Assembly: GCF_007990505.1 (NCBI RefSeq)
Contig: NZ_AP019822.1
Coordinates: 2,167,568-2,231,567, forward strand
DNA: 64,000 nucleotides
Origin: Pseudoleptotrichia goodfellowii
Lineage (GTDB): Bacteria; Fusobacteriota; Fusobacteriia; Fusobacteriales; Leptotrichiaceae
Reading direction: 5' to 3'
A model generated the notes under the pieces. The model did not search any database. It was not told the DNA's origin and saw nothing but the letters and a program-made list of their open reading frames with translations. The translations under genes and the position numbers were made by a program. Shown piece after piece: positions 1-64,000 of the stretch (positions within the stretch are counted from its first letter, which is position 1; the number at the start of each line of letters is the position of its first letter).

Positions 1-45
1 GCTTTTTCCGCTTTTAGCTCCTCCTGTTACATAAATTACACTCAT
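1..45 (-). CDS. cobU: CobU, adenosylcobinamide kinase/guanylyltransferase, N-terminal fragment (runs off left edge)
   Basis: Only the first 15 codons are in the window. They read MSVIYVTGGAKSGKS, matching the N-terminal P-loop (GGARSGKS type) of CobU, which phosphorylates adenosylcobinamide and adds GMP in nucleotide-loop assembly of B12. The ATG overlaps the stop of the upstream ABC ATPase gene (ATGA), and GAGGAAAT precedes it as ribosome binding site, so the two are translationally coupled. The rest of the gene lies outside the window, so the identity rests on the P-loop and the cobalamin context. Confidence 0.75.
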   Translation of the reverse strand, partial: MSVIYVTGGAKSGKS

Positions 46-1046
46 ATTTCCTCTTTTCTTTCCGATGTAATTTCATATAAATCTTTTTTATCAGCTGAAT
101 ATCTTATTTTCTCTCCGATATTGTATTCTCTGTTATTTGAAACTGTTATGACATTTATTTCCTTATTTTTAGAGTTTTCCAATTCATATAAAATTACTGT
201 TCCTCTGTATTCTTTTCTTGTAATTTCGGCAATTCCCGAAAGTTCATCATTTATTTCTTCACTTGATAATCTAATATTTTCAGGTCGAACCATAAAAGTT
301 TTTCCATTTTCCCTGAAAATATTTGCTTTTCCGATAAATTCCGCGACGAAAACCGATTCAGGCGTTCTGTAAATTTCACGTGGAGTACCTGTCTGCTCTA
401 TTTTTCCCCGATTCATCACTACTATTCTGTCGGAAATACTCATAGCTTCTTCCTGATCATGAGTAACAAAAATCATAGTAATGCCTAATTTTTTCTGTAT
501 TTTTCTTATTTCATTTCTTACAGTTTCTCTTAACTTTGTATCAATATTGGACAGAGGTTCATCCAGTAACAACACTTTAGGCTCCAAAACAAGAGAACGT
601 GCCAAAGCCACTCTTTGCTGCTGCCCTCCGCTTAACTGATCTATTTTTCTTTTTTCCAGATCTTTTAAATTTATGAGTTCGAGAATTTTTTCTATTCTTT
701 CTTTTTTTTGCTTTTTATTCAATTTTTCTCCGACTTTCAAAGGATAACGCAATCCGTAATCAATATTTTCATATACTGTTAAATGAGGAAATAAAGCATA
801 ATTTTGAAAAACCGTACTTACAGGTCTTATTTCCGGCGGAAAGCCGGTTATATCTTCTCCTGAAAGAAAAATATGCCCCCCGGTCGGATTAATAAATCCC
901 GCTATCATTCTGAGTGTAGTTGTTTTGCCGCATCCACTCGGTCCAAGAATACTTATAAGCTCTCCTTTTTCCACATTGATATTAAAATTATCTACAACTG
1001 CATTTTCTCCGTATTTTTTAGACAGATTTTTCAATTCAAGATACAT
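42..1046 (-). CDS. ABC transporter ATP-binding protein, AfuC/FbpC/PotA type
   Basis: 334-residue cytoplasmic ATPase of a binding-protein-dependent importer. Visible motifs are Walker A GPSGCGKT (about 35-42), signature LSGGQQQRVALARS, Walker B VLLLDEPLSNID, H-loop FVTHDQEEA and a TOBE-like C-terminal region after about residue 235. It works with the fused permease and lipoprotein genes just upstream: its ATG overlaps the permease stop (TAATG) and its own stop overlaps the cobU start. The family imports ferric iron, and sometimes polyamines, phosphonates or thiamine. The substrate cannot be read from sequence; the cobalamin-gene context is only suggestive. Confidence 0.9.
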   Translation of the reverse strand: MYLELKNLSKKYGENAVVDNFNINVEKGELISILGPSGCGKTTTLRMIAGFINPTGGHIFLSGEDITGFPPEIRPVSTVFQNYALFPHLTVYENIDYGLRYPLKVGEKLNKKQKKERIEKILELINLKDLEKRKIDQLSGGQQQRVALARSLVLEPKVLLLDEPLSNIDTKLRETVRNEIRKIQKKLGITMIFVTHDQEEAMSISDRIVVMNRGKIEQTGTPREIYRTPESVFVAEFIGKANIFRENGKTFMVRPENIRLSSEEINDELSGIAEITRKEYRGTVILYELENSKNKEINVITVSNNREYNIGEKIRYSADKKDLYEITSERKEEI

Positions 1047-2806
1047 TATTTCACCTTCTTTTCTCTTAAAACAAGTATTGAAAACAGAATATTTACAGCC
1101 AATATTACTAAAATAAGTAAACTTGCAATAACCGAAGCCATTCTGTAATCTCCGTCCCTGATAACATTAAACAATTCAACAGTAGCAACCTTAGCCGAAG
1201 GAGTAATCAGAAATATAATTGCTCCCACTGTCGTCATTGTTGCCGTAAATGTATTAATAAATCCTACAAGAAATGCAGGTTTCAGCTGAGGAAGTATTAC
1301 ACGGAAAAATACTGGTATTTTCGGAGTTCCCAAATCCCTTGCTGCGTCTTCTGTAAGCGAACTTATCTGATATAAATTGGCACTTGCAGCTTTAGTTGTT
1401 ACAGGCATTTGCCTGAAAATACAGTTTAATACCACTATGGCACCTGTTCCTGTGAGTAAAAGCGGTGGATTATTAAATGCCAAGATATACGCTATACCGA
1501 AAAACGGGCCCGGCAATATATAAGGCAATGCTGCAATAAAACCGAAACTTCTGGAAAATCTTATTTTACGTCTGTCTATATAATATGAGAAAAGCACTCC
1601 CAAGAAACTTGAAACAAATCCTGCTATTAAAGAATATACAACACTTCTCACTAAACTCGGTATTTTTGTAAACGAGAAGGCTTCCACATATTCCAAAGTC
1701 CAGTGAAACCTGTTTCCACGATTACTTGTTACTGCCGAAACAAAGATTGAAGTATACTGTATAAGCATATAAACCGCAAATAACAATGTTATAAGTCCGA
1801 AAATTATTTTTAAAGATTTCGGCAATTCATAAACTTTTTCTTTTGTCTGACCCGATTTCTCGGAAAAATTTCCCATAACATTGGAATTTACAAGTTCATG
1901 CCGATATATTAAAAAAATAAAAACTATCGGCAAAAAAATGAGAAAACTTATAGCTGCAGCTTTATCTATTTCTCCATAAGAAATAACACCTTTATATGCT
2001 TCCGTTGCAATCATTTTAAAGTTTCCGCCTACAATAATAGGTGTTCCAAAATCTGCAATATTTTTTACAAAAACTATAAAAAACACTGCAACTATTGATG
2101 TTTTAAGCATCGGAAGTATAATTTCCCAAAGTACGTCTCCCGACTTTGAGCCTAAGTCTTTCCCGGCTTCTATTATACTGAAAGGTATTGTTGTAAGTCC
2201 TCCGATTAAAATAAGAGCTGCTAAGGATATTTCACTGAAAGTCTGCATTACTACAATGCCGTGCCAACCGTAAGGATTCACATTTAAATGAAGTAAATCC
2301 GCTGTTATAAAGCCTCTTTTTCCAAACAGCAATATATACGAAAGTGAAGACAAAAAAGGCGGTGAGATCATTGTAAGCATAAGCAGCAGTGTAATCAGTC
2401 TTTTTTTCAATTTTGACGTATAAGATGTATATACTGCTATTACAGTTCCTATTATTACTGCTAAAACCGTCGAAAGAATACATACCCATATACTGTTTAC
2501 TATTATCGGCACATTTTCTTTAAAAAGACCGACGTATAACTCCAGTGTAAAACTTCCCTCAAGAAAAATACTTTTCGTAAATAACGCAGTTATAGGCCAT
2601 AGTATAAATATTATTACAGGAATAACAGCTAATAGATAAAACAGTTTATCCATTATTTCCATAAAAAAGAAAGAACGAGATTGTTTTAATGTTAAAAATT
2701 TTAAAAAATCCCCGTTTTCAAGCTTTTTATAACGGGAATCTGAGAGCTTATTAAGGTCCTCATTTAAAATATTCTCTGATTTATTCTTCTTTTTGAATAA
2801 TTTCAT
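1046..2806 (-). CDS. ABC transporter permease, duplicated FbpB/AfuB type
   Basis: 586-residue inner-membrane permease made of two homologous halves in one chain, about 12 hydrophobic segments in total, as in ferric-iron FbpB/AfuB proteins. Each half has an EAA-like coupling loop: EAGKDLGSKSGDVLWE near 215 and EDAARDLGTPKIPVFF near 480, which dock on the ATPase. An unusually long charged N-terminal tail (about 55 residues, rich in K, N and E) precedes the first membrane segment. It lies 3 bp after the binding-protein gene and overlaps the ATPase gene by one base. Confidence 0.9.
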   Translation of the reverse strand: MKLFKKKNKSENILNEDLNKLSDSRYKKLENGDFLKFLTLKQSRSFFFMEIMDKLFYLLAVIPVIIFILWPITALFTKSIFLEGSFTLELYVGLFKENVPIIVNSIWVCILSTVLAVIIGTVIAVYTSYTSKLKKRLITLLLMLTMISPPFLSSLSYILLFGKRGFITADLLHLNVNPYGWHGIVVMQTFSEISLAALILIGGLTTIPFSIIEAGKDLGSKSGDVLWEIILPMLKTSIVAVFFIVFVKNIADFGTPIIVGGNFKMIATEAYKGVISYGEIDKAAAISFLIFLPIVFIFLIYRHELVNSNVMGNFSEKSGQTKEKVYELPKSLKIIFGLITLLFAVYMLIQYTSIFVSAVTSNRGNRFHWTLEYVEAFSFTKIPSLVRSVVYSLIAGFVSSFLGVLFSYYIDRRKIRFSRSFGFIAALPYILPGPFFGIAYILAFNNPPLLLTGTGAIVVLNCIFRQMPVTTKAASANLYQISSLTEDAARDLGTPKIPVFFRVILPQLKPAFLVGFINTFTATMTTVGAIIFLITPSAKVATVELFNVIRDGDYRMASVIASLLILVILAVNILFSILVLREKKVK

Positions 2807-2809
2807 ATT

Positions 2810-3847
2810 TTATTTCCCCATTTTTTCTTTCCAAAGTTTTAAGATTTCATCTCTTCTTGTTCCCATTCCGTTAATATCCATTTTCATTAGTTTATCAGGA
2901 GTCATTCCTTTTAATTCGGCAGGAGGTGTAACATCACTTCTTACCATCATACGTGGAGCTGCTGTTTTCAGAAACCCCTGACCTTCTTTAGATAATGCCC
3001 AATCTACAAAGGCTTTTGCAGCATCTTTATTTTCAGCATTTTTAAATATAGCCATACCTGCAGGAACCCATGGTAACCCGTCTGAAGGAATTATATTTTT
3101 TACTTTAAATTCCTGTTCCATTTTATAAGTATCTCCTCCTAAAGGTATTATTCCTACAGCCATTTCCGCATTTTTAACTTTTGCTGTAGGCTCTGAACCC
3201 CTTTGAGCATAGAAAGGAATATTATCTTTAATTGATTCCAAATAAGCCCATCCTGCTTCTTCTCCCATAGATTGTAAAATATTGTAAACAACCGCATAGT
3301 TTGTTCCTGAAATAGCAGGATCTGCCATAATCAATTCGTCTTTATATTTAGGATTTTTCAAATCTGCCCATGATTTAGGTTCAGGAATATCCTTTTTTTG
3401 AAGTACATCAGTATTTACCAAAAATCCTGCTGTTACGATAGAAACTCCTGTCCAGTATTCATTTCCGATAAATCTCTGATCCATTGCTTTTTCTTCAGGC
3501 GATACATAATTTTCCAAATATCCTTTTTCTCCTGCAACGATAAAGCTGTCGGCTCCTCCTCCGAACCATACGTCTGCACCGATTTTACCGTTTTCGGCAT
3601 TCAGTTTAGATAAAACTTCTCCTGAAGAAATGTCTAAAAATTCCACTTTTATTCCTGTCTTTTTAGTAAATTCTTCAAAGATTTTTTCTTTTGCATCATA
3701 AGCTGCTATAACCTTCAACGTACCTTTTGAAGCACTTTCAGCTCCGTCTTTTTTTGTTTCTTTCGTGTCGTTACTCTTTTGGCAACTTATTAAAAATCCT
3801 ATTACCAGCATAGCCAACAACATTGTTCTTTTAAACATTTTACTCAT
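2810..3847 (-). CDS. ABC transporter substrate-binding lipoprotein, FbpA/AfuA type
   Basis: 345-residue extracytoplasmic binding protein. A lipoprotein signal ends at Cys22 (GFLISC), followed by a low-complexity linker rich in K, E, D and S, then a periplasmic-binding fold starting TLKVIAAYDAKEKIFEEF. The family (extracellular solute-binding family 1) binds ferric iron or small anions. The first ATG is chosen because AAGGAGG sits 11 bases upstream. First gene of the importer operon, with a 400-bp repeat-rich region upstream that separates it from cbiH. Confidence 0.88.
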   Translation of the reverse strand: MSKMFKRTMLLAMLVIGFLISCQKSNDTKETKKDGAESASKGTLKVIAAYDAKEKIFEEFTKKTGIKVEFLDISSGEVLSKLNAENGKIGADVWFGGGADSFIVAGEKGYLENYVSPEEKAMDQRFIGNEYWTGVSIVTAGFLVNTDVLQKKDIPEPKSWADLKNPKYKDELIMADPAISGTNYAVVYNILQSMGEEAGWAYLESIKDNIPFYAQRGSEPTAKVKNAEMAVGIIPLGGDTYKMEQEFKVKNIIPSDGLPWVPAGMAIFKNAENKDAAKAFVDWALSKEGQGFLKTAAPRMMVRSDVTPPAELKGMTPDKLMKMDINGMGTRRDEILKLWKEKMGK

Positions 3848-3925
3848 TTTAAATTCTTCCTCCTTATAGTAATTAATTTCTTCAGTTTTATTATAGTTTA
3901 GAATTTAAGTTAAATCAATATTATA

Positions 3926-4250
3926 ATCTTCCTTTTTTGGTAAAAAAGGAAGCGAAAAATTGTTTTATAAAATTAAATATTTTCTCCGACATTAAAATTT
4001 TACTTCGAGAAATACGAAACGAAACGTTATAAAAACAACTGTCTGAGCGAGGATTTTCAATCCAAAGCGAGTTTGTTGTTTTTATAGTGCAGTGAGTAAT
4101 TTCGAGTTAGTAAAATTTTGGTGGGTTGTTTTTTGTTGCTTTTTATGAAAAAAGCAATTAAAAATTTTAGTTGGTTGTTTTTTGCTACTTTTTTTCTAAA
4201 AAAGTAGGTAAAGATTTTTGTTACTTTTTATAAAAAAGCAAAATAACAAA
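3926..4250. repeat. Intergenic palindromic repeat element
   Basis: Gene-free stretch between cbiH and the importer. It has a perfect 11-bp hairpin (CTTCCTTTTTT/AAAAAAGGAAG, 3928-3952); a larger imperfect palindrome with outer arms 3994-4013 and 4098-4119 (AAAATTTTA... / ...TAAAATTTT) and 12-bp perfect inner arms TATAAAAACAAC (4028-4039) and its complement (4075-4086); then three small hairpins of the form GCTTTTT...AAAAAAGC and CTACTTTTTT...AAAAAAGTAG. It looks like a dispersed intergenic repeat. Read on the minus strand the hairpins could also attenuate transcription leaving cbiH. Confidence 0.6.
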
Positions 4251-4994
4251 TTAATAAGTATATTTCTCCTTATATCCTCTCGGAGTTATCATTTTACCGT
4301 TTTTAATGAACGTATTTGAATTTCCGATTATTATTATTGTAAGCATATCTATCTCATGAGAAAGCATTTCTTCAAGGGTAGTTATAACTTTTGTTTCGTC
4401 TTCTCTTCCTGCATTTTTTACTATTGCCACAGGAGTATCTGCAGGTTTGTATTTCATCATGATTTCTCTTGCTTCTTCTATTTGCGTAGCTCTTCCACGG
4501 CTCTTAGGGTTGTATATACTCATTACAAAGTCAGCCTGTGCTGCTAAATCTATTCTTTTCTTGATTAATTCCCAGTCAGTCAGCAAATCACTTAAACTTA
4601 TTATAGCGTAATCATGCATTACAGGGGCTCCCGCAATAGCAGCTGCAGCATTTGTAGCTGTTACTCCCGGAATGATCTCCACTTCCACATCTTCAGTTGC
4701 CACTTCCAGCATAATTCCCGCCATTCCGTAAACTCCTGCATCTCCGCTGCTTATAAGACTTATATTTTTTCCCTGTTTTGCCATTTCCAGCACTTCTATA
4801 CATCTGTCCACTTCTTTTGTCATCGCCGAGTTTTTCATTTCTTTTCCAGGATAATATTCTTTTATCAAGTCTACATACGTTTTGTACCCTACAATAATAT
4901 CACTTTTTTCCATTGCTTCATAAGCTCTGTATGTCATGTCCGCCTTTTTTCCCGGTCCTATTCCTACCACATAAATTTTTCCTGTTTTATTCAT
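4251..4994 (-). CDS. cbiH: CbiH, cobalt-precorrin-3 C17-methyltransferase
   Basis: 247 residues, the usual size for the ring-contraction methylase of anaerobic corrin synthesis, which methylates C17 of cobalt-precorrin-3 using SAM. Tetrapyrrole methylase signatures are visible: GIGPG at 11-15 and SSGDAGVYGMAG in the middle. The fit to CbiH rather than other family members comes from the N-terminal pattern GKIYVVGIGPG, VGYKTYVDLI and SIYNPKSRGR. GGAGAG precedes the ATG. Last cbi gene of the operon before the repeat element. Confidence 0.93.
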   Translation of the reverse strand: MNKTGKIYVVGIGPGKKADMTYRAYEAMEKSDIIVGYKTYVDLIKEYYPGKEMKNSAMTKEVDRCIEVLEMAKQGKNISLISSGDAGVYGMAGIMLEVATEDVEVEIIPGVTATNAAAAIAGAPVMHDYAIISLSDLLTDWELIKKRIDLAAQADFVMSIYNPKSRGRATQIEEAREIMMKYKPADTPVAIVKNAGREDETKVITTLEEMLSHEIDMLTIIIIGNSNTFIKNGKMITPRGYKEKYTY

Positions 4995-5055
4995 TTATAT
5001 CTCTCCGTTTCTTTTTATTTTAGATTTATATTAATTTTTTATTTTCAATATTAGA

Positions 5056-6096
5056 TTATTCTTTCACTTCGGTCATTTCTTCTTCAAAAATAGACAGGGT
5101 CAGTCCTCCCAATCTTATTTTTTTTACAAGAAATTTCCCTTTTCCTGAAGAAGCCAGAAATGCACACGGTTCAGAAACACCGTACACTCCGATTGTCTGT
5201 TTTACATAATCGGATCTGTCTTCTATCAGATCTTCCACTTTTAAAATTTCTTCTTTATCAAAAAATTTTATCGGAATATTAAGTTCTTCCATCGCTTCAA
5301 GTAATCCTGTTTCATCAGCCTTTACCCATGCAGAAGCTGCAGTTTTTATGGAAGTCATTTCCAAATTCTGATTTTCCATTACTTCTTTTAATTTTGCTAC
5401 TATATGTTCTTTAGGCGTATTTCTTTTACATCCTATTCCTATAAAAATATTTTGAGGAATAATCTTGGATATTTCTATTTTTTTTCTGTTGGAAACTATA
5501 ATCGCTCCTGCGGTATTTTCATTAACATCTACAATATGTTTAGGCAAATGAAGTCCTACTTTTTCACCGTTTACAATCAGCGAAGTTACTCTTTTGGCAC
5601 CTTCAAGGTCTTCCAGTCTGGCTTTTATTTTTTGTGAAAGAATGTCTACGGCTATTTTTCCGCTTACATCAGTCGCTGTTGTAACGACAGGAATCGCCTC
5701 CAACTCCTGAGCAATTTTTCTGCATTCTTCATTGGCTCCTCCCAGATGCCCTGAAAGTAGCGAAATCACAAAGTTTGACTGTTCATCTATTGTAAGAACT
5801 GCCGGATCTGTATCTTTGCTTTTGAATTTCCCATTAATAAGCCTTACTACCGCCCCTGTTGCCGCTACAAATATATGAAGGTCATATTCATTAAATATTT
5901 TATCCAACAATAAAGGCACTCTTTCCGTTATTACAAAAAGCTTTTCTATATTTTCATTTTCTAAATTCAGCAGCTTATATACCCTCTCGGAAATATAAAT
6001 ATCACTGTCCGGATAAACCCTGTTTCTCACACTTAAAGCTATATTATATCCGTTTTTACTCACACAATAAATCGCTGTTTTCATCATACTCCTCAA
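5056..6096 (-). CDS. cbiG: CbiG, cobalt-precorrin-5A hydrolase
   Basis: 346-residue cytoplasmic enzyme that opens the delta-lactone and releases acetaldehyde in the anaerobic B12 route. The N-terminal domain carries FVAATGAVVRLI and LLSGHLGGANEECRKIA, typical of CbiG; the C-terminal domain contains IGIGCKRNTPKEHI and ends with LGGLTLSIFEEE. It lies 4 bp downstream of cbiF and so belongs to the same transcript. Full length, no anomaly. Confidence 0.93.
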   Translation of the reverse strand: MRSMMKTAIYCVSKNGYNIALSVRNRVYPDSDIYISERVYKLLNLENENIEKLFVITERVPLLLDKIFNEYDLHIFVAATGAVVRLINGKFKSKDTDPAVLTIDEQSNFVISLLSGHLGGANEECRKIAQELEAIPVVTTATDVSGKIAVDILSQKIKARLEDLEGAKRVTSLIVNGEKVGLHLPKHIVDVNENTAGAIIVSNRKKIEISKIIPQNIFIGIGCKRNTPKEHIVAKLKEVMENQNLEMTSIKTAASAWVKADETGLLEAMEELNIPIKFFDKEEILKVEDLIEDRSDYVKQTIGVYGVSEPCAFLASSGKGKFLVKKIRLGGLTLSIFEEEMTEVKE

Positions 6097-6100
6097 ATTT

Positions 6101-6862
6101 CTATTCTTTTATACCTTTTCTGAACTCATGACTGAATGTTTTATCATAAAGTTTGGATTTGGAATAATCATTTCCCATGAAGTTTCCTACTAAAATCTGT
6201 GCAGTTTTTGTTATTTTTTCTTTTTTTGCCAATTCTGCTATGTTTTCAAGAGTTCCCATTACTATTTTCTGATCTTCCCAAGTAGCTTTCTGTATAATAG
6301 CAATAGGTGTATTTATATCATAATGTTTTCTTAGTCTTTCCACTACTCCGTCTATCATCTGAACGGACAGAAATATTGCCATTGAGCATTTATGTGAAGC
6401 AAGACTTTCCAAACTTTCCGATTCGGGAACAGGAGTTCTTCCTTCAAGTCTTGTACATATTACTGTCTGACTTACATCAGGCAATGTAAACTCTTTTTTT
6501 ATCGCTGCTGCTGCCGCCACGAAAGAACTTACTCCCGGTATCACTTCATATTCTATACCATATTCATCAAGCATATCCATCTGTTCTCTTATCGCCCCGT
6601 AAATACTCGGATCTCCCGTATGTACTCTCGCAACTAGTTTTCCTTCTTTTTGGGCTTTCACAGTAACTTCTATCACTTCATCGAGGTTCATGGAAGCCGA
6701 ATTATAAATTTCCGCTCCTTCTTTATGACAACCTATAATTTCTTTATTTACAAGTGAGCCCGCATATATTATTACATCAGCCTTTTCTACTATTTTTTCC
6801 CCTTTTACAGTTATCAAATCCGGATCTCCCGGTCCTGCTCCTATAAAATAAACCTTTTCCAT
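6101..6862 (-). CDS. cbiF: CbiF, cobalt-precorrin-4 C11-methyltransferase
   Basis: 253-residue SAM-dependent tetrapyrrole methylase. Motifs are GAGPGDPDLIT at 8-18, the family loop VHTGDPSIYGAIREQMDML, IPGVSSFVAAAAA and IFLSVQMID, all typical of CbiF/CobM. It methylates C11 of cobalt-precorrin-4. The start overlaps the 3' end of cbiL by 22 bases, implying translational coupling. Confidence 0.94.
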   Translation of the reverse strand: MEKVYFIGAGPGDPDLITVKGEKIVEKADVIIYAGSLVNKEIIGCHKEGAEIYNSASMNLDEVIEVTVKAQKEGKLVARVHTGDPSIYGAIREQMDMLDEYGIEYEVIPGVSSFVAAAAAIKKEFTLPDVSQTVICTRLEGRTPVPESESLESLASHKCSMAIFLSVQMIDGVVERLRKHYDINTPIAIIQKATWEDQKIVMGTLENIAELAKKEKITKTAQILVGNFMGNDYSKSKLYDKTFSHEFRKGIKE

Positions 6863-7566
6863 TGATTTATCCCTTTCTTTTTAAGTATTAACGTGGAAAA
6901 ATAATGTACACTTTCCAGTTTTTCTATATCTGTGTATATTTCTTCACTTTCTTTACCGCAATTTGAAACAATTATTATATTTTCGGTATTTCCTGTAGCC
7001 ACTATCGCTTCTCTCAATCTGTCAAGATCTCTGCTGATTTTCATAAAAACTACATTATCATTATTTTCTATTTCTTTACGAATATCCGTTTTTTTATTGA
7101 CAGAGATCACTTTCAAATCTTCATCTCCTATCATCAAAGGAATATTCAGCCTTGCAGCCATACTATTGAAAGAATTTATTCCCGCTATTGTTTCTACTTT
7201 TATTTCAGGTAAAATATGCTCCAATACATAAGTATATGTACTGTAAGTCATAGGATCTCCGATCGTCAGAAATGCTACATTTTTCCCTTCGGACAATAAT
7301 CCGTTTATAATATCGGCATTGTTTTTTCTGAAAGTTTTTCTTGCCTCAAGATCTCTAACCATAGGAAACTCAAGAAAAACCTGTTCCACATCATCTTTCA
7401 CATAATTTTTTACAATGCTGAATGCCGTACTTCCTTCTCCCGTTTTTGCTTCAGGCAGTATTATCACATCTACATCGGCGAGTTTTTTCACAGCTTTCAA
7501 TGTTATATTTTCTTCATCTCCCACTCCTACACCGATTCCGTAGAAATTTCCTTTTTTATTTTCCAT
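6841..7566 (-). CDS. cbiL: CbiL, cobalt-precorrin-2 C20-methyltransferase
   Basis: 241 residues from the chosen ATG. SAM-dependent tetrapyrrole methylase with GIGVGVGDEENITLKAVK at the N-terminus and LTIGDPMTYSTY in the middle, both characteristic of CbiL/CobI, which methylates C20 of cobalt-precorrin-2. The frame is open nine codons further upstream, but this ATG has AAAGGA about six bases before it and matches the family start. Short gap after cbiT, overlap with cbiF. Confidence 0.93.
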   Translation of the reverse strand: MENKKGNFYGIGVGVGDEENITLKAVKKLADVDVIILPEAKTGEGSTAFSIVKNYVKDDVEQVFLEFPMVRDLEARKTFRKNNADIINGLLSEGKNVAFLTIGDPMTYSTYTYVLEHILPEIKVETIAGINSFNSMAARLNIPLMIGDEDLKVISVNKKTDIRKEIENNDNVVFMKISRDLDRLREAIVATGNTENIIIVSNCGKESEEIYTDIEKLESVHYFSTLILKKKGINQWKRFIL

Positions 7567-7628
7567 TGATTTCCTTTCTTTTAAATAAAACACATTACTT
7601 TTTCATTTTGAAATCATTTTTCTGTTTC

Positions 7629-8198
7629 TTATTTTCTCGCAGTTATAACATAAATAGGATTTTCAGCCATCATCATATTAAAGTCTTTTACTTTTCTGTT
7701 TTTACTTACTATTATCTGACATATATCGGTATCCTTAAAAGGTATTTTTTTTAATGTTTCTATAGCATTGAACACATTTTCCAAAACAATAAAATTCAAT
7801 ACGAGAATACCTTTCTCTTTCAGGTTGTCATAAGAATATTGAATTATATCTTCCAGATTTCCACCTGATCCTCCAATAAATATTTTGTCAAATTTCACAT
7901 CCAAATGACTAAGACCTTCAGGTGCCTCTCCTTTTATATAAGTTACATTTTTCAAATCAAATTTTTCAACATTCTGTTTTATAAGCTCGAAAGCATCTTC
8001 TTTCTGTTCGATGACATAAACATGTCCGTCTTTTGCAAACTGTGCCATTTCCATCGTAACGCTTCCTGTACCTCCGCCTATATCAAGGCAAATATCGTCA
8101 TTTTTCATTTCCAGTTTTGCAAGGCTGACAGCACGTATTTCCTCTTTTGTCATCGGTGCTTTTCCCCTTATAAATTCTTCATCCTTTATATGAAACAT
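7629..8198 (-). CDS. cbiT: CbiT, cobalt-precorrin-6B C15-methyltransferase (decarboxylating)
   Basis: 189-residue class I SAM methyltransferase. Motif I is CLDIGGGTGSVTMEMA and the N-terminus FIRGKAPMTKEEIRAVSLAKL is diagnostic of CbiT, which methylates C15 and decarboxylates the C12 acetate. Here it is separate from CbiE (fused in CobL) and physically split from cbiE by the Nudix/DUF488 genes and the toxin locus. It is the first gene of the second cbi cluster, so it probably has its own promoter in 8199-8260. Confidence 0.92.
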   Translation of the reverse strand: MFHIKDEEFIRGKAPMTKEEIRAVSLAKLEMKNDDICLDIGGGTGSVTMEMAQFAKDGHVYVIEQKEDAFELIKQNVEKFDLKNVTYIKGEAPEGLSHLDVKFDKIFIGGSGGNLEDIIQYSYDNLKEKGILVLNFIVLENVFNAIETLKKIPFKDTDICQIIVSKNRKVKDFNMMMAENPIYVITARK

Positions 8199-8243
8199 TT
8201 TTTTCCTTTCTTAGCAAAAAATATTTAATTTTAATTAAAAATA

Positions 8244-8256
8244 TGTTATAATAACA
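8244..8256 (+). promoter_or_regulatory. Promoter of the small toxin-like gene, extended -10
   Basis: TGT-TATAAT at 8244-8252 is a perfect extended -10; the -35 is weak. The -10 lies inside a perfect 13-bp palindrome TGTTATAATAACA, which could act as operator. A start near 8259 would give a toxin mRNA of about 180 nt ending at the terminator at 8410-8439. Confidence 0.7.
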
Positions 8257-8300
8257 ACAGACTTTCGCTTTATATTAAAGCAGAAAGGAGGTAATTGAAC

Positions 8301-8399
8301 GTGCAACTGATCATCAAAGCAGTTCTTATTAATGTTCTTTCAGATTTAATTGTATATTTTATAATTAAATATATCGAAAAACATTTTCGTAAAAAATAA
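8301..8399 (+). CDS. Small hydrophobic peptide, candidate type I toxin (Fst-like)
   Basis: 32 codons from GTG, preceded at 8-10 bases by AAAGGAGGT, a near-perfect Shine-Dalgarno. The peptide begins VQLIIKAVLINVLSDLIVY and continues FIIKYIEKHFRKK: one membrane-spanning helix and a basic tail, the shape of Fst/Ldr-type toxins. It runs opposite to all surrounding cbi genes. A bidirectional terminator follows directly and a consensus promoter faces it from the other side, the architecture of the par (fst/RNAII) locus of Gram-positive plasmids. The peptide lacks the proline commonly seen in Fst, so family assignment rests on gene layout rather than sequence identity. Confidence 0.65.
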   Translation: MQLIIKAVLINVLSDLIVYFIIKYIEKHFRKK

Positions 8400-8409
8400 G
8401 AATTGTATG

Positions 8410-8439
8410 AAAAAACCCCTGCTGACACAGGGGTTTTTT
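8410..8439. terminator. Bidirectional intrinsic terminator between toxin and antisense RNA
   Basis: Perfect 12-bp stem AAAAAACCCCTG/CAGGGGTTTTTT with a six-base loop. A-tract and T-tract flank it on both sides, so it can stop transcription from either strand. It is placed 10 bases after the toxin stop codon. Confidence 0.9.
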
Positions 8440-8470
8440 GGTATTAAACATGAACTTTTCATCAATTTTC
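8410..8470 (-). ncRNA. Candidate antisense antitoxin RNA (RNAII-like), about 60 nt
   Basis: Predicted from a consensus promoter ending at 8477 and the shared terminator. The transcript would be about 60 nt, close to the 66-nt RNAII of pAD1 par. It would be complementary to the toxin mRNA at the terminator stem-loop. It also has short repeats that echo the toxin start: GGTAATTGAAC at 8290-8300 resembles GGTATTAAACATGAAC at 8440-8455, and TCATCAA at 8311-8317 recurs at 8459-8465 and 8469-8475. These are the equivalents of the DRa/DRb interaction repeats. Confidence 0.6.
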
Positions 8471-8476
8471 ATCAAT

Positions 8477-8504
8477 ATTATACCACAAATTTCCAAAATG
8501 TCAA
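8477..8504 (-). promoter_or_regulatory. Consensus promoter for the antisense RNA
   Basis: On the minus strand TTGACA (8499-8504), 16-bp spacer, TATAAT (8477-8482), with TGG before the -10 (extended -10). This is the strongest promoter match I found in the window. The -35 forms one arm of an inverted repeat (TGTCAAAA...TTTTGACA, 8499-8538). No protein gene follows it, only the terminator. Confidence 0.85.
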
Positions 8505-8620
8505 AAGATTTTTTTAATTTTTTCTAAATTTTTTGACATTCTTTTCCCTGTCTGTTTTTATTCAATTTTTATAATTTTTTAGCTTCGTTTTTTACAGTTT
8601 CTTCAAGACTTTTCAAACCC

Positions 8621-9127
8621 TCATCCAATTATATTTTTTTCCAAAAAATAATTATAAAATCTTTCTTTCTGATCTTTTATTATTCTATTCGAATTAATAA
8701 ACTTAACAAATTCTTCTTTAGTAAGCCATTTATAATCTTCGGTTTCTCCGGGCTGGAGTTTGACAGAATTTTTATCATAATCAACAGTACACACAAAAGA
8801 GTACATTATAAAACTTTCCTTATCAACAATCGTTCTTTTTACTTGGGTAAAATCATTACATACGATTCCTGTTTCTTCCATAAGTTCTCTTTTTATACAG
8901 GAATACTTGTCTTCTCCTTTTAATGCCGAACCACCTGCAGTCGTTTCATAATATTCGGGAAACTTTTCTTTCGCCTTTGCTCTTTTTGTGCAGAGATATG
9001 TACCGTCTTTATGTTCTACAAATACTTCACAAACAATATGATACATTCCTTCAGGAATAGACTTGCCTCTTATTAAAGTACCTTCAAGTTTTTCTCCATT
9101 CCTGTTATACGCATCCCATTCTTCCAT
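8621..9127 (-). CDS. Nudix hydrolase, IDI/YfcD-like
   Basis: 168 residues with a complete Nudix box (G-x5-E-x7-RELMEETGI, about 66-88), so it should cleave a nucleoside diphosphate linked to a moiety using Mg2+. The opening WDAYNRNGEKLEGTLIRG and the KRAKAKEKFPEYYETTAGG stretch resemble the isopentenyl-diphosphate-isomerase-like Nudix subgroup (YfcD); the actual substrate is unknown. It sits 15 bp after the DUF488 gene and is probably carried on the cbiE transcript. Confidence 0.85.
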   Translation of the reverse strand: MEEWDAYNRNGEKLEGTLIRGKSIPEGMYHIVCEVFVEHKDGTYLCTKRAKAKEKFPEYYETTAGGSALKGEDKYSCIKRELMEETGIVCNDFTQVKRTIVDKESFIMYSFVCTVDYDKNSVKLQPGETEDYKWLTKEEFVKFINSNRIIKDQKERFYNYFLEKNIIG

Positions 9128-9142
9128 TCTGTTTCCTCTTTT

Positions 9143-9508
9143 CTACTGCAGAAATCTTTCTATATATTTTCTTAAAACAGGTATATGACTTGTTTCAGGT
9201 TCTTTTACCGCAGATACCATTGTCACATTTTCTTTTTGCAGCTCTTTTTCGATTAATTGAACAAAATTTTTAAATTCAGTATTTTCTTCAAGTTCTTTCC
9301 CATATTTTTCAGAAAATGTTTCGTAATCAATCATACCTTTATGATAAGATTCCCGTAATTCTTTAGTCGGAGTTATTTCTTTTGCCCAACAATCTATTTT
9401 TGCAGCTTCTTTCTTTTCTCCTCTCGGCCAAAGACGATCTATCAGAATTCTGAATCCGTCATCTTCAGATACAGAATCATAAACACGTTTCCACTGTAAT
9501 TTATTCAT
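9143..9508 (-). CDS. DUF488 family protein (YeaO-like)
   Basis: 121 residues. The diagnostic motif RILIDRLWPRGEKKE is near the N-terminus, with W-AKEITPTKELRESYHK in the middle and the MVSAVKEPETSHIPVLRKYI tail. The family is widespread and of unknown biochemical function. It follows cbiE after 24 bp and precedes the Nudix gene. No link to B12 synthesis is known to me; I treat it as a passenger. Confidence 0.85.
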   Translation of the reverse strand: MNKLQWKRVYDSVSEDDGFRILIDRLWPRGEKKEAAKIDCWAKEITPTKELRESYHKGMIDYETFSEKYGKELEENTEFKNFVQLIEKELQKENVTMVSAVKEPETSHIPVLRKYIERFLQ

Positions 9509-9532
9509 TTCATTACCTCACAAAACGGTACA

Positions 9533-10153
9533 TTATTTTTTCAAAACAACGACATTCATCTTAAATTTATAATCAACATCTTTTAATTCCAGTGCTTTAT
9601 ATTTATATATTTTCTCATCTTCGTAGGAAAGATTTTCCCCCACGTAAACCGTACTTTCTCCCATTCCGTTTTCAGAAAGCTGTCTTGCGATTTCCTGAGG
9701 CGTATTTTTATTATCGGTAAGCATTCCCACTTTCCCGTATTCTTCAAGCTTTGCAACATAGTCAAACTCTTTACCGTGTGCACTTGAAATAAATGCGTCA
9801 TACCAGTAGTCGGATATTTTTGCAAACATATACTGAACTGAAGAAATTCCGGGAATTACTTCCAATTCATCATCGGAAAAATGTTTTTTCATAAAAGTAA
9901 GCATACTGTAAAATCCCGTATCTCCCGATAATATCAAAGACATTTTTTTATCTCTATTTTCTTTTATAAATTTCAATACACTTTCCAAATCTCCTGTTAT
10001 ATAGCAGTATTCTTTATTTGCAGCATACTCTCCCAAACTTTCAATATGCCTTTTTCCTCCTACGATAACTTCCGATTCTTTCAGTTTTTTTATAGCTGCA
10101 GGCAGTATATAATCAAGGCTGCCCGGTCCCAATCCTAATACATTTATTTTCAT
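9533..10153 (-). CDS. cbiE: CbiE, cobalt-precorrin-7 C5-methyltransferase
   Basis: 206-residue SAM-dependent tetrapyrrole methylase. It opens INVLGLGPGSLDYILPAA, followed by EVIVGGKRHIE and ILSGDTGFYSML, the standard CbiE pattern. Methylates C5 of the corrin ring. A separate gene (not CobL-type fusion with CbiT). It follows cbiD after 21 bp. Confidence 0.92.
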   Translation of the reverse strand: MKINVLGLGPGSLDYILPAAIKKLKESEVIVGGKRHIESLGEYAANKEYCYITGDLESVLKFIKENRDKKMSLILSGDTGFYSMLTFMKKHFSDDELEVIPGISSVQYMFAKISDYWYDAFISSAHGKEFDYVAKLEEYGKVGMLTDNKNTPQEIARQLSENGMGESTVYVGENLSYEDEKIYKYKALELKDVDYKFKMNVVVLKK

Positions 10154-10174
10154 ATTGCTCCTAAGTTCTGTTTA

Positions 10175-11308
10175 TTAAACTTCTGTTTCGTCTTTTCTTT
10201 TAAAATGTTCAAAAAAGTTCTTACTGCTTCCGAGTTCTTCTCTTTCAGCGGAAATTATTAAAGTTTCCACTTCCAAATCCCAACCGTTTCTTCTGCAATA
10301 TTCCTCACATTTTTGCTTTGCTTTTTTTGCGAGAAGATTATAAACTTCTTTTTTTTCAATATATTTTGTAGCTTCTTCGGTCGTATTTGAAGCCATTATT
10401 TTTTTCAGGTTTTCCATACTTTCACCTACAAGCAGACAGTTTGCCGTAAGTATTTCCATTTTGGCATCGGAAACTCTGCTGTGAGTGTGGAATATTCCTC
10501 CGGCGACTTTTACAAATTTACCCAATTCCCCTATAAAATAAATCTTTTTTGCCTCAAATTCACACGCTCTGTCAAACATATATCCTACAAAGTTACTTAT
10601 TACAACTGCTTGGGAAGTATTATCCTTGAAGTGATCACTCAAATACTTTTTCCCTCTGTTTCCGAAAAGAAATATTGCTTCTTTGGTTCCCGTTATAGCA
10701 AGAGCCATTTTCAGCTCTACGGCAAGGGAGACTTTCCATGCTTCTTCGGACATAGGCTTTACTATCCCCATTGTTCCTAAAATAGATATTCCGCCGACTA
10801 TTCCCAATTTAGAATTTAGTGTCTTTTTGGCTGCTTCTTCTCCTTTAGGCACAAATATTTCCACGTCGGCTCCCATACCTTCGGGAAGTATACTCTCCAC
10901 AGTACTTCTTATCATTTTCATAGGAGTAGGATTTATTGCAGAATTACCCGGCTCGACGGGCAATCCCTTTTTAGTAACTTTTCCCACTCCTATTCCTCCG
11001 AAAACATTTATTTCCGAATCGTTACGCAAACTTACTTTTGAAAAAATTTCCAATCCGTGAGTAACATCAGGGTCATCCCCTCCGTCTTTCAGAACCGATG
11101 CCAAAGCATAGTCCTCTCTTTTTAACACAGAATTTATCTTTATTGATAAAGGTTGTCCTGAGGGAAGTTCTATTGTTACTTCGGGTATGTCGTTTTTGCC
11201 GTTTTCCAGAAGATATGTCAATGCCGCTTTAGTCGCTGCAGTTGCAGAGCTTCCCGTAGTATAGCCGTATCTTAATCTTTTACCCTGAAAATATACATAT
11301 TCTTCCAT
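10175..11308 (-). CDS. cbiD: CbiD, cobalt-precorrin-5B C1-methyltransferase
   Basis: 377 residues. The CbiD hallmark RYGYTTGSSATAATKAAL is at the N-terminus, with KDGGDDPDVTHG, GGIGVGKVTKKGL and AGGIFHTHSRVSDAKME further on. It methylates C1, using SAM, in the oxygen-independent pathway; its presence together with CbiG and CbiK shows this is the anaerobic route. Full length, in operon between cbiC and cbiE. Confidence 0.94.
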   Translation of the reverse strand: MEEYVYFQGKRLRYGYTTGSSATAATKAALTYLLENGKNDIPEVTIELPSGQPLSIKINSVLKREDYALASVLKDGGDDPDVTHGLEIFSKVSLRNDSEINVFGGIGVGKVTKKGLPVEPGNSAINPTPMKMIRSTVESILPEGMGADVEIFVPKGEEAAKKTLNSKLGIVGGISILGTMGIVKPMSEEAWKVSLAVELKMALAITGTKEAIFLFGNRGKKYLSDHFKDNTSQAVVISNFVGYMFDRACEFEAKKIYFIGELGKFVKVAGGIFHTHSRVSDAKMEILTANCLLVGESMENLKKIMASNTTEEATKYIEKKEVYNLLAKKAKQKCEEYCRRNGWDLEVETLIISAEREELGSSKNFFEHFKRKDETEV

Positions 11309-11340
11309 TCTGTTTCATTCCTTCCCTTTATTTATTACCC

Positions 11341-11985
11341 CTAATATCTATCTCTTTCGTACATTTGATAAAGTATCCCGTGAAGTACCGCTACCGCTAC
11401 CGTACTTCCTCCTTTTCTTCCGTTAGTTCTTATAAACGGAACATCATATTTGGAAAGTTCCGCTTTAGATTCAGGACATCCTACAAATCCTACAGGCACT
11501 CCTGCAATAAGTTTAGGTTTATTTTCACCCTCTTTATCCATTTTTTCAAGCAACATAAATAATGCTGTAGGTGCATTTCCTATTAAGAATATTTTTGTAT
11601 CTTTATCAGCTACTGCTCTTTCAATGGCTACCATTGATCTTGTAACTCCTCTTTCTTTTGCTTCTCTTGCTACATCCTCATCGTTTACAAGGCAATAAGC
11701 CGAAGCTCCGAATTTTCCAAGCCCTATTTTATTTAATCCTGTTACAATCATATTTGTATCACAGTATATTTTACATCCCGATCTTAAAGCTTCCATTGCT
11801 GAATTTACAGCATCGTTCTGAAATTCTACAATATCAGCATATTCAAAGTCGGCAGTCGTGTGAATAAGTCTTTTCACGATAGGTTTTTCCTGCTCGCTAA
11901 ATCTGTCGGCTCTATCCCCCAATTCTTCAGTAATCATTTCAAAACTTCTAACTTCTATGCCTTTCGGATCTTTAATGTATGACAT
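11341..11985 (-). CDS. cbiC: CbiC, cobalt-precorrin-8 methylmutase
   Basis: 214 residues. Moves the C11 methyl to C12 to give cobyrinic acid. The catalytic His is in RLIHTTADFEYAD; other CbiC/CobH features are GCKIYCDTNMIVTGL, GNAPTALFMLLE and GVPVGFVGCPESKAEL, ending with NGRKGGSTVAVAVLHGILY. Spacing of 32 bp to cbiD. Confidence 0.94.
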   Translation of the reverse strand: MSYIKDPKGIEVRSFEMITEELGDRADRFSEQEKPIVKRLIHTTADFEYADIVEFQNDAVNSAMEALRSGCKIYCDTNMIVTGLNKIGLGKFGASAYCLVNDEDVAREAKERGVTRSMVAIERAVADKDTKIFLIGNAPTALFMLLEKMDKEGENKPKLIAGVPVGFVGCPESKAELSKYDVPFIRTNGRKGGSTVAVAVLHGILYQMYERDRY

Positions 11986-12048
11986 TTTCCAATTTCCTCC
12001 TGTAATTTTTTTATTTTATCTAATTCAATTATTTGAATTACTTTTTTA

Positions 12049-13404
12049 TTATAATGTTTCCAATATATATTTGAAAAACTCTATATTTGAATAGAAAGAA
12101 ATGTGCGGATACCCTGCTAACAGGCTTTTTTTCTTATAACCGCAACTCCAATTTCTTTCGTCATTTTTTTCGATTTTATAAAAATGGTTATGACCCTTAG
12201 ATTTTTCATTATCTTCAGATATTTCCGAATAATGAAATTCGTGTCCTTTAGTTTTTATTCCGTTTCCGGTTTCTATGTTTATATATCCGAATCTTCCTAT
12301 ATTAAGTCGATTTCTCATAGAAATTTCCGCATCTATCAGTCCGCAGAAATCTCCGCTGTTTCCGTCTGTCAGATTCAGCTTTTTCGTCAGATAAATAAAC
12401 CCTCCGCATTCTCCGTATATTTTTACTCCCTTTTCAAAGGCTTCCTTTATACTTTCTTTCATAGAAATATTTTCGGATAATTCTTTATAATACAGTTCGG
12501 GGTATCCTCCACCTAAATAAACCATATCAATATTTTCGGGCAGTTTTTTATCTTTTACCGGGCTGAATTCTACTATTTCCAATCCTGAAAATCTCATAAG
12601 CTCCAAGTTTGATTCATAATAAAAAGAAAATGCTCCGTCTTTCGCCATCGCCACTCTTTTTCCTTTATATCTGTCTTTCAACTCTTTTAACGGCTCAAAA
12701 TCATCCATACTGCTTTCAGGCTCAAAATCCTCGGCAATTTCCCATATTCTTTTTAAATCAAGATTATTTTCGGCTATCTCTTTAAATAGTGCCTTTTTCT
12801 CTGCCAATTCTTCCGATGCATTCATTTCAAAAGCCTGTTTCAGTCCCAAATGTCTGCTTTCGATAGTCAGTTTTTCATTTCTCGGAAGAAATCCCAAACA
12901 TTCTATTCCCGTAAATCTTTCTACGGCTTCTTTCAGATTCAGATACAACTTTTCTGATGAAACGTTATTCAGTATAACGCCTTTTATTTTAACATTTTTA
13001 TCAAACATTTTAAAGCCCAAAACTTCCGCTGCAATACTTGTAGAGATACCTTTAGCATTTACAACCAGTATTACAGGGATATCAAGCATTCTCGATACAT
13101 GAGCCGTACTGAAATTATCCTTTTCATGACCTATTCCGTCATAAAGCCCCATAACTCCTTCAACTACAGCTATATCTTTACCTTTCGCCCCTGTTTCAAA
13201 TATATGTTTTAAAGTAGCTTCGTCAAACATAAAAGCATCAAGATTACGGGATTTATTCCCTGTAAACACTTCATGATAACTGGGATCGATATAATCAGGT
13301 CCTACTTTAAAGGGAGCAACATTTTCAAAAGAGGACATAAGTATACTGCTCAATGTTGTTTTTCCGCTGCCGCTCATTGCTCCCGCTATAAGTATTTTTT
13401 TCAT
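12049..13404 (-). CDS. cbiA: CbiA, cobyrinate a,c-diamide synthase
   Basis: 451 residues. Two domains: an N-terminal dethiobiotin-synthetase-like ATPase with P-loop GAMSGSGKTT and KVGPDYIDPSYH, and a C-terminal class I glutamine amidotransferase with nucleophile Cys in YGECGGFIYL and GGGYPELY. Amidates the a and c acetates of cobyrinic acid. The start overlaps the end of cbiO by four bases. Confidence 0.93.
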   Translation of the reverse strand: MKKILIAGAMSGSGKTTLSSILMSSFENVAPFKVGPDYIDPSYHEVFTGNKSRNLDAFMFDEATLKHIFETGAKGKDIAVVEGVMGLYDGIGHEKDNFSTAHVSRMLDIPVILVVNAKGISTSIAAEVLGFKMFDKNVKIKGVILNNVSSEKLYLNLKEAVERFTGIECLGFLPRNEKLTIESRHLGLKQAFEMNASEELAEKKALFKEIAENNLDLKRIWEIAEDFEPESSMDDFEPLKELKDRYKGKRVAMAKDGAFSFYYESNLELMRFSGLEIVEFSPVKDKKLPENIDMVYLGGGYPELYYKELSENISMKESIKEAFEKGVKIYGECGGFIYLTKKLNLTDGNSGDFCGLIDAEISMRNRLNIGRFGYINIETGNGIKTKGHEFHYSEISEDNEKSKGHNHFYKIEKNDERNWSCGYKKKSLLAGYPHISFYSNIEFFKYILETL

Positions 13405-14207
13405 AATAAGTTGTTCTCCTCCAAGAATGTATAATAATCATTTACGTCTATATTTTTACTTTTTAAATAACGTGTTATTTTTAAAACTGCGGGAATATTA
13501 AGATTCAATTCTTTTAAAAACTTAAAATCTTCAAAAACTTCATCCCGACTTCCCTGTCTTACGATTTTACCTTTATCCAAAACATAAATATAGTCTGCGA
13601 AATCATAGGCAAAATCCGTATCATGAGTAGACACGACAAGGGTTTTCCCTGCATCGGCAAAATTATTCAGAATTTCCGATACACTCTTCGTATTTTTGGA
13701 ATCAAGCCACGCAGTAGGCTCGTCCAAAATAAGCAAATCCGGCTCCATTGCCGTTATTGCAGCTATGGATACTCTTTTTTTCTGTCCGTAACTGAGATGA
13801 TGACACGGTCTGTCTTTCAAATCGAGTATATTAATTTCTTCCATTGCTTTTGTTATATTTTTTTCTACTTTTTCTTTAGAATAGCCCAGATTTTCAGGTC
13901 CGTAAGAAACTTCCTGAAAAACAAGAGGAGCAAATATTTGTATTTCAGGATCTTGAAACACTATTCCCACTTTTTTTCTAAGCTCTTCAAGATTTTTTTT
14001 CTTATGTAGTACTTTTTCGCCGTTTAAATATACACTCCCTTTTTGTGCCTGTAAAAGTCCGTTCATTATTGAAAATACAGTAGATTTTCCCGAACCGTTT
14101 TCTCCGAGAAAAACTGTTTTTTTACCTTTTTCAATATTAAGAGATATATCCTTTAACGCTTCAGTTTCTTCATCATAAGAAAAAGTTATATTTTCCAATT
14201 TAAGCAT
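13401..14207 (-). CDS. cbiO: CbiO, cobalt ECF transporter ATPase
   Basis: 268-residue ABC ATPase energising cobalt uptake. Walker A GENGSGKST, signature LSYGQKKRVSIAA, Walker B LLILDEPTAWLD and H-loop STHDTDFAYDFAD are all present. The LSYGQ signature and the ETEALKDISLNIEKG opening are typical of ECF energy subunits. Overlaps cbiQ by eight bases. Its partner substrate subunit gene, cbiM, is broken in this sequence. Confidence 0.92.
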   Translation of the reverse strand: MLKLENITFSYDEETEALKDISLNIEKGKKTVFLGENGSGKSTVFSIMNGLLQAQKGSVYLNGEKVLHKKKNLEELRKKVGIVFQDPEIQIFAPLVFQEVSYGPENLGYSKEKVEKNITKAMEEINILDLKDRPCHHLSYGQKKRVSIAAITAMEPDLLILDEPTAWLDSKNTKSVSEILNNFADAGKTLVVSTHDTDFAYDFADYIYVLDKGKIVRQGSRDEVFEDFKFLKELNLNIPAVLKITRYLKSKNIDVNDYYTFLEENNLL

Positions 14208-14892
14208 AATATCTTACCACCAAATATAAATTTATTATTATTACTGATATTGTAAAAACCGCTTCAATTCCGATTTTTTTATATTTTCTCGGAGAAAAAA
14301 TAAATTCTTTTCCCAGTCTTGATTCTACCGCTTTTATAGAATTGGAATTATAATAATAGGTTTTTCTTAATATAGCGACCACCAGCATCGGGAATGATTT
14401 CATACTGTTTTTGAAACTGCTGTAACCCAGTCTTACTTCCTGAGAGTTTTGCAATTTTTCTTTATTGTCGAATAAAAGAAATATATATCTGTAAATGAGC
14501 AGGAACATTTCTCTGAATATTTTGGGAAATCTCAATTTTCCGAATATATAATCCAAATCTATTATCGGAGTGGAGCAAATCAGAAAATATACTACAGAAA
14601 GTCCTGCAAAAGAACGTAGCAGAAATAACCATATATCAGCTTTTATCAGCAACAAAGAAATCACAGTAGTTAAAATAAATAAAGCCGGAATAAAGTTCAG
14701 TTTCAGCAAGTCCGATACTTTTACTTTCACAACGAACAAAAGGAGCAAATTAAATAACACAAGATTAAATACAATAACTCCTTTGTTCTCTGTACAAAGT
14801 AAAAATATTAATGTCGTCATTGACAATAAAAACTTTATTCCGGGATTTATATCTTTAATCGGATTCCCGTAAGATATTTTATCTATCAGCAT
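14200..14892 (-). CDS. cbiQ: CbiQ, cobalt ECF transporter transmembrane (T) subunit
   Basis: 230-residue inner-membrane protein with four to five hydrophobic segments. The coupling region RLGYSSFKNSMKSFPMLV and AVESRLGKEF resemble the two Ala-Arg-Gly type motifs of CbiQ that contact the ATPase. Opens IDKISYGNPIKDINPGIKFLL, as in the family. Overlaps cbiN by 14 bases and cbiO by eight. Confidence 0.88.
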   Translation of the reverse strand: MLIDKISYGNPIKDINPGIKFLLSMTTLIFLLCTENKGVIVFNLVLFNLLLLFVVKVKVSDLLKLNFIPALFILTTVISLLLIKADIWLFLLRSFAGLSVVYFLICSTPIIDLDYIFGKLRFPKIFREMFLLIYRYIFLLFDNKEKLQNSQEVRLGYSSFKNSMKSFPMLVVAILRKTYYYNSNSIKAVESRLGKEFIFSPRKYKKIGIEAVFTISVIIINLYLVVRYYA

Positions 14893-15181
14893 TTTTTCTT
14901 TCGCCTTTGAAATAACCTAATACATATCCTATAACTCCTGCACCTATTGCCGCCTGCAATGCAAACAATAAACTTTCAGTTTCACTGGGTAATTCTTCTA
15001 TTAAACTGCTGGCCCAAGGCTTGTAATCAGGATTAATTTCTCCTATTATTTCTTCTCCTTTATCGTCGGAACCGCCAAAATCGGCTTTCACTGTAAATAG
15101 AGGTACTGCACCTATTAACAGTATTATTACAACTAAAATTATATTTTTTTTGAATACATTTTTATCTTTATTTTCAGCCAT
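14879..15181 (-). CDS. cbiN: CbiN, cobalt transporter accessory membrane protein
   Basis: 100 residues with two membrane helices (about 12-31 and 72-92) joined by an extracytoplasmic loop containing GGSDDKGEEIIGEINPDYKPW, the conserved CbiN signature. Works with CbiM as the metal-specific part of the ECF complex. Its first codon abuts the end of cbiM. Confidence 0.9.
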   Translation of the reverse strand: MAENKDKNVFKKNIILVVIILLIGAVPLFTVKADFGGSDDKGEEIIGEINPDYKPWASSLIEELPSETESLLFALQAAIGAGVIGYVLGYFKGERKNADR

Positions 15182-15961
15182 TATGCTTCCACCTCTTTCG
15201 CGTTGTATTTATCAAGTATGTTCATAATTACGTTTGTAAGCAATCCTTCAATAATAGCCAAAGGAACCTGTGTTACCGCAAATACCATTCCGAATCTTAT
15301 AAATGAAGCCATAACTCCTCCGTCTGCTGAAGGATATGCAAGTGCTAATTGGAAAGATGTAACTACATATGTAGCCAAATCTCCTACAGCTGCTGCTAAA
15401 AATATTGCAAGTGTTCTGTTCTTTTTAGCCAGTCCTTTATAAATCAGATAAGACACTATAGGTCCCGCTATTGCCATTGAGAATGTATTTGCTCCCAATG
15501 TTGTAAATCCTCCGTGTGCAAGCAATCCTGCCTGAAATATCAATACTATAGTTCCAAGTATTGAAGTTACAAATGGACCGTATAATATAGCCGAAAGTCC
15601 CACTCCTGTAGGATGTGACGAACTTCCTGTTACCGAAGGAATTTTTAATGCCGAAAGAATAAATATAAACGCCCCTGCCAACGCAAGTGTCATTTTTTCA
15701 CGTACACTTCCTTTTGAGACACTTTGAATTTTTTTAATCCCGATAACCCAAAACGGCACACATACGATAAACCATACTACTGCAGACCGCATCTTTTACT
15801 GCTGCGTCTTTATTGGATGCCCAAAACGGCACACATACGATAAACCATACTACTACCCATTGTTTAGGTAAAAAACCTTCCATAATGTGCATTGAATAAC
15901 CGTTTGCAAATAATACAAACATTCCTGTTAAAACAAGAAACAATGATGTTCTCTTTTTCAT
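15181..15961 (-). pseudogene. cbiM: CbiM, cobalt ECF transporter S-component, interrupted by a 73-bp insertion
   Basis: The gene starts at 15961 behind AAAGGAG with a signal peptide and the metal-binding start GYSMHIMEGFLP, where the mature Met-His terminus coordinates cobalt. After residue 47 the frame is lost because a 35-bp segment is present twice (15747-15781 and 15820-15854) with 38 bp of extra sequence between. The first frame ends after 75 codons; the remainder is open from an ATG at 15792 (203 codons). Removing one 73-bp unit restores an uninterrupted 235-residue CbiM. The downstream part alone lacks the metal-binding N-terminus and has no good ribosome binding site. Either a real inactivation, possibly reversible, or an assembly error. 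Confidence 0.85.
15747..15854. repeat. 35-bp direct repeat bracketing 38-bp insert in cbiM
   Basis: Two identical 35-bp copies (15747-15781, 15820-15854) starting CCCAAAACGGCACACATACG, offset by 73 bp. The 38 bp between them are richer in G+C than the surrounding gene and contain two near-repeats on the minus strand (AAAGACGCAGCAGTA and AAAGATGCGGTCTGCAGTA). Recombination or slippage between the 35-bp copies would precisely repair cbiM. Confidence 0.95.
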
Positions 15962-15998
15962 TTAGACTCTCCTTTTGAAATAAAATTTTGATTAGGTT

Positions 15999-16027
15999 AA
16001 AAAAAAAATCAGCTGAAAGCCGAAATT
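15999..16027 (-). terminator. Terminator-like hairpin in riboswitch expression platform
   Basis: On the minus strand TCGGC-TTTCA-GCTGA is followed by a run of ten T. It lies between the cobalamin riboswitch and cbiM, where it could end transcription when B12 is bound. Confidence 0.5.
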
Positions 16028-16117
16028 CAATACACGCCAAAAGCTCTATAATACTGATTATACTACCGTTGTATAACTTTATTATAATAGAACTAAATCG
16101 CCGTTGATTTATTTTTA

Positions 16118-16131
16118 TTGATGTATATCAA
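16118..16131. promoter_or_regulatory. FNR/CRP-type palindrome
   Basis: TTGATGTATATCAA is a perfect match to the FNR consensus TTGAT-N4-ATCAA. It lies downstream of the riboswitch and upstream of a TATAAT (16081-16086, minus), so it could control a second, oxygen-responsive promoter for cbiM. The spacing to that -10 is a few bases longer than the classical class II distance, so function is uncertain. Confidence 0.4.
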
Positions 16132-16166
16132 ACTTTCCCTTCCCAGAAAATTTAAATAATAAATAT

Positions 16167-16317
16167 TAGGCAAGTCTCCTGACTAACTTCATCCTACTCG
16201 TACCCTTCCCGAAAATATTATTTTCAGTGGTTTTCATGTACTTTCGTCAGTTTCACAGTAGTGGGGGCTGTATCGGATTTCAACCGATTTCCTTATTAAG
16301 TTTGTAAAAACACCTAA
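16167..16317 (-). ncRNA. Cobalamin (AdoCbl) riboswitch
   Basis: On the minus strand the conserved blocks occur in order: AGGTGTTTTT, GGTTGAAATCCGA, CAGCCCCCACTACTGTGA, GGATGAAG and the B12 box AGTCAGGAGACTTGCC (16169-16184). This RNA binds adenosylcobalamin and shuts down expression of the cbiMNQO-ACDE genes that follow. A long platform of about 200 nt separates it from cbiM. Confidence 0.93.
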
Positions 16318-16329
16318 AACTCTATTAAC

Positions 16330-16357
16330 AGTATACTACTTTTTCAGAATTTGTCAA
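16330..16357 (-). promoter_or_regulatory. Promoter of the riboswitch-controlled cbi operon
   Basis: Minus strand TTGACA (16352-16357), 16-bp spacer, TATACT (16330-16335). A start near 16323 places the riboswitch at the very 5' end of the transcript. Confidence 0.8.
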
Positions 16358-16485
16358 GGGGTAAATAAAAATTTCTTTTAAAAAGTTTATACCCATTTTG
16401 AATATAGTGTTTTAATATTTATTTTTTATAAAATTGCAGATTTTAATAAGTTACAGACTTCATAAACTCCTTTTTATATTTCCTC

Positions 16486-16725
16486 CTAATCGTCCACTTT
16501 TTCAGCTTCGATTATATCTTCATTTTTTTTATTGTTTTCAATAGGTTCTTCAGGTATTACAAAAGCTGCGATAACGTAAGTAAATAAGCCTATTCCCCAT
16601 CCTAACATCAGTATAACGCATACTATTCTTACGATAGTAGGATCTATATTGAAATATTTTCCAAGTCCTCCGCACACTCCGGCTATTTTTTTATCAGTTC
16701 TTGATCTGTATAATCTTTTTGTCAT
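16486..16725 (-). CDS. Possible independent PspC product from internal start
   Basis: In frame within the cbiK fusion. GAGGAGG at 16734-16740 lies eight bases before ATG 16725, an ideal ribosome binding site. The 79-residue product would be a stand-alone PspC protein, matching the size and start (MTKRLYRSRTDKKIAGVCGG) of ordinary PspC proteins of envelope stress systems. Whether it is made is inference. Confidence 0.45.
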   Translation of the reverse strand: MTKRLYRSRTDKKIAGVCGGLGKYFNIDPTIVRIVCVILMLGWGIGLFTYVIAAFVIPEEPIENNKKNEDIIEAEKVDD

Positions 16726-17517
16726 TTTAGGTTCCTCCTCTTTAATAATTAATTCAGTATTATTTTTTTCATTTTTCCCATATACTTCGTCAAGTTTTTC
16801 CATAAACATGTCACGAATAAGTTTATATTCTCCCATTCCTCTTAAAACCGGTGTTACTTCATATCCGTTGTTCTGCAGAATTGTTTTCCATGAATCTTCT
16901 TCATCAGAAGCCATATCGTTTTTTGCATGATCTCCTGCAACTATCATAAACGGTTTTAACAATATCTTTTTATAATCTGTCTGTTTCAGCTTCTCAATAA
17001 CATCTTCAATAGTTACTTTTCCTTCCACAGTAGCTACAAAAACATTATTTTTTCCTGCTTTATTATACTCTTCCTGCAATTTTTCATACGTAATATCGGC
17101 AGCACTTTCAGAACCGTGTCCCATAAAAATAATTACGTCATTACCTTCAAAATCATTAAATTCAGCATCATTTACTATTCTTTTATAATCTTCTTCCGTT
17201 GTCAAAAGAGGTTTTGTTATTTTACCGTATTTATCACTGAGTTTTGAATATTCTATTCCGTTCAGAATATGTAAAGACATTGTTATAATTTCATCGTATC
17301 CTTTATCTTTAAGGGCTTTCAGACCTTCTTCCTGATCATATATGTGAATACCCTCTTTTTTTTCGACTATTCTTCTTACTACTCCTGAAGTATAGGCTCT
17401 TTCGACTTTTTCACTTCCGTACTTTCTCTCAACTTCTTTCTGAATCGAATCAAGACATTTTTCTCTCGTATCTTTGTGAGATGTTCCGAAACTCGTTACT
17501 AATATTCCTTTGCTCAT
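16486..17517 (-). CDS. cbiK: CbiK anaerobic cobaltochelatase fused to a PspC domain
   Basis: 343 residues. Positions 1 to about 250 are CbiK, inserting Co2+ into sirohydrochlorin: opening GILVTSFGTSHKDTR, metal-site histidines in MGHGSESAAD and VAGDHAKNDMASD. After an acidic linker, residues 265-343 form a PspC domain: KRLYRSRTDKKIAGVCGGLG, then FNIDPTIVRIV and a membrane helix, then a charged tail. CbiK alone is normally about 260 residues, so the fusion is unusual and would tether the chelatase to the membrane. Inside the linker codons GAG-GAG-GAA lies a strong ribosome binding site followed by an ATG at 16725, so free PspC may also be made. The cbiK start has only a weak Shine-Dalgarno. 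Confidence 0.9.
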   Translation of the reverse strand: MSKGILVTSFGTSHKDTREKCLDSIQKEVERKYGSEKVERAYTSGVVRRIVEKKEGIHIYDQEEGLKALKDKGYDEIITMSLHILNGIEYSKLSDKYGKITKPLLTTEEDYKRIVNDAEFNDFEGNDVIIFMGHGSESAADITYEKLQEEYNKAGKNNVFVATVEGKVTIEDVIEKLKQTDYKKILLKPFMIVAGDHAKNDMASDEEDSWKTILQNNGYEVTPVLRGMGEYKLIRDMFMEKLDEVYGKNEKNNTELIIKEEEPKMTKRLYRSRTDKKIAGVCGGLGKYFNIDPTIVRIVCVILMLGWGIGLFTYVIAAFVIPEEPIENNKKNEDIIEAEKVDD

Positions 17518-17661
17518 TTTTTATTGAGGTTATCTTAAAGGGCTTTCATATCAAAAGGTTTTTGCCCTCGCATTCCCGTTATATATAATCTTTCCGGCTT
17601 TGGTGATTTTTACAACTCGGGAAATTTTTCAAAGACTTCCCCGTCTCCTTTCTCTATAATA
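17518..17661 (-). ncRNA. Structured 5' leader of cbiK, class unknown
   Basis: About 145 nt between a good promoter and the cbiK start. Minus strand shows hairpin CGGGGAA/TTTCCCG (17618-17643), hairpin GAGGGC/GCCCTT (17538-17569) with inner CAAAA/TTTTG, and a possible CCG/CGG pairing around TTATATATAA between them. GC-rich islands in an AT-rich genome and the lack of an obvious Shine-Dalgarno suggest a cis-regulatory RNA. It lacks the cobalamin-riboswitch B12 box, and I do not recognise it as another known riboswitch. Confidence 0.4.
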
Positions 17662-17667
17662 TTTTTT

Positions 17668-17676
17668 ATTATATCA
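17668..17676 (-). promoter_or_regulatory. Extended -10 promoter for cbiK leader
   Basis: Minus strand TGATATAAT at 17668-17676, overlapping the last codons and stop of the upstream membrane-protein gene. The -35 is poor, as is common with extended -10 promoters. Confidence 0.5.
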
Positions 17677-18187
17677 TATTTTTCAAAAATCCGAATACTC
17701 CGTACACACCTAAAGTTACTACAGCTGCTGCTAATATTACTCCAAGCAGTATTGTAAAAAAAGATTTTTTCGGATTCAGTTTAAGAAGTGCCGCTATCAA
17801 TGCCCCTGTCCATGCTCCCGTTCCGGGAAAAGGTACTGCAACAAACAGCATTAATCCCAAAAATTCTTTATTTGCAACACTTTCACTTCTACTTAATGCT
17901 CTTTTTTCCAATTTTTCGATAAATTTTACCATTATATTATGCTTTTTCATAAACTCAAATACTTTTACAACAAATAAAAGTATAAAAGGTACAGGAAGCA
18001 TATTTCCTACAATAGAAGTAATCATATTTGTGTACCACGGTAATCCCTGAGAAAATCCCACAGGAATGCTTCCCCTTAATTCAATTACAGGAAGCATCGA
18101 TATCAGGAAAATTCCTATTATCTTACCGGCATTCATTCCGAATATTCCTACAATAAAAGCTACTATTGACTGTGCAAGTTTTTTCAT
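17669..18187 (-). CDS. Small multidrug export family membrane protein (COG2426-like)
   Basis: 172 residues, about four to five membrane helices. Family motifs are PVIELRGSIPVGFSQGLPW and VAVPFPGTGAWTGALIA. The family is annotated as putative small multidrug exporter but its transport function is not established. AAGGAGGAG lies before the start. It has its own promoter and a leader of about 125 nt containing the palindrome AGTTGAGGGCTCAACT. Confidence 0.85.
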   Translation of the reverse strand: MKKLAQSIVAFIVGIFGMNAGKIIGIFLISMLPVIELRGSIPVGFSQGLPWYTNMITSIVGNMLPVPFILLFVVKVFEFMKKHNIMVKFIEKLEKRALSRSESVANKEFLGLMLFVAVPFPGTGAWTGALIAALLKLNPKKSFFTILLGVILAAAVVTLGVYGVFGFLKNMI

Positions 18188-18320
18188 TCTTTTAAACTCC
18201 TCCTTATTTCAACGGAAACATTGTTATTCTTATATTTAGTTGAGCCCTCAACTCCTTTTCCGACTCCACTTTTTTTATTTCGGGATAAACTCTATCTTCT
18301 ATTTTATCCAATTTCAGATA

Positions 18321-18349
18321 ATTATATCATGACCCTTTATTTCTTTCAA
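18321..18349 (-). promoter_or_regulatory. Promoter for the small membrane-protein gene
   Basis: Minus strand TTGAAA (18344-18349), 17-bp spacer, TATAAT (18321-18326) with TGA in front (extended -10). The only strong promoter in the 290-bp gap between secY and this gene. Confidence 0.75.
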
Positions 18350-18443
18350 TTATAATTTGCTGTTAAACAATTTTAATTTTTTTGAGAACTTATTATTTTC
18401 AAAATTTTACTAATGTTCTGAAAATATATTTTTCTTAAAAATC

Positions 18444-18476
18444 AAAAAAATGAAGCTCTAAAGCTCCATTTTTTAA
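18444..18476 (-). terminator. Terminator of the ribosomal protein/secY operon
   Basis: Minus strand AAAAATGGAGCT-TTAG-AGCTTCATTTTTTT, a stem with one G-U pair and a T-run, directly after the secY stop. It shows that the operon ends at secY instead of continuing to adk, map and the alpha operon. Confidence 0.85.
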
Positions 18477-18478
18477 TT

Positions 18479-19786
18479 CTATCTATTATTTTTTCCGCTT
18501 GTACTTATAAATCCTTTCATTTTCTTAACCGCCAAATAAGAATCAATTTGTTGTATCAATTCTACGGCAACTCCTACAAGGATAAGTAAACTTGTTCCTC
18601 CGAGTAATACCGGTATATGCAGAAAATATCCGAACCATATATTAGGGAATATCCCTAATATTGCCAGAAACAGTGCACTTCCGAAAGTTACTCTTGTAAC
18701 TACTTTTTCCAAATAATCGGCAGTTTCTTTCCCTGCTCTTACCGTAGGTATTGTCCCACCGCTTTGTTTCAAATCTTCTGATACTTTTTCAGGATCGAAA
18801 GCGATAGTCAATGTATAGAAAAATGAAAATACTATAATTAAAAAGGCAAATAAAAGTAAGTATAAAACTCCCGTTTGTGAAAACTGTTTTTGCCAGAATG
18901 CATTAGCTTTAAGCATTTGTACTATAAACGGCGGTGCCGCCATCAATACTGATGCAAAGATTATTGGCATAACTCCTGCAGTGTTTATTTTCAAAGGTAA
19001 ATATGTTCTTCTACCTACTGCACTTTGTCCTCCTCCGAAACCTAAACTTCCTTTTCCTGCATACTGTATAGGTATTCTTCTTTCAGCCAGTTGTATATCC
19101 ACCATTAGAGCTATTATAACTACAAATAATATTATTGATAATCCGAAAAATATAAAGTTTATATTACTTGATACCATTTGTTGAATAACTTGAGGCAAGT
19201 TTACAACAATTCCAAGAAAGATAAGCATTGACGATCCGTTACCTATTCCTCTTATGGAAATTCTTTCAGAAATCCACATTAAGAACGCAGTTCCTCCTGT
19301 CATCAAAGCCATTGTACTTATAATAAATTTCGGTCCCGGCTCAACAACCAGTCCGGGCTGATTTATAAGTGTTATAGCAATTCCGAATGATTGCGCTATT
19401 GCCAATATTATTGTTACGTATCTTGTCCATTGAGTAATTTTATCTCTTTCTTTTCCCCCTTCTTTCTGCATTTCATCTATTTTAGGGAAAATTACTCCTA
19501 AAAGTTGAAATACTATCGAAGAGTTAATGTAAGGGATGATTCCCAACGAGAAAATAGACGCTCTCTGAACCGCTCCTCCTGAAAACAGATTTAAAAATCC
19601 TGCTATGGCATTATTCTGAAAATTTTTGAATGCTGCCATATTAATTCCGGGAACGGCAATATGAACACCTATTCTCGCTATTGCGAACATTACTAATGTA
19701 AAAGCTACTCTTTTCTTTAATTCGGGTATTTTGAAGATAGACTGTATTCTATTTACTATTGCTTCAGTTAAAGTCAATTCTACCAC
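18479..19786 (-). CDS. secY: SecY, preprotein translocase channel subunit
   Basis: 435-residue inner-membrane protein with ten helices, the protein-conducting channel. Recognised by RVAFTLVMFAIARIGVHIAVPGI at the start (plug region follows), GIIPYINSSIVFQLL, MWISERISIRGIGNGSSMLIF and GRRTYLPLKINTAGVMPIIFA. Last gene of the spc part, 34 bp after rplO, followed by a terminator. Confidence 0.96.
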   Translation of the reverse strand: MVELTLTEAIVNRIQSIFKIPELKKRVAFTLVMFAIARIGVHIAVPGINMAAFKNFQNNAIAGFLNLFSGGAVQRASIFSLGIIPYINSSIVFQLLGVIFPKIDEMQKEGGKERDKITQWTRYVTIILAIAQSFGIAITLINQPGLVVEPGPKFIISTMALMTGGTAFLMWISERISIRGIGNGSSMLIFLGIVVNLPQVIQQMVSSNINFIFFGLSIILFVVIIALMVDIQLAERRIPIQYAGKGSLGFGGGQSAVGRRTYLPLKINTAGVMPIIFASVLMAAPPFIVQMLKANAFWQKQFSQTGVLYLLLFAFLIIVFSFFYTLTIAFDPEKVSEDLKQSGGTIPTVRAGKETADYLEKVVTRVTFGSALFLAILGIFPNIWFGYFLHIPVLLGGTSLLILVGVAVELIQQIDSYLAVKKMKGFISTSGKNNR

Positions 19787-19820
19787 TCCTCATATATGAA
19801 GAAAAAGCAAGATTAAAATC

Positions 19821-20435
19821 TTACTTATTCTCATCTTCTTTTTTATTATTTCCCGCTTTTGCAGAGTACGACTTAACTTCCAATACTTCTACACTTCCTC
19901 CGGCTTTTTCTATTAATTCTTTAGCTGATTCGGAAATTTTATGAGCTTTTACAGTTAATTTTTTATTAACTTCAGCATTTCCTATTATTTTCAAAATACT
20001 TGAAAAATCTTTTTCTTTAACATAAGATTCAACATTTTCAAGTAAATATTGTTTTACAGCTTTTTTACCTTTTGTTTCTCTTAATGCAGCATCAGAATAT
20101 TTAGTGATGAATTTAGGATTTTTGATTATTCCGTTTTCTACTAATGTTTCCAAGCTTACTACATCTCCGTCGTTGAATTTTTCAACAATATCAAATAATG
20201 AAATTACTATTGTATCTTTTTTGAATGCCGAATTTGAGAATCCTCTTTTAGGAATTCTTCTGATAATAGGCATTTGTCCACCTTCAAATACAGGTGATAC
20301 ATATGTTCCCGATCTTTGTTTTTGCCCGTTATGTCCTTTTCCTGCTGTTTTTCCCCAACCGGACCCGTGACCTCTACCTATTCTTCTTCTTTCTCTTTTT
20401 GATCCTTCGGCAGGTCTTAACTCATTAAGATTCAT
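19821..20435 (-). CDS. rplO: Ribosomal protein L15 (uL15), with internal insertion
   Basis: 204 residues against about 145-150 in most bacteria. The N-terminal half is standard ([35 protein letters not shown]). Between IIKNPKF and [21 protein letters not shown] there is an extra block of about 35 residues (about 109-145, [20 protein letters not shown] and following) and a basic/acidic C-terminal tail of about 18. The core is intact, so it should work in the large subunit. The ribosome binding site lies in the last codons of rpmD. Confidence 0.94.
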
Positions 20436-20440
20436 TTATT

Positions 20441-20620
20441 CTAAACCTCCTCTACTTTAAGTAAATAAGAAACTAATTTAATTTTTCCTTCTATATCTGC
20501 TGTCTTGTTATGAACTACACTTTGACTTATCTTTCTTAATCCAAGTGATTTAACAGTATCAATATGATTAGGTTTTCTTCCATTAATTCCTTTAATAAGT
20601 GTTACTTTTACTTTAGACAT
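20441..20620 (-). CDS. rpmD: Ribosomal protein L30 (uL30)
   Basis: 59 residues, MSKVKVTLIKGINGRKPNHI at the N-terminus and TVKSLGLRKISQSVVH in the middle, the standard short bacterial L30. In the usual place between S5 and L15; 20 bp after rpsE. The last codons GTA-GAG-GAG-GTT double as Shine-Dalgarno for rplO. Confidence 0.95.
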   Translation of the reverse strand: MSKVKVTLIKGINGRKPNHIDTVKSLGLRKISQSVVHNKTADIEGKIKLVSYLLKVEEV

Positions 20621-20640
20621 TAATTTTACCTCCTAACCTA

Positions 20641-21138
20641 TTATCCTAAAATTTCTTCAACCGATTTTCCTCTAAGTCTTGCCACTTCTTCAACCGATCT
20701 CAATTGTTTTAATCCGTCCAATGTTGCTCTTGCAACGTTATCTTTATTTTTTGATCCTCTGATTTTTGTAAGTACGTCTGTAACTCCTGCCAATTCCAAT
20801 AATTCCCTTGTTGCAGAACCGGCGATAACTCCCGTACCTTTTGAAGCAGGTTTCAATAATACACTTGTGGCATTATATTTACCTAATTGCTCATGAGGTA
20901 ATGTTCCACCTTTTAAAGATACTGTTATCATATTTTTCTTAGCATTAGCTATAGCTTTTCTTATAGCTTCAGGTACACCGTTAGCTTTTCCCAACCCTAT
21001 ACCTACTTTTCCTTTTTCATCTCCGATTGCCGCCAATACTGAGAAAGATATTCTTCTTCCTCCTTTAACGGTTTTGGAAACTCTGCTTATTCTTAAAAGA
21101 CTTTCTTTATATTCACTAGCTTTTACTTCTCTGGCCAA
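20641..21138 (-). CDS. rpsE: Ribosomal protein S5 (uS5)
   Basis: 165 residues, standard length. [20 protein letters not shown] in the N-terminal double-stranded RNA-binding domain, [20 protein letters not shown] and [20 protein letters not shown] in the C-terminal domain. Small-subunit protein at the mRNA entry and decoding region. Confidence 0.96.
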
Positions 21139-21156
21139 AGTAAATCCTCCTTTTCT

Positions 21157-21519
21157 CTAGAATTTTAATCCTGCTTCTCTTGCAGCATCTGCAAGTGCTT
21201 TTACTCTTCCTGTGTAAACATATCCGCTTCTATCGAATACTACAGTATCTATTCCTTTTTCCAATGCTTTTTTTGCTATTGCTTCTCCGATTTTTTTAGC
21301 AGCTTCCACATTTGAACCGTTTTCAGTTTTTGCTCCTTTTTCAATAGTAGATGCTGAAACTAATGTTTTTCCGGCTTGATCATCGATTATTTGAACAAAT
21401 ATGTTTTTCAAGCTTCTATACACAGAAAGTCTAGGTCTTTCAGCAGTTCCAACGATTTTACTTCTTATACTTTTATGTTTTTTCTGTCTTAATTTATTTC
21501 TATCAAGTTTTTTAATCAC
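21157..21519 (-). CDS. rplR: Ribosomal protein L18 (uL18)
   Basis: 120 residues, 5S rRNA-binding large-subunit protein. N-terminal basic stretch [19 protein letters not shown], then [19 protein letters not shown], and the C-terminal [20 protein letters not shown] typical of L18. Spc-operon order conserved. Confidence 0.96.
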
Positions 21520-21532
21520 TAAAATCTACCTC

Positions 21533-22066
21533 CTATCCTTTCTTACCTTCTTTTCTTCTGATTACTTCGTCGGCATATTTAACTCCTTTTCCTTTGTAAG
21601 GTTCAGGAGGTCTTTTTGCTCTTATATTTGCGGCAATTTGTCCAACTAATTGTTTGTCAATTCCTTCAACAGTTATTTTATTGTTTCCTTCAACTTTGAA
21701 AGTTATTCCGTCAACTGCTTCGATTTCTACAGGATGAGAATATCCTAATGCTAAAGTAAGTCCTTTACCGTTAGCCTGTACTCTGTATCCTACTCCGACC
21801 AATTCCAATTTAATTGCAAATCCGTCGCTTACCCCTGTTATCATATTGTTAAGGTTTGCTCTTGTAGTTCCATGCAAAGCTCTTATATTAGGCAAATCGT
21901 TAGGTCTTTCAAATGTTATTTCTCCGTCTTTTATATTTACTTTTATTTCACTGCTTAGTTCTCTTTCCAATTGCCCTTTAGGACCTTTTACGATAAACTT
22001 GTTACCGTCCTGTTTTATTTCTACACCTGCAGGTATAGTTATAGGTTTTCTACCTATTCTTGACAT
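21533..22066 (-). CDS. rplF: Ribosomal protein L6 (uL6)
   Basis: 177 residues. Opening [35 protein letters not shown] in the middle and the L6 signature [19 protein letters not shown] near the C-terminus. Located near the sarcin-ricin loop of 23S rRNA, assisting elongation-factor binding. Confidence 0.96.
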
Positions 22067-22097
22067 GACTCTCCTCCTATATTATAAAATGCGTAAA

Positions 22098-22493
22098 TTA
22101 CCACACGTAGCAGAGAATTTCTCCGCCTACATTATGCTTTCTGCATTCCTTGTCCGTAATAACACCTTTTGGTGTTGAGACAATGGCAATTCCCAATCCG
22201 CCCAATACTTTAGGCATATTTTCAACTGATGTGTAAACTCTTCTTCCGGGTTTTGAAATTCTTTTCAAACCTTTGATTACAGCATCTCCGTCCATATATT
22301 TTAAAGTTACTGCTATATCTTTTTTAGTTCCTTCTTCTTTTATTTCGTAACCGGCTATATATCCTTCATTTTTTAGTATATTTGCCATGCTTTCTTTTAT
22401 TTTTGAAAACGGTATTTTAACTTCCGAATGTTTAGCAATATTACCGTTTCTGATTCTAGTAAGCATATCAGCAATAGGATCTGTTAAATGCAT
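22098..22493 (-). CDS. rpsH: Ribosomal protein S8 (uS8)
   Basis: 131 residues. [20 protein letters not shown] at the start, [20 protein letters not shown] and [28 protein letters not shown] end. Binds the central domain of 16S rRNA; in other bacteria S8 also represses the spc operon, not checked here. Confidence 0.96.
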
Positions 22494-22514
22494 TTATTTG
22501 TCCTCCTCTCAAAA

Positions 22515-22802
22515 TTACCAGCTTGATTTTTTTACTCCCGGGATAGCTCCTTCTCCCGCTAACTGTCTGAACATTACTCTCGAAATACCGAATTCTCTCA
22601 TAAATCCTCTAGGTCTTCCGTTTATTTGACATCTGTTTCTTACTCTAGTAGGCGATGCATTTCTCGGTAATGCAGATAATTCAGCTATAGCTTCTCTATC
22701 ACCTTTTTTTGCTCTTTCTTTTAATTCGGCTCTTTTTGCCGCATATTTATCAACTGTTTTTTCTCTTTTTAAGTTTCTTTCAACCATTGCTCTCTTAGCC
22801 AT
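22515..22802 (-). CDS. rpsN: Ribosomal protein S14 (uS14), zinc-free long form
   Basis: 95 residues. Long C-minus form: it lacks the CxxC...CxxC zinc ribbon of short S14 and carries instead [17 protein letters not shown]-type sequence plus [20 protein letters not shown] and REL-like [17 protein letters not shown] end. Small-subunit head protein. Confidence 0.95.
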
Positions 22803-22832
22803 TTATTTAGTTACACCTCCTTCAAAATAGAA

Positions 22833-23387
22833 CTATTTTGCAAACGGCATTCCGAATGCTTTTAATAATGCTCTTCCTTCTTCGTCATTTTTTGCAGTTG
22901 TTACTATTGTAATTCCCATTCCGAATATTTTATCCACTTTATCGATTTCGATTTCAGGGAAAACTATTTGTTCTTTGATTCCCAATGTATAGTTACCTCT
23001 ACCGTCAAATGCTTTAGGAGATACTCCTTCAAAGTCTCTTACTCTCGGTAATGTGATGCTTATTAATCTGTCAAGAAATTCGTACATTTTTTCTTTTCTC
23101 AAAGTAACTTTTGCTCCGATTTTCTGACCTTCTCTTAATTTGAATCCTGCTTCGGATTTTCTGGCAGCTCTCGGTACAGGCTGTTGTCCTGTTATTTGTG
23201 CCAATTCTTTCATTGCAGTTTCTATTAATTTAGGATTGCTTGTAGCTTCTCCAATCCCCATATTTACTATTATTTTTTCAATTTTAGGTACCTGCATTAT
23301 ATTTTTTATATCCAAATCTTTCATTAAAGCAGGTATAATTTCTTCCTTATATTCTTTCTGTAATCTTGGAATATATTTTTCAGCCAA
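22833..23387 (-). CDS. rplE: Ribosomal protein L5 (uL5)
   Basis: 184 residues. [20 protein letters not shown] start, [40 protein letters not shown] and [20 protein letters not shown]. Binds 5S rRNA and contacts P-site tRNA. Confidence 0.96.
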
Positions 23388-23411
23388 TTAAGGTCTCCTC
23401 CTCTCTATATC

Positions 23412-23801
23412 CTATATTTCATTACCGGAAACTACCGATATTCTTACTTTTTTATTATCTCTTACTTCGTATCTTACTCTCGTTCCTTTTTTTGCTTTTT
23501 CATCCCAAAGCATTACTTTTGATGAAAAAATCGGCATTTCTTTTTCTACAACTGTCCCTTGTGGGTTGTTTGCATTAGGTTTAACATGTCTTTTTTGAAT
23601 ATTAACACCTTCCACAACGATTTTTCCTGTTTTAGGGAATACTTTTAACACTTTTCCGACTTTTCCTTTATCTCCCGTCTGATCCTGACCTGCTTTATCA
23701 TTTCTAGGCAAATCTTTTGATCTTCCGCTAATTACAACAACCGTATCTCCGGTTTTAACGTGTAATTTTTTAGGTATTGATTTTATTCTTGGTTTAGCCA
23801 T
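23412..23801 (-). CDS. rplX: Ribosomal protein L24 (uL24), with KOW-loop insertion
   Basis: 129 residues from the ATG at 23801, which has AGGAGG 11 bases upstream; a TTG start three codons earlier would be too close to it. KOW domain: KLHVKTGDTVVVISGRSKD, then an extra loop LPRNDKAGQDQTGD where most L24 go straight to GKEGKV, then GKVGKVLKVFPKTGKIVVEG. A longer C-terminus than the usual 100-105-residue protein. Confidence 0.94.
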   Translation of the reverse strand: MAKPRIKSIPKKLHVKTGDTVVVISGRSKDLPRNDKAGQDQTGDKGKVGKVLKVFPKTGKIVVEGVNIQKRHVKPNANNPQGTVVEKEMPIFSSKVMLWDEKAKKGTRVRYEVRDNKKVRISVVSGNEI

Positions 23802-23820
23802 TCTTCGCAAACCCTCCTTC

Positions 23821-24189
23821 CTATAATACTTCCGGTGCCAGAGATACTATTTTCATAAAATTTTTTGCCCTTAACTCTCTCGCTACAGGTCCAAAAATTC
23901 TCGTACCTCTTATTTCCAAGTTTGAGTTTAATATAACTGCTGCGTTATCATCAAATTTTATATATGATCCGTCCGGTCTTTTTAATTCTTTTCTAGTTCT
24001 TACAATTACGGCTTTTACAACATCACCTTTTTTAACGTTTCCGTTAGGTATAGCTTCTTTTACAGATGCTACAACGATGTCCCCTATTTTCCCGAATCTT
24101 CTTCTTGAACCGCCTAATACTCTGATTACCATTATTTTTTTTGCTCCGGTATTATCAGCAACATTAAGCATAGTTTGTTGTTGAACCAT
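23821..24189 (-). CDS. rplN: Ribosomal protein L14 (uL14)
   Basis: 122 residues, fully typical: [20 protein letters not shown] at the N-terminus, [20 protein letters not shown] and [18 protein letters not shown], ending [11 protein letters not shown]. Forms an inter-subunit bridge. Confidence 0.97.
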
Positions 24190-24222
24190 TTAAAATTTCC
24201 TCCTCTCAATTTTACTGTAATA

Positions 24223-24483
24223 CTATTTAGCTTTTTCTAAAATAGTCACGACTCTCCATCTTTTATCTTTACTTAGCGGTCTTGTTTCCATGATTTGCAC
24301 TTTGTCGCCGATACCGCATTCGTTGTTTTCATCGTGTGCTTTATATTTTTTAGAAGTTTTTACTCTTTTTTTATAAAGTTTGTGCAGTTTCATTGTTTCT
24401 TCAAGAACAACTACAGTTTTATCCATTTTGTCGGAAACAACGATTCCTTCTCTCACTTTTCTTTCGTTTCTTTTATTTTCCAC
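24223..24483 (-). CDS. rpsQ: Ribosomal protein S17 (uS17)
   Basis: 86 residues. [20 protein letters not shown] start and the S17 signature [20 protein letters not shown]. Primary 16S-binding protein; 12 bp after rpmC. Confidence 0.96.
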
Positions 24484-24495
24484 TGACGAATCCTC

Positions 24496-24690
24496 CTATT
24501 TCACAGTTTTTTTCTCAGTTATTATTGTTTTCATTCTCGCAATATCTCTTTTAACCTGTTTTATTTTAGTAGTGTTATGTAATTGTCCAAGAGTTTTTTG
24601 AAATTTTAAATTAAATAATTCCTGTTTCAGTTCTTTTACTTGTGTATCTAATTCATCCAATGATAATTCTCTTATTTCGTTTGCTGTCAT
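24496..24690 (-). CDS. rpmC: Ribosomal protein L29 (uL29)
   Basis: 64 residues, two-helix protein: TANEIRELSLDELDTQVKEL, ELFNLKFQKTLGQLHNTTKI, KQVKRDIARMKTIITEKK. Start codon abuts the rplP stop. Lies near the peptide exit tunnel. Confidence 0.96.
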   Translation of the reverse strand: MTANEIRELSLDELDTQVKELKQELFNLKFQKTLGQLHNTTKIKQVKRDIARMKTIITEKKTVK

Positions 24691-25115
24691 TACTTATCAC
24701 CACCCACTTCTTCTCTTCTTACAAATCTAACTTTTATAGGCAGTTTGTGTCCGGCTTTTCTTAATGCTTCTTTAGCTTTTTCTTCAGATACTCCGCCAAC
24801 TTCAAACATTATTTTTCCTTTTTTCACTACTGCTACCCAACCTTCTGCATTACCTTTACCTTTACCCATTCTTGTTCCTTCAGGTCTTTTTGTATAAGGT
24901 TTGTCAGGGAATATTCTGATCCAGATTTTACCTTCTCTTTTAAACGTTCTGTTTATTGTTACCCTGCACGCTTCTATTTGTCTTGATGTTATCCATCCGA
25001 ATTCTTTAGCTGCCAGTCCGAATTCTCCGAAATCTACTTTGTTTCCTTTAGTAGCTATTCCGCCGATTTTTCCTCTGAACTGTTTTCTGTATTTTGTTCT
25101 TTTAGGTATTAACAT
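24690..25115 (-). CDS. rplP: Ribosomal protein L16 (uL16)
   Basis: 141 residues. [19 protein letters not shown] start, [39 protein letters not shown]. Organises the A-site side of the large subunit. Shares one base with rpsC and one with rpmC at its ends. Confidence 0.97.
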
Positions 25116-25771
25116 TACTCATTTCCTCCTTCCTTTTTAGTTGGAAGCACCTCACCGTTAAATACCCATACTTTTAATCCTAATGCACCGTATGTAGTAT
25201 GTGCAGTGGCAGTTGCGTAATCAACATCCGCTCTTAAAGTATGTAATGGTACTCTTCCCGAAAGTGTCCATTCACTTCTCGCTATTTCGGCACCGTTCAA
25301 TCTTCCGGATACCATTATTTTAATTCCTTTTACTCCGGATTTTTCAGCTCTTTGAATAGCCTGTTGAACCGCTCTTTTATAAGCAACCCTTTTTTCAATA
25401 GCTGTTGCGATACTTTCAGCAATTAACTGAGCATCTTTGTTAGGATTTTTGATTTCCTGTACTTTAACTTGTACTTTTTTACCTGTCAATTTTTCCAAAT
25501 TTACTTTTAAAGCTTCTATTTCCTGCCCTTTTCTTCCTATTAATATTCCGGCTTTACCTGTTTCTATTATAATTGTTATATCAGTCGGTGATGTTCTTTC
25601 TATTTGAATAGTTGAAATTCCAGCATGATAGTAATTTTTCTTAATATATTTTTTTATTTTAAGATCTTCATGAAAATTATTTAAGTAATCTTTCCCTTCG
25701 GCAAACCATCTTGAATCCCATGTTTTAACGATTCCGATTCTCATACCTCTAGGATCTACCTTTTGTCCCAC
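25115..25771 (-). CDS. rpsC: Ribosomal protein S3 (uS3)
   Basis: 218 residues. [20 protein letters not shown] start, KH domain with [20 protein letters not shown], and the C-terminal GCKIxVSGRL-type stretch [20 protein letters not shown]. mRNA-entry helicase region of the small subunit. Confidence 0.97.
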
Positions 25772-25792
25772 AGACTTACCTCCTTATTATGA

Positions 25793-26128
25793 TTAGTTTC
25801 TTTCGTCAACTTCCACAGTAATGTGTGCAGTCGGCTTTCTTATAACATCCGCTCTTCCCATCGCTCTGGGATTAACTCTTTTTAATACAGGTCCTTTATC
25901 TATAAGTATTCTTGAAACAAATAGTTTATCAGGATCCATTTGGAAATTATGTTCAGCATTTGCGATTGCCGATTTTAATGTTTTTTCTATGTATTTTGCC
26001 GCCTTTTTATTTGTAAATCTCAATACGTTTAACGCCTGTAAAGCATTTTTTCCTCTGACGATATCCGCCACAAGTCTTGCTTTTTGAGGACTTAATCTTT
26101 GATAACGTAATTTAGCTACTACTGCCAT
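25793..26128 (-). CDS. rplV: Ribosomal protein L22 (uL22)
   Basis: 111 residues. AKLRYQRLSPQKARLVADIV, NAEHNFQMDPDKLFVSRILI and the tunnel-lining beta hairpin RVNPRAMGRADVIRKPTAHI. No insertion in the hairpin that would suggest macrolide resistance. Confidence 0.96.
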   Translation of the reverse strand: MAVVAKLRYQRLSPQKARLVADIVRGKNALQALNVLRFTNKKAAKYIEKTLKSAIANAEHNFQMDPDKLFVSRILIDKGPVLKRVNPRAMGRADVIRKPTAHITVEVDERN

Positions 26129-26190
26129 TTAAAGGCCTCCTTTCATTTTTGCTTTATGCCGACGGTTTCGGCTCTTATTTTATCCTATAT

Positions 26191-26469
26191 TTATTTTCTT
26201 TTTGCATCTTTTTTAGCATCTTTTCCGTGTCCGTAGAAAGTTCTTGTAGGTGCAAATTCTCCTAATTTATGTCCTACCATTTCTTCAGTTACATACACAG
26301 GGATATGTTTTTTCCCGTTATATACTGCGAAAGTGTGTCCGATAAATTGAGGGAATATAGTAGATCTTCTGGACCATGTTTTGATAACCTGCTTTTTTTC
26401 TCCCATTGATTCTACTTTTTTCAATAAGTGTGCATCAACAAAAGGTCCTTTTTTTAATGAACGAGCCAT
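26191..26469 (-). CDS. rpsS: Ribosomal protein S19 (uS19)
   Basis: 92 residues. [20 protein letters not shown] start, [20 protein letters not shown] and [20 protein letters not shown] end. Head protein of the small subunit. A 121-bp gap with a strong hairpin precedes it. Confidence 0.97.
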
Positions 26470-26525
26470 TCTTTCCTCCTTATTTCATTATTTTCTGTCA
26501 TTATACTAATCGAGTTCATGTTTGC

Positions 26526-26566
26526 AGCACACATCTTTTAATATTTCTATTAAAGATGTGTCAAGC
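26526..26566. other. Hairpin in the rplB-rpsS spacer
   Basis: Inverted repeat with arms ACACATCTTTTAAT and ATTAAAGATGTGT in a 122-bp spacer, long for a ribosomal operon where most gaps are 10-30 bp. No T-run follows on the minus strand, so it is not a standard terminator; RNase processing or mRNA stability are possible roles. Confidence 0.55.
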
Positions 26567-26591
26567 AACATTTATATATATTTCCGATTTA

Positions 26592-27419
26592 CTATTTTTT
26601 TCTTTTTCTAACGATGAATTTATCACTAAGTTTTTTACCTCTTGTTTTCTTACCGAGAGTAGGTTTACCCCAAGGAGTAACAGGTGATTTTCTTCCTATA
26701 GGCGATCTTCCTTCTCCTCCTCCGTGTGGGTGATCCACAGGGTTCATTACCGATCCTCTTACATGAGGTTTTCTACCTAAGTGTCTGTTTCTTCCCGCTT
26801 TTCCTAATGATACAAGAGAGTGTTCGGAATTTCCTACTGTTCCGATTGTAGCCATACATTCTTTATGTAAAAGTCTTAATTCTCCTGAAGGCAATTCAAC
26901 GTGACAGTAAGTTCCTTCTTTTGCTACAAGTCTTGCAGAAGTTCCTGCAGATCTTGCCAACTGTCCGCCTTTACCCGGCATCAATTCTACGTTATGTATA
27001 ACTGTCCCTATCGGTAAATCTTTTAATTTCAATGCATTTCCCGGTTTGATTTCAGCTGAATCTCCTGCTAAAACAGTATCTCCTTTTTTCAATCCGTTCG
27101 GTGCAAGTATATATCTTTTTTCTCCGTCAACATAATGCAATAATGCGATATTAGCCGTTCTGTTAGGATCATATTCAATAGTAGCAACCTTCGCAGGAAC
27201 ACCTATTTTATTTCTTTTCCAGTCTATTACTCTGTAAAGTCTTTTGTGTCCTTTGTGTCTGTTTCTACCTGTTCTGTGTCCGTAATTATCAATTCCGTAA
27301 GACGACCCCAGAGGTTCTGTCAGAGATTTTTCAGGTCTTACTTTATCTAACTCATGATTGACTAATATCGACATATGCCTTGTCCCACTAGTCATCGGTT
27401 TTAATTTCTTAATCGGCAT
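26592..27419 (-). CDS. rplB: Ribosomal protein L2 (uL2)
   Basis: 275 residues. [20 protein letters not shown] start, [20 protein letters not shown], and the peptidyl-transferase-proximal region [20 protein letters not shown] including the conserved His. Large-subunit core protein. Confidence 0.97.
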
Positions 27420-27504
27420 AACTTTTTTACCTCCAATTCTTTTTATGACGTTTTTACAACGTTTTTATATTATATCATTTTTCTTATGTAATTCCTATAA
27501 AAAA

Positions 27505-27795
27505 TTATAGATTTTGTTCATAAGATGCTATTTTTTCTCCGTCCTGTAATTTAACGATTGCTTTTTTTATAGCCGGAGTTTTATACATGGACATTCTGAA
27601 TCTTTCCATTTTAGGTTTTACATTCAATGTATTTACACTCGCAACTTTTACATTGAATAATTTTTCCACAGCTTCTCTTATTTGTAATTTGTTAGCTCTT
27701 CTGTCTACTATGAAAACGTATTCGTTGCTTTCCATTAAGATTCTTGCTTTTTCAGTGTTTACCACAGGTTTTTTAATTATATCCGTAATATGCAT
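27505..27795 (-). CDS. rplW: Ribosomal protein L23 (uL23)
   Basis: 96 residues. [60 protein letters not shown]. Sits at the tunnel exit as docking site for trigger factor and SRP. One-base overlap with rplD. Confidence 0.96.
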
Positions 27796-28439
27796 TATGC
27801 CAACACCTCCTCGATAGTTGCAAGAGCCTCTTTAGTAACAACTATTTTATCCTGTTTTATCAACCAGAAAATGCTTAAACTTCTTGAATCCAAAGTCATT
27901 ACTTTTTCCAAGTTTCTTACTGAATATTCAAGGTTTATATCTCTATTGAATGTTTCTCCGTTATAGTCAGCTATGAATAATTGTTTTTCTCCTGCGAAAT
28001 TTAATGCTTTTGCAAATTGCACAAAAGTCTTAGTTTTCGGTACATCCAATGTGAAGTCATCCAACACTATTAAATCTCCGTTATTTATTTTTGTGGCCAA
28101 TGCCGATCTTAAAGCTAATCTTCTTACTTTTTTATTTACTTTTTTAGTATAATCTCTCGGTTTAGGACCGTGAACAACTCCACCGCCTACCATATGAGGA
28201 GCTCTTGTAGAACCTTGTCTTGCTCTACCTGTTCCTTTTTGTCTGAAAGGTTTTCTTCCTCCACCTCTCACTTCAGCTCTTGTTTTTGTAGAAGCATTTC
28301 CTTCTCTTGCTCCTGCCAACTCTGCAACCAGAACTTCGTGCATAACTGTTTTATTCGGCTCAATTCCGAATATTTCTTCTTTTACTTCAACAGTTCCCGC
28401 TTTTGAACCGTCTAATTTATATGTATTTAAAACTGGCAT
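27795..28439 (-). CDS. rplD: Ribosomal protein L4 (uL4)
   Basis: 214 residues. [20 protein letters not shown] start; the loop region [20 protein letters not shown] that lines the exit tunnel; [20 protein letters not shown]. In other bacteria L4 represses the S10 operon; no S10 leader typical of that control was recognised here. Confidence 0.97.
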
Positions 28440-28463
28440 TTTATCCTCCTCTCTTTTCCTCTA

Positions 28464-29090
28464 TTAGTATTTCTTAACCGATTTTTTGATAACAAGATAT
28501 CCGTTTTTAGGTCCCGGAACAGCACCTTTTACTAACAACAGATTGTTTTCAGCATCAAATTTAACTACTTTAAGGTTTTGAACAGTCACTTGCTCATTTC
28601 CCAATCTTCCTGCCATTTTTTTACCTTTAGGTACATTACTGTTTGATGCAGCTCCTCCGGCGTTTGATCCTCCCAATCTATGGTTTCTTGAAACCCCGTG
28701 AGTTGCTCTGTTTCCTCCGAAATTATGTCTTTTCATAACTCCGGCAGTTCCTTTACCTTTTGAAGTTCCTACTATATCAACAAACTCGATTCCTTCCAAT
28801 ACGTCTACTTTAAATTCCTGACCTAATTCAAATGATTCCAATTCTGCAACTTTAAATTCTTTCAAGAATTTTTTAGGAGAAATTCCTGCTTTTTTGAATA
28901 TTCCCATTTCAGGTTTTATTGTATTTTTTTCTTTTTTATCATCATATGCCAATGTTACAGCGTTATACCCGTCTTTTTCTTCGGATTTTTTTTGAACTAC
29001 GAAGTTCGGTCCGGCTTCGATTACTGTAACCGGTATTAATTTTTCATTTTCGAAAATTTGTGTCATTCCGATTTTTTTACCTAATATCAT
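28464..29090 (-). CDS. rplC: Ribosomal protein L3 (uL3)
   Basis: 208 residues. MILGKKIGMTQIFENEKLIP start, GVMKRHNFGGNRATHGVSRN and GKKMAGRLGNEQVTVQNLKV. Early 23S assembly protein. Confidence 0.97.
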   Translation of the reverse strand: MILGKKIGMTQIFENEKLIPVTVIEAGPNFVVQKKSEEKDGYNAVTLAYDDKKEKNTIKPEMGIFKKAGISPKKFLKEFKVAELESFELGQEFKVDVLEGIEFVDIVGTSKGKGTAGVMKRHNFGGNRATHGVSRNHRLGGSNAGGAASNSNVPKGKKMAGRLGNEQVTVQNLKVVKFDAENNLLLVKGAVPGPKNGYLVIKKSVKKY

Positions 29091-29145
29091 TTTTATTTAG
29101 CCTCCTTAATATATTGGTTGGTATTTTTACCAACTTGTATTAAGC

Positions 29146-29451
29146 CTATAATTGCTTAATTTCTATTCCTACACCTGACGGCAAGTTTAATGAACTCAAT
29201 GCCGCAATAATTTGTTGACTTGAATTTTTAATTTCAACAAATCTTCTGTGTATTCTCATTTCAAATTGTTCTCTTGAATCTTTATTTACGTGAACCGATC
29301 TTAAAACAGTATACTTTTTAGTTTTAGTAGGTAAAGGAAGAGGTCCGGCCAATTCCGAACCGTTTTTCTTTACTACTTCAGCTATTTTTTTTGCAGACTG
29401 ATCTAATAATTTATGGTCGTAAGATTGAAGATATATTCTTAATTTATCCAA
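29146..29451 (-). CDS. rpsJ: Ribosomal protein S10 (uS10)
   Basis: 101 residues. MDKLRIYLQSYDHKLLDQSA start, GPLPLPTKTKKYTVLRSVHV, REQFEMRIHRRFVEIKNSS. First gene of the S10 segment, only 29 bp after tuf, so str and S10 operons are joined here. S10 also acts with NusB in antitermination. Confidence 0.97.
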   Translation of the reverse strand: MDKLRIYLQSYDHKLLDQSAKKIAEVVKKNGSELAGPLPLPTKTKKYTVLRSVHVNKDSREQFEMRIHRRFVEIKNSSQQIIAALSSLNLPSGVGIEIKQL

Positions 29452-29480
29452 AGTTCTTCCTCCTAATTATTCTGAAATTA

Positions 29481-30663
29481 TTATTTAACGATAGTTGCAA
29501 CAACTCCTGAAGCTACCGTTCTTCCACCTTCTCTTATCGCAAATCTTAATCCTTCTTCCATTGCGATAGGGTGTATCAATTCTACTGACATTTCTATATT
29601 ATCTCCAGGCATTACCATTTCCACTCCGTCAGGCAAGTTTACTTCTCCTGTTATATCTGTCGTTCTGAAGTAAAATTGTGGTTTGTATCCTGTAAAGAAT
29701 GGTGTATGTCTTCCTCCTTCATCTTTTGTCAATACGTATACTTCCGATTTGAACGATGTATGAGGTTTTACTGATCCAGGTTTTGCCAATACTTGTCCTC
29801 TTTCCACTTCTTCTTTCTTAGTTCCTCTTAACAATGCTCCGATGTTATCTCCTGCTTGTCCTGAATCCAATAACTTTCTGAACATTTCTACTCCTGTTAC
29901 TGTTGTTTTGCTGTAGGTTTGATTCCTATTATTTCCACTTCTTCCCTACTTTTACTACTCCTCTTTCTACTCTTCCTGTCACTACTGTTCCTCTTCCTGT
30001 TATTGTAAATACATCTTCTATAGGCATCAAGAACGCTTGGTCTACCGGTCTTTCAGGTGTAGGCACATAACTGTCTACTGCATCCATCAATTCCATTATT
30101 TTATCTTCCCATTGTCCTTCTCCGTTTAATGCTCCTAAAGCAGATCCTTTTACTATAGGTATTTCATCTCCAGGGAATGAGTATTCTGTCAATAATTCTC
30201 TTACTTCCATTTCTACTAATTCCAACAACTCTTCGTCGTCTACCATATCAACTTTATTCAAGAATACTACTATATAAGGAACTCCAACCTGTCTTGCAAG
30301 CAAGATGTGTTCTCTTGTTTGAGGCATAGGTCCGTCAGCTGCAGAAACTACCAATATAGCTCCGTCCATTTGTGCAGCTCCTGTTATCATGTTTTTTACA
30401 TAATCCGCGTGTCCCGGACAGTCAACGTGTGCATAGTGTCTGTTTGCTGTTTCATACTCAATGTGAGCCGTGTTAATTGTTATTCCTCTTTCTCTTTCTT
30501 CAGGTGCCTGATCTATGTTTTCAAAATCTACTTTTTCAGCCAATCCTTTGTCAGATAATACTTTGGATATAGCTGCTGTCAATGTTGTTTTCCCGTGGTC
30601 TACGTGTCCTATAGTTCCAACGTTTACGTGTGGTTTACTTCTCTCAAATTTAGCTTTTGCCAT
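29481..30663 (-). pseudogene. tuf: EF-Tu (tuf), split by two single-base deletions
   Basis: The 5' part (30663-29929) encodes the GTPase domain and the start of domain 2 ([34 protein letters not shown]), ending abnormally as VVKVGKKWK. The 3' part (from 29885) continues [20 protein letters not shown] to the normal end VVATIVK. Adding one G to the GGG at 29944-29946 and one A to the AAAA at 29906-29909 restores [20 protein letters not shown] and a protein of exactly 394 residues. EF-Tu is essential, so either there is another tuf copy or these are sequencing errors; two lesions in homopolymers 35 bp apart favour errors. Confidence 0.93.
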
Positions 30664-30710
30664 TATCTCTTTCCTCCGTTTTCATTATTATTTTTAATAT
30701 TTTATTTAAT

Positions 30711-32789
30711 TTATTTACCTTGTCTTTCAGCTATTACCTGTTGAGCTATATTATTCGGAACCTGTACATATTTTTCAAATTCCATTGAATAAGATGCTCT
30801 TCCTTGAGTTTTCGATCTCAAGTCTGTTGCATAACCGAACATTTGTGACAACGGTACTTGTGCGTTAATTATTTTTGCATTGTTTCTGTCAGTCATTCCT
30901 GAAACTTGTCCTCTTCTTGAGTTCAAATCTCCGATAACGTCTCCCATGTATTCTTCAGGTGTTGTAACTTCTACTTTGAATATAGGTTCCAACAATACAG
31001 GATTTGCAGCTCTCATAGCTTTTTTAATAGCCATTGACCCTGCTATTTTAAATGCCATTTCCGATGAATCGACTTCATGGTAAGTTCCGTCATATAATGT
31101 TACTTTTACATCCTGTACAGGATATCCTGCAACAACTCCGGCTTCTAACGCTTCCTGTATACCTTTATCTACAGCTGGTATATATTCTCTAGGAATTGCT
31201 CCTCCTGTAATTTCGTTAACAAATTCATATCCTTTATCAGGATTGGATTCCACTCTGATTTTAACATGTCCGTATTGTCCTCTACCTCCGGACTGTTTAG
31301 CATATTTTTCTTCAACATCAGAATTTCCTGTAATTGTTTCTCTGTAAGCAACTTGCGGTTTACCTACATTCGCTTCGACTTTAAATTCTCTCTTCATTCT
31401 GTCTACGATAATTTCCAAGTGAAGTTCTCCCATTCCTGAAATAAGTGTTTGTCCTGTTTCCTGGTTGGAAGTAACTTTAAATGTAGGATCTTCTTCTGCC
31501 AATTTCGCAAGAGCTGTTCCCATTTTTTCCTGATCGGCTTTTGTTTTAGGCTCAACAGCTATTTGTATAACTGTATCAGGGAATTCCATTTTTTCCAATA
31601 TTATAGGTTTGTTTTCATCACAAAGAGTATCTCCCGTTGTAGTTTCCTTCAATCCTACTGCCGCAGCTATATCTCCGGAGTAAACTATATCAAGTTCTTC
31701 TCTTTTGTTAGCATGCATTTGAAGCAATCTTCCCATTCTTTCTTTTTTACCTTTTGTCGAGTTCAATACATAAGAACCTTTGTTTAAAATTCCTGAGTAA
31801 ACTCTGAAGAATGACAATCTTCCTACAAACGGATCTGTCAATATTTTAAATGCCAATGCTGCGAAAGGCTCTTCATCTGAAGGTTGTCTTTCCATAGGCG
31901 ATTCAGTTTTAGGATCTATACCTTTTACAGCTCCTATATCTAAAGGTGACGGCATGTAATAAACTACTGCATCAAGTAAAGGTTGTATTCCTTTGTTTTT
32001 AAATGCTGTTCCGCATAAAACCGGAACTACTATTCCACCTATTGTAGCAATTCTTATAGCTTTTCTTATTTCATCTTCGGAAATTTCTTCTCCTCCGAAA
32101 TATTTTTCCATTAATGCTTCATCAGTTTCAACTACAGATTCCAACATATGTTCTCTTGCTATTTGAGCTTCTTCCAATAATTCAGGTCTTACATCGGCTA
32201 TATCATAGTCAGCTCCCATAGTATCATCTTTAAACAGATATTCTTTCATTGTTATCAAATCTATAATACCTTCAAACGTATCTTCAGCACCTATCGGAAG
32301 TTGTATCGGTACACCGTTTCCTCCCAATTTTTGTTTAATATCACTGACACACATATTGAAGTCCGCTCCGACCCTGTCCATTTTATTTAAAAATGCCATT
32401 CTCGGTACGTTATATTTATCAGCTTGTCTCCAAACAGTTTCAGACTGAGGCTGAACTCCGTCTACTGCAGAGAATACTGCAACTGCTCCATCCAACACCC
32501 TTAACGATCTTTCAACTTCCACCGTAAAGTCCACGTGACCTGGTGTGTCTATAATGTTAATTCTGTTTCCGTTCCAGAAGGCAGTTGTCGCCGCAGAAGT
32601 TATTGTGATACCTCTTTCCTGCTCCTGTTCCATATAATCCATCGTAGCAGCTCCTTCGTGAACTTCTCCGATCTTATGGTTTACTCCCGTATAAAACAAT
32701 ATTCTTTCAGTCGTAGTTGTTTTCCCGGCATCTATATGTGCCATGATACCGATGTTTCTGGTATCTTTCAAAGCAACTTTTCTTGCCAT
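30711..32789 (-). CDS. fusA: FusA, elongation factor G
   Basis: 692 residues, five-domain translocase GTPase. P-loop [19 protein letters not shown], switch region [37 protein letters not shown]; domain [20 protein letters not shown]-terminal [20 protein letters not shown]. Intact, unlike the adjacent tuf. Within the str operon, 65 bp after rpsG. Confidence 0.97.
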
Positions 32790-32853
32790 TACGTTATTTC
32801 CTCCTTATAATTTTACTCATCCGACGCAGACGTACGGATAATCACAGTTCAGA

Positions 32854-33324
<471 letters not shown>

Positions 33325-33353
33325 TTATTTGTCCTCCTTACTTTTTAAAAATT

Positions 33354-33740
33354 TTAGTTTGAACTTGCTGCTGCAGGTTTTTTAGCACCGTATCTTGATC
33401 TACCCTGTTTTCTGTTTACAACTCCGGCTGTATCCAAAGCTCCTCTGATTATTTTATATCTTACCCCCGGCAAATCTTTCGTTCTTCCTCCTCTTAAAAG
33501 AACAATACTGTGTTCCTGAAGATTATGTCCGATTCCCGGAATATAAGCTGTAACTTCTATTCCGTTTACCAATTTAACCCTTGCTACTTTTCTTAACGCC
33601 GAGTTAGGCTTTTTAGGTGTTGTTGTATATACTCTGACACACACACCTCTTTTTTGCGGGTTACCTTTTAATGCAGGTGATTTTTTCTTTTTCTCGGATG
33701 TACTTCTACCAAATCTTACTAATTGATTAATAGTAGGCAT
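33354..33740 (-). CDS. rpsL: Ribosomal protein S12 (uS12)
   Basis: 128 residues from the ATG at 33740, six codons inside the longest frame, because AAAGGAGG lies just before it and [12 protein letters not shown] is the family start. [18 protein letters not shown] carries the wild-type lysine of the streptomycin site; [18 protein letters not shown] carries the second. First gene of the str operon. Confidence 0.97.
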
Positions 33741-33889
33741 ATTTCCTCCTTTCAACATTCTTTCTATATATTTTCTGCGTTATTTTATAAACTAAAACTT
33801 TTAAAAAGCTCATTTCTTCAATCTATGTTTCTTTATCAAACACATTGTATATCCATGTCGAATATAGCGATTTACTCTAAATTCACTCC

Positions 33890-33919
33890 AAAAAATATGT
33901 ATAAAAATACATATTTTTT
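33890..33919 (-). terminator. Attenuator-like hairpin in the str operon leader
   Basis: Perfect 13-bp stem AAAAAATATGTAT/ATACATATTTTTT with four-base loop, T-run on the minus strand, about 25 nt downstream of the predicted start of transcription and 150 nt before rpsL. Could terminate prematurely or cap the leader. Confidence 0.5.
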
Positions 33920-33951
33920 TCAACATTTAGTTTATGAGTTATAACTTGATT

Positions 33952-33980
33952 ATTTTATAATATTTAAGCCCTTGTGTCAA
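33952..33980 (-). promoter_or_regulatory. Promoter of the str-S10-spc operon
   Basis: Minus strand TTGACA (33975-33980), 17-bp spacer, TAAAAT (33952-33957). A start near 33945 gives a leader of about 205 nt before rpsL. It is the only strong candidate found upstream of the whole ribosomal block. Confidence 0.75.
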
Positions 33981-34163
33981 GGTTTTTATAATTTTTCGGA
34001 AATATTTTTGTTATATATTTTATATTAATTTTATATTTTTGATTTATATTATATATGATTTGTGAAGGCAATTTTTACTAATTTCTGAAAATCTCTCCAA
34101 AATGTTTATTTATCTTATCTGTTTTAACTTTTTTATAATTGTATATTTTCTTCTGATTTATGC

Positions 34164-34234
34164 TATAATCAAATAAAAATGACAGGAGAGTATACGTGTG
34201 TAACAATATTTGGATATCAATCTCTATTAACTAA
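34164..34234 (+). other. Possible promoter and 12-codon micro-ORF
   Basis: Plus strand TGC-TATAAT (extended -10, TATAAT 34164-34169) followed by AGGAGAG (34184-34190) and GTG at 34196 encoding a 12-residue peptide VCNNIWISISIN. All three signals line up but the peptide is not recognisable; it may be chance in a T-rich region or the remnant of a gene start. Confidence 0.25.
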
Positions 34235-34239
34235 ATACT

Positions 34240-34497
34240 TAGAACCATTTATTTGTTATATCCTTTTTCAAAAAATCAAAATTCTCTAAAAAAATAATCT
34301 TTTTTTCCTGTTCTTAAATTTATAATACTTTCTTTTTTACTTAAAAAAATATTTTTTCTTTTAATTCTGTTTTTCTAATCTCTTTAAAAAATTCTTCTTT
34401 TATCCTCAAAAAACTCTTTTGTTTTTTTATTTCTATAATTTTCTTCTGCTGTTCTATGACTTTCTGGTGATACAGTTAAAAAAATTATTATTTCCAT
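34240..34497 (-). pseudogene. Degenerate coding remnant after the ACP-pyrophosphatase gene
   Basis: An ATG at 34497 overlaps the upstream stop region (TAATATG), as for a coupled gene, and reads MEIIIFLTVSPESHRTAEEN and on for 37 codons before a stop. Coding-like sequence then continues in other frames (KEEFFKEIRKTELKEKIF, then LSKKESIINLRTGKKDYF), each switch lying at T-runs. Product not recognised. Likely the decayed next gene of the acyl-activation cluster, or a frame-damaged sequence. Confidence 0.35.
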
Positions 34498-34498
34498 A

Positions 34499-35044
34499 TT
34501 ATTTCTCCATTATTATTTCTGTCTTAAAAAATCTTTCTTGAAACTCCACAAGAGCTTCTATTTGATCAATAGAATATTTTTTATCCTCCGCAGTAACAAT
34601 TAATTTATTTTCTATATCATCTATTCTGTAAATTATCGCCCGACATACTCCTTCAAATTCTTCTAATGGATCAAACTCCCCTAAAATATAAACATCTATT
34701 TCTTCACCGTCTTCACTTTCAGTATTAGGAATATAACCATAATTTAAAGAATAAATATATCCGTATTCCGGATGTTTATCTCCTAATTTTCTATCTACTT
34801 TCACTTTTATTTTTTGATTTAGATAATTTTTATAATTTAATAACTTCCTTTTTTTTATTATTTCAATAATTCGATTTATTGAAGAAAAATTTTCAAAAAT
34901 TAAATCTTCATCATCAAATTTTATTTTATAACTTTCTTCTAAATCTGCTATTAATCTTATAAATTCTAATGAATCTACTATAATATTTTCTTCATCATCT
35001 TTTATTTTGTTTTTTTTCAGTATTTTTAATATACTCTTTTTCAT
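34499..35044 (-). CDS. Acyl carrier protein domain fused to inorganic pyrophosphatase
   Basis: 181 residues. Residues 1 to about 66 are an acyl/peptidyl carrier domain with the phosphopantetheine-attachment serine in VDSLEFIRL (Ser25). Residues about 73-181 match small inorganic pyrophosphatases of the KHPEYGYIYSLNYGYIPNT / EDGEEIDVYILGEFDPLEEF type, with LVEFQERFFKTEII at the end. The gene follows, by five bases, the tail of an AMP-forming ligase. A ligase that loads the carrier releases pyrophosphate, so a carrier with its own pyrophosphatase would pull the reaction forward: inference from domain logic. I know of no described system built this way. Confidence 0.75.
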   Translation of the reverse strand: MKKSILKILKKNKIKDDEENIIVDSLEFIRLIADLEESYKIKFDDEDLIFENFSSINRIIEIIKKRKLLNYKNYLNQKIKVKVDRKLGDKHPEYGYIYSLNYGYIPNTESEDGEEIDVYILGEFDPLEEFEGVCRAIIYRIDDIENKLIVTAEDKKYSIDQIEALVEFQERFFKTEIIMEK

Positions 35045-35049
35045 TTCAT

Positions 35050-35205
35050 TTACACCTTTCTTTTAATTTTGCCAGTAACCGTTCTTTCAAATCTTTTTAT
35101 AATTTCTATTTTGTCCGGTATCTTATAACTAGAAAATTTAATTTTTAAATCATTTAAAACTCTATCTTTTCTTATATTATTTCCACCTTCTTTTCTATAT
35201 AATAA
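35050..35205 (-). pseudogene. C-terminal remnant of an AMP-forming acyl ligase
   Basis: 51 codons without a start, beginning immediately after the stop of the upstream gene: LLYRKEGGNNIRKDRVLNDL, then KIKFSSYKIPDKIEIIKRF, then ERTVTGKIKRKV. The SYKIPDKIEII and TVTGKIKRK motifs are the C-terminal A9/A10 region of acyl-CoA synthetase/adenylation domains, with the catalytic lysine of A10. The N-terminal 400-odd residues are missing, evidently replaced by the adjacent unknown gene. Confidence 0.8.
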
Positions 35206-36161
35206 TTATTTTTCGTCATCATACCCGCTTTTAGGAGGAGTGTATATTGATAATTTTATTAAAACCTCCTCTTCATTATAATACGGCTTAATTTTTTTTC
35301 TTATCTTTTCCAACTCTTCTTCTGTAATATTTTCAAACTCAAACTCTACTATCGGTCTCAGTTCGTTATATTTTTTAAACTCTTCCCAGTCTATCTCTTC
35401 AAATTTTCTCTTTTTTGAAAAATATTTTTCCAGTTTCTTTCCGTACTGTTCTAAAAATTGAAATTTATCTTCTTCTTTTATTTTTTTCTTATAAAACAAA
35501 AAAGTATTACCTGCATTTGTAGATTTTTCAACATTTTCATTATAAAACTGTAATTCCTGTAAATACTTATCATAATTATTGTACCAATCTCTTCTTCTAT
35601 GTATCTTAACATCTTTATAACTGTCAAATATCTTTTCTATCTCCTGAAAATCATTTCCTTTTGATTTATCATATAAAAGCTCATTTAATACGTACTTTCT
35701 GAACTCCAATCTGTCCATGACTGCAAGAAGTAGAGATAATCTTTCTTTTTTATAATAATCGTCAGGATTTTTTTCTCTTAAAAAAGCTCCGTTTGCACCA
35801 TTTTCAACAATTAAAATATTTTCATATTCAGGTTTATTAGTATAAAGATATTTTGATTCGTAAGTTATCCATCCCTTTTTTTCATTATATAACTGTTAGG
35901 AGAACGTATCCCTCCGCCTCTCAGCAGATTAACGTACTCGACTTCATACTTTTCTTTATCCATTGACAGATTATAGTCTTTTTCAAATATTTCCGTTACA
36001 AGATCAAAATACTCTTCTATTTCCTGTTCTTTTTGTATTTCTCTTTTTTCCTGTTTTTTTTCTATTATATGGCTTATCAGTAACAACGAAGAAATCGTCA
36101 ATATACACGATGAAAGTATCATGGATAATATAATAATTGTAAGTATTTTTAAAAATTTCAC
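35206..36161 (-). pseudogene. Frameshifted copy of unknown membrane/lipoprotein family
   Basis: Two consecutive open frames form one gene. From 36161 the first encodes an N-terminal hydrophobic segment with a lipobox-like MILSSC and ends as YIMKKRDG. The second is open from 35882 or so and continues GWITYESKYLYTNKPEYENI through MDRLEFRKYVLNELLYDKSK to the end. Adding one base to the run of seven T at 35876-35882 joins them into 318 residues, collinear with the 321-residue neighbour (shared YDKTKGNDFQEIEKIFD, FSKKRDFE-IDWYEFKK). Function unknown. Frameshift may be real or a homopolymer error. Confidence 0.75.
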
Positions 36162-36191
36162 TTTATTTCACCTGCCCTTTCGGCATAATAA

Positions 36192-37157
36192 CTACCACAC
36201 TGCAACAAGCTCTTTCTCCTTATCTTTTCCCGATCTGAAGTTTTTTTCAGGGTATCCGACAAGAACTACTGTCAGTTCTTTATCGTTATAATATTTTTTT
36301 ATTTCATCTCTCATTTTTTCCAATTCTTTCTTTTCGGCATTATACACTTCAAAAATTATAACAGGATGAAGATTATTGAATTTTTTAAATTCATACCAGT
36401 CTATCGTTTCAAAATCTCTCTTTTTGCTGAAATACTGACTGAATCTGTTTCCGTATTCTTTTAACTTTCTTAATGAATATCTTCCTTTTTTATCTTTTTC
36501 ATCGGAAATTCCGCATTCTTCGTCTTCAACAAAAAGCATAGACCCCTGTCTTACATTATTTTTGACTGTTCCGCAATCCCACACAGGATACTGAGAATAA
36601 TAATAAATTTTTCCTTCTTTATAATTATCGAATATTTTTTCTATTTCCTGAAAATCATTTCCTTTCGTTTTATCATACAAAAACTCATTAAATATATAGG
36701 GTTTGAAGCCGAATGTTTCTATCATTTCCAATAAAAATCCCGATCCCGGTTCTTCAAGAAGATGTTCTTTATTTTCAAAAACCGAATTTACTTCAGACCA
36801 TGAATGTACTAAAATATAGTCATTACTCGGTGTAATCATATATGTGTTACTTTTTTCCTCTTTTTCTTTTGAAAAATATTTTGATTTATATTTTTCTTTT
36901 TCCTTTTTTTTCATTATATAAAAATCATAACCTTTAGCTATACATCCGCCACAGGATTGTCCTTTATATTTTACCGTGTATTTATCTTTATCTATTATCA
37001 GATTATATTTTTCTTTCAGCTTTTTTATTTCCGAAGCATATATTTCTTTCGCTTTGCTGTCTCTGTTCAGACCTAAAACTATATTATACATCGACATTGC
37101 AATCAGAATAAATCCAATAAAAAATGCAAAATATACTTCATTTTTACTTACTTTCAT
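36192..37157 (-). CDS. Unknown membrane-anchored protein (paralogue of 35206-36161)
   Basis: 321 residues, not recognised. One membrane helix (about 8-28), then a polar exported or cytoplasmic body. Features are a short Cys pair motif GQSCGGC near 70, IMKKKEKEKYKSKYFSKEKE, and the shared block FNEFLYDKTKGNDFQEIEKI at about 180. Tandem with the frameshifted paralogue, 30 bp apart; the pair arose by duplication. Downstream of a secreted protein gene with an 18-bp gap, so probably co-transcribed. Confidence 0.7.
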   Translation of the reverse strand: MKVSKNEVYFAFFIGFILIAMSMYNIVLGLNRDSKAKEIYASEIKKLKEKYNLIIDKDKYTVKYKGQSCGGCIAKGYDFYIMKKKEKEKYKSKYFSKEKEEKSNTYMITPSNDYILVHSWSEVNSVFENKEHLLEEPGSGFLLEMIETFGFKPYIFNEFLYDKTKGNDFQEIEKIFDNYKEGKIYYYSQYPVWDCGTVKNNVRQGSMLFVEDEECGISDEKDKKGRYSLRKLKEYGNRFSQYFSKKRDFETIDWYEFKKFNNLHPVIIFEVYNAEKKELEKMRDEIKKYYNDKELTVVLVGYPEKNFRSGKDKEKELVAVW

Positions 37158-37175
37158 TCAGATTCCCAACTTTCT

Positions 37176-37853
37176 TTATTTATAAGGATTCCACGATTTT
37201 TCTACAAATTTCTGCATTTTATCGGTATGCTGAGGAAGCCCCTCGACAACTATAATATGCATTTTCTTTTTATTAGGAATATAGTATGTTATCCATGATT
37301 TTCCTGATACTCTTTTCACTTTTACGGATTTTCCTTTATACCCGTTTATTACAACATCTTTTATTTCAAGATTGTCTTTTGTATGCCCTGCTTTCAAAAG
37401 ATCATCATAATTTTGTTTTGCTATTTCTTCTGTAATTTTCGTAAGGTTTATACTTTCATCTACAATATACAAAACATCCAGTGTATAAATATCAAATCCT
37501 TCTCTTGAAATTTGCATAGTTGACGGACCCGAATCAGGATCTACAAACATCATCCACCCTTCGGGATAATCTATAAATCCTACATTTTCATTTCCGAATC
37601 GGCCTTTCTTAAAATATTTTTCAGCATCTTTAAACAGCTTGTCTTTTTCTGCTTCTTTTTCGGCTAATTTTATAGATCCTTTTACAGTATTTATATCTGT
37701 TACACAAGTCAGCTCTCCCTTAGGAATATAGCAATCTTCCTGTTTTTCTTTTTTATTTGGCGTTTTTCCTGTTTTTGCCGTTCCGTTTAAAAACACTGTC
37801 ATTCCAAACATTGCTCCCAAAATCAAAACTTTAAATAAATTATTCTTTCTCAT
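37176..37853 (-). CDS. Unknown secreted protein
   Basis: 225 residues, not recognised. N-terminal signal peptide (FKVLILGAMFGMTVFLNGTA) followed by a Lys-rich linker. The body contains GFIDYPEGWMMFVDPDSGPS and later VKVKRVSGKSWITYYIPNKK, then VVEGLPQHTDKMQKFVEKSW, resembling lipoproteins that sample host or stress conditions, but no family is assigned. First of three genes in a likely transcript with the paralogous pair. Confidence 0.65.
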   Translation of the reverse strand: MRKNNLFKVLILGAMFGMTVFLNGTAKTGKTPNKKEKQEDCYIPKGELTCVTDINTVKGSIKLAEKEAEKDKLFKDAEKYFKKGRFGNENVGFIDYPEGWMMFVDPDSGPSTMQISREGFDIYTLDVLYIVDESINLTKITEEIAKQNYDDLLKAGHTKDNLEIKDVVINGYKGKSVKVKRVSGKSWITYYIPNKKKMHIIVVEGLPQHTDKMQKFVEKSWNPYK

Positions 37854-37879
37854 TTTGACACCTTCCCTTTGCCTTAATC

Positions 37880-39820
37880 TTAATTCTTTTCGATTTTCTT
37901 TAATTCTTCGGACTTCTCATCCCACTCTTCCATTTTTTCCATTTCTTCCTGTTCAAGTTTATCAAACTGTTCCTGTATTTCCATCAGTTTTCCTACATCA
38001 TTCTGTTTACCCGCAACCTCATATTCCCTGTTAAGCTCTTCTCTTTTCAGCGTGATTTTTTCCATTTCATCCTCGAGTTTTGCCACATCTCTTTTGAGTT
38101 TTGAAATTTTTTTGTTCAGTTCTTTCTGCTCCTGATATGATAACTTCTGTTCTTCTTTTATTTCCGTGTCCGTTCCCGAAACAGAAGTCATTTTTGCACT
38201 TTTAAGGCTCTCTTTATAGTCTTCGTAATTTCCTTTGAATTTTGTCAATCCGTTTTCATCCAAATAATAAATAGTATTGCAGACACTGTCCAAAAAATGT
38301 CTGTTATGGGAAACTACAAGCATCGTTCCGTCAAAGTCCTCGAGAGCGTCTTCCAATACTTCTATGGAATATATATCCAAATGGTTTGTCGGCTCGTCAA
38401 GTATAAGAAAATTGGCTCTTTCCATATAAAGTTTCAAAAAGGAAACTCTTACTTTTTCTCCTCCGCTTAATTTCTCCACTTTTTTCAATACATCATCACC
38501 TGAAAACAAAAATGCTCCTGCCAAAGTTCTTAAATATTCTTCGGTCAAATTCAACGAAACATTTATTTCCTGTAAAATATTATTTGCATTTGACAAATCC
38601 TGATGATCCTGATCGTAATATCCCGTTTTCACTCTTGAACCAAATTCTATTTCTCCCGTATCTTTTTTCAGCTTGTCGACTATTATTTTAAGAAGAGTGG
38701 ACTTTCCTATCCCATTTTTCCCTATTATTCCTACTCTTTCTCCTTTATACAGATTAAAACTTATATTATTCAGAACTTTTTTATCTCCGAAACTTTTTTC
38801 TACATTTTTGACTTTCAGAACATTATCTCCGCTGATTCCGTCAGTTTCAAATTTCAGTTTCATTCTTTGAGGATTGAAAACAGGGTCGTCCATTCTTTCT
38901 ATTCTGTCGAGAATTTTTTGTCGTCCTTTAGCCTGTCTTGCCTTAATTCCCGCACGAAATCTGTCAATGTACTCTTCCATTTTTCTGATTTTTTCCTGTT
39001 CTTTTTCATATCTTTTTATTTTCCCTTTTAAAATCATTTCTTTTTGGAGTATAAAAGATGAAAAATTTCCGTCATATTTATAAAGTTTTTTGTTTTCAAT
39101 TTCATATATTCTGTTACATACATTGTTTAAAAATATTCTATCATGAGATACAAGTAAAAATGCCTTGTTATATCTCTTCAAATAATCTTCAAGCCACTCT
39201 ATAGAAATCAAATCCAAATGGTTTGTGGGCTCATCGAGAATAAGTAAATCAGGCTCAAGTAACAACAGTTTCGCTAAAGAAACTCTCGTTCTTTCTCCTC
39301 CACTCAGATCTTTCAAATACAGATTATAGTATTCTTCGGTCAGTTCAAGACCTGTCAATATCTGTTTTATCTTATATTCTATCTCATAACCGTTTTTCGC
39401 TTCGTATAACGAAGACAGCTCTGCCGAACGGTTTATAAGACTTTCCAGTTCTTCTCCCGTTGCCGTTCCTAAAAGCATATTTACTTTCTGTAATTCATCC
39501 CATATTTTTCTTTCTTCGGCAAATACCGACATCATTTCTTCGTATATTGTATTTTTTTCATTGGAAAATTCGTGATTTTGAGATAAATATCCGATTTTCA
39601 TTGACGGGCTTTTAATGATTTCCCCTATTTCGTTAGGATTATTTTCGGCTCCGTCCACTCTTTCCTTTCCCAATATCATTCTTATAATTGTGGATTTCCC
39701 GACTCCGTTCAATCCTACCAACCCTATTTTATCCTTTTCTTCTATGGAAAAATTTATATCTCTTAATATAAATTCTCCTGCAAACTGCTTATATACTCTG
39801 TTAAATTGGACTAAACTCAT
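37880..39820 (-). CDS. ABC-F family ATPase
   Basis: 646 residues, cytoplasmic, two ABC domains without membrane segments. Walker A GLNGVGKST and GKNGIGKST, signatures LSGGERTRVSLAKLLLL and LSGGEKVRVSFLKLYMERA, Walker B LLILDEPTNHLDL and FLILDEPTNHLDI. A linker of about 80 residues (RYEKEQEKIRKMEEYIDRFR) and a C-terminal coiled coil (about 555-646) resemble Uup/YdiF-type ABC-F proteins acting on the ribosome E-site. Not assigned to a resistance subtype. Confidence 0.92.
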   Translation of the reverse strand: MSLVQFNRVYKQFAGEFILRDINFSIEEKDKIGLVGLNGVGKSTIIRMILGKERVDGAENNPNEIGEIIKSPSMKIGYLSQNHEFSNEKNTIYEEMMSVFAEERKIWDELQKVNMLLGTATGEELESLINRSAELSSLYEAKNGYEIEYKIKQILTGLELTEEYYNLYLKDLSGGERTRVSLAKLLLLEPDLLILDEPTNHLDLISIEWLEDYLKRYNKAFLLVSHDRIFLNNVCNRIYEIENKKLYKYDGNFSSFILQKEMILKGKIKRYEKEQEKIRKMEEYIDRFRAGIKARQAKGRQKILDRIERMDDPVFNPQRMKLKFETDGISGDNVLKVKNVEKSFGDKKVLNNISFNLYKGERVGIIGKNGIGKSTLLKIIVDKLKKDTGEIEFGSRVKTGYYDQDHQDLSNANNILQEINVSLNLTEEYLRTLAGAFLFSGDDVLKKVEKLSGGEKVRVSFLKLYMERANFLILDEPTNHLDIYSIEVLEDALEDFDGTMLVVSHNRHFLDSVCNTIYYLDENGLTKFKGNYEDYKESLKSAKMTSVSGTDTEIKEEQKLSYQEQKELNKKISKLKRDVAKLEDEMEKITLKREELNREYEVAGKQNDVGKLMEIQEQFDKLEQEEMEKMEEWDEKSEELKKIEKN

Positions 39821-39967
39821 TTTTACTCCTATTTTTTTTATTTCAGTTATATTGTAGCATATTATTTGATTTCTTTCATTAAATTAAATTTTTAAAACAG
39901 TGGATATTTTTATTTATTTAATATATAATACATGTGTAATAAAAAATTTAAGAAAGAAGGTAATGCC

Positions 39968-40489
39968 ATGAAAAAGAAAATAATCCTGATTTTCGGATTA
40001 CTATTAATATTTGTGATGAGTTGCGGCGGAAAACATCCGGCAGTAAAAGATTTTGAAAGTACTATGAAAATATACCAAAGCGGAGATTTCACAAAAATGT
40101 CCCAAAATTCAGAGAATGCAACAATAAATCCCGAAGTTATGAAAACATTCGGTGAAGCATACAAAAAAATTACGTATAAAATAAACAAAACTACTGTAAA
40201 TAAGGACGAAGCTATTATAAACGTAACTATGAAAGCTCCCGATTTAAGCGGTGTCATGAAAGAAGCCATCGTGAAAATAATGCAGGATCCTAAACTTCAG
40301 GCAGAAGGTTCAGATAAAATCATGACTGATTTAATAAAAGAAAAATTAAACGATGCCAATAATTTAAAATACAACGAAAAAACTTTTGATATTGTTTATA
40401 AAAAAGCACAGGACAAATGGTTTCCCGATCCTTATTCAAACAAAGAATATTTTCAAATGATAACTTTCGGAATATTGAATACTCAGTAA
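39968..40489 (+). CDS. Lipoprotein of unknown function (DUF4878-like)
   Basis: 173 residues from ATG 39968, preceded by AAGAAGG; the frame is open 12 codons upstream but without a ribosome binding site. Lipoprotein signal KKKIILIFGLLLIFVMSC with Cys at 19, then GGKHPAVKDFESTMKIYQSG. Small alpha-beta body as in NTF2-like DUF4878 lipoproteins; family call is tentative. A TATAAT at 39924-39929 may be its promoter. One of very few plus-strand genes in the window. Confidence 0.75.
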   Translation: MKKKIILIFGLLLIFVMSCGGKHPAVKDFESTMKIYQSGDFTKMSQNSENATINPEVMKTFGEAYKKITYKINKTTVNKDEAIINVTMKAPDLSGVMKEAIVKIMQDPKLQAEGSDKIMTDLIKEKLNDANNLKYNEKTFDIVYKKAQDKWFPDPYSNKEYFQMITFGILNTQ

Positions 40490-40527
40490 TATATAAAGAG
40501 TCTTAAGACTTTCAAAACAAAATAGAT

Positions 40528-40567
40528 AAGGCTGTCTCAAAATTTATTTTTTTGAAACAGCCTCTTT
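40528..40567. terminator. Bidirectional terminator
   Basis: Arms AAGGCTGTCTCAAAA and TTTTGAAACAGCCT between convergent genes. Shares its CTGTYTYAAAA core with the hairpins at 43738-43785 and 45767-45807. Confidence 0.85.
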
Positions 40568-40574
40568 TATTCAC

Positions 40575-41054
40575 TTAATTATTTTGAGAAGCTACAGCCG
40601 CATCTATCCCCAATATTATAGCCATTACAGCCGTTTCATCCTGATTATCGGCTATATCTATAAGATAAGAGTCTCCCCAAGTCATCCACTCTTTTTTTAT
40701 ATTTGCAATTTGAGAGCCGTTGTTTACGTCACTTATAGTATATTCATGTCCCCAAATATCGCCTGTTGTTATCCAGTCTTTACCGATTATTTCATATTTA
40801 GGTTTCAAAAAAGTAAATTTCTTTACTATCTCGATTATTTTTTCACCATTCACATATACAAAAAATTTCGGCATAAAAGTCATCAGTTTTTGTTCAATAA
40901 AGGCTATTTCTCGTTCTTCCATATTATAAACATGAAGTTTTTTCCCTAATGTAAATATTTCCCCTTCTACTTTGTATTTATCATTTCCCTCCTCATCTTT
41001 TATAGTAAATTTGTCATTAAGCGAGAATACTTTCTGCTTCATATACAATTTCAC
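40575..41054 (-). CDS. LURP-one-related (YxjI-like) protein
   Basis: 159 residues. Tubby-like LURP-one pattern: MKLYMKQKVFSLNDKFTIKD, KVEGEIFTLGKKLHVYN, EIAFIEQKLMTFMPKFFVY, and a central WGHEYTISD. Cytoplasmic, with a possible membrane-phosphoinositide-like binding fold; no function established in bacteria. Confidence 0.8.
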   Translation of the reverse strand: MKLYMKQKVFSLNDKFTIKDEEGNDKYKVEGEIFTLGKKLHVYNMEEREIAFIEQKLMTFMPKFFVYVNGEKIIEIVKKFTFLKPKYEIIGKDWITTGDIWGHEYTISDVNNGSQIANIKKEWMTWGDSYLIDIADNQDETAVMAIILGIDAAVASQNN

Positions 41055-41083
41055 AATTCATCACTCCTTTATTATAATATTAT

Positions 41084-41971
41084 TTAATCTTTCTGCAATT
41101 CGCTGACAAAAGTTGCTCCCAGTATGAGTATTCCTCCGATGACAGTATATATATCCGGTTTTTCTTTCAAAAAAAATGTTGACAGAAAAATGGCAACTAT
41201 AGGATCTATATAACTGAAAATAGCTATTGTCTGTGCTTTCAGCTCTTTTATCGAAGAAAAATAAAGACTGTAAGTTATTCCTGTATTTAAAATCCCGACA
41301 ATAAGTAACAATACTATCGTTAAAAAGTCAAAAGACAAATTTCCGAAATTTTGTGTAACAGCAGTGTACGGAAGTAAAATCACCGCCGCAATACCTATCT
41401 GCATTATAGTCATTCCGTAAGAAGATATATTTTTCAAATGTTTGTTAAGCAATATCACCGTTGCATAAATTATTGCAGCACCTACTCCGAATAATATTCC
41501 TTTTATCTGGAGATTTTCAGTTCCTCCCTCTTTAAAAATACCCGAAACAAAAATCATTCCTGTCAATGCAGCTATTACGCATATTATTTTTTTTGAAGAA
41601 AGTTTTTCTTTCAGTACAAAAGGCGAAGCTATGATTATAAATACAGGTGCCAGATAATAACATAAAGTAGCAACAGCAACGGTTGTATGGTGATATGCTT
41701 CAAATAAAAATATCCAGTGAATCCCGATTAACATACCCGATAATGATAAAATCGGAAAATTATTTTTTATTTCCGAAAAAGAGATTTTTATTTTTTTGAT
41801 TTTAGTAAAAATCAGAAGAAATCCTGTTCCGATTATACCTCTTGCCAATGCAATTATACTTGACGGCAAAGGAATATGCTTTACAAATATTCCTATGGTT
41901 CCGAATATAGTCATTGCAACTATAAGCCTTATTCTTGCATTCGCTTCTTCTGTTTTTCCCTGTCTGTTCAT
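41084..41971 (-). CDS. EamA/DMT family transporter
   Basis: 295 residues with ten predicted helices in two EamA repeats (ARGIIGTGFLLIF...PVFIIIASPFVLKEKLSSKK and GITYSLYFSSIKELKAQTIA...FLSTFFLKEKPDIYTVIG). RhaT/YdcZ-like drug or metabolite exporter family; substrate unknown. Preceded by a gap without clear promoter. Confidence 0.88.
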   Translation of the reverse strand: MNRQGKTEEANARIRLIVAMTIFGTIGIFVKHIPLPSSIIALARGIIGTGFLLIFTKIKKIKISFSEIKNNFPILSLSGMLIGIHWIFLFEAYHHTTVAVATLCYYLAPVFIIIASPFVLKEKLSSKKIICVIAALTGMIFVSGIFKEGGTENLQIKGILFGVGAAIIYATVILLNKHLKNISSYGMTIMQIGIAAVILLPYTAVTQNFGNLSFDFLTIVLLLIVGILNTGITYSLYFSSIKELKAQTIAIFSYIDPIVAIFLSTFFLKEKPDIYTVIGGILILGATFVSELQKD

Positions 41972-42132
41972 TCTGCAGTTCCTTCCTGTTCTTTATATAT
42001 AAGTTTTTCTTCTATATTGTAATACGTTTTCCCTCTAAAATCAAGGGGAATAAACTTATTTCCATACTAAAAACAAAAATACACTCTTTTTATTTCCCAT
42101 AATTTGAGTGTATTTCTTTTTAAAAAGTACTT

Positions 42133-42396
42133 TTATTCGATTTTTTCTTTTACAATTTCTCCGTTATTCCAAAGCTCATTACAGGACAAGTCGATTTCAT
42201 CATTCCAGCTTATTCCGTAACCGCCTTTATCCACTTTCACTTGTTCGAATAATCCCCGAATATTCATCAAATCTTTAAAATCTTCCCATTTTTCAAATAG
42301 CGGATTCAGATTGTATATTTTTTCTACTCCGTTTTGAAATTGTACAAGTAAATTGTAATCAGTCATTGTTTTCACATTTACTATTTTATAGAACAT
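42133..42396 (-). CDS. DUF2442 family protein
   Basis: 87 residues. Pattern VNVKTMTDYNLLVQFQNGVE, YNLNPLFEKWEDFKDLM and the end GYGISWNDEIDLSCNELWNN are typical of DUF2442. Usually found beside DUF4160, as here (16 bp downstream of it). Such pairs have been suggested as toxin-antitoxin-like but activity is unproved. Confidence 0.85.
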   Translation of the reverse strand: MFYKIVNVKTMTDYNLLVQFQNGVEKIYNLNPLFEKWEDFKDLMNIRGLFEQVKVDKGGYGISWNDEIDLSCNELWNNGEIVKEKIE

Positions 42397-42412
42397 ACCT
42401 GATCGTCTCCTT

Positions 42413-42667
42413 TCATTTTAGAGGCGGTAACTTGACAAATTCCTGTGTTTCCCACATTTCAAGTAACTCATTTTGATATTTTCTTCCCCATTCTTTTACC
42501 ATTTCCAAAGCTTTTTTAGGCATATCTCCTTCCAGCATTTCAAGTGTTTTTATTTCAACAATTCCGGCATATTCTCCATATATACAATGAAAATGCGGAG
42601 GATTATGCTCACTTTGCTGAAAATACATTTTAATAATAATACCGTAAAATTTTGCTATAATCGGCAT
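42413..42667 (-). CDS. DUF4160 family protein
   Basis: 84 residues from ATG 42667, which has GGGAGGGG before it; an in-frame ATG six codons upstream lacks this spacing. Signature MPIIAKFYGIIIKMYFQQSE, HNPPHFHCIYGEYAGIVEI, ending WETQEFVKLPPLK. HxPxHFHxxY is the family core. First gene of a two-gene operon with DUF2442 and a good promoter. Confidence 0.86.
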   Translation of the reverse strand: MPIIAKFYGIIIKMYFQQSEHNPPHFHCIYGEYAGIVEIKTLEMLEGDMPKKALEMVKEWGRKYQNELLEMWETQEFVKLPPLK

Positions 42668-42689
42668 ATTTATCCCCTCCCTCAATTAA

Positions 42690-42718
42690 ATTATATCTTA
42701 ATATTATAAAATTATCAA
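42690..42718 (-). promoter_or_regulatory. Promoter of the DUF4160-DUF2442 operon
   Basis: Minus strand TTGATA (42713-42718), 17-bp spacer, TATAAT (42690-42695), about 20 bp before the start codon: nearly leaderless transcript. Confidence 0.75.
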
Positions 42719-42798
42719 GCCATTCAAATTTTTTATTTACAAAAACTCTATATATTGATATATTAATATTGGAATTTTAAAAAGAACGGAGTATTAGA

Positions 42799-43731
42799 AT
42801 GAGTAAAAAAATTGTATTTTATGCAGGATGTATTTTTGCTTTAATTCTTCCCTTAATTAAAAGTGTTCACGCTTTTGCTTCAGGGATTGCCCTTTTAACA
42901 GGAATTATTTTAGCGAGTTTTTATTTGATTTCAACCCCCAAAAACTTGGGAAAAATAAGAAAATTTACATTAAATTCGGCAGTTGTATTATTCGGTTTCG
43001 GACTTAATATAAATAAAGTTATTGCCGTGGGCAGCAAAGGAATATTACAAACTGCTGTAAGTCTCGTATTTGTAATAATAATCGGACTTATCCTTGCAAA
43101 ACTGTTTAAAATGGAGAAAAAATTGTCACAATTAATAATATTCGGTACTGCTATATGCGGAGGAAGTGCCATTGCTGCAACTTCTCCTGTTATTGAAGCT
43201 TCCGACGAAGATATTGCACTATCCACAGGTATAGTATTTATTTTAAATACTGTAGCACTGTTTCTGTTTGCCTTTCTTATAAGTTATTTCAAGCTGAATG
43301 CAGAACAGACAGGTATATGGACCGCTCTAAGTATTCACGACACGAGTTCAGTCGTATCGGCAGCCGCTTTTCACAGTACGGAAGCTTTAAAAATCGCAAC
43401 TATCATGAAACTCACAAGAACTCTCTGGATTATTCCCATTGTCATCATTTTAAGTTTTTTCAACAAATCGGACAGTAAAAATATAAAATTTCCGATTTTT
43501 ATTCTGTTTTTCATTTTGGCATCAGTTATTGCAAGTTTTGTTAATCTACCGAGCTTCTACAGCCTGCTTACTCAGGCAGGAAAAATGTTACTTGCCCTTG
43601 CCCTTTATTTAATCGGTACATCACTAAACATAAAGACTATTAAAAAAATGACAGGCAAAAATATGGCTTTCGGGGTTACTTTATGGATATTTTCCATAAT
43701 TTCAGGATATTTAATAATGATGTTTTTATAA
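42799..43731 (+). CDS. YeiH family putative sulfate/anion exporter
   Basis: 310 residues with about ten helices. YeiH/UPF0324 motifs: LNSAVVLFGFGLNINKV, ICGGSAIAATSPVIEASDED, SIHDTSSVVSAAAF and the C-terminal ALALYLIGTSLNIKTIK. The family is described as putative sulfate exporter. AACGGAG precedes the start. Stand-alone gene with its own terminator. Confidence 0.88.
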   Translation: MSKKIVFYAGCIFALILPLIKSVHAFASGIALLTGIILASFYLISTPKNLGKIRKFTLNSAVVLFGFGLNINKVIAVGSKGILQTAVSLVFVIIIGLILAKLFKMEKKLSQLIIFGTAICGGSAIAATSPVIEASDEDIALSTGIVFILNTVALFLFAFLISYFKLNAEQTGIWTALSIHDTSSVVSAAAFHSTEALKIATIMKLTRTLWIIPIVIILSFFNKSDSKNIKFPIFILFFILASVIASFVNLPSFYSLLTQAGKMLLALALYLIGTSLNIKTIKKMTGKNMAFGVTLWIFSIISGYLIMMFL

Positions 43732-43737
43732 TCAACA

Positions 43738-43785
43738 AAAAAAGAGCTGTTTCTAAATCATTTGATTTTAAACAGTTCTTTTTTA
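43738..43785. terminator. Bidirectional terminator
   Basis: Long stem AAGAGCTGTTT(CT)AAATCA/TGATTT(TA)AAACAGTTCTT with A- and T-runs, between convergent genes. Confidence 0.85.
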
Positions 43786-43795
43786 TTCTAAATTT

Positions 43796-44308
43796 TCATA
43801 CCATTCTTTTTATTTTATAATTTCCGTTTAAAGTATTGTAAGCTGATTTTATATTTACAAATGCTATTTCCCCGTCATCTTTTCCTGTATAAGCACACTT
43901 GCTCCCAAAATTATGCTTTTTCAAATAGTCCGTTATTTCATCAATAATTTCCTGAGTTATTTCCAGTTCGCCATTTTTACCTTTCATCTCTCTTTTATCC
44001 AAAATTATTTGTATATAACTTTTTTCAATTTTTATTTCAGTTACATATTTTCTTTCCTTTAACGAATTAAACAACTTTCTTAACTCACTTTTATCCGTTT
44101 CGTTATCAATATTTATTTTTAAAGTTATCTGTTTTTTTACTTCTTCTTTACTTACCGAAACATAATAACCGTCTACTATACCGTAAGCAATAAAAATAAT
44201 ATTGTCCATCATATTTTCTAAAAGAGATAATCCGAATCTGTATTTTCGACTTTTTTCCGTTACAGTTTTCATTCCGTATTTATCAGCCAGCTTCTTTATA
44301 ATAAGCAT
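43796..44308 (-). CDS. Unknown cytoplasmic protein
   Basis: 170 residues, not recognised. Begins MLIIKKLADKYGMKTVTEKS. The middle has KKQITLKINIDNETDKSELR, SYIQIILDKREMKGKNGEL and the end GSKCAYTGKDDGEIAFVNIK. No signal peptide or helix bundle. Single gene. Confidence 0.6.
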   Translation of the reverse strand: MLIIKKLADKYGMKTVTEKSRKYRFGLSLLENMMDNIIFIAYGIVDGYYVSVSKEEVKKQITLKINIDNETDKSELRKLFNSLKERKYVTEIKIEKSYIQIILDKREMKGKNGELEITQEIIDEITDYLKKHNFGSKCAYTGKDDGEIAFVNIKSAYNTLNGNYKIKRMV

Positions 44309-44412
44309 ATTTAAACTCCTTTCACAACTTTTTATTTAAAAAGTCGTGAGGACTTATCATCCTCACTCACTTTCCGACAATTTCGAAATATCTTTCTTTA
44401 CAGATCGGAAAA

Positions 44413-45003
44413 TTACTTCTTCCCGCCTAAAAATTTTCCGACCATTCCCATTATATCGTCCATAACATTTCCGTCTTTATTTGCATCCAACATATTTGTA
44501 ACAAGTCCCATCATTCCCGATGCTTTTTCATTTCCTCCAAGACTTCCGCTAAGCATTGATGTCAATGCATTCAGACCTCCCGCATCAAGGTTGTTTTCCT
44601 TTTTTTGCTGTCCTAACGCACCCAAAACAACAGGAGCCAACATTTGAAGCATTTTCATACTTCCGTTTGCATCCAGTCCGCTTGATTGAGAAACTGCATT
44701 TGCAACATTTGAAGTTTGATTTCCGAACAGATGATTCAATATTCCTTCTCCGTCTTTCAAATCAGGATTACTCAAATATCCCTGCAAATTATTAAGTATC
44801 GAGCCGTCATGTTTTGTTTCCAATGCTTTATTTAAAGATTCCGCTCCTTTTTCACTATTCGTATTTTTGTTTAGTGCTGCAAGCATAGCAGGTAATGCAG
44901 CTTCCAAGCCGTTTTTAACTTGATTTTCACTTCCTCCTATTTGCGAAGTTAATGCACCCAAATCCTGTCCTCCTAAAAGTCCTAACAATGCTTCCAAATT
45001 CAT
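44413..45003 (-). CDS. DUF937 family protein
   Basis: 196 residues from ATG 45003, which has TTAGGAGG before it; the longer frame upstream lacks a ribosome binding site. Family pattern MNLEALLGLLGGQDLGALTS, ALPAMLAALNKNTNSEKGAE, ILNHLFGNQTSNVANAVSQS, and a Gly/Met-rich end with LDANKDGNVMDDIMGMVGKF (EF-hand-like DANKDGNVMDD). Function unknown; the family often looks exported or aggregating. Confidence 0.8.
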   Translation of the reverse strand: MNLEALLGLLGGQDLGALTSQIGGSENQVKNGLEAALPAMLAALNKNTNSEKGAESLNKALETKHDGSILNNLQGYLSNPDLKDGEGILNHLFGNQTSNVANAVSQSSGLDANGSMKMLQMLAPVVLGALGQQKKENNLDAGGLNALTSMLSGSLGGNEKASGMMGLVTNMLDANKDGNVMDDIMGMVGKFLGGKK

Positions 45004-45059
45004 ATTTCCTCCTAAATATTTTTTTATATTATAACCGAAATTGACTATTTTTGCCACTA

Positions 45060-45614
45060 TTATATTTGCTGAGCTATAAAGATAAGTTCTCCTGTATCTT
45101 TACTTATTGTTATTGCATATTTTATTGTATTTTTATAAGATAATTCATTAGATAACGAGCCTTCTTTCATGCCTGCGAGTATTTCGGCATACAGTTTTCT
45201 GGCTTCTTCATCTTTTATATTTTCATCTGAAACTTCTATAAGATTGACTACCAAATCTTCTATCGTTCCCAAATCAGTCCCTGTTACCGAGCCTATTTTC
45301 ACTACAAGGCTTGTTACTTCTATTCCGTCATAATTTATAGTATAAGCGGAATTTTTCTTTATATTAATTTTTGAATGATAATAGTTTTTATTTTCAAATG
45401 TAAGTTTTTCAAATTTTTCTATACTTATTTTATTTCTTCGGGAATTTTTTTCAAATTCTTCGATTACTTTTTCTACCGACTTATCTGAAAACACTTTAAA
45501 TTCCTGAGCTTTATCCTGAATTTTATTTTTAGTTTCTTCCTTTTCTTTATTTTGACACGCAACAAAAAGTAATATCGGAAGAAGTAATATCAGCCAAACT
45601 TTTTTATTTATCAT
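45060..45614 (-). CDS. Unknown lipoprotein
   Basis: 184 residues. Lipobox LLFVAC with Cys at about 20 after VWLILLLPILL, then a K/E/N-rich linker. Body with YTINYDGIEVTSLVVKIGS; no family recognised. 57 bp upstream of the DUF937 gene. Confidence 0.7.
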   Translation of the reverse strand: MINKKVWLILLLPILLFVACQNKEKEETKNKIQDKAQEFKVFSDKSVEKVIEEFEKNSRRNKISIEKFEKLTFENKNYYHSKINIKKNSAYTINYDGIEVTSLVVKIGSVTGTDLGTIEDLVVNLIEVSDENIKDEEARKLYAEILAGMKEGSLSNELSYKNTIKYAITISKDTGELIFIAQQI

Positions 45615-45766
45615 CTTAATCCCTCATTTCAGATTGTTTTAATATTTTAATTATACTATAAAATTTCAAAAATAGGAATTATTTTTACTGTTATTTTACT
45701 TAGAATTTATATACTAAAAATTTATTTGAGACTGTTCCTCTGATATTTTCATCTATAACCGCAAAT

Positions 45767-45807
45767 AAAAAGAACTGTTTTAAAACTTTTCATTTTAAGA
45801 CAGCTCT
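45767..45807. terminator. Terminator of the rpsF-ssb-rpsR operon
   Basis: Minus strand arms AGAGCTGTCTTAAAA and TTTTAAAACAGTTCTTTTT, 10 bp after the rpsR stop. Confidence 0.85.
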
Positions 45808-45815
45808 ATAAATAA

Positions 45816-46061
45816 TTATTTTTCTATTCTTGTGTAAGGCATCAAAGCTATTTGTCTTGATCTTTTTATAGCTTTTGCTATTTTTCTTTGGATTTTAGCC
45901 TCTAATCCGGTAACTCTTGCCGGAGAGATTTTTCCTTTATCGTTCATAAAGTTTTTTAATAAATCCACATTTTTATAGTTTATATCTTCTACTTTAAATT
46001 TTACTTTCGGTCTTCTTTTTCTTCTTTTAAATTCTGTAGCCGGTTTCATTACTTTAGTCAC
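45816..46061 (-). CDS. rpsR: Ribosomal protein S18 (bS18)
   Basis: 81 residues. [40 protein letters not shown] and the signature [20 protein letters not shown], ending MPYTRIEK. Works with S6 on the platform of the small subunit. Third gene of rpsF-ssb-rpsR, 13 bp after ssb. Confidence 0.96.
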
Positions 46062-46074
46062 CTCCTAATTTTTC

Positions 46075-46488
46075 CTAAAATGGAAAATCATCGTCATCCA
46101 TTATTTCGTCATTATCATTGTCAGCAAATGTTTCCTTTGGCTGTGTTCCCTGAGAATAAGATGAAGACTGTTGTTGTCCCTGTCCTCCTGCTGAGTCCAC
46201 AAACTCAAATTTATCAACTATAATGCTGTATGTTTTTATATTTCTTCCTTCTTTTTCGTAGCTTCCCGTTTCCAATCTGCCCTGTATTGCTATTTTCTTA
46301 CCTTTTCTCATATACTCGGCTATAATTTCCGCCGTTTTGTTCCATGCAACACAGTCAAAAAAATCAGTTTCGTTTCTGTTAAATTCTTTTGTTACAGCTA
46401 TCGAAAATCTGCAGAAAGCTTTTCCCGATTGAGAGTATTTCAACTCGGGATCTTTTGTCAATCTTCCGATTAATAGTACTTGGTTCAT
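46075..46488 (-). CDS. ssb: Single-stranded DNA-binding protein
   Basis: 137 residues. OB fold MNQVLLIGRLTKDPELKYSQ, NETDFFDCVAWNKTAEII, KKIAIQGRLETGSYEKEGRN; Gln/Ser-rich linker GQGQQQSSSYSQGTQPK; acidic tip DNDDEIMDDDDFPF for partner proteins. Between rpsF and rpsR, the classic arrangement. Confidence 0.96.
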   Translation of the reverse strand: MNQVLLIGRLTKDPELKYSQSGKAFCRFSIAVTKEFNRNETDFFDCVAWNKTAEIIAEYMRKGKKIAIQGRLETGSYEKEGRNIKTYSIIVDKFEFVDSAGGQGQQQSSSYSQGTQPKETFADNDNDEIMDDDDFPF

Positions 46489-46554
46489 ATTTTCCCCCTC
46501 GAATTTTTTAATTTATTATAAAATTAAATTTATAACCCCCGTAAAATTTTATGA

Positions 46555-46839
46555 TTAGTCATTTCTAACTATCATATATTTCAATATTGATTCAGAAATG
46601 TTTAATTTTGCTTCTACTTCAGGCAATTTTGTTCCGTCAATTTGGAATAATGTCAAAACATAATATCCGTTTTCTTTTTTCTTAATAGGATATGCAAGTT
46701 TTCTGTCTCCCCAAACTTCAGTTTTCAATTCTGCAGCGCCCGCTTTAGTCAATGTATCTTCAACTAATGCTATTCCGGCTTTTTTTTCTTCATCGCTTAA
46801 CTGAGTAGAAAGTATAAACATAATTTCGTAATTTTTCAT
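46555..46839 (-). CDS. rpsF: Ribosomal protein S6 (bS6)
   Basis: 94 residues. MKNYEIMFILSTQLSDEEKK start, EVWGDRKLAYPIKKKENGYY and the end ESILKYMIVRND. Forms a heterodimer with S18 on 16S rRNA. First gene of the operon. Confidence 0.96.
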   Translation of the reverse strand: MKNYEIMFILSTQLSDEEKKAGIALVEDTLTKAGAAELKTEVWGDRKLAYPIKKKENGYYVLTLFQIDGTKLPEVEAKLNISESILKYMIVRND

Positions 46840-46892
46840 TTGTTCTTCTCCTTTCCTTCGGCTTTTCAGCCCTATTTCAAAATAGAGCAGGT
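46840..46892 (-). ncRNA. rpsF leader, candidate S6:S18-binding RNA
   Basis: Minus strand leader of about 53 nt. Two adjoining hairpins: CTATT/AATAG and GGCT-GAAA-AGCC, closed by CCT/AGG, with a CCG trinucleotide just after the second. S6:S18 autoregulatory leaders known from other bacteria display a CCG in a loop or bulge. Agreement is suggestive, not proven. Confidence 0.4.
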
Positions 46893-46898
46893 TTTTTT

Positions 46899-46927
46899 AT
46901 TTTATCAAAAAAATTGTATAAAATCAA
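46899..46927 (-). promoter_or_regulatory. Promoter of the rpsF operon
   Basis: Minus strand TTGATT (46922-46927), 17-bp spacer, TAAAAT (46899-46904), directly behind the ftsZ stop. No ftsZ terminator was seen, so read-through from the cell-division cluster is also possible. Confidence 0.65.
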
Positions 46928-46932
46928 GTTAT

Positions 46933-48030
46933 TTATTCATCTTTTGAAAAAAATGAAGGTACTACAAATTGTGTAGGTTGGCTTTCAGCGTCATCTTTCA
47001 GAAGTTTTCCGTCTTCAACATCATTTTTATCGGAATTAATTTCGACATTTTCTCCAAATCCCGAAAATACTGTTCCTTCAAAAGATTTATTGTATTTTCC
47101 CTGGAAATCCGTAGCAATTATAGACACTCTTATTGTTCCTTCCAATTCAGGATCAATTATAACTCCCCATATTAAACTTGCTCCTGCATTTCCCGTTTTG
47201 TGAGAAACTGTTTCGGAAACTTCTTTTATTTCATGAAGTCCTATATCAGGACCTGCAGTTATATTAAGTAGAACTTTTCTTGCTCCTTCTATGGAATTTT
47301 CAAGTAACGGACTGTTTAATGCCTGTTCTGTAGCTGTTTTCGCTTTTCCGTCACCTGTTGCTTCTCCGAATCCCAACATTGCTATTCCCGAATTATTCAT
47401 CGTAGTTTTTACATCGGCAAAATCAAGGTTTACATATCCCTGTTTAGTTATCAGATCAGATATCCCTTTAATCCCCACTCTTAACACACTGTTCGCTTCT
47501 TTAAATGCCGTCATCAAAGTTATACTGACATTGGGCAATTCAAACAGTTTTTCATTAGGTATGGCTATTAATGTATCTACATTCTGTTTTAAATTTTCTA
47601 TTCCCAATTCGGCATTTTTCTTTTTCAAAGGTCCCTCAAATTCAAAAGGTTTTGTTACTACGGCAACCGTTAAAATATTCATATTTTTTGCGATTTCCGC
47701 AACAATAGGTGAAGCTCCGGTACCTGTTCCTCCTCCCATTCCGGCAGTTATAAACAGCATATCGGTATTTTTTAACATCTCTCTGATTTTATCTTCCGAT
47801 TCTTTTGCTGCAACTCTTGCTTTTTCAGGGTCTGCTCCCGCTCCGAGACCTTCGCCTAAAAGAACTTTTGTTTCCGCTTTCGATCTTGCTAAATCCTGTG
47901 CATCGGTATTTACCGCAACAAAATCGACATCCGTTATGTCACTTTCTATCATGTCGTTTATTGCGTTTCCTCCGGCTCCTCCTACTCCTACAACTTTGAG
48001 CCTTGCTGCATTATTTGAACTCTCTCCCAT
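46933..48030 (-). CDS. ftsZ: FtsZ, cell division GTPase
   Basis: 365 residues. Tubulin-type signature AGMGGGTGTGASPIVAEIAK at about 96-115; N-terminal VVGVGGAGGNAINDMIES. C-terminal linker about 320-350 is acidic; the last residues QFVVPSFFSKDE correspond to the conserved tail (usually IPxFLR-like) that binds ZipA/FtsA/SepF; here VPSFF, without the usual basic residues. Last gene of the division cluster; ftsA is not next to it. Confidence 0.96.
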   Translation of the reverse strand: MGESSNNAARLKVVGVGGAGGNAINDMIESDITDVDFVAVNTDAQDLARSKAETKVLLGEGLGAGADPEKARVAAKESEDKIREMLKNTDMLFITAGMGGGTGTGASPIVAEIAKNMNILTVAVVTKPFEFEGPLKKKNAELGIENLKQNVDTLIAIPNEKLFELPNVSITLMTAFKEANSVLRVGIKGISDLITKQGYVNLDFADVKTTMNNSGIAMLGFGEATGDGKAKTATEQALNSPLLENSIEGARKVLLNITAGPDIGLHEIKEVSETVSHKTGNAGASLIWGVIIDPELEGTIRVSIIATDFQGKYNKSFEGTVFSGFGENVEINSDKNDVEDGKLLKDDAESQPTQFVVPSFFSKDE

Positions 48031-48044
48031 GTTATCCTCCTGAA

Positions 48045-48710
48045 TTATTTTACATTAACATCTTTAAATCTTATATCCATATAGTTTATTGTCTGTTCAT
48101 CTTTTATTTTTTCGTATAATTTATATCTGCTATCATATTTTTCGGAGCTGACGAAAGGATCTGTAATAAATTTTACTCCGTTTTTCAGTATCAACTCATA
48201 TGTTTTATTATTTTTTCTTATTTCAGATATCATATCATATAAATCTTTATTTTTTATTTTAGACAAAATAATTTTAATATCTTTTAAAGAATCTTCATCA
48301 GTATAAATTATTACCGGAATATTTTTTGATTCTATTTCGGAAATATGCCCGAATAAATTCAGTTCCTTATCTGCCAGAAATATATCATTGCCTTTTTTTA
48401 CATAAACATAAGGCTCTCTTTCTTCAAATTCGACAATAAGTTTACTCGGATAAACTTTTCTTATGGAAATTTTTTTTACTCTTACATCTTTTCCAAGTAT
48501 TTCTTCCATTCTTCCTGTATTTATGTAAACTATATTTTCACCTTTTAAATTTTCTATTTTACTGATTATATCATCTTTTAAAAGATTGTTTTTCCCCGTA
48601 ACTGTTATTTCATTTATTTTGAAATAATCGGTTTCTATAAACTGTTTACCGAAGTAAATCAAGCCGGACAGTAAACTTATAACTAATACGGTTCTTATAA
48701 ATTTTCGCAT
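48045..48710 (-). CDS. ftsQ: FtsQ/DivIB, division septum protein
   Basis: 221 residues: short cytoplasmic N-terminus, one membrane helix (about 7-24), POTRA domain KINEITVTGKNNLLKDDIIS, then beta domain IRKVYPSKLIVEFEEREPYV. Bridges the divisome with FtsL/FtsB. Between murB and ftsZ, the usual place. Confidence 0.88.
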   Translation of the reverse strand: MRKFIRTVLVISLLSGLIYFGKQFIETDYFKINEITVTGKNNLLKDDIISKIENLKGENIVYINTGRMEEILGKDVRVKKISIRKVYPSKLIVEFEEREPYVYVKKGNDIFLADKELNLFGHISEIESKNIPVIIYTDEDSLKDIKIILSKIKNKDLYDMISEIRKNNKTYELILKNGVKFITDPFVSSEKYDSRYKLYEKIKDEQTINYMDIRFKDVNVK

Positions 48711-48796
48711 CTTTCACTCCGAATTTTGTTATATATTATACACTTTTTTTTCATTTTATTCAATTACTTAATTATTTTTATTTTAATTTCGTATTT

Positions 48797-49660
48797 TTAT
48801 TCTTCTTCAGTTTTAAGTATTATTATTTCAGTTTCAAGTTTTGTATTGAATTTTTCAAACACAACTTTTTTTACATGTTCGATAATAGATATTATATCGC
48901 TGAATTTTGCATCTCCCAAATTAATAATGAAATTCGGATGTTTGGCTGAAACCATAGCATTTCCCACTCTGTATTCTTTCAATCCCGCATCCGATATGAG
49001 TTGAGCCGCAAAAGTCCCTTCAGGATTTTTAAATGTACTCCCTAAATTCGGGTATTCCAAAGGATGTTTATTTTTTCTCTGATTTCTTTTATCCGCAACA
49101 CACTCTTTATCAAATCCTTTTTTGAACTTCAACAGTACTGAAATTACTATCCATTTATTCTGTTTTATCTCTGTATTTCTGTATTTAAAATCCAACTGGG
49201 ATTTATTCAGTTTTGTTATTTCTCCGTCATTTTTACAAACTTCCACTTCTTCTATACAATCGAAAATCTCAGTTCCGTAAGCTCCTCCGTTCATATTTAC
49301 AAGTCCTCCCACAGAGCCGGGAACACCTGCAATATTTTCCAGTCCGGTATAATTATTTTCTTCCATAAATTCTATAAGTTCATCAAAATCAAGTCCCGCT
49401 TCCACTCTGACCAAATCATAATCTTCGTGCTTTTCTTCGATTATTATTTTTTTAAAATTTTTCAAAGAAATAAAACTTATATCCAGTTTTCCGTCATGTA
49501 ACAAAGTATTCGTCCCGTTTCCCAGAAGAAATATATTTTTTCGAGTATTCAGAACTTCTTTTAATTCTTTTTTTTCTTCTATAAAGATAAGTTCTTTCGC
49601 AATTCCTCCGACTTTCATGTGGGAATATTCTTTCATTTCAATATTTTCATATATTTTCAT
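48797..49660 (-). CDS. murB: MurB, UDP-N-acetylenolpyruvoylglucosamine reductase
   Basis: 287 residues, type II length (no insertion of the E. coli type). FAD-binding HMKVGGIAKELIF, NIFLLGNGTNTLLHDG, LENIAGVPGSVGGLVNMNGG; catalytic region YRNTEIKQ and FKNPEGTFAAQLISDAGLK. Makes UDP-MurNAc for peptidoglycan. Confidence 0.95.
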   Translation of the reverse strand: MKIYENIEMKEYSHMKVGGIAKELIFIEEKKELKEVLNTRKNIFLLGNGTNTLLHDGKLDISFISLKNFKKIIIEEKHEDYDLVRVEAGLDFDELIEFMEENNYTGLENIAGVPGSVGGLVNMNGGAYGTEIFDCIEEVEVCKNDGEITKLNKSQLDFKYRNTEIKQNKWIVISVLLKFKKGFDKECVADKRNQRKNKHPLEYPNLGSTFKNPEGTFAAQLISDAGLKEYRVGNAMVSAKHPNFIINLGDAKFSDIISIIEHVKKVVFEKFNTKLETEIIILKTEEE

Positions 49661-49697
49661 ATAAATTTTCTCCCGAATTTTCTGTTTTAAATATAAA

Positions 49698-51041
49698 TTA
49701 TTTCAAAGTATTTTTTATCTCGTGTGCAAGTTTTGATACACTTCCTGCACCCATGAATACATAACTTTTATTGGAGTTTTCGTTATCTTTTACAAGTTTC
49801 TGAATTTCTTCTTCACTGTACACCTTTACACCGTTTCCTATTTTCTCGGCAAGTTTTTCCGAAGAAACATCATATATATTATCTTCTCCTGCAGAATATA
49901 TAGGCAACAGAATCAATTCATCGGCTTTTTTCAAAGATGTTATAAAATCATCAAAGAAAAATTTTGTTCTGCTGTATCTGTGAGGCTGAAAAATAACCGT
50001 AACATTTCCTTTTTCAGTGGCTTTGGCTGCTTCTATCGTTACTTTTATTTCTGTAGGATGGTGAGCGTAATCATCTATTATTCTTAAATTTTTATCATAA
50101 ATTACCTGATATCTTCTGTTCGCCCCTTTAAATTCAGCCAGTCTTTCTTTTACAGTATCCATGTTACATCCCGCTTCGTCGGCTAAATATATTACTGGCA
50201 GTGAATTTGACACGTTATGTTCTCCGGGGATACACAAAGTAAATTCTCCCAGGTTTTTACCGTTTTTTATAACTTCATAGTGTGTGCATCCATCCTTTAC
50301 AGTAATATTTGTTGCAAAAATATGAACATCTTCCTTTTTTATACTGTACCATATTATATTTTTATTTTTTATATTCAAAGTGGACATATCTTCACAATCT
50401 TTACATAAAATTGCCAGTTTTTCGGTACTATCGATAAACTTTTCAAAGGATTTCTTTATGTTTTCATATGTTCCGTGATGTTCCAAATGATCGGGTTCTA
50501 CGTTTGTTACAACGGAATATTTCGGTTTTATGAATAAAAACGAATTATCGCTTTCATCGGCTTCGGCTATAAAATATTCCGAATTTCCTATTTTACTGTT
50601 ACTCTGTATTTCAGGTATTATTCCGCCCACTACTATTGTAGGATCTTTTTCAAGAAAAGCCACACTCATCATTGAACTTGTAGTTGTCTTACCGTGAGTT
50701 CCCGCAACTGCAATTCCTTCAAATTTGTTCATTAACTGAGCCAGAAGCTCTCCTCTTTTGATTTTTTTTATTCCGTTTTCCACTATATATTTATATTCAG
50801 GATTACATTCTTTTATAGCAGTGGAATAAACAAACAGATCTATTCCTTTATCCTTGACATTTTCTTCTACCTGTCCTATATATATTTTAATGCCCATTTC
50901 TTCCATTTCACGAGTTATGGCTTTTCTTTCCAAATCCGACCCTGCTACATTATACCCTTCTTTTACAAGGATTTTTGCAAGTCCGCTCATACCTATTCCG
51001 TTTATTCCGCTGAAATAAACGTTTCTAACATCCGATAACAT
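49698..51041 (-). CDS. murC: MurC, UDP-N-acetylmuramate-L-alanine ligase
   Basis: 447 residues. NYFSGINGIGMSGLAKIL-type dinucleotide loop at the start, ATP loop AVAGTHGKTTTSSMMSVAF, ADESDNSFL, NVEPDHLEHHGTYEN, and the C-terminal IIDDYAHHPTEIKVTIEAAK. First amino acid of the stem peptide. 15 bp after murG. Confidence 0.96.
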   Translation of the reverse strand: MLSDVRNVYFSGINGIGMSGLAKILVKEGYNVAGSDLERKAITREMEEMGIKIYIGQVEENVKDKGIDLFVYSTAIKECNPEYKYIVENGIKKIKRGELLAQLMNKFEGIAVAGTHGKTTTSSMMSVAFLEKDPTIVVGGIIPEIQSNSKIGNSEYFIAEADESDNSFLFIKPKYSVVTNVEPDHLEHHGTYENIKKSFEKFIDSTEKLAILCKDCEDMSTLNIKNKNIIWYSIKKEDVHIFATNITVKDGCTHYEVIKNGKNLGEFTLCIPGEHNVSNSLPVIYLADEAGCNMDTVKERLAEFKGANRRYQVIYDKNLRIIDDYAHHPTEIKVTIEAAKATEKGNVTVIFQPHRYSRTKFFFDDFITSLKKADELILLPIYSAGEDNIYDVSSEKLAEKIGNGVKVYSEEEIQKLVKDNENSNKSYVFMGAGSVSKLAHEIKNTLK

Positions 51042-51055
51042 CTTTTCCCTCCGTA

Positions 51056-52120
51056 TTATTTTGAATAACTGTCTATTTTCATTGTTTCAACTATTAAATT
51101 TGCAGCATTTTCTTTTTTCAGTTTTTTTATATTATTTTTCATAAAATTAAGCATTTCATCGTGTTTTACAAGAACTAAAGCTTCTTTCACGGCTTTTTCG
51201 GCTTCCTCATTGGAATAAATTTTTGCTCCGTTTACATATTCCAGGACATCGGCGTTTTCCTTCTGACCTACAAAATCATAAGGAATTAAAATGGAAGGTT
51301 TTTCCAACTGAATCAGTTCCGATATTGTCGAAGCTCCTGCACGGCATATTACAAGGTCTGCAGCAGACATAATATCGGCTGCATTTTCAAAATAAGGCAT
51401 TATAACCGAGTTACCCTGATTTTTCATTCTGAATACTGCTTCTTCAAAATTTTCTTTTCCTGTAGCCCAAAATAACTTCACATTCTTATCTTTGATTATT
51501 TCTTCCCATACTTTCAGAATAGCTTCATTTATATTTTTTGCACCTAAACTTCCGCCCATTACAAGAACGGCTTTCTTATCTTTTTCTATATCCAGTTTTT
51601 TTCTTTCTTCATTTTTATTTTTATAATAAAATTCTTCTCTCAAAGGATTTCCTGTTACAATAAATTTCTTCTTGTATTTTTCAGGTATACTGTTTAATGT
51701 ATTTTCAAAAGCAATAAATACCTTTTTTGCTTTTTTATAAAAATATTTATTTGCAAGACCCATTGTACAATTCTGCTCCTGAAGATAATAAGGTATTCTT
51801 AAAAGTCTTGCCGCAAGTAAAACCGGTATTGTTATGTAATTTCCGAATCCGATGATTTGAGAAGGATTTTCCCTTTTCAATATTTTAAATGCTTTAAATG
51901 TTGCATAAGCAGTTTTTATAATTCCTTTTACAGATTTTAAAGGTATTACATCAAGACCTTCAAATCTGAAGCCTTCTTTAGGAACTAGCTCTTTTTCCAT
52001 TCTGTGCTTAGTTCCTATAAATAAAGTTTCTATATTCTGTTCCCTCATTTTTTTCGCAATAGACAAAGCGGGATATATATGTCCTCCTGTGCCTCCCGTT
52101 GTCAGCACTACTTTTTCCAT
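51056..52120 (-). CDS. murG: MurG, lipid II-forming GlcNAc transferase
   Basis: 354 residues, GT28 fold. Glycine loop TTGGTGGHIYPALSIAKKM, second loop QIIGFGNYITIPVLLAARLL, C-terminal LVICRAGASTISELIQLEKP and PYDFVGQKENADVL. Peripheral enzyme on the cytoplasmic membrane face. Confidence 0.95.
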   Translation of the reverse strand: MEKVVLTTGGTGGHIYPALSIAKKMREQNIETLFIGTKHRMEKELVPKEGFRFEGLDVIPLKSVKGIIKTAYATFKAFKILKRENPSQIIGFGNYITIPVLLAARLLRIPYYLQEQNCTMGLANKYFYKKAKKVFIAFENTLNSIPEKYKKKFIVTGNPLREEFYYKNKNEERKKLDIEKDKKAVLVMGGSLGAKNINEAILKVWEEIIKDKNVKLFWATGKENFEEAVFRMKNQGNSVIMPYFENAADIMSAADLVICRAGASTISELIQLEKPSILIPYDFVGQKENADVLEYVNGAKIYSNEEAEKAVKEALVLVKHDEMLNFMKNNIKKLKKENAANLIVETMKIDSYSK

Positions 52121-52165
52121 AACCTGAATGCTCCGTTTCCTGTTTTTATTTATTTCAAATGATTT

Positions 52166-53269
52166 TTATTGTATTTCTTCTTCAATTTCCTGTTTATAAA
52201 GAGCTCTTATAATATTATATACTATTCCTAAAGCTGCCATTGTAACGATCGTTGTACTTCCTCCGTAACTGAGTATCGGCAAAGGAATACCTGTCGACGG
52301 AACCAGTCCCAACACAACAGAAAGATTACCTATTATTTGAAGGGAAAACATCGAAAGAATCCCTATTAAAAGATACTTCGCATACATATCTTTTATTCTG
52401 ATTACCGTAATTAATATTACAGCCAGTAAAGCTACATAAAGCAAAATTAACAAAATCGATCCTATAAATCCTGTTTCTTCGGCATATCCCGAAAATATGT
52501 AATCTGTATGAATTTCCGGAAGATAAAAATATTTCTGAAGTCCGTTTCCGTAAAATTTTCCTATCAGTTTACCGCTTCCTATAGCTATTAACGACTGTTT
52601 TAACTGATACACTTCATCACTGTTTTCCAAATGACCGAGCAGTCTTTTCAGCCTGTAAGGCATCGAAAGAATAGAGCCCGCTCCTAAAGTTACCAGCATA
52701 AGGAGCACTGAAATAAAATGTTCCATTTTTACTCCCGAAATGAATATCATCGTCAATCCTATCAATGTTACCTGAACGGTACTGCTAAAAGATTTTTCCA
52801 GAAGTATCATAAAAGCATACAGCATTAAAGGAATCATTGTCATAAATAATATTCCGAGACTTTTTTCTCTTTTCTTTTTCAGAAAATCTATCAATCCTGC
52901 CAAATATATAATAATAACCAACTTTGCAAATTCAGAAGGCTGTATACTGAACATACCCATTTTTATCCATCTTTTTGCTCCGTTTGCTTCCTTTCCTATA
53001 ACTAAAACCCCGATAAGGAATAAAAACTGAACCGCATACAAAATACCTCTGGCTTGTTTATATTTTTTGTAATTAAAATTGGCAGTAAACAGGAAGGAAA
53101 TACTTCCTAAACCTAACCACATTAACTGTCTTTTTAAAAAATAATAATGACTGTTATATTCTTTTAATCCCCTCGGAAAACTCACACTTGCAATCATCGC
53201 AATGCTCAGTCCCGCTAATATTATCATTATTATGATGAGAGTTGTTCCTAAAATTTTTCTGTTTTTCAA
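52166..53269 (-). CDS. ftsW: FtsW, septal peptidoglycan glycosyltransferase (SEDS)
   Basis: 367 residues, ten membrane helices. SEDS markers: WIKMGMFSIQPSEFAKLVII, PEIHTDYIFSGYAEETGFIG, and GLVPSTGIPLPILSYGGSTT near the C-terminus. Position between murD and murG supports FtsW instead of RodA. Confidence 0.93.
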   Translation of the reverse strand: MKNRKILGTTLIIIMIILAGLSIAMIASVSFPRGLKEYNSHYYFLKRQLMWLGLGSISFLFTANFNYKKYKQARGILYAVQFLFLIGVLVIGKEANGAKRWIKMGMFSIQPSEFAKLVIIIYLAGLIDFLKKKREKSLGILFMTMIPLMLYAFMILLEKSFSSTVQVTLIGLTMIFISGVKMEHFISVLLMLVTLGAGSILSMPYRLKRLLGHLENSDEVYQLKQSLIAIGSGKLIGKFYGNGLQKYFYLPEIHTDYIFSGYAEETGFIGSILLILLYVALLAVILITVIRIKDMYAKYLLIGILSMFSLQIIGNLSVVLGLVPSTGIPLPILSYGGSTTIVTMAALGIVYNIIRALYKQEIEEEIQ

Positions 53270-53296
53270 ATTTATCTCTCCCGAATTTTTATAAAT

Positions 53297-54664
53297 TTAT
53301 CCTAAAATTTTTTGTGTCAGTTCTTTAAAAACGTGTCCTCTATGCTCAAAGTTTTTAAACTGACAAAAACTTGATGTTGCAGGAGAAAACAATATAACTG
53401 TATCTCTTGTAAAATCAAAATTATTATTCAGATAATTCAAAATATTTTCCACTGTTTCCATATTTTTATAATTTGAATATCCGAATTTATCCATGCACTC
53501 TTCAAGTAACGGTGCATTATCTCCTATTAAATAAACAAATTCGACTTTTTCTTTTATTTTTTTTATCAATTCGTCATTGGAAATCTTTTTATCATCTCCA
53601 CCGCAAATGAGTATTATCGGCTTTTCAAAAGAATCTATAGCTTTTAACGTAGATTCCACATTTGTTCCTTTGGAATCATTTATAAACACTGTATTTTCTT
53701 TTACAAAAAAGTTCTCGAGTCTGTGTTCCAATGCTTTTGTTGTTTTTAAAAATTCCTTGATTTTTTCATCAGGGATATTCAATATTTTTGCTCCGCTTAT
53801 TAAAAACAGCATATTTTCAAGGTTATGTTTTCCTTTTAATGACAAATCTTTCACAGAAATAAGCTTTTCGGCAACTTTTTCGGTTTCCTCATCTGCATAA
53901 CAATCTATTCTGTCCTTGAGATTTTTCATAATATATATATTATCTTCAAAAACAAAGACCGTTCCTTTTTTTTCAGTACTTAAATAAACTTTTTCTGCTT
54001 TAATTTTATTTTGTATTTCTTCTCTTTCACATAGTCTTTCAAATTCGGCATCGTCGAGATTAATTACTGCAAAATCGTCTTTATTCTGTTTTTGAAAAAT
54101 GTCAAATTTCGTAATATAGTATTCTTCTACAGAATTATATCTTGTCAGGTGATCCGGTGTAAGATTTATTATTCCTGCTATATACGAATGTATCTGAGGA
54201 TCGTTTTCGAGCTGATAACTGCTTAATTCCAGAACTATATAATCCAAAGGCTCTTCATCTCCCACAAGTTTTGCAAAAGAATATCCGGCATTTCCTGCCA
54301 ATTTCACATTATATCCTGCAAATTCAAGCAATTCATACATTTTTGTACATGTAGTCGTTTTCCCGTTTGTTCCTGTAAAAGATATAACTTTTATTTTTTT
54401 ATCCATATATTTATAAGCCAAATCTATTTCCGAAATAACTTTTATATTTTTCTCTTCGGCTTTTTTCAGCAATTCCGCTTTCCAGGGGATTCCCGGACTT
54501 TTTACGACAAATTCTATATTTTCACTGTCTAAAATTTTAATCCCTTCAGATGAAGGTATCCCTTGCTTATCATCTATTAAAAATACTTCATAATCATATT
54601 TTTCAAGTAATTCCTTTGCTCCGAGTCCGCTAAGTCCGGCTCCGAATACCAAAGCCTTTTTCAT
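53297..54664 (-). CDS. murD: MurD, UDP-MurNAc-L-Ala-D-glutamate ligase
   Basis: 455 residues. N-terminal ALVFGAGLSGLGAKELLEKY, ATP loop VISFTGTNGKTTTCTKMYEL, NLTPDHLTRY, and C-terminal NDSKGTNVESTLKAIDSFE, ICGGDDKK, ILFSPATSSFCQFKNFEHRG. Complete. Confidence 0.96.
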   Translation of the reverse strand: MKKALVFGAGLSGLGAKELLEKYDYEVFLIDDKQGIPSSEGIKILDSENIEFVVKSPGIPWKAELLKKAEEKNIKVISEIDLAYKYMDKKIKVISFTGTNGKTTTCTKMYELLEFAGYNVKLAGNAGYSFAKLVGDEEPLDYIVLELSSYQLENDPQIHSYIAGIINLTPDHLTRYNSVEEYYITKFDIFQKQNKDDFAVINLDDAEFERLCEREEIQNKIKAEKVYLSTEKKGTVFVFEDNIYIMKNLKDRIDCYADEETEKVAEKLISVKDLSLKGKHNLENMLFLISGAKILNIPDEKIKEFLKTTKALEHRLENFFVKENTVFINDSKGTNVESTLKAIDSFEKPIILICGGDDKKISNDELIKKIKEKVEFVYLIGDNAPLLEECMDKFGYSNYKNMETVENILNYLNNNFDFTRDTVILFSPATSSFCQFKNFEHRGHVFKELTQKILG

Positions 54665-54683
54665 TTCATTTCCTCTTTTCAGA

Positions 54684-55772
54684 TTATCTTAATTTCAACA
54701 TTACAAATGTCAATAAACATGCTATTATCGTTACTATCCAAAATCTTATTGTAACTTTCGTTTCAGGGATTCCGAGCATTTCAAAATGGTGATGTATCGG
54801 TGCCATTTTAAACACTCTTTTTTTAAATGTTTTAAAATGCCAAACCTGTATCATTACCGAAAATGCTTCAACTATAAATATAAATCCCGCTATAGGAAGC
54901 AATAATTCCTGTTTTAAGAATATCACTATTATTCCCAATATTCCTCCCAAAGTCAATGAACCTGTATCTCCCATAAATACCTGAGCAGGATAAAAGTTAA
55001 ACCATAAAAATCCTATTAACGCTCCTACGGCTGCTGCCAGATAAACTGTAATTTCCCCTGCTTCTTTTATGTGATATAAATTCAGGTATTTTGCATATTC
55101 ATAATGTCCTGTCAGATAAGTAATTATAAGTAATGTCACGCACACTATGATTATAGGTCCGCTTACCAGTCCGTCAAGCCCGTCGGTCAAATTTACCGCA
55201 TTGGATGAACCTATTATTACAAACATCATAAACACAAAGAAAAGTGCCGGTGTTATGTATAGAGAACTATTTTTTATAATGGGATTTACTATGGAAAAAT
55301 CCAATGTTTTATTTATTATTCCGTATTTGTAAATAAATGCAAAAGTCAATCCTGTTATTATAAGCTGTCCCAATATTTTTTTCTTTCCTGAAAGTCCGCT
55401 TTTATGTCTTGTCAGTTTCAAATAATCATCGTAAAATCCTATACATGTAAACAAAATAGTTATTATAAATAAAAATACAATAAATTTGTTCATAAAATTA
55501 CCGGAAATCAATGTAGCAAATAATATAGCTGCAATTATAAGTAATCCGCCCATTGTCGGAGTCCCCGATTTTGTCTGATGTGACTGCGGTCCGTCTTCTC
55601 TTGCCGTATCACCGTATTTTTTCTTTTTCAGCCATGCAATAAAAGGCTTTCCGAATATAAGCATAAACAAAAACGCTATTCCGAAAGCTATCGATGCCCT
55701 TATTGTTATCGACTTGAATATCCTCAGAACTCCCCAGTTTCTTATAAATAGATATTGTAATAAATATAACAT
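54684..55772 (-). CDS. mraY: MraY, phospho-MurNAc-pentapeptide transferase
   Basis: 362 residues, ten membrane helices. DGPQSHQTKSGTPTMGGLLI start region, GFYDDYLKLTRHKSGLSGKK with the catalytic Asp pair, NAVNLTDGLDGLVSG, and MAPIHHHFEMLGIPETKVTI. Makes lipid I. Between murF and murD. Confidence 0.96.
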   Translation of the reverse strand: MLYLLQYLFIRNWGVLRIFKSITIRASIAFGIAFLFMLIFGKPFIAWLKKKKYGDTAREDGPQSHQTKSGTPTMGGLLIIAAILFATLISGNFMNKFIVFLFIITILFTCIGFYDDYLKLTRHKSGLSGKKKILGQLIITGLTFAFIYKYGIINKTLDFSIVNPIIKNSSLYITPALFFVFMMFVIIGSSNAVNLTDGLDGLVSGPIIIVCVTLLIITYLTGHYEYAKYLNLYHIKEAGEITVYLAAAVGALIGFLWFNFYPAQVFMGDTGSLTLGGILGIIVIFLKQELLLPIAGFIFIVEAFSVMIQVWHFKTFKKRVFKMAPIHHHFEMLGIPETKVTIRFWIVTIIACLLTFVMLKLR

Positions 55773-55791
55773 TATTTGCTCCTTTTCAGTT

Positions 55792-57171
55792 TTATTCCAT
55801 TATTTCTTCCAGTTTCATTCCTCTGGATCCTTTAATCAGTATAACTTTTTCATCAGTAATTTCTTTCAATTTTTCTTTTATCTTATTTTTATCGGAAAAA
55901 TGTTCAACTTCTGAATTTTCATCACTGTTTTTTTCCTGAGATTCTTTTTTTACTCTGTCATACAGGCTCTTCATTCTTTCTCCGAATAAATAAAGCTTAT
56001 TCAACTTTATATTTCTGAGCGTTTCATAAATATCCGAATGAAGTTCAAGTTCATTTTCACCTAGCTCAAGCATATCCCCTAAAACAGCTATTTTCATCCT
56101 GTCATTATAAATCTCCGAAAATGTTTCAAGAGATTTTTTCATTGATGCGGGACTTGCATTGTAAGCGTCATTTATATAGATCGTATTTCCTTTTTCAGTT
56201 ATCTGAAACCTCATATCTGTAAGTTTTATATTTTTTACAGTTTCTTCAATATCTTTATCTTCTATTCCGAATTGTTTTGCGACAGCAATCGCCATCGTCA
56301 GATTTAATATGTTATGTTCACCTAAAATATTTGTTTTAAAAAGCTTTTTCTGAAATTTTTCATTTTCTTTTTCCGAATATTCCAAAGAAAAAGAACTTCC
56401 TTTTTCGTCAAAATTTATATTTCCGTAATAAAAATTGGACTTCTCAATATTTTTACTGTCTTTTCTCAAAACTTTTATTGTTTTCAAACTGCTTTCATTT
56501 ATATTTTTTAAATAATCGTCATCTCCGTTTATAATCAAAACTTCTTTTGTATAAGGCAGTAACTCTGTTTTTGCTTTAAAAACATTTTCTTTTGTGTGCA
56601 AAAATTCCAAATGAGATTCACCTATATTAGTAATAATACTTATATCAGGATTGGAAATCTTTCCTAAAAGCTCTATTTCTCCAAAACCGCTCATTCCCAT
56701 TTCCAAAATTATAAATTTATCATCTTTTTCCAGACGCAACAAAGTGAAGGGTAATCCTATATGATTGTTATAATTCCCTTCAGTTTTTTTCCCTTTATAT
56801 TTTGAAGATAAAAGCTGATAAGTGATATCTTTTACCGTAGTTTTACCGTTACTTCCCGTAATACCTATTACCTTTACATCTAAAGCTTCTCTCCATTTTT
56901 TAGCAAATTTCTGTAAAAATTCCACACTGTCATTTACAAAAAAAGTTTTATTTTTATATTCCTCTTTAATATCCGCATGGGCATTGTCATAAACTGCATA
57001 CGCTCCTTTTTCCAATGCCTCGTTAATATAATTATTTCCCCCTCTTATTGCAACAAACAAATCATTTTTTCCACATTCTTTGGAATTCATCGAAATTTTA
57101 TTAATATCTGTTAAATCGTTGTCTATATTTTCATTATCTATAATACTCCAAAATATCTCATTTTTATCCAT
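55792..57171 (-). CDS. murF: MurF, UDP-MurNAc-tripeptide-D-Ala-D-Ala ligase
   Basis: 459 residues. ATP loop VIGITGSNGKTTVKDITYQL, NYNNHIGLPFTLLRL, LEMGMSGFGEIELLGKI, and INDAYNASPASMKKSLETFS. Final cytoplasmic step of UDP-MurNAc-pentapeptide. Heads the mur/fts series in this window; murE is absent. Confidence 0.95.
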   Translation of the reverse strand: MDKNEIFWSIIDNENIDNDLTDINKISMNSKECGKNDLFVAIRGGNNYINEALEKGAYAVYDNAHADIKEEYKNKTFFVNDSVEFLQKFAKKWREALDVKVIGITGSNGKTTVKDITYQLLSSKYKGKKTEGNYNNHIGLPFTLLRLEKDDKFIILEMGMSGFGEIELLGKISNPDISIITNIGESHLEFLHTKENVFKAKTELLPYTKEVLIINGDDDYLKNINESSLKTIKVLRKDSKNIEKSNFYYGNINFDEKGSSFSLEYSEKENEKFQKKLFKTNILGEHNILNLTMAIAVAKQFGIEDKDIEETVKNIKLTDMRFQITEKGNTIYINDAYNASPASMKKSLETFSEIYNDRMKIAVLGDMLELGENELELHSDIYETLRNIKLNKLYLFGERMKSLYDRVKKESQEKNSDENSEVEHFSDKNKIKEKLKEITDEKVILIKGSRGMKLEEIME

Positions 57172-57214
57172 TAAACTATCTCCAATTTATATGTAGTCAG
57201 ATTATAAGATTATA

Positions 57215-57799
57215 TCACTTGCTAAAAGTTTTTTCAATACAATTTTCAATATAATCGGCAAAATCCGAAATATTATTTACTATTATCGAATCTAATCCCG
57301 ATTCTTTTACTTTTTCTTCATTTTTTTTTCCATATCCTGTTCTTACTAAAACTGTCTTTATGCCTAATTTATGAGCAGGTATTAAATCAGTAATTCTGTC
57401 ACCTATCATATATGAATTTTTTATATCGATATTAAATTCTTCAATGGCTTTCAGAAAATTTCCCGTTCCCGGTTTTCGACAGTCACAATTCTTTCTGTAA
57501 TTTCCTTTTCCTTCAGGATGATGAGGGCAAAAATATGTTTTCTCTATTTTTATACCTTTTTTGCATAAATCTTTCTCAATATATTTTTCCAATTTTAAAA
57601 AATCTTCTTCAGAATAATATCCTTGTCCTATTCCTGACTGATTTGTTATAACAGCAAACCTGTATCCCGAATCAGCCAACTTTTTAAGAGCTTCAATTAC
57701 TCCGCTCTCATATTCAAAATCTTTTATTTTATATAAATAGGACTTTTCAACATTAATTACCCCGTCCCTGTCAAGTAAAACAAACTTATTTTTTCCCAT
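57215..57799 (-). CDS. gmhB: GmhB-like D,D-heptose 1,7-bisphosphate phosphatase
   Basis: 194 residues, HAD phosphatase. Nucleophile motif LLDRDGVINVEKSYLYK, zinc loop CPHHPEGKGNYRKNCDCRKP, and MIGDRITDLIPAHKLGIKTV. Dephosphorylates heptose bisphosphate for ADP-heptose and LPS core, fitting a Gram-negative envelope. 43 bp upstream of murF. Confidence 0.9.
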   Translation of the reverse strand: MGKNKFVLLDRDGVINVEKSYLYKIKDFEYESGVIEALKKLADSGYRFAVITNQSGIGQGYYSEEDFLKLEKYIEKDLCKKGIKIEKTYFCPHHPEGKGNYRKNCDCRKPGTGNFLKAIEEFNIDIKNSYMIGDRITDLIPAHKLGIKTVLVRTGYGKKNEEKVKESGLDSIIVNNISDFADYIENCIEKTFSK

Positions 57800-57838
57800 A
57801 TAAAATTTTTATTGTCCTCCAAATATCTTTAATTTTTA

Positions 57839-58315
57839 TTATGAATCCTGTTCCATATTATCATCAGGGAAATATATATATTCCAGTAATTCGTCTTTTC
57901 TCATTCCTCTAATATTCATAGTAAAGAATATTTTATCTTCCAATACACTTAATGCACCGTAATACACATCCGGTTGACACTCATATTTCTCTTTCAGTAC
58001 AAACTTATTATTTCTTATGCTGAACTCAAATATTTTCTCATATTTCTCGTTCCTATAATGATAAAATTCAATGAAAGAATCATGAAAATACCACATCTTT
58101 TTATCAATATATTTAGCATTATTATCAAGTATTATCTCTTCTGAAAAATAAAGTTTATTATAATCAAGAGTCAATTCCACTGTTCCGATTCCCATATAAT
58201 TCCAATCCATGCATGAATTACTTAGACTTTGAGATTTGAAATAAAGTTTTTTTACATTCTTCATCATCTTAAAAATCGACATAATACCCATATCAATTTT
58301 AATATTTTCTTGCAT
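57839..58315 (-). CDS. Unknown protein
   Basis: 158 residues, not recognised. No signal peptide or membrane helix. Contains DWNYMGIGTVELTLDYNKL, MWYFHDSFIEFYHYRNEKYE and YGALSVLEDKIFFTMNIRGM; rich in aromatic residues, beta-strand-like. First gene of the mur transcript behind a good promoter. Confidence 0.6.
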   Translation of the reverse strand: MQENIKIDMGIMSIFKMMKNVKKLYFKSQSLSNSCMDWNYMGIGTVELTLDYNKLYFSEEIILDNNAKYIDKKMWYFHDSFIEFYHYRNEKYEKIFEFSIRNNKFVLKEKYECQPDVYYGALSVLEDKIFFTMNIRGMRKDELLEYIYFPDDNMEQDS

Positions 58316-58351
58316 AAACTCACCTTTAAATAAAATTTATTTTATCCGTAT

Positions 58352-58380
58352 AATATAAGTATACCAAAAAGAAAAGTCAA
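58352..58380 (-). promoter_or_regulatory. Promoter upstream of the gmhB/mur cluster
   Basis: Minus strand TTGACT (58375-58380), 17-bp spacer, TATATT (58352-58357), between the 5S terminator and the first gene. Confidence 0.6.
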
Positions 58381-58396
58381 AATAAAGAAAAAAATT

Positions 58397-58428
58397 AAAA
58401 AAAGAGTCTTCCCAGTAAAAGAAAACTC
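58397..58428 (-). terminator. rRNA operon terminator
   Basis: Minus strand GAGTTTTC/GAAGACTC stem (one G-U) followed by seven T, 20 bp after the 5S gene. No tRNA genes follow. Confidence 0.8.
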
Positions 58429-58445
58429 ATTCAAGTAATAAAAAA

Positions 58446-58561
58446 GTTTGGCGATTACCGATTTTCCCTAGAAGTAAATCTAAGTATTTTAGGCGTAAAC
58501 AGACTTAACTGCCGGGTTCGAAATGTAACCGGGTGTATCCCTGTTGCTAAGATCACCAAAC
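58446..58561 (-). rRNA. rrf: 5S ribosomal RNA
   Basis: About 116 nt. Minus strand starts GTTTGGTGATCTTAGCAACA-like, includes the conserved CACCCGGTTACATTTCGAAC and CCGGCAGTTAAG segments, and ends pairing with the 5' side (TTTGGTGAT/ATCGCCAAAC). Ends are estimates within a few bases. Confidence 0.93.
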
Positions 58562-58609
58562 TGAATATAAAGACAATGAGAAATAAATAGTAGTAGTAAA
58601 AGAAGTTAA

Positions 58610-61530
<2,921 letters not shown>

Positions 61531-61623
61531 ATTGTAACTCTTTTACCTACTATTCATTTCTCATTGTCCTTTTTAGACTTTATTTAAACACAAGAAGAAG
61601 AAAGATGTTTTCTTTTCTCCTTA
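61531..61623 (-). other. 16S-23S spacer without tRNA
   Basis: About 90-110 bp, AT-rich. No cloverleaf can be fitted; contains only sequences likely to pair in the pre-rRNA processing stems. Confidence 0.75.
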
Positions 61624-63139
<1,516 letters not shown>

Positions 63140-63250
63140 TATCTCTATATTTCCTTTATTTCACCATTATTTCATCTTTTCACATCTTTGCTTCTTCTTC
63201 TCATGTTTTCATTGTCCTCGCCAACTACACTCCCGTAATTGACAAAAATT

Positions 63251-63279
63251 ATATTACCAAATTTATTACCCTTTGTCAA
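63251..63279 (-). promoter_or_regulatory. rRNA operon promoter
   Basis: Minus strand TTGACA (63274-63279), 17-bp spacer, TAATAT (63251-63256), about 110 bp before mature 16S. No second promoter was obvious in the AT-rich region upstream. Confidence 0.75.
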
Positions 63280-63475
63280 GCGGTTTTTTTACTTTTTTTA
63301 TTTTTATTTTGTTTTTTCTTTCTATAACCTTTGTTTTAAAAGGCTTTGGTATACTTAATTTTTTTTGATTTTTATTTCTCATCGTGTTTAAAAAACAGCA
63401 GTTTCTTTGTTAAAAATTATAAAAATCTTATATTTTACATATAATATTTTTCGTATTGTAATTATCTCTAATAAA

Positions 63476-63517
63476 ATTCTCCCGCCAAGTGCAATTTATA
63501 TGCAAGTGCGGGAGAAT
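63476..63517 (-). terminator. Terminator of the alpha/beta hydrolase gene
   Basis: Arms ATTCTCCCGC and GCGGGAGAAT with inner TGCA/TGCA, followed on the minus strand by TTTTATT; 12 bp after the stop codon. Also insulates the rRNA promoter. Confidence 0.8.
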
Positions 63518-63528
63518 AATCTCATTTA

Positions 63529-64000
63529 TTATTTATTCTTTTTTTGTTTAAACAGCCAGTCTCTTATTCCTTCTATATTATAAGCCGTTTTCCATGTTGC
63601 CATATGCTCAGACCCCGGATTTCCTGCCTGTAATGCCGGCAACGTCCCTTTTTCAAGAGTTGTATATTTTATATTTGCTTTAGGATTTTCGGCTAATACT
63701 TTTGAAACTCCTTCTTTAAACTGCTCTGCTGTATAATCTCCTCTCCATGCATCTTTTGCCACTATTCCTCCATTTTGAGCTAATACCTCAACAATTGCAT
63801 TCCATCCCGGGAAGGCTTTTGAATCTCCTGTGGAAACTACTGTCCACATATTATTTTTAGCCATCGGAGCAGTTAAACTTGCACCCCATTGACAGGCTAC
63901 AAAATATGATCCTGCAAACAAATCGGGATATTTAAAGTTCATTACTATGGACATCATTCCCCCCATTGATTGACCTGTCGTATAAAGTCTGTTCGTATCG
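63529..64000 (-). CDS. Alpha/beta hydrolase, PHB-depolymerase/esterase-like, C-terminal part
   Basis: The 5' end is outside the window. In the visible 156 codons the frame enters as DTNRLYTTGQSMGGMMSIVM, containing the nucleophile elbow G-Q-S-M-G, continues with VVSTGDSKAFPGWNAIVEVL (acid residue region) and GSEHMATWKTAYNIEGIRDW with the catalytic His, ending WLFKQKKNK. Pattern fits PHB depolymerase-family esterases, often secreted; a signal peptide would lie outside. Substrate unknown. Confidence 0.8.
   Translation of the reverse strand, partial: DTNRLYTTGQSMGGMMSIVMNFKYPDLFAGSYFVACQWGASLTAPMAKNNMWTVVSTGDSKAFPGWNAIVEVLAQNGGIVAKDAWRGDYTAEQFKEGVSKVLAENPKANIKYTTLEKGTLPALQAGNPGSEHMATWKTAYNIEGIRDWLFKQKKNK

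Follow-up and report, generated by a model that had tools for sequence, protein, structure and literature searches.

The window, a 64,000-nucleotide stretch within a closed 2.29-Mb genome (G000:C1:2167568-2231567), contains on its minus strand an open reading frame (ORF) in which an acyl carrier protein (ACP) domain is joined to a small pyrophosphatase (PPase). The frame is open over all 181 codons, and the ribosome-binding-like sequence AAAGGTG is found immediately 5' of its ATG. The ORF is flanked by remnants of two other genes, and this small region is shared with one other genome (G009) from another genus of the same family, Leptotrichiaceae. The features are as follows:

34429..35213, no strand assigned: block common to the window and G009, with 97% nucleotide identity; the sole strong match between the two neighbourhoods
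34429..34497, minus strand: initial ~21 codons of the gene for a B12-binding radical SAM protein (MEIIIFLTVSPESHRTAEEN), the rest being lost; matches the G009 fragment
34499..35044, minus strand: ACP-PPase fusion ORF, 181 aa, the coordinates taking in the stop codon
34502..34846, minus strand: small pyrophosphatase domain, residues 67-181; PF00719, PPase fold
34847..35044, minus strand: ACP domain, residues 1-66; PF00550, ACP fold
34970-34972, minus strand: codon of Ser25, the carrier serine of the ACP domain
35050..35190, minus strand: C-terminal (A10) remnant of an AMP-forming ligase, whose frame reads EGGNNIRKDRVLNDLKIKFSSYKIPDKIEIIKRFERTVTGKIKRKV up to a stop codon; truncated upstream

Both parts of the fusion score above the Pfam cut-offs, and both are well-folded in the AlphaFold2 model of the 181-aa protein (mean pLDDT 87.3, pTM 0.80; Foldseek matches with E down to 3e-6). 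In this model, the last ACP helix (56-72) continues straight into the PPase, and there is therefore no linker between the two domains. The ACP-PPase joint is real and rare. It constitutes a rare new domain pair within a decayed, transferred operon fragment, and no description of such a fusion was found in the titles and abstract openings of the literature searched. A phage-defence label for the fusion was rejected, as no PADLOC match was obtained. A promoter scan returned about as many sites as chance alone would give.

The ACP part is recognized by the PP-binding family (PF00550) at residues 23-61, with 22.6 bits against a cut-off of 20.8. The carrier serine, previously read from the motif VDSLEF, is confirmed, with 'IIVDSLEF' placing it at residue 25. 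There, the D-S-L motif opens helix II (residues 25-39 in the model). The Pfam alignment reaches only positions 29-65 of the 67 of the profile because loop I, located before the serine, is short; two ACPs from a different radical SAM cluster (L162) have a longer one. Residues 1-69 superpose on the Plasmodium PfACP (3gzl; Z 9.8, rmsd 1.7 Å, 67 residues) in a region of the model with pLDDT of about 67-85, a match that carries moderate weight because the fold is helical. The nearest NCBIfam model is that of the cispentacin ACP AmcB (NF058660), with 32 bits, under its cut-off of 80. The ACP is probably intact and can be considered a putative carrier.

The PPase part matches the Pyrophosphatase family (PF00719) at residues 80-170 (26.7 bits, cut-off 23.5). 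Residues 73-181 superpose on the E. coli PPase (1faj; Z 10.2, rmsd 2.7 Å, 107 residues), and many family I PPases superpose similarly (Z about 10, 2.5-2.7 Å, 105-107 residues). It is a member of a divergent ~112-aa subfamily, for which no characterised member was found; all 44 members of the set compiled (A3) match the Pyrophosphatase family, with E up to 0.01. The fusion keeps every position that is invariant among its 43 relatives, namely D84, R85, G88, H91, P92, Y98, N101, Y102, G103, P106, D112, D117, R140, and K147. The classical catalytic set used for comparison comprises E. coli E20, K29, E31, R43, D65, D67, D70, D97, D102, and K104. In HMM alignments to solved PPases, D112, D117, and K147 correspond to E. 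coli D65, D70, and K104, E114 and E145 stand at D67 and D102, and K29, E31, and R43 have no clear counterpart. Of the 'complete small pyrophosphatase core' announced earlier, the PF00719 match and the family I fold are confirmed; some classical catalytic residues appear to be missing in the sequence alignment. Hydrolysis of pyrophosphate (PPi) is the likely activity predicted for this domain.

The small ~112-aa PPase is also a frequent fusion partner elsewhere, as additional sequence is present in 35 of the 133 distinct ORFs (for example L060, L061, L066, L104, L107, L109, L114, L118, L123, L129, L141, L144-L148, L154-L159, L206, L208, L214, L217, and others). Reading by eye, the partners are mostly VOC/bleomycin-resistance-like, NUDIX, GNAT, or GrpB/UPF0157 domains, along with TmrB-like kinases, histidine phosphatases, and PNPOx-like proteins. 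The true substrate of this fusion-prone enzyme may be other than plain PPi. In two large Clostridiales genomes, the small PPase is joined to an immunity-like domain (L211:1611-2288 and L212:9128-9805), with seemingly immunity-type genes around. Two candidate ACP-PPase fusions from Clostridiales (G1172 and G1154) were rejected, their N-terminal part being an unrelated immunity-like domain.

On the 5' side of the fusion, the ligase remnant ends with KFSSYKIPDKIEIIKRFERTVTGKIKRKV and a stop codon located five bases before the fusion ATG, the very distance given in the earlier note, and is truncated upstream near the end of the gene 35206-35718. Taken alone, this tail is weak (AMP-binding_C, E=0.085 in Pfam; best NCBIfam ligase model, E=2e-4). 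Its identity as the end of an AMP-forming ligase is nevertheless settled by the homologous G009 copy, which carries an A7-type motif ('WLKTGDIGYFNEKKDLILLGR...GFQMCPEEI') at the expected position, and where the DNA runs further upstream into ILFEKKWLKTGDIGYFNEKKDLILLGRKNNIIKNRGFQMCPEEIS, the ligase A7-to-A8 region, with a frameshift in between. Of a complete A1-A10 adenylating enzyme, there remain the A10 tail in the window and a frameshifted A7-A10 portion in G009. The ligase body is therefore indeed lost at the locus, as had been proposed. It had also been proposed that the fusion should occur with a ligase in another genome: G009 does carry it beside a ligase remnant, but offers no intact ligase. 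The genes 35206-35718 and 36192-37157, both on the minus strand, share the motif NE(F/L)LYDK(S/T)KGNDFQEIEKIFD and match no Pfam family above the cut-off. They resemble tandem paralogues, the former being possibly broken at its start.

On the 3' side, the radical SAM remnant of the window shows 95% identity over 21 residues to a longer fragment in G009, where the B12-binding radical SAM protein following the fusion extends over ~150 residues, with one stop and then a truncation. The nearest NCBIfam model for this fragment is TIGR04013, below its cut-off. Of the two hallmarks, a B12 domain and a CxxxCxxC core, the second is found in neither copy, as the window holds 21 codons and the G009 fragment ends before the core.

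Over the 788-bp block, the DNA of G000 and G009 shows 97.1% identity, and the fusion proteins share 97% aa identity, compared with 75-79% identity for the family II PPase gene region, taken as background. Outside the block, the neighbourhoods do not match. The block has therefore moved between genera, since its 97% identity contrasts with a background of ~79% and nothing else nearby matches. In both genomes, the fusion ORF alone is open, with broken ligase and radical SAM pieces. As these remnants occur in the same order in both genera, the ancestral order would be ligase - ACP-PPase - radical SAM. In G009, the block abuts 29 codons from the start of an EamA transporter gene (L013:10267-10353, frame read by eye). 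An EamA gene that is intact and starts similarly is found in the window itself (41084-41971, minus strand). Also in the window, the EF-Tu frame appears split into two minus-strand ORFs, 29481-29885 (134 aa) and 29929-30663 (244 aa), pointing to a frameshift or a sequencing error in tuf.

The differences between the two copies are few. The ACP part shows 3 nonsynonymous and 0 synonymous changes, so that selection on the ACP is not visible in these small numbers, and the PPase part shows 3 nonsynonymous and 3 synonymous changes (dN/dS 0.25, also on small numbers); for the whole ORF, dN/dS is 0.48 on 9 changes. Read in the ligase frame, all three differences in the ligase tail are synonymous (Tyr TAT/TAC, Pro CCG/CCA, and Val GTT/GTC), which, on equally small numbers, points to a ligase under selection when the copies parted. 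Judging from these sequences, the ligase was probably intact until recently.

The genome of the window also encodes a stand-alone small PPase paralogue (G000:C1:1755051-1755404), with 88% aa and 92% DNA identity to the fusion PPase and a dN/dS of 0.20 relative to it (12 synonymous and 10 nonsynonymous changes). Upstream of it lies a frameshifted ligase tail with 78% identity, and the paralogue has an ATG and a ribosome-binding region that correspond to those of the ACP. The simplest reading is that the ACP was lost in frame between two A-rich stretches resembling each other, an ancestral absence of the ACP being a possible alternative. As a decayed ligase tail precedes this paralogue, whose start codon matches that of the ACP, ligase-ACP-PPase is the simplest ancestral order.

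The fusion occurs in 2 of the 98 Fusobacteriia genomes, G000 and G009 only. Within the family, intact stand-alone small PPases are encoded by G001, G013, G018, G040, and G044, and decayed pieces are found in G002 and G011. A family II PPase is present in 32 of the 33 family genomes, G000 and G009 included; since all but one possess it, the small PPase would be accessory. A Leptotrichia PPase match (L005/L006) that seemed to extend into the ACP was rejected as a chance alignment, as it runs through stop codons.

Searches with the fused protein covered 98 Fusobacteriia, 341 sampled Clostridia, and 226 Clostridiales genomes, and these about 660 genomes yielded no other ACP-PPase fusion or intact operon. 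Part of the search for intact operons relied on a profile of the PPase plus the radical SAM protein (A2), and covered these two proteins only. The functional version expected by the earlier note in relatives was thus encountered in none of the 98 Fusobacteriia, sampled Clostridia, and Bacilli, and its suggestion to look for PP-binding/small PPase fusions elsewhere led to none beyond G000 and G009 in the genomes searched. Scanning GTDB contigs with the PPase alignment gave at least 417 relatives, the best 80 of which were inspected for ORFs and contain no ACP fusion; when these best 80 of at least 417 loci were searched by tblastn with the ligase and ACP pieces, no adjacent ligase or ACP was revealed. 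Scanning IMG/VR viral contigs with the fusion gave no relative, and a PLSDB protein search gave PPase-part matches only, none covering 80% of the query. Such absence is no proof, because the samples represent a small part of the known species.

Relatives of the radical SAM protein provide another view of the PPase. Full-length proteins in L125 and L152 share 35-40% identity with the G009 fragment. No NCBIfam model recognizes the full-length relatives at its cut-off; their sub-threshold matches include BchE and ladderane-type models. A stand-alone small PPase lies within about 4.5 kb of this radical SAM subfamily in 8 of the 11 genomes with strong matches, the hosts of such pairs being distant gut Clostridia and Bacilli. 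In L125, the radical SAM gene is directly followed by the PPase gene; in L152 and L193, the order is radical SAM, histidine phosphatase, and PPase. These clusters hold a SPASM-type radical SAM protein, kinases, and a methyltransferase or phosphorylase, with no adjacent ACP or ligase in clusters of the L125, L152, and L193 type. In G1266, a type II thioesterase and an Sfp-type phosphopantetheinyl transferase (functions read from sequence) are encoded ~6 kb away from a radical SAM relative, and in G304 a more distant relative is located near two ACPs. Carrier-linked and carrier-free settings therefore both exist for this enzyme type.

The recurrent neighbourhood of gut Clostridia and Bacilli-like MAGs (L125:3459-8333, L152:8854-12689, L193:579-4372, and L194-L201) is of interest in its own right. 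Its SPASM radical SAM protein shows a weak similarity to viperins (PADLOC pVip, E about 1e-14), and its second, B12-type radical SAM protein matches PDC-M51A (E 9e-19). Small kinases, a CYTH-like protein, a methyltransferase, a histidine phosphatase, the small PPase, and an MTAP-like phosphorylase or HprK-like protein complete the set, which is possibly a nucleotide-modifying pathway.

As far as gene remnants allow one to judge, the locus is very probably a horizontally moved, recently broken fragment of a small biosynthetic operon encoding an AMP-ligase, the ACP-PPase, and a B12-binding radical SAM enzyme. In the intact operon, the ligase would adenylate a carboxylic acid, giving acyl-AMP and PPi, and the acyl group would be loaded onto the phosphopantetheine arm of Ser25. 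The joined PPase would hydrolyse the released PPi, driving the loading forward, and the radical SAM enzyme would modify the carrier-bound substrate or a later product. Today, with the ligase and radical SAM enzyme gone and no ligase partner at the locus, the fusion would be at most an accessory pyrophosphatase, the separate family II PPase presumably being the housekeeping enzyme of the cell. The pull step in itself is plausible but tentative, and may well not hold. It is reduced to one reading by the carrier-free radical SAM/PPase clusters, the fusion of the PPase to unrelated enzymes, and the ACP-less paralogue, and is further weakened because the PPase subfamily appears to lack some classical catalytic residues. 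Taken as a whole, the explanation by a relic operon with a pull step stands at an even balance between right and wrong.

Because the radical SAM subfamily sits beside stand-alone PPases in loci devoid of ligase or ACP, the PPase may instead belong to the radical SAM pathway, or house-clean a phosphate or nucleotide product, the joint to the ACP being incidental, with the ACP as a passenger and the PPase alone kept. This is a serious contender, somewhat short of an even chance, to which nearly the same weight is given as to the pull mechanism. It accounts for the 8 of 11 genomes pairing the two genes, the other domains joined to small PPases (35 of 133 distinct ORFs), the paralogue without an in-frame ACP, the exclusively nonsynonymous ACP changes, and the direct junction of the domains without a linker. 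It does not readily explain why both copies keep the ACP frame, the carrier serine, and the predicted four-helix fold, and no intact source was found either in which ACP and PPase are separate genes beside a ligase.

The whole fragment could also be dead, its ORF being open merely for lack of time since the transfer and deletions. The broken flanking genes of the operon in both genomes, the whole-ORF dN/dS of 0.48 between copies on 9 changes, and the decayed (G002 and G011) or absent small PPase genes of relatives agree with this. It is nonetheless unlikely, given a PPase ORF that is open in three separate decayed contexts, PPase dN/dS values of 0.16-0.25, the retention of every invariant PPase position, and a plausible ribosome-binding site 5' of the ATG. 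Far less probable is a mobile cassette with defined ends carrying the ACP-PPase as cargo: a sharp 97% block does occur in two unrelated places and is joined to an EamA transporter gene start in G009, but the two copies do not share the same end points, each end consists of a remnant of an operon gene, and flanking direct repeats, terminal inverted repeats, and a recombinase were looked for and not seen.

Returning to the relic operon with a pull step, PPi is usually removed by a general cytosolic enzyme. A carrier equipped with its own pyrophosphatase would, if true, constitute a built-in irreversibility of the adenylation step, and such a 'self-pulling' carrier could find use in the engineering of carrier-based pathways. 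That it destroys the PPi of its own loading, and that ligase - ACP-PPase - B12 radical SAM remains intact in some oral Leptotrichiaceae, is a speculative and rather doubtful conjecture. Were the fusion incidental, the locus would still display a pathway seen mid-decay, with one ORF surviving its partners, and point to an unnamed radical SAM and small PPase neighbourhood in gut bacteria.

Compared with known systems, the ACP part shares with type II ACPs and PP-binding domains (PF00550) the DSL carrier motif, the helix II signature DSLEFIRLIADLEESYKIKF, and the predicted four-helix fold, but differs by its short loop I and by the pyrophosphatase located directly after helix IV. With family I soluble PPases (PF00719; E. 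coli 1faj/1i40), the PPase part has in common the fold, the NYGYI and DG..xD motifs, and the K104-type lysine. In contrast, it is about 112 aa long instead of ~175, has Glu for D67 and D102 in the HMM alignment, and displays a DR..G..HP motif specific to its subfamily. The ligase remnant shares with the ANL superfamily (PF00501/PF13193) the A10 motif in both copies and the A7-type motif in G009, but, being a C-terminal fragment only, cannot yield an enzyme. The radical SAM fragment has in common with B12-binding radical SAM proteins an N-terminal B12-type domain.
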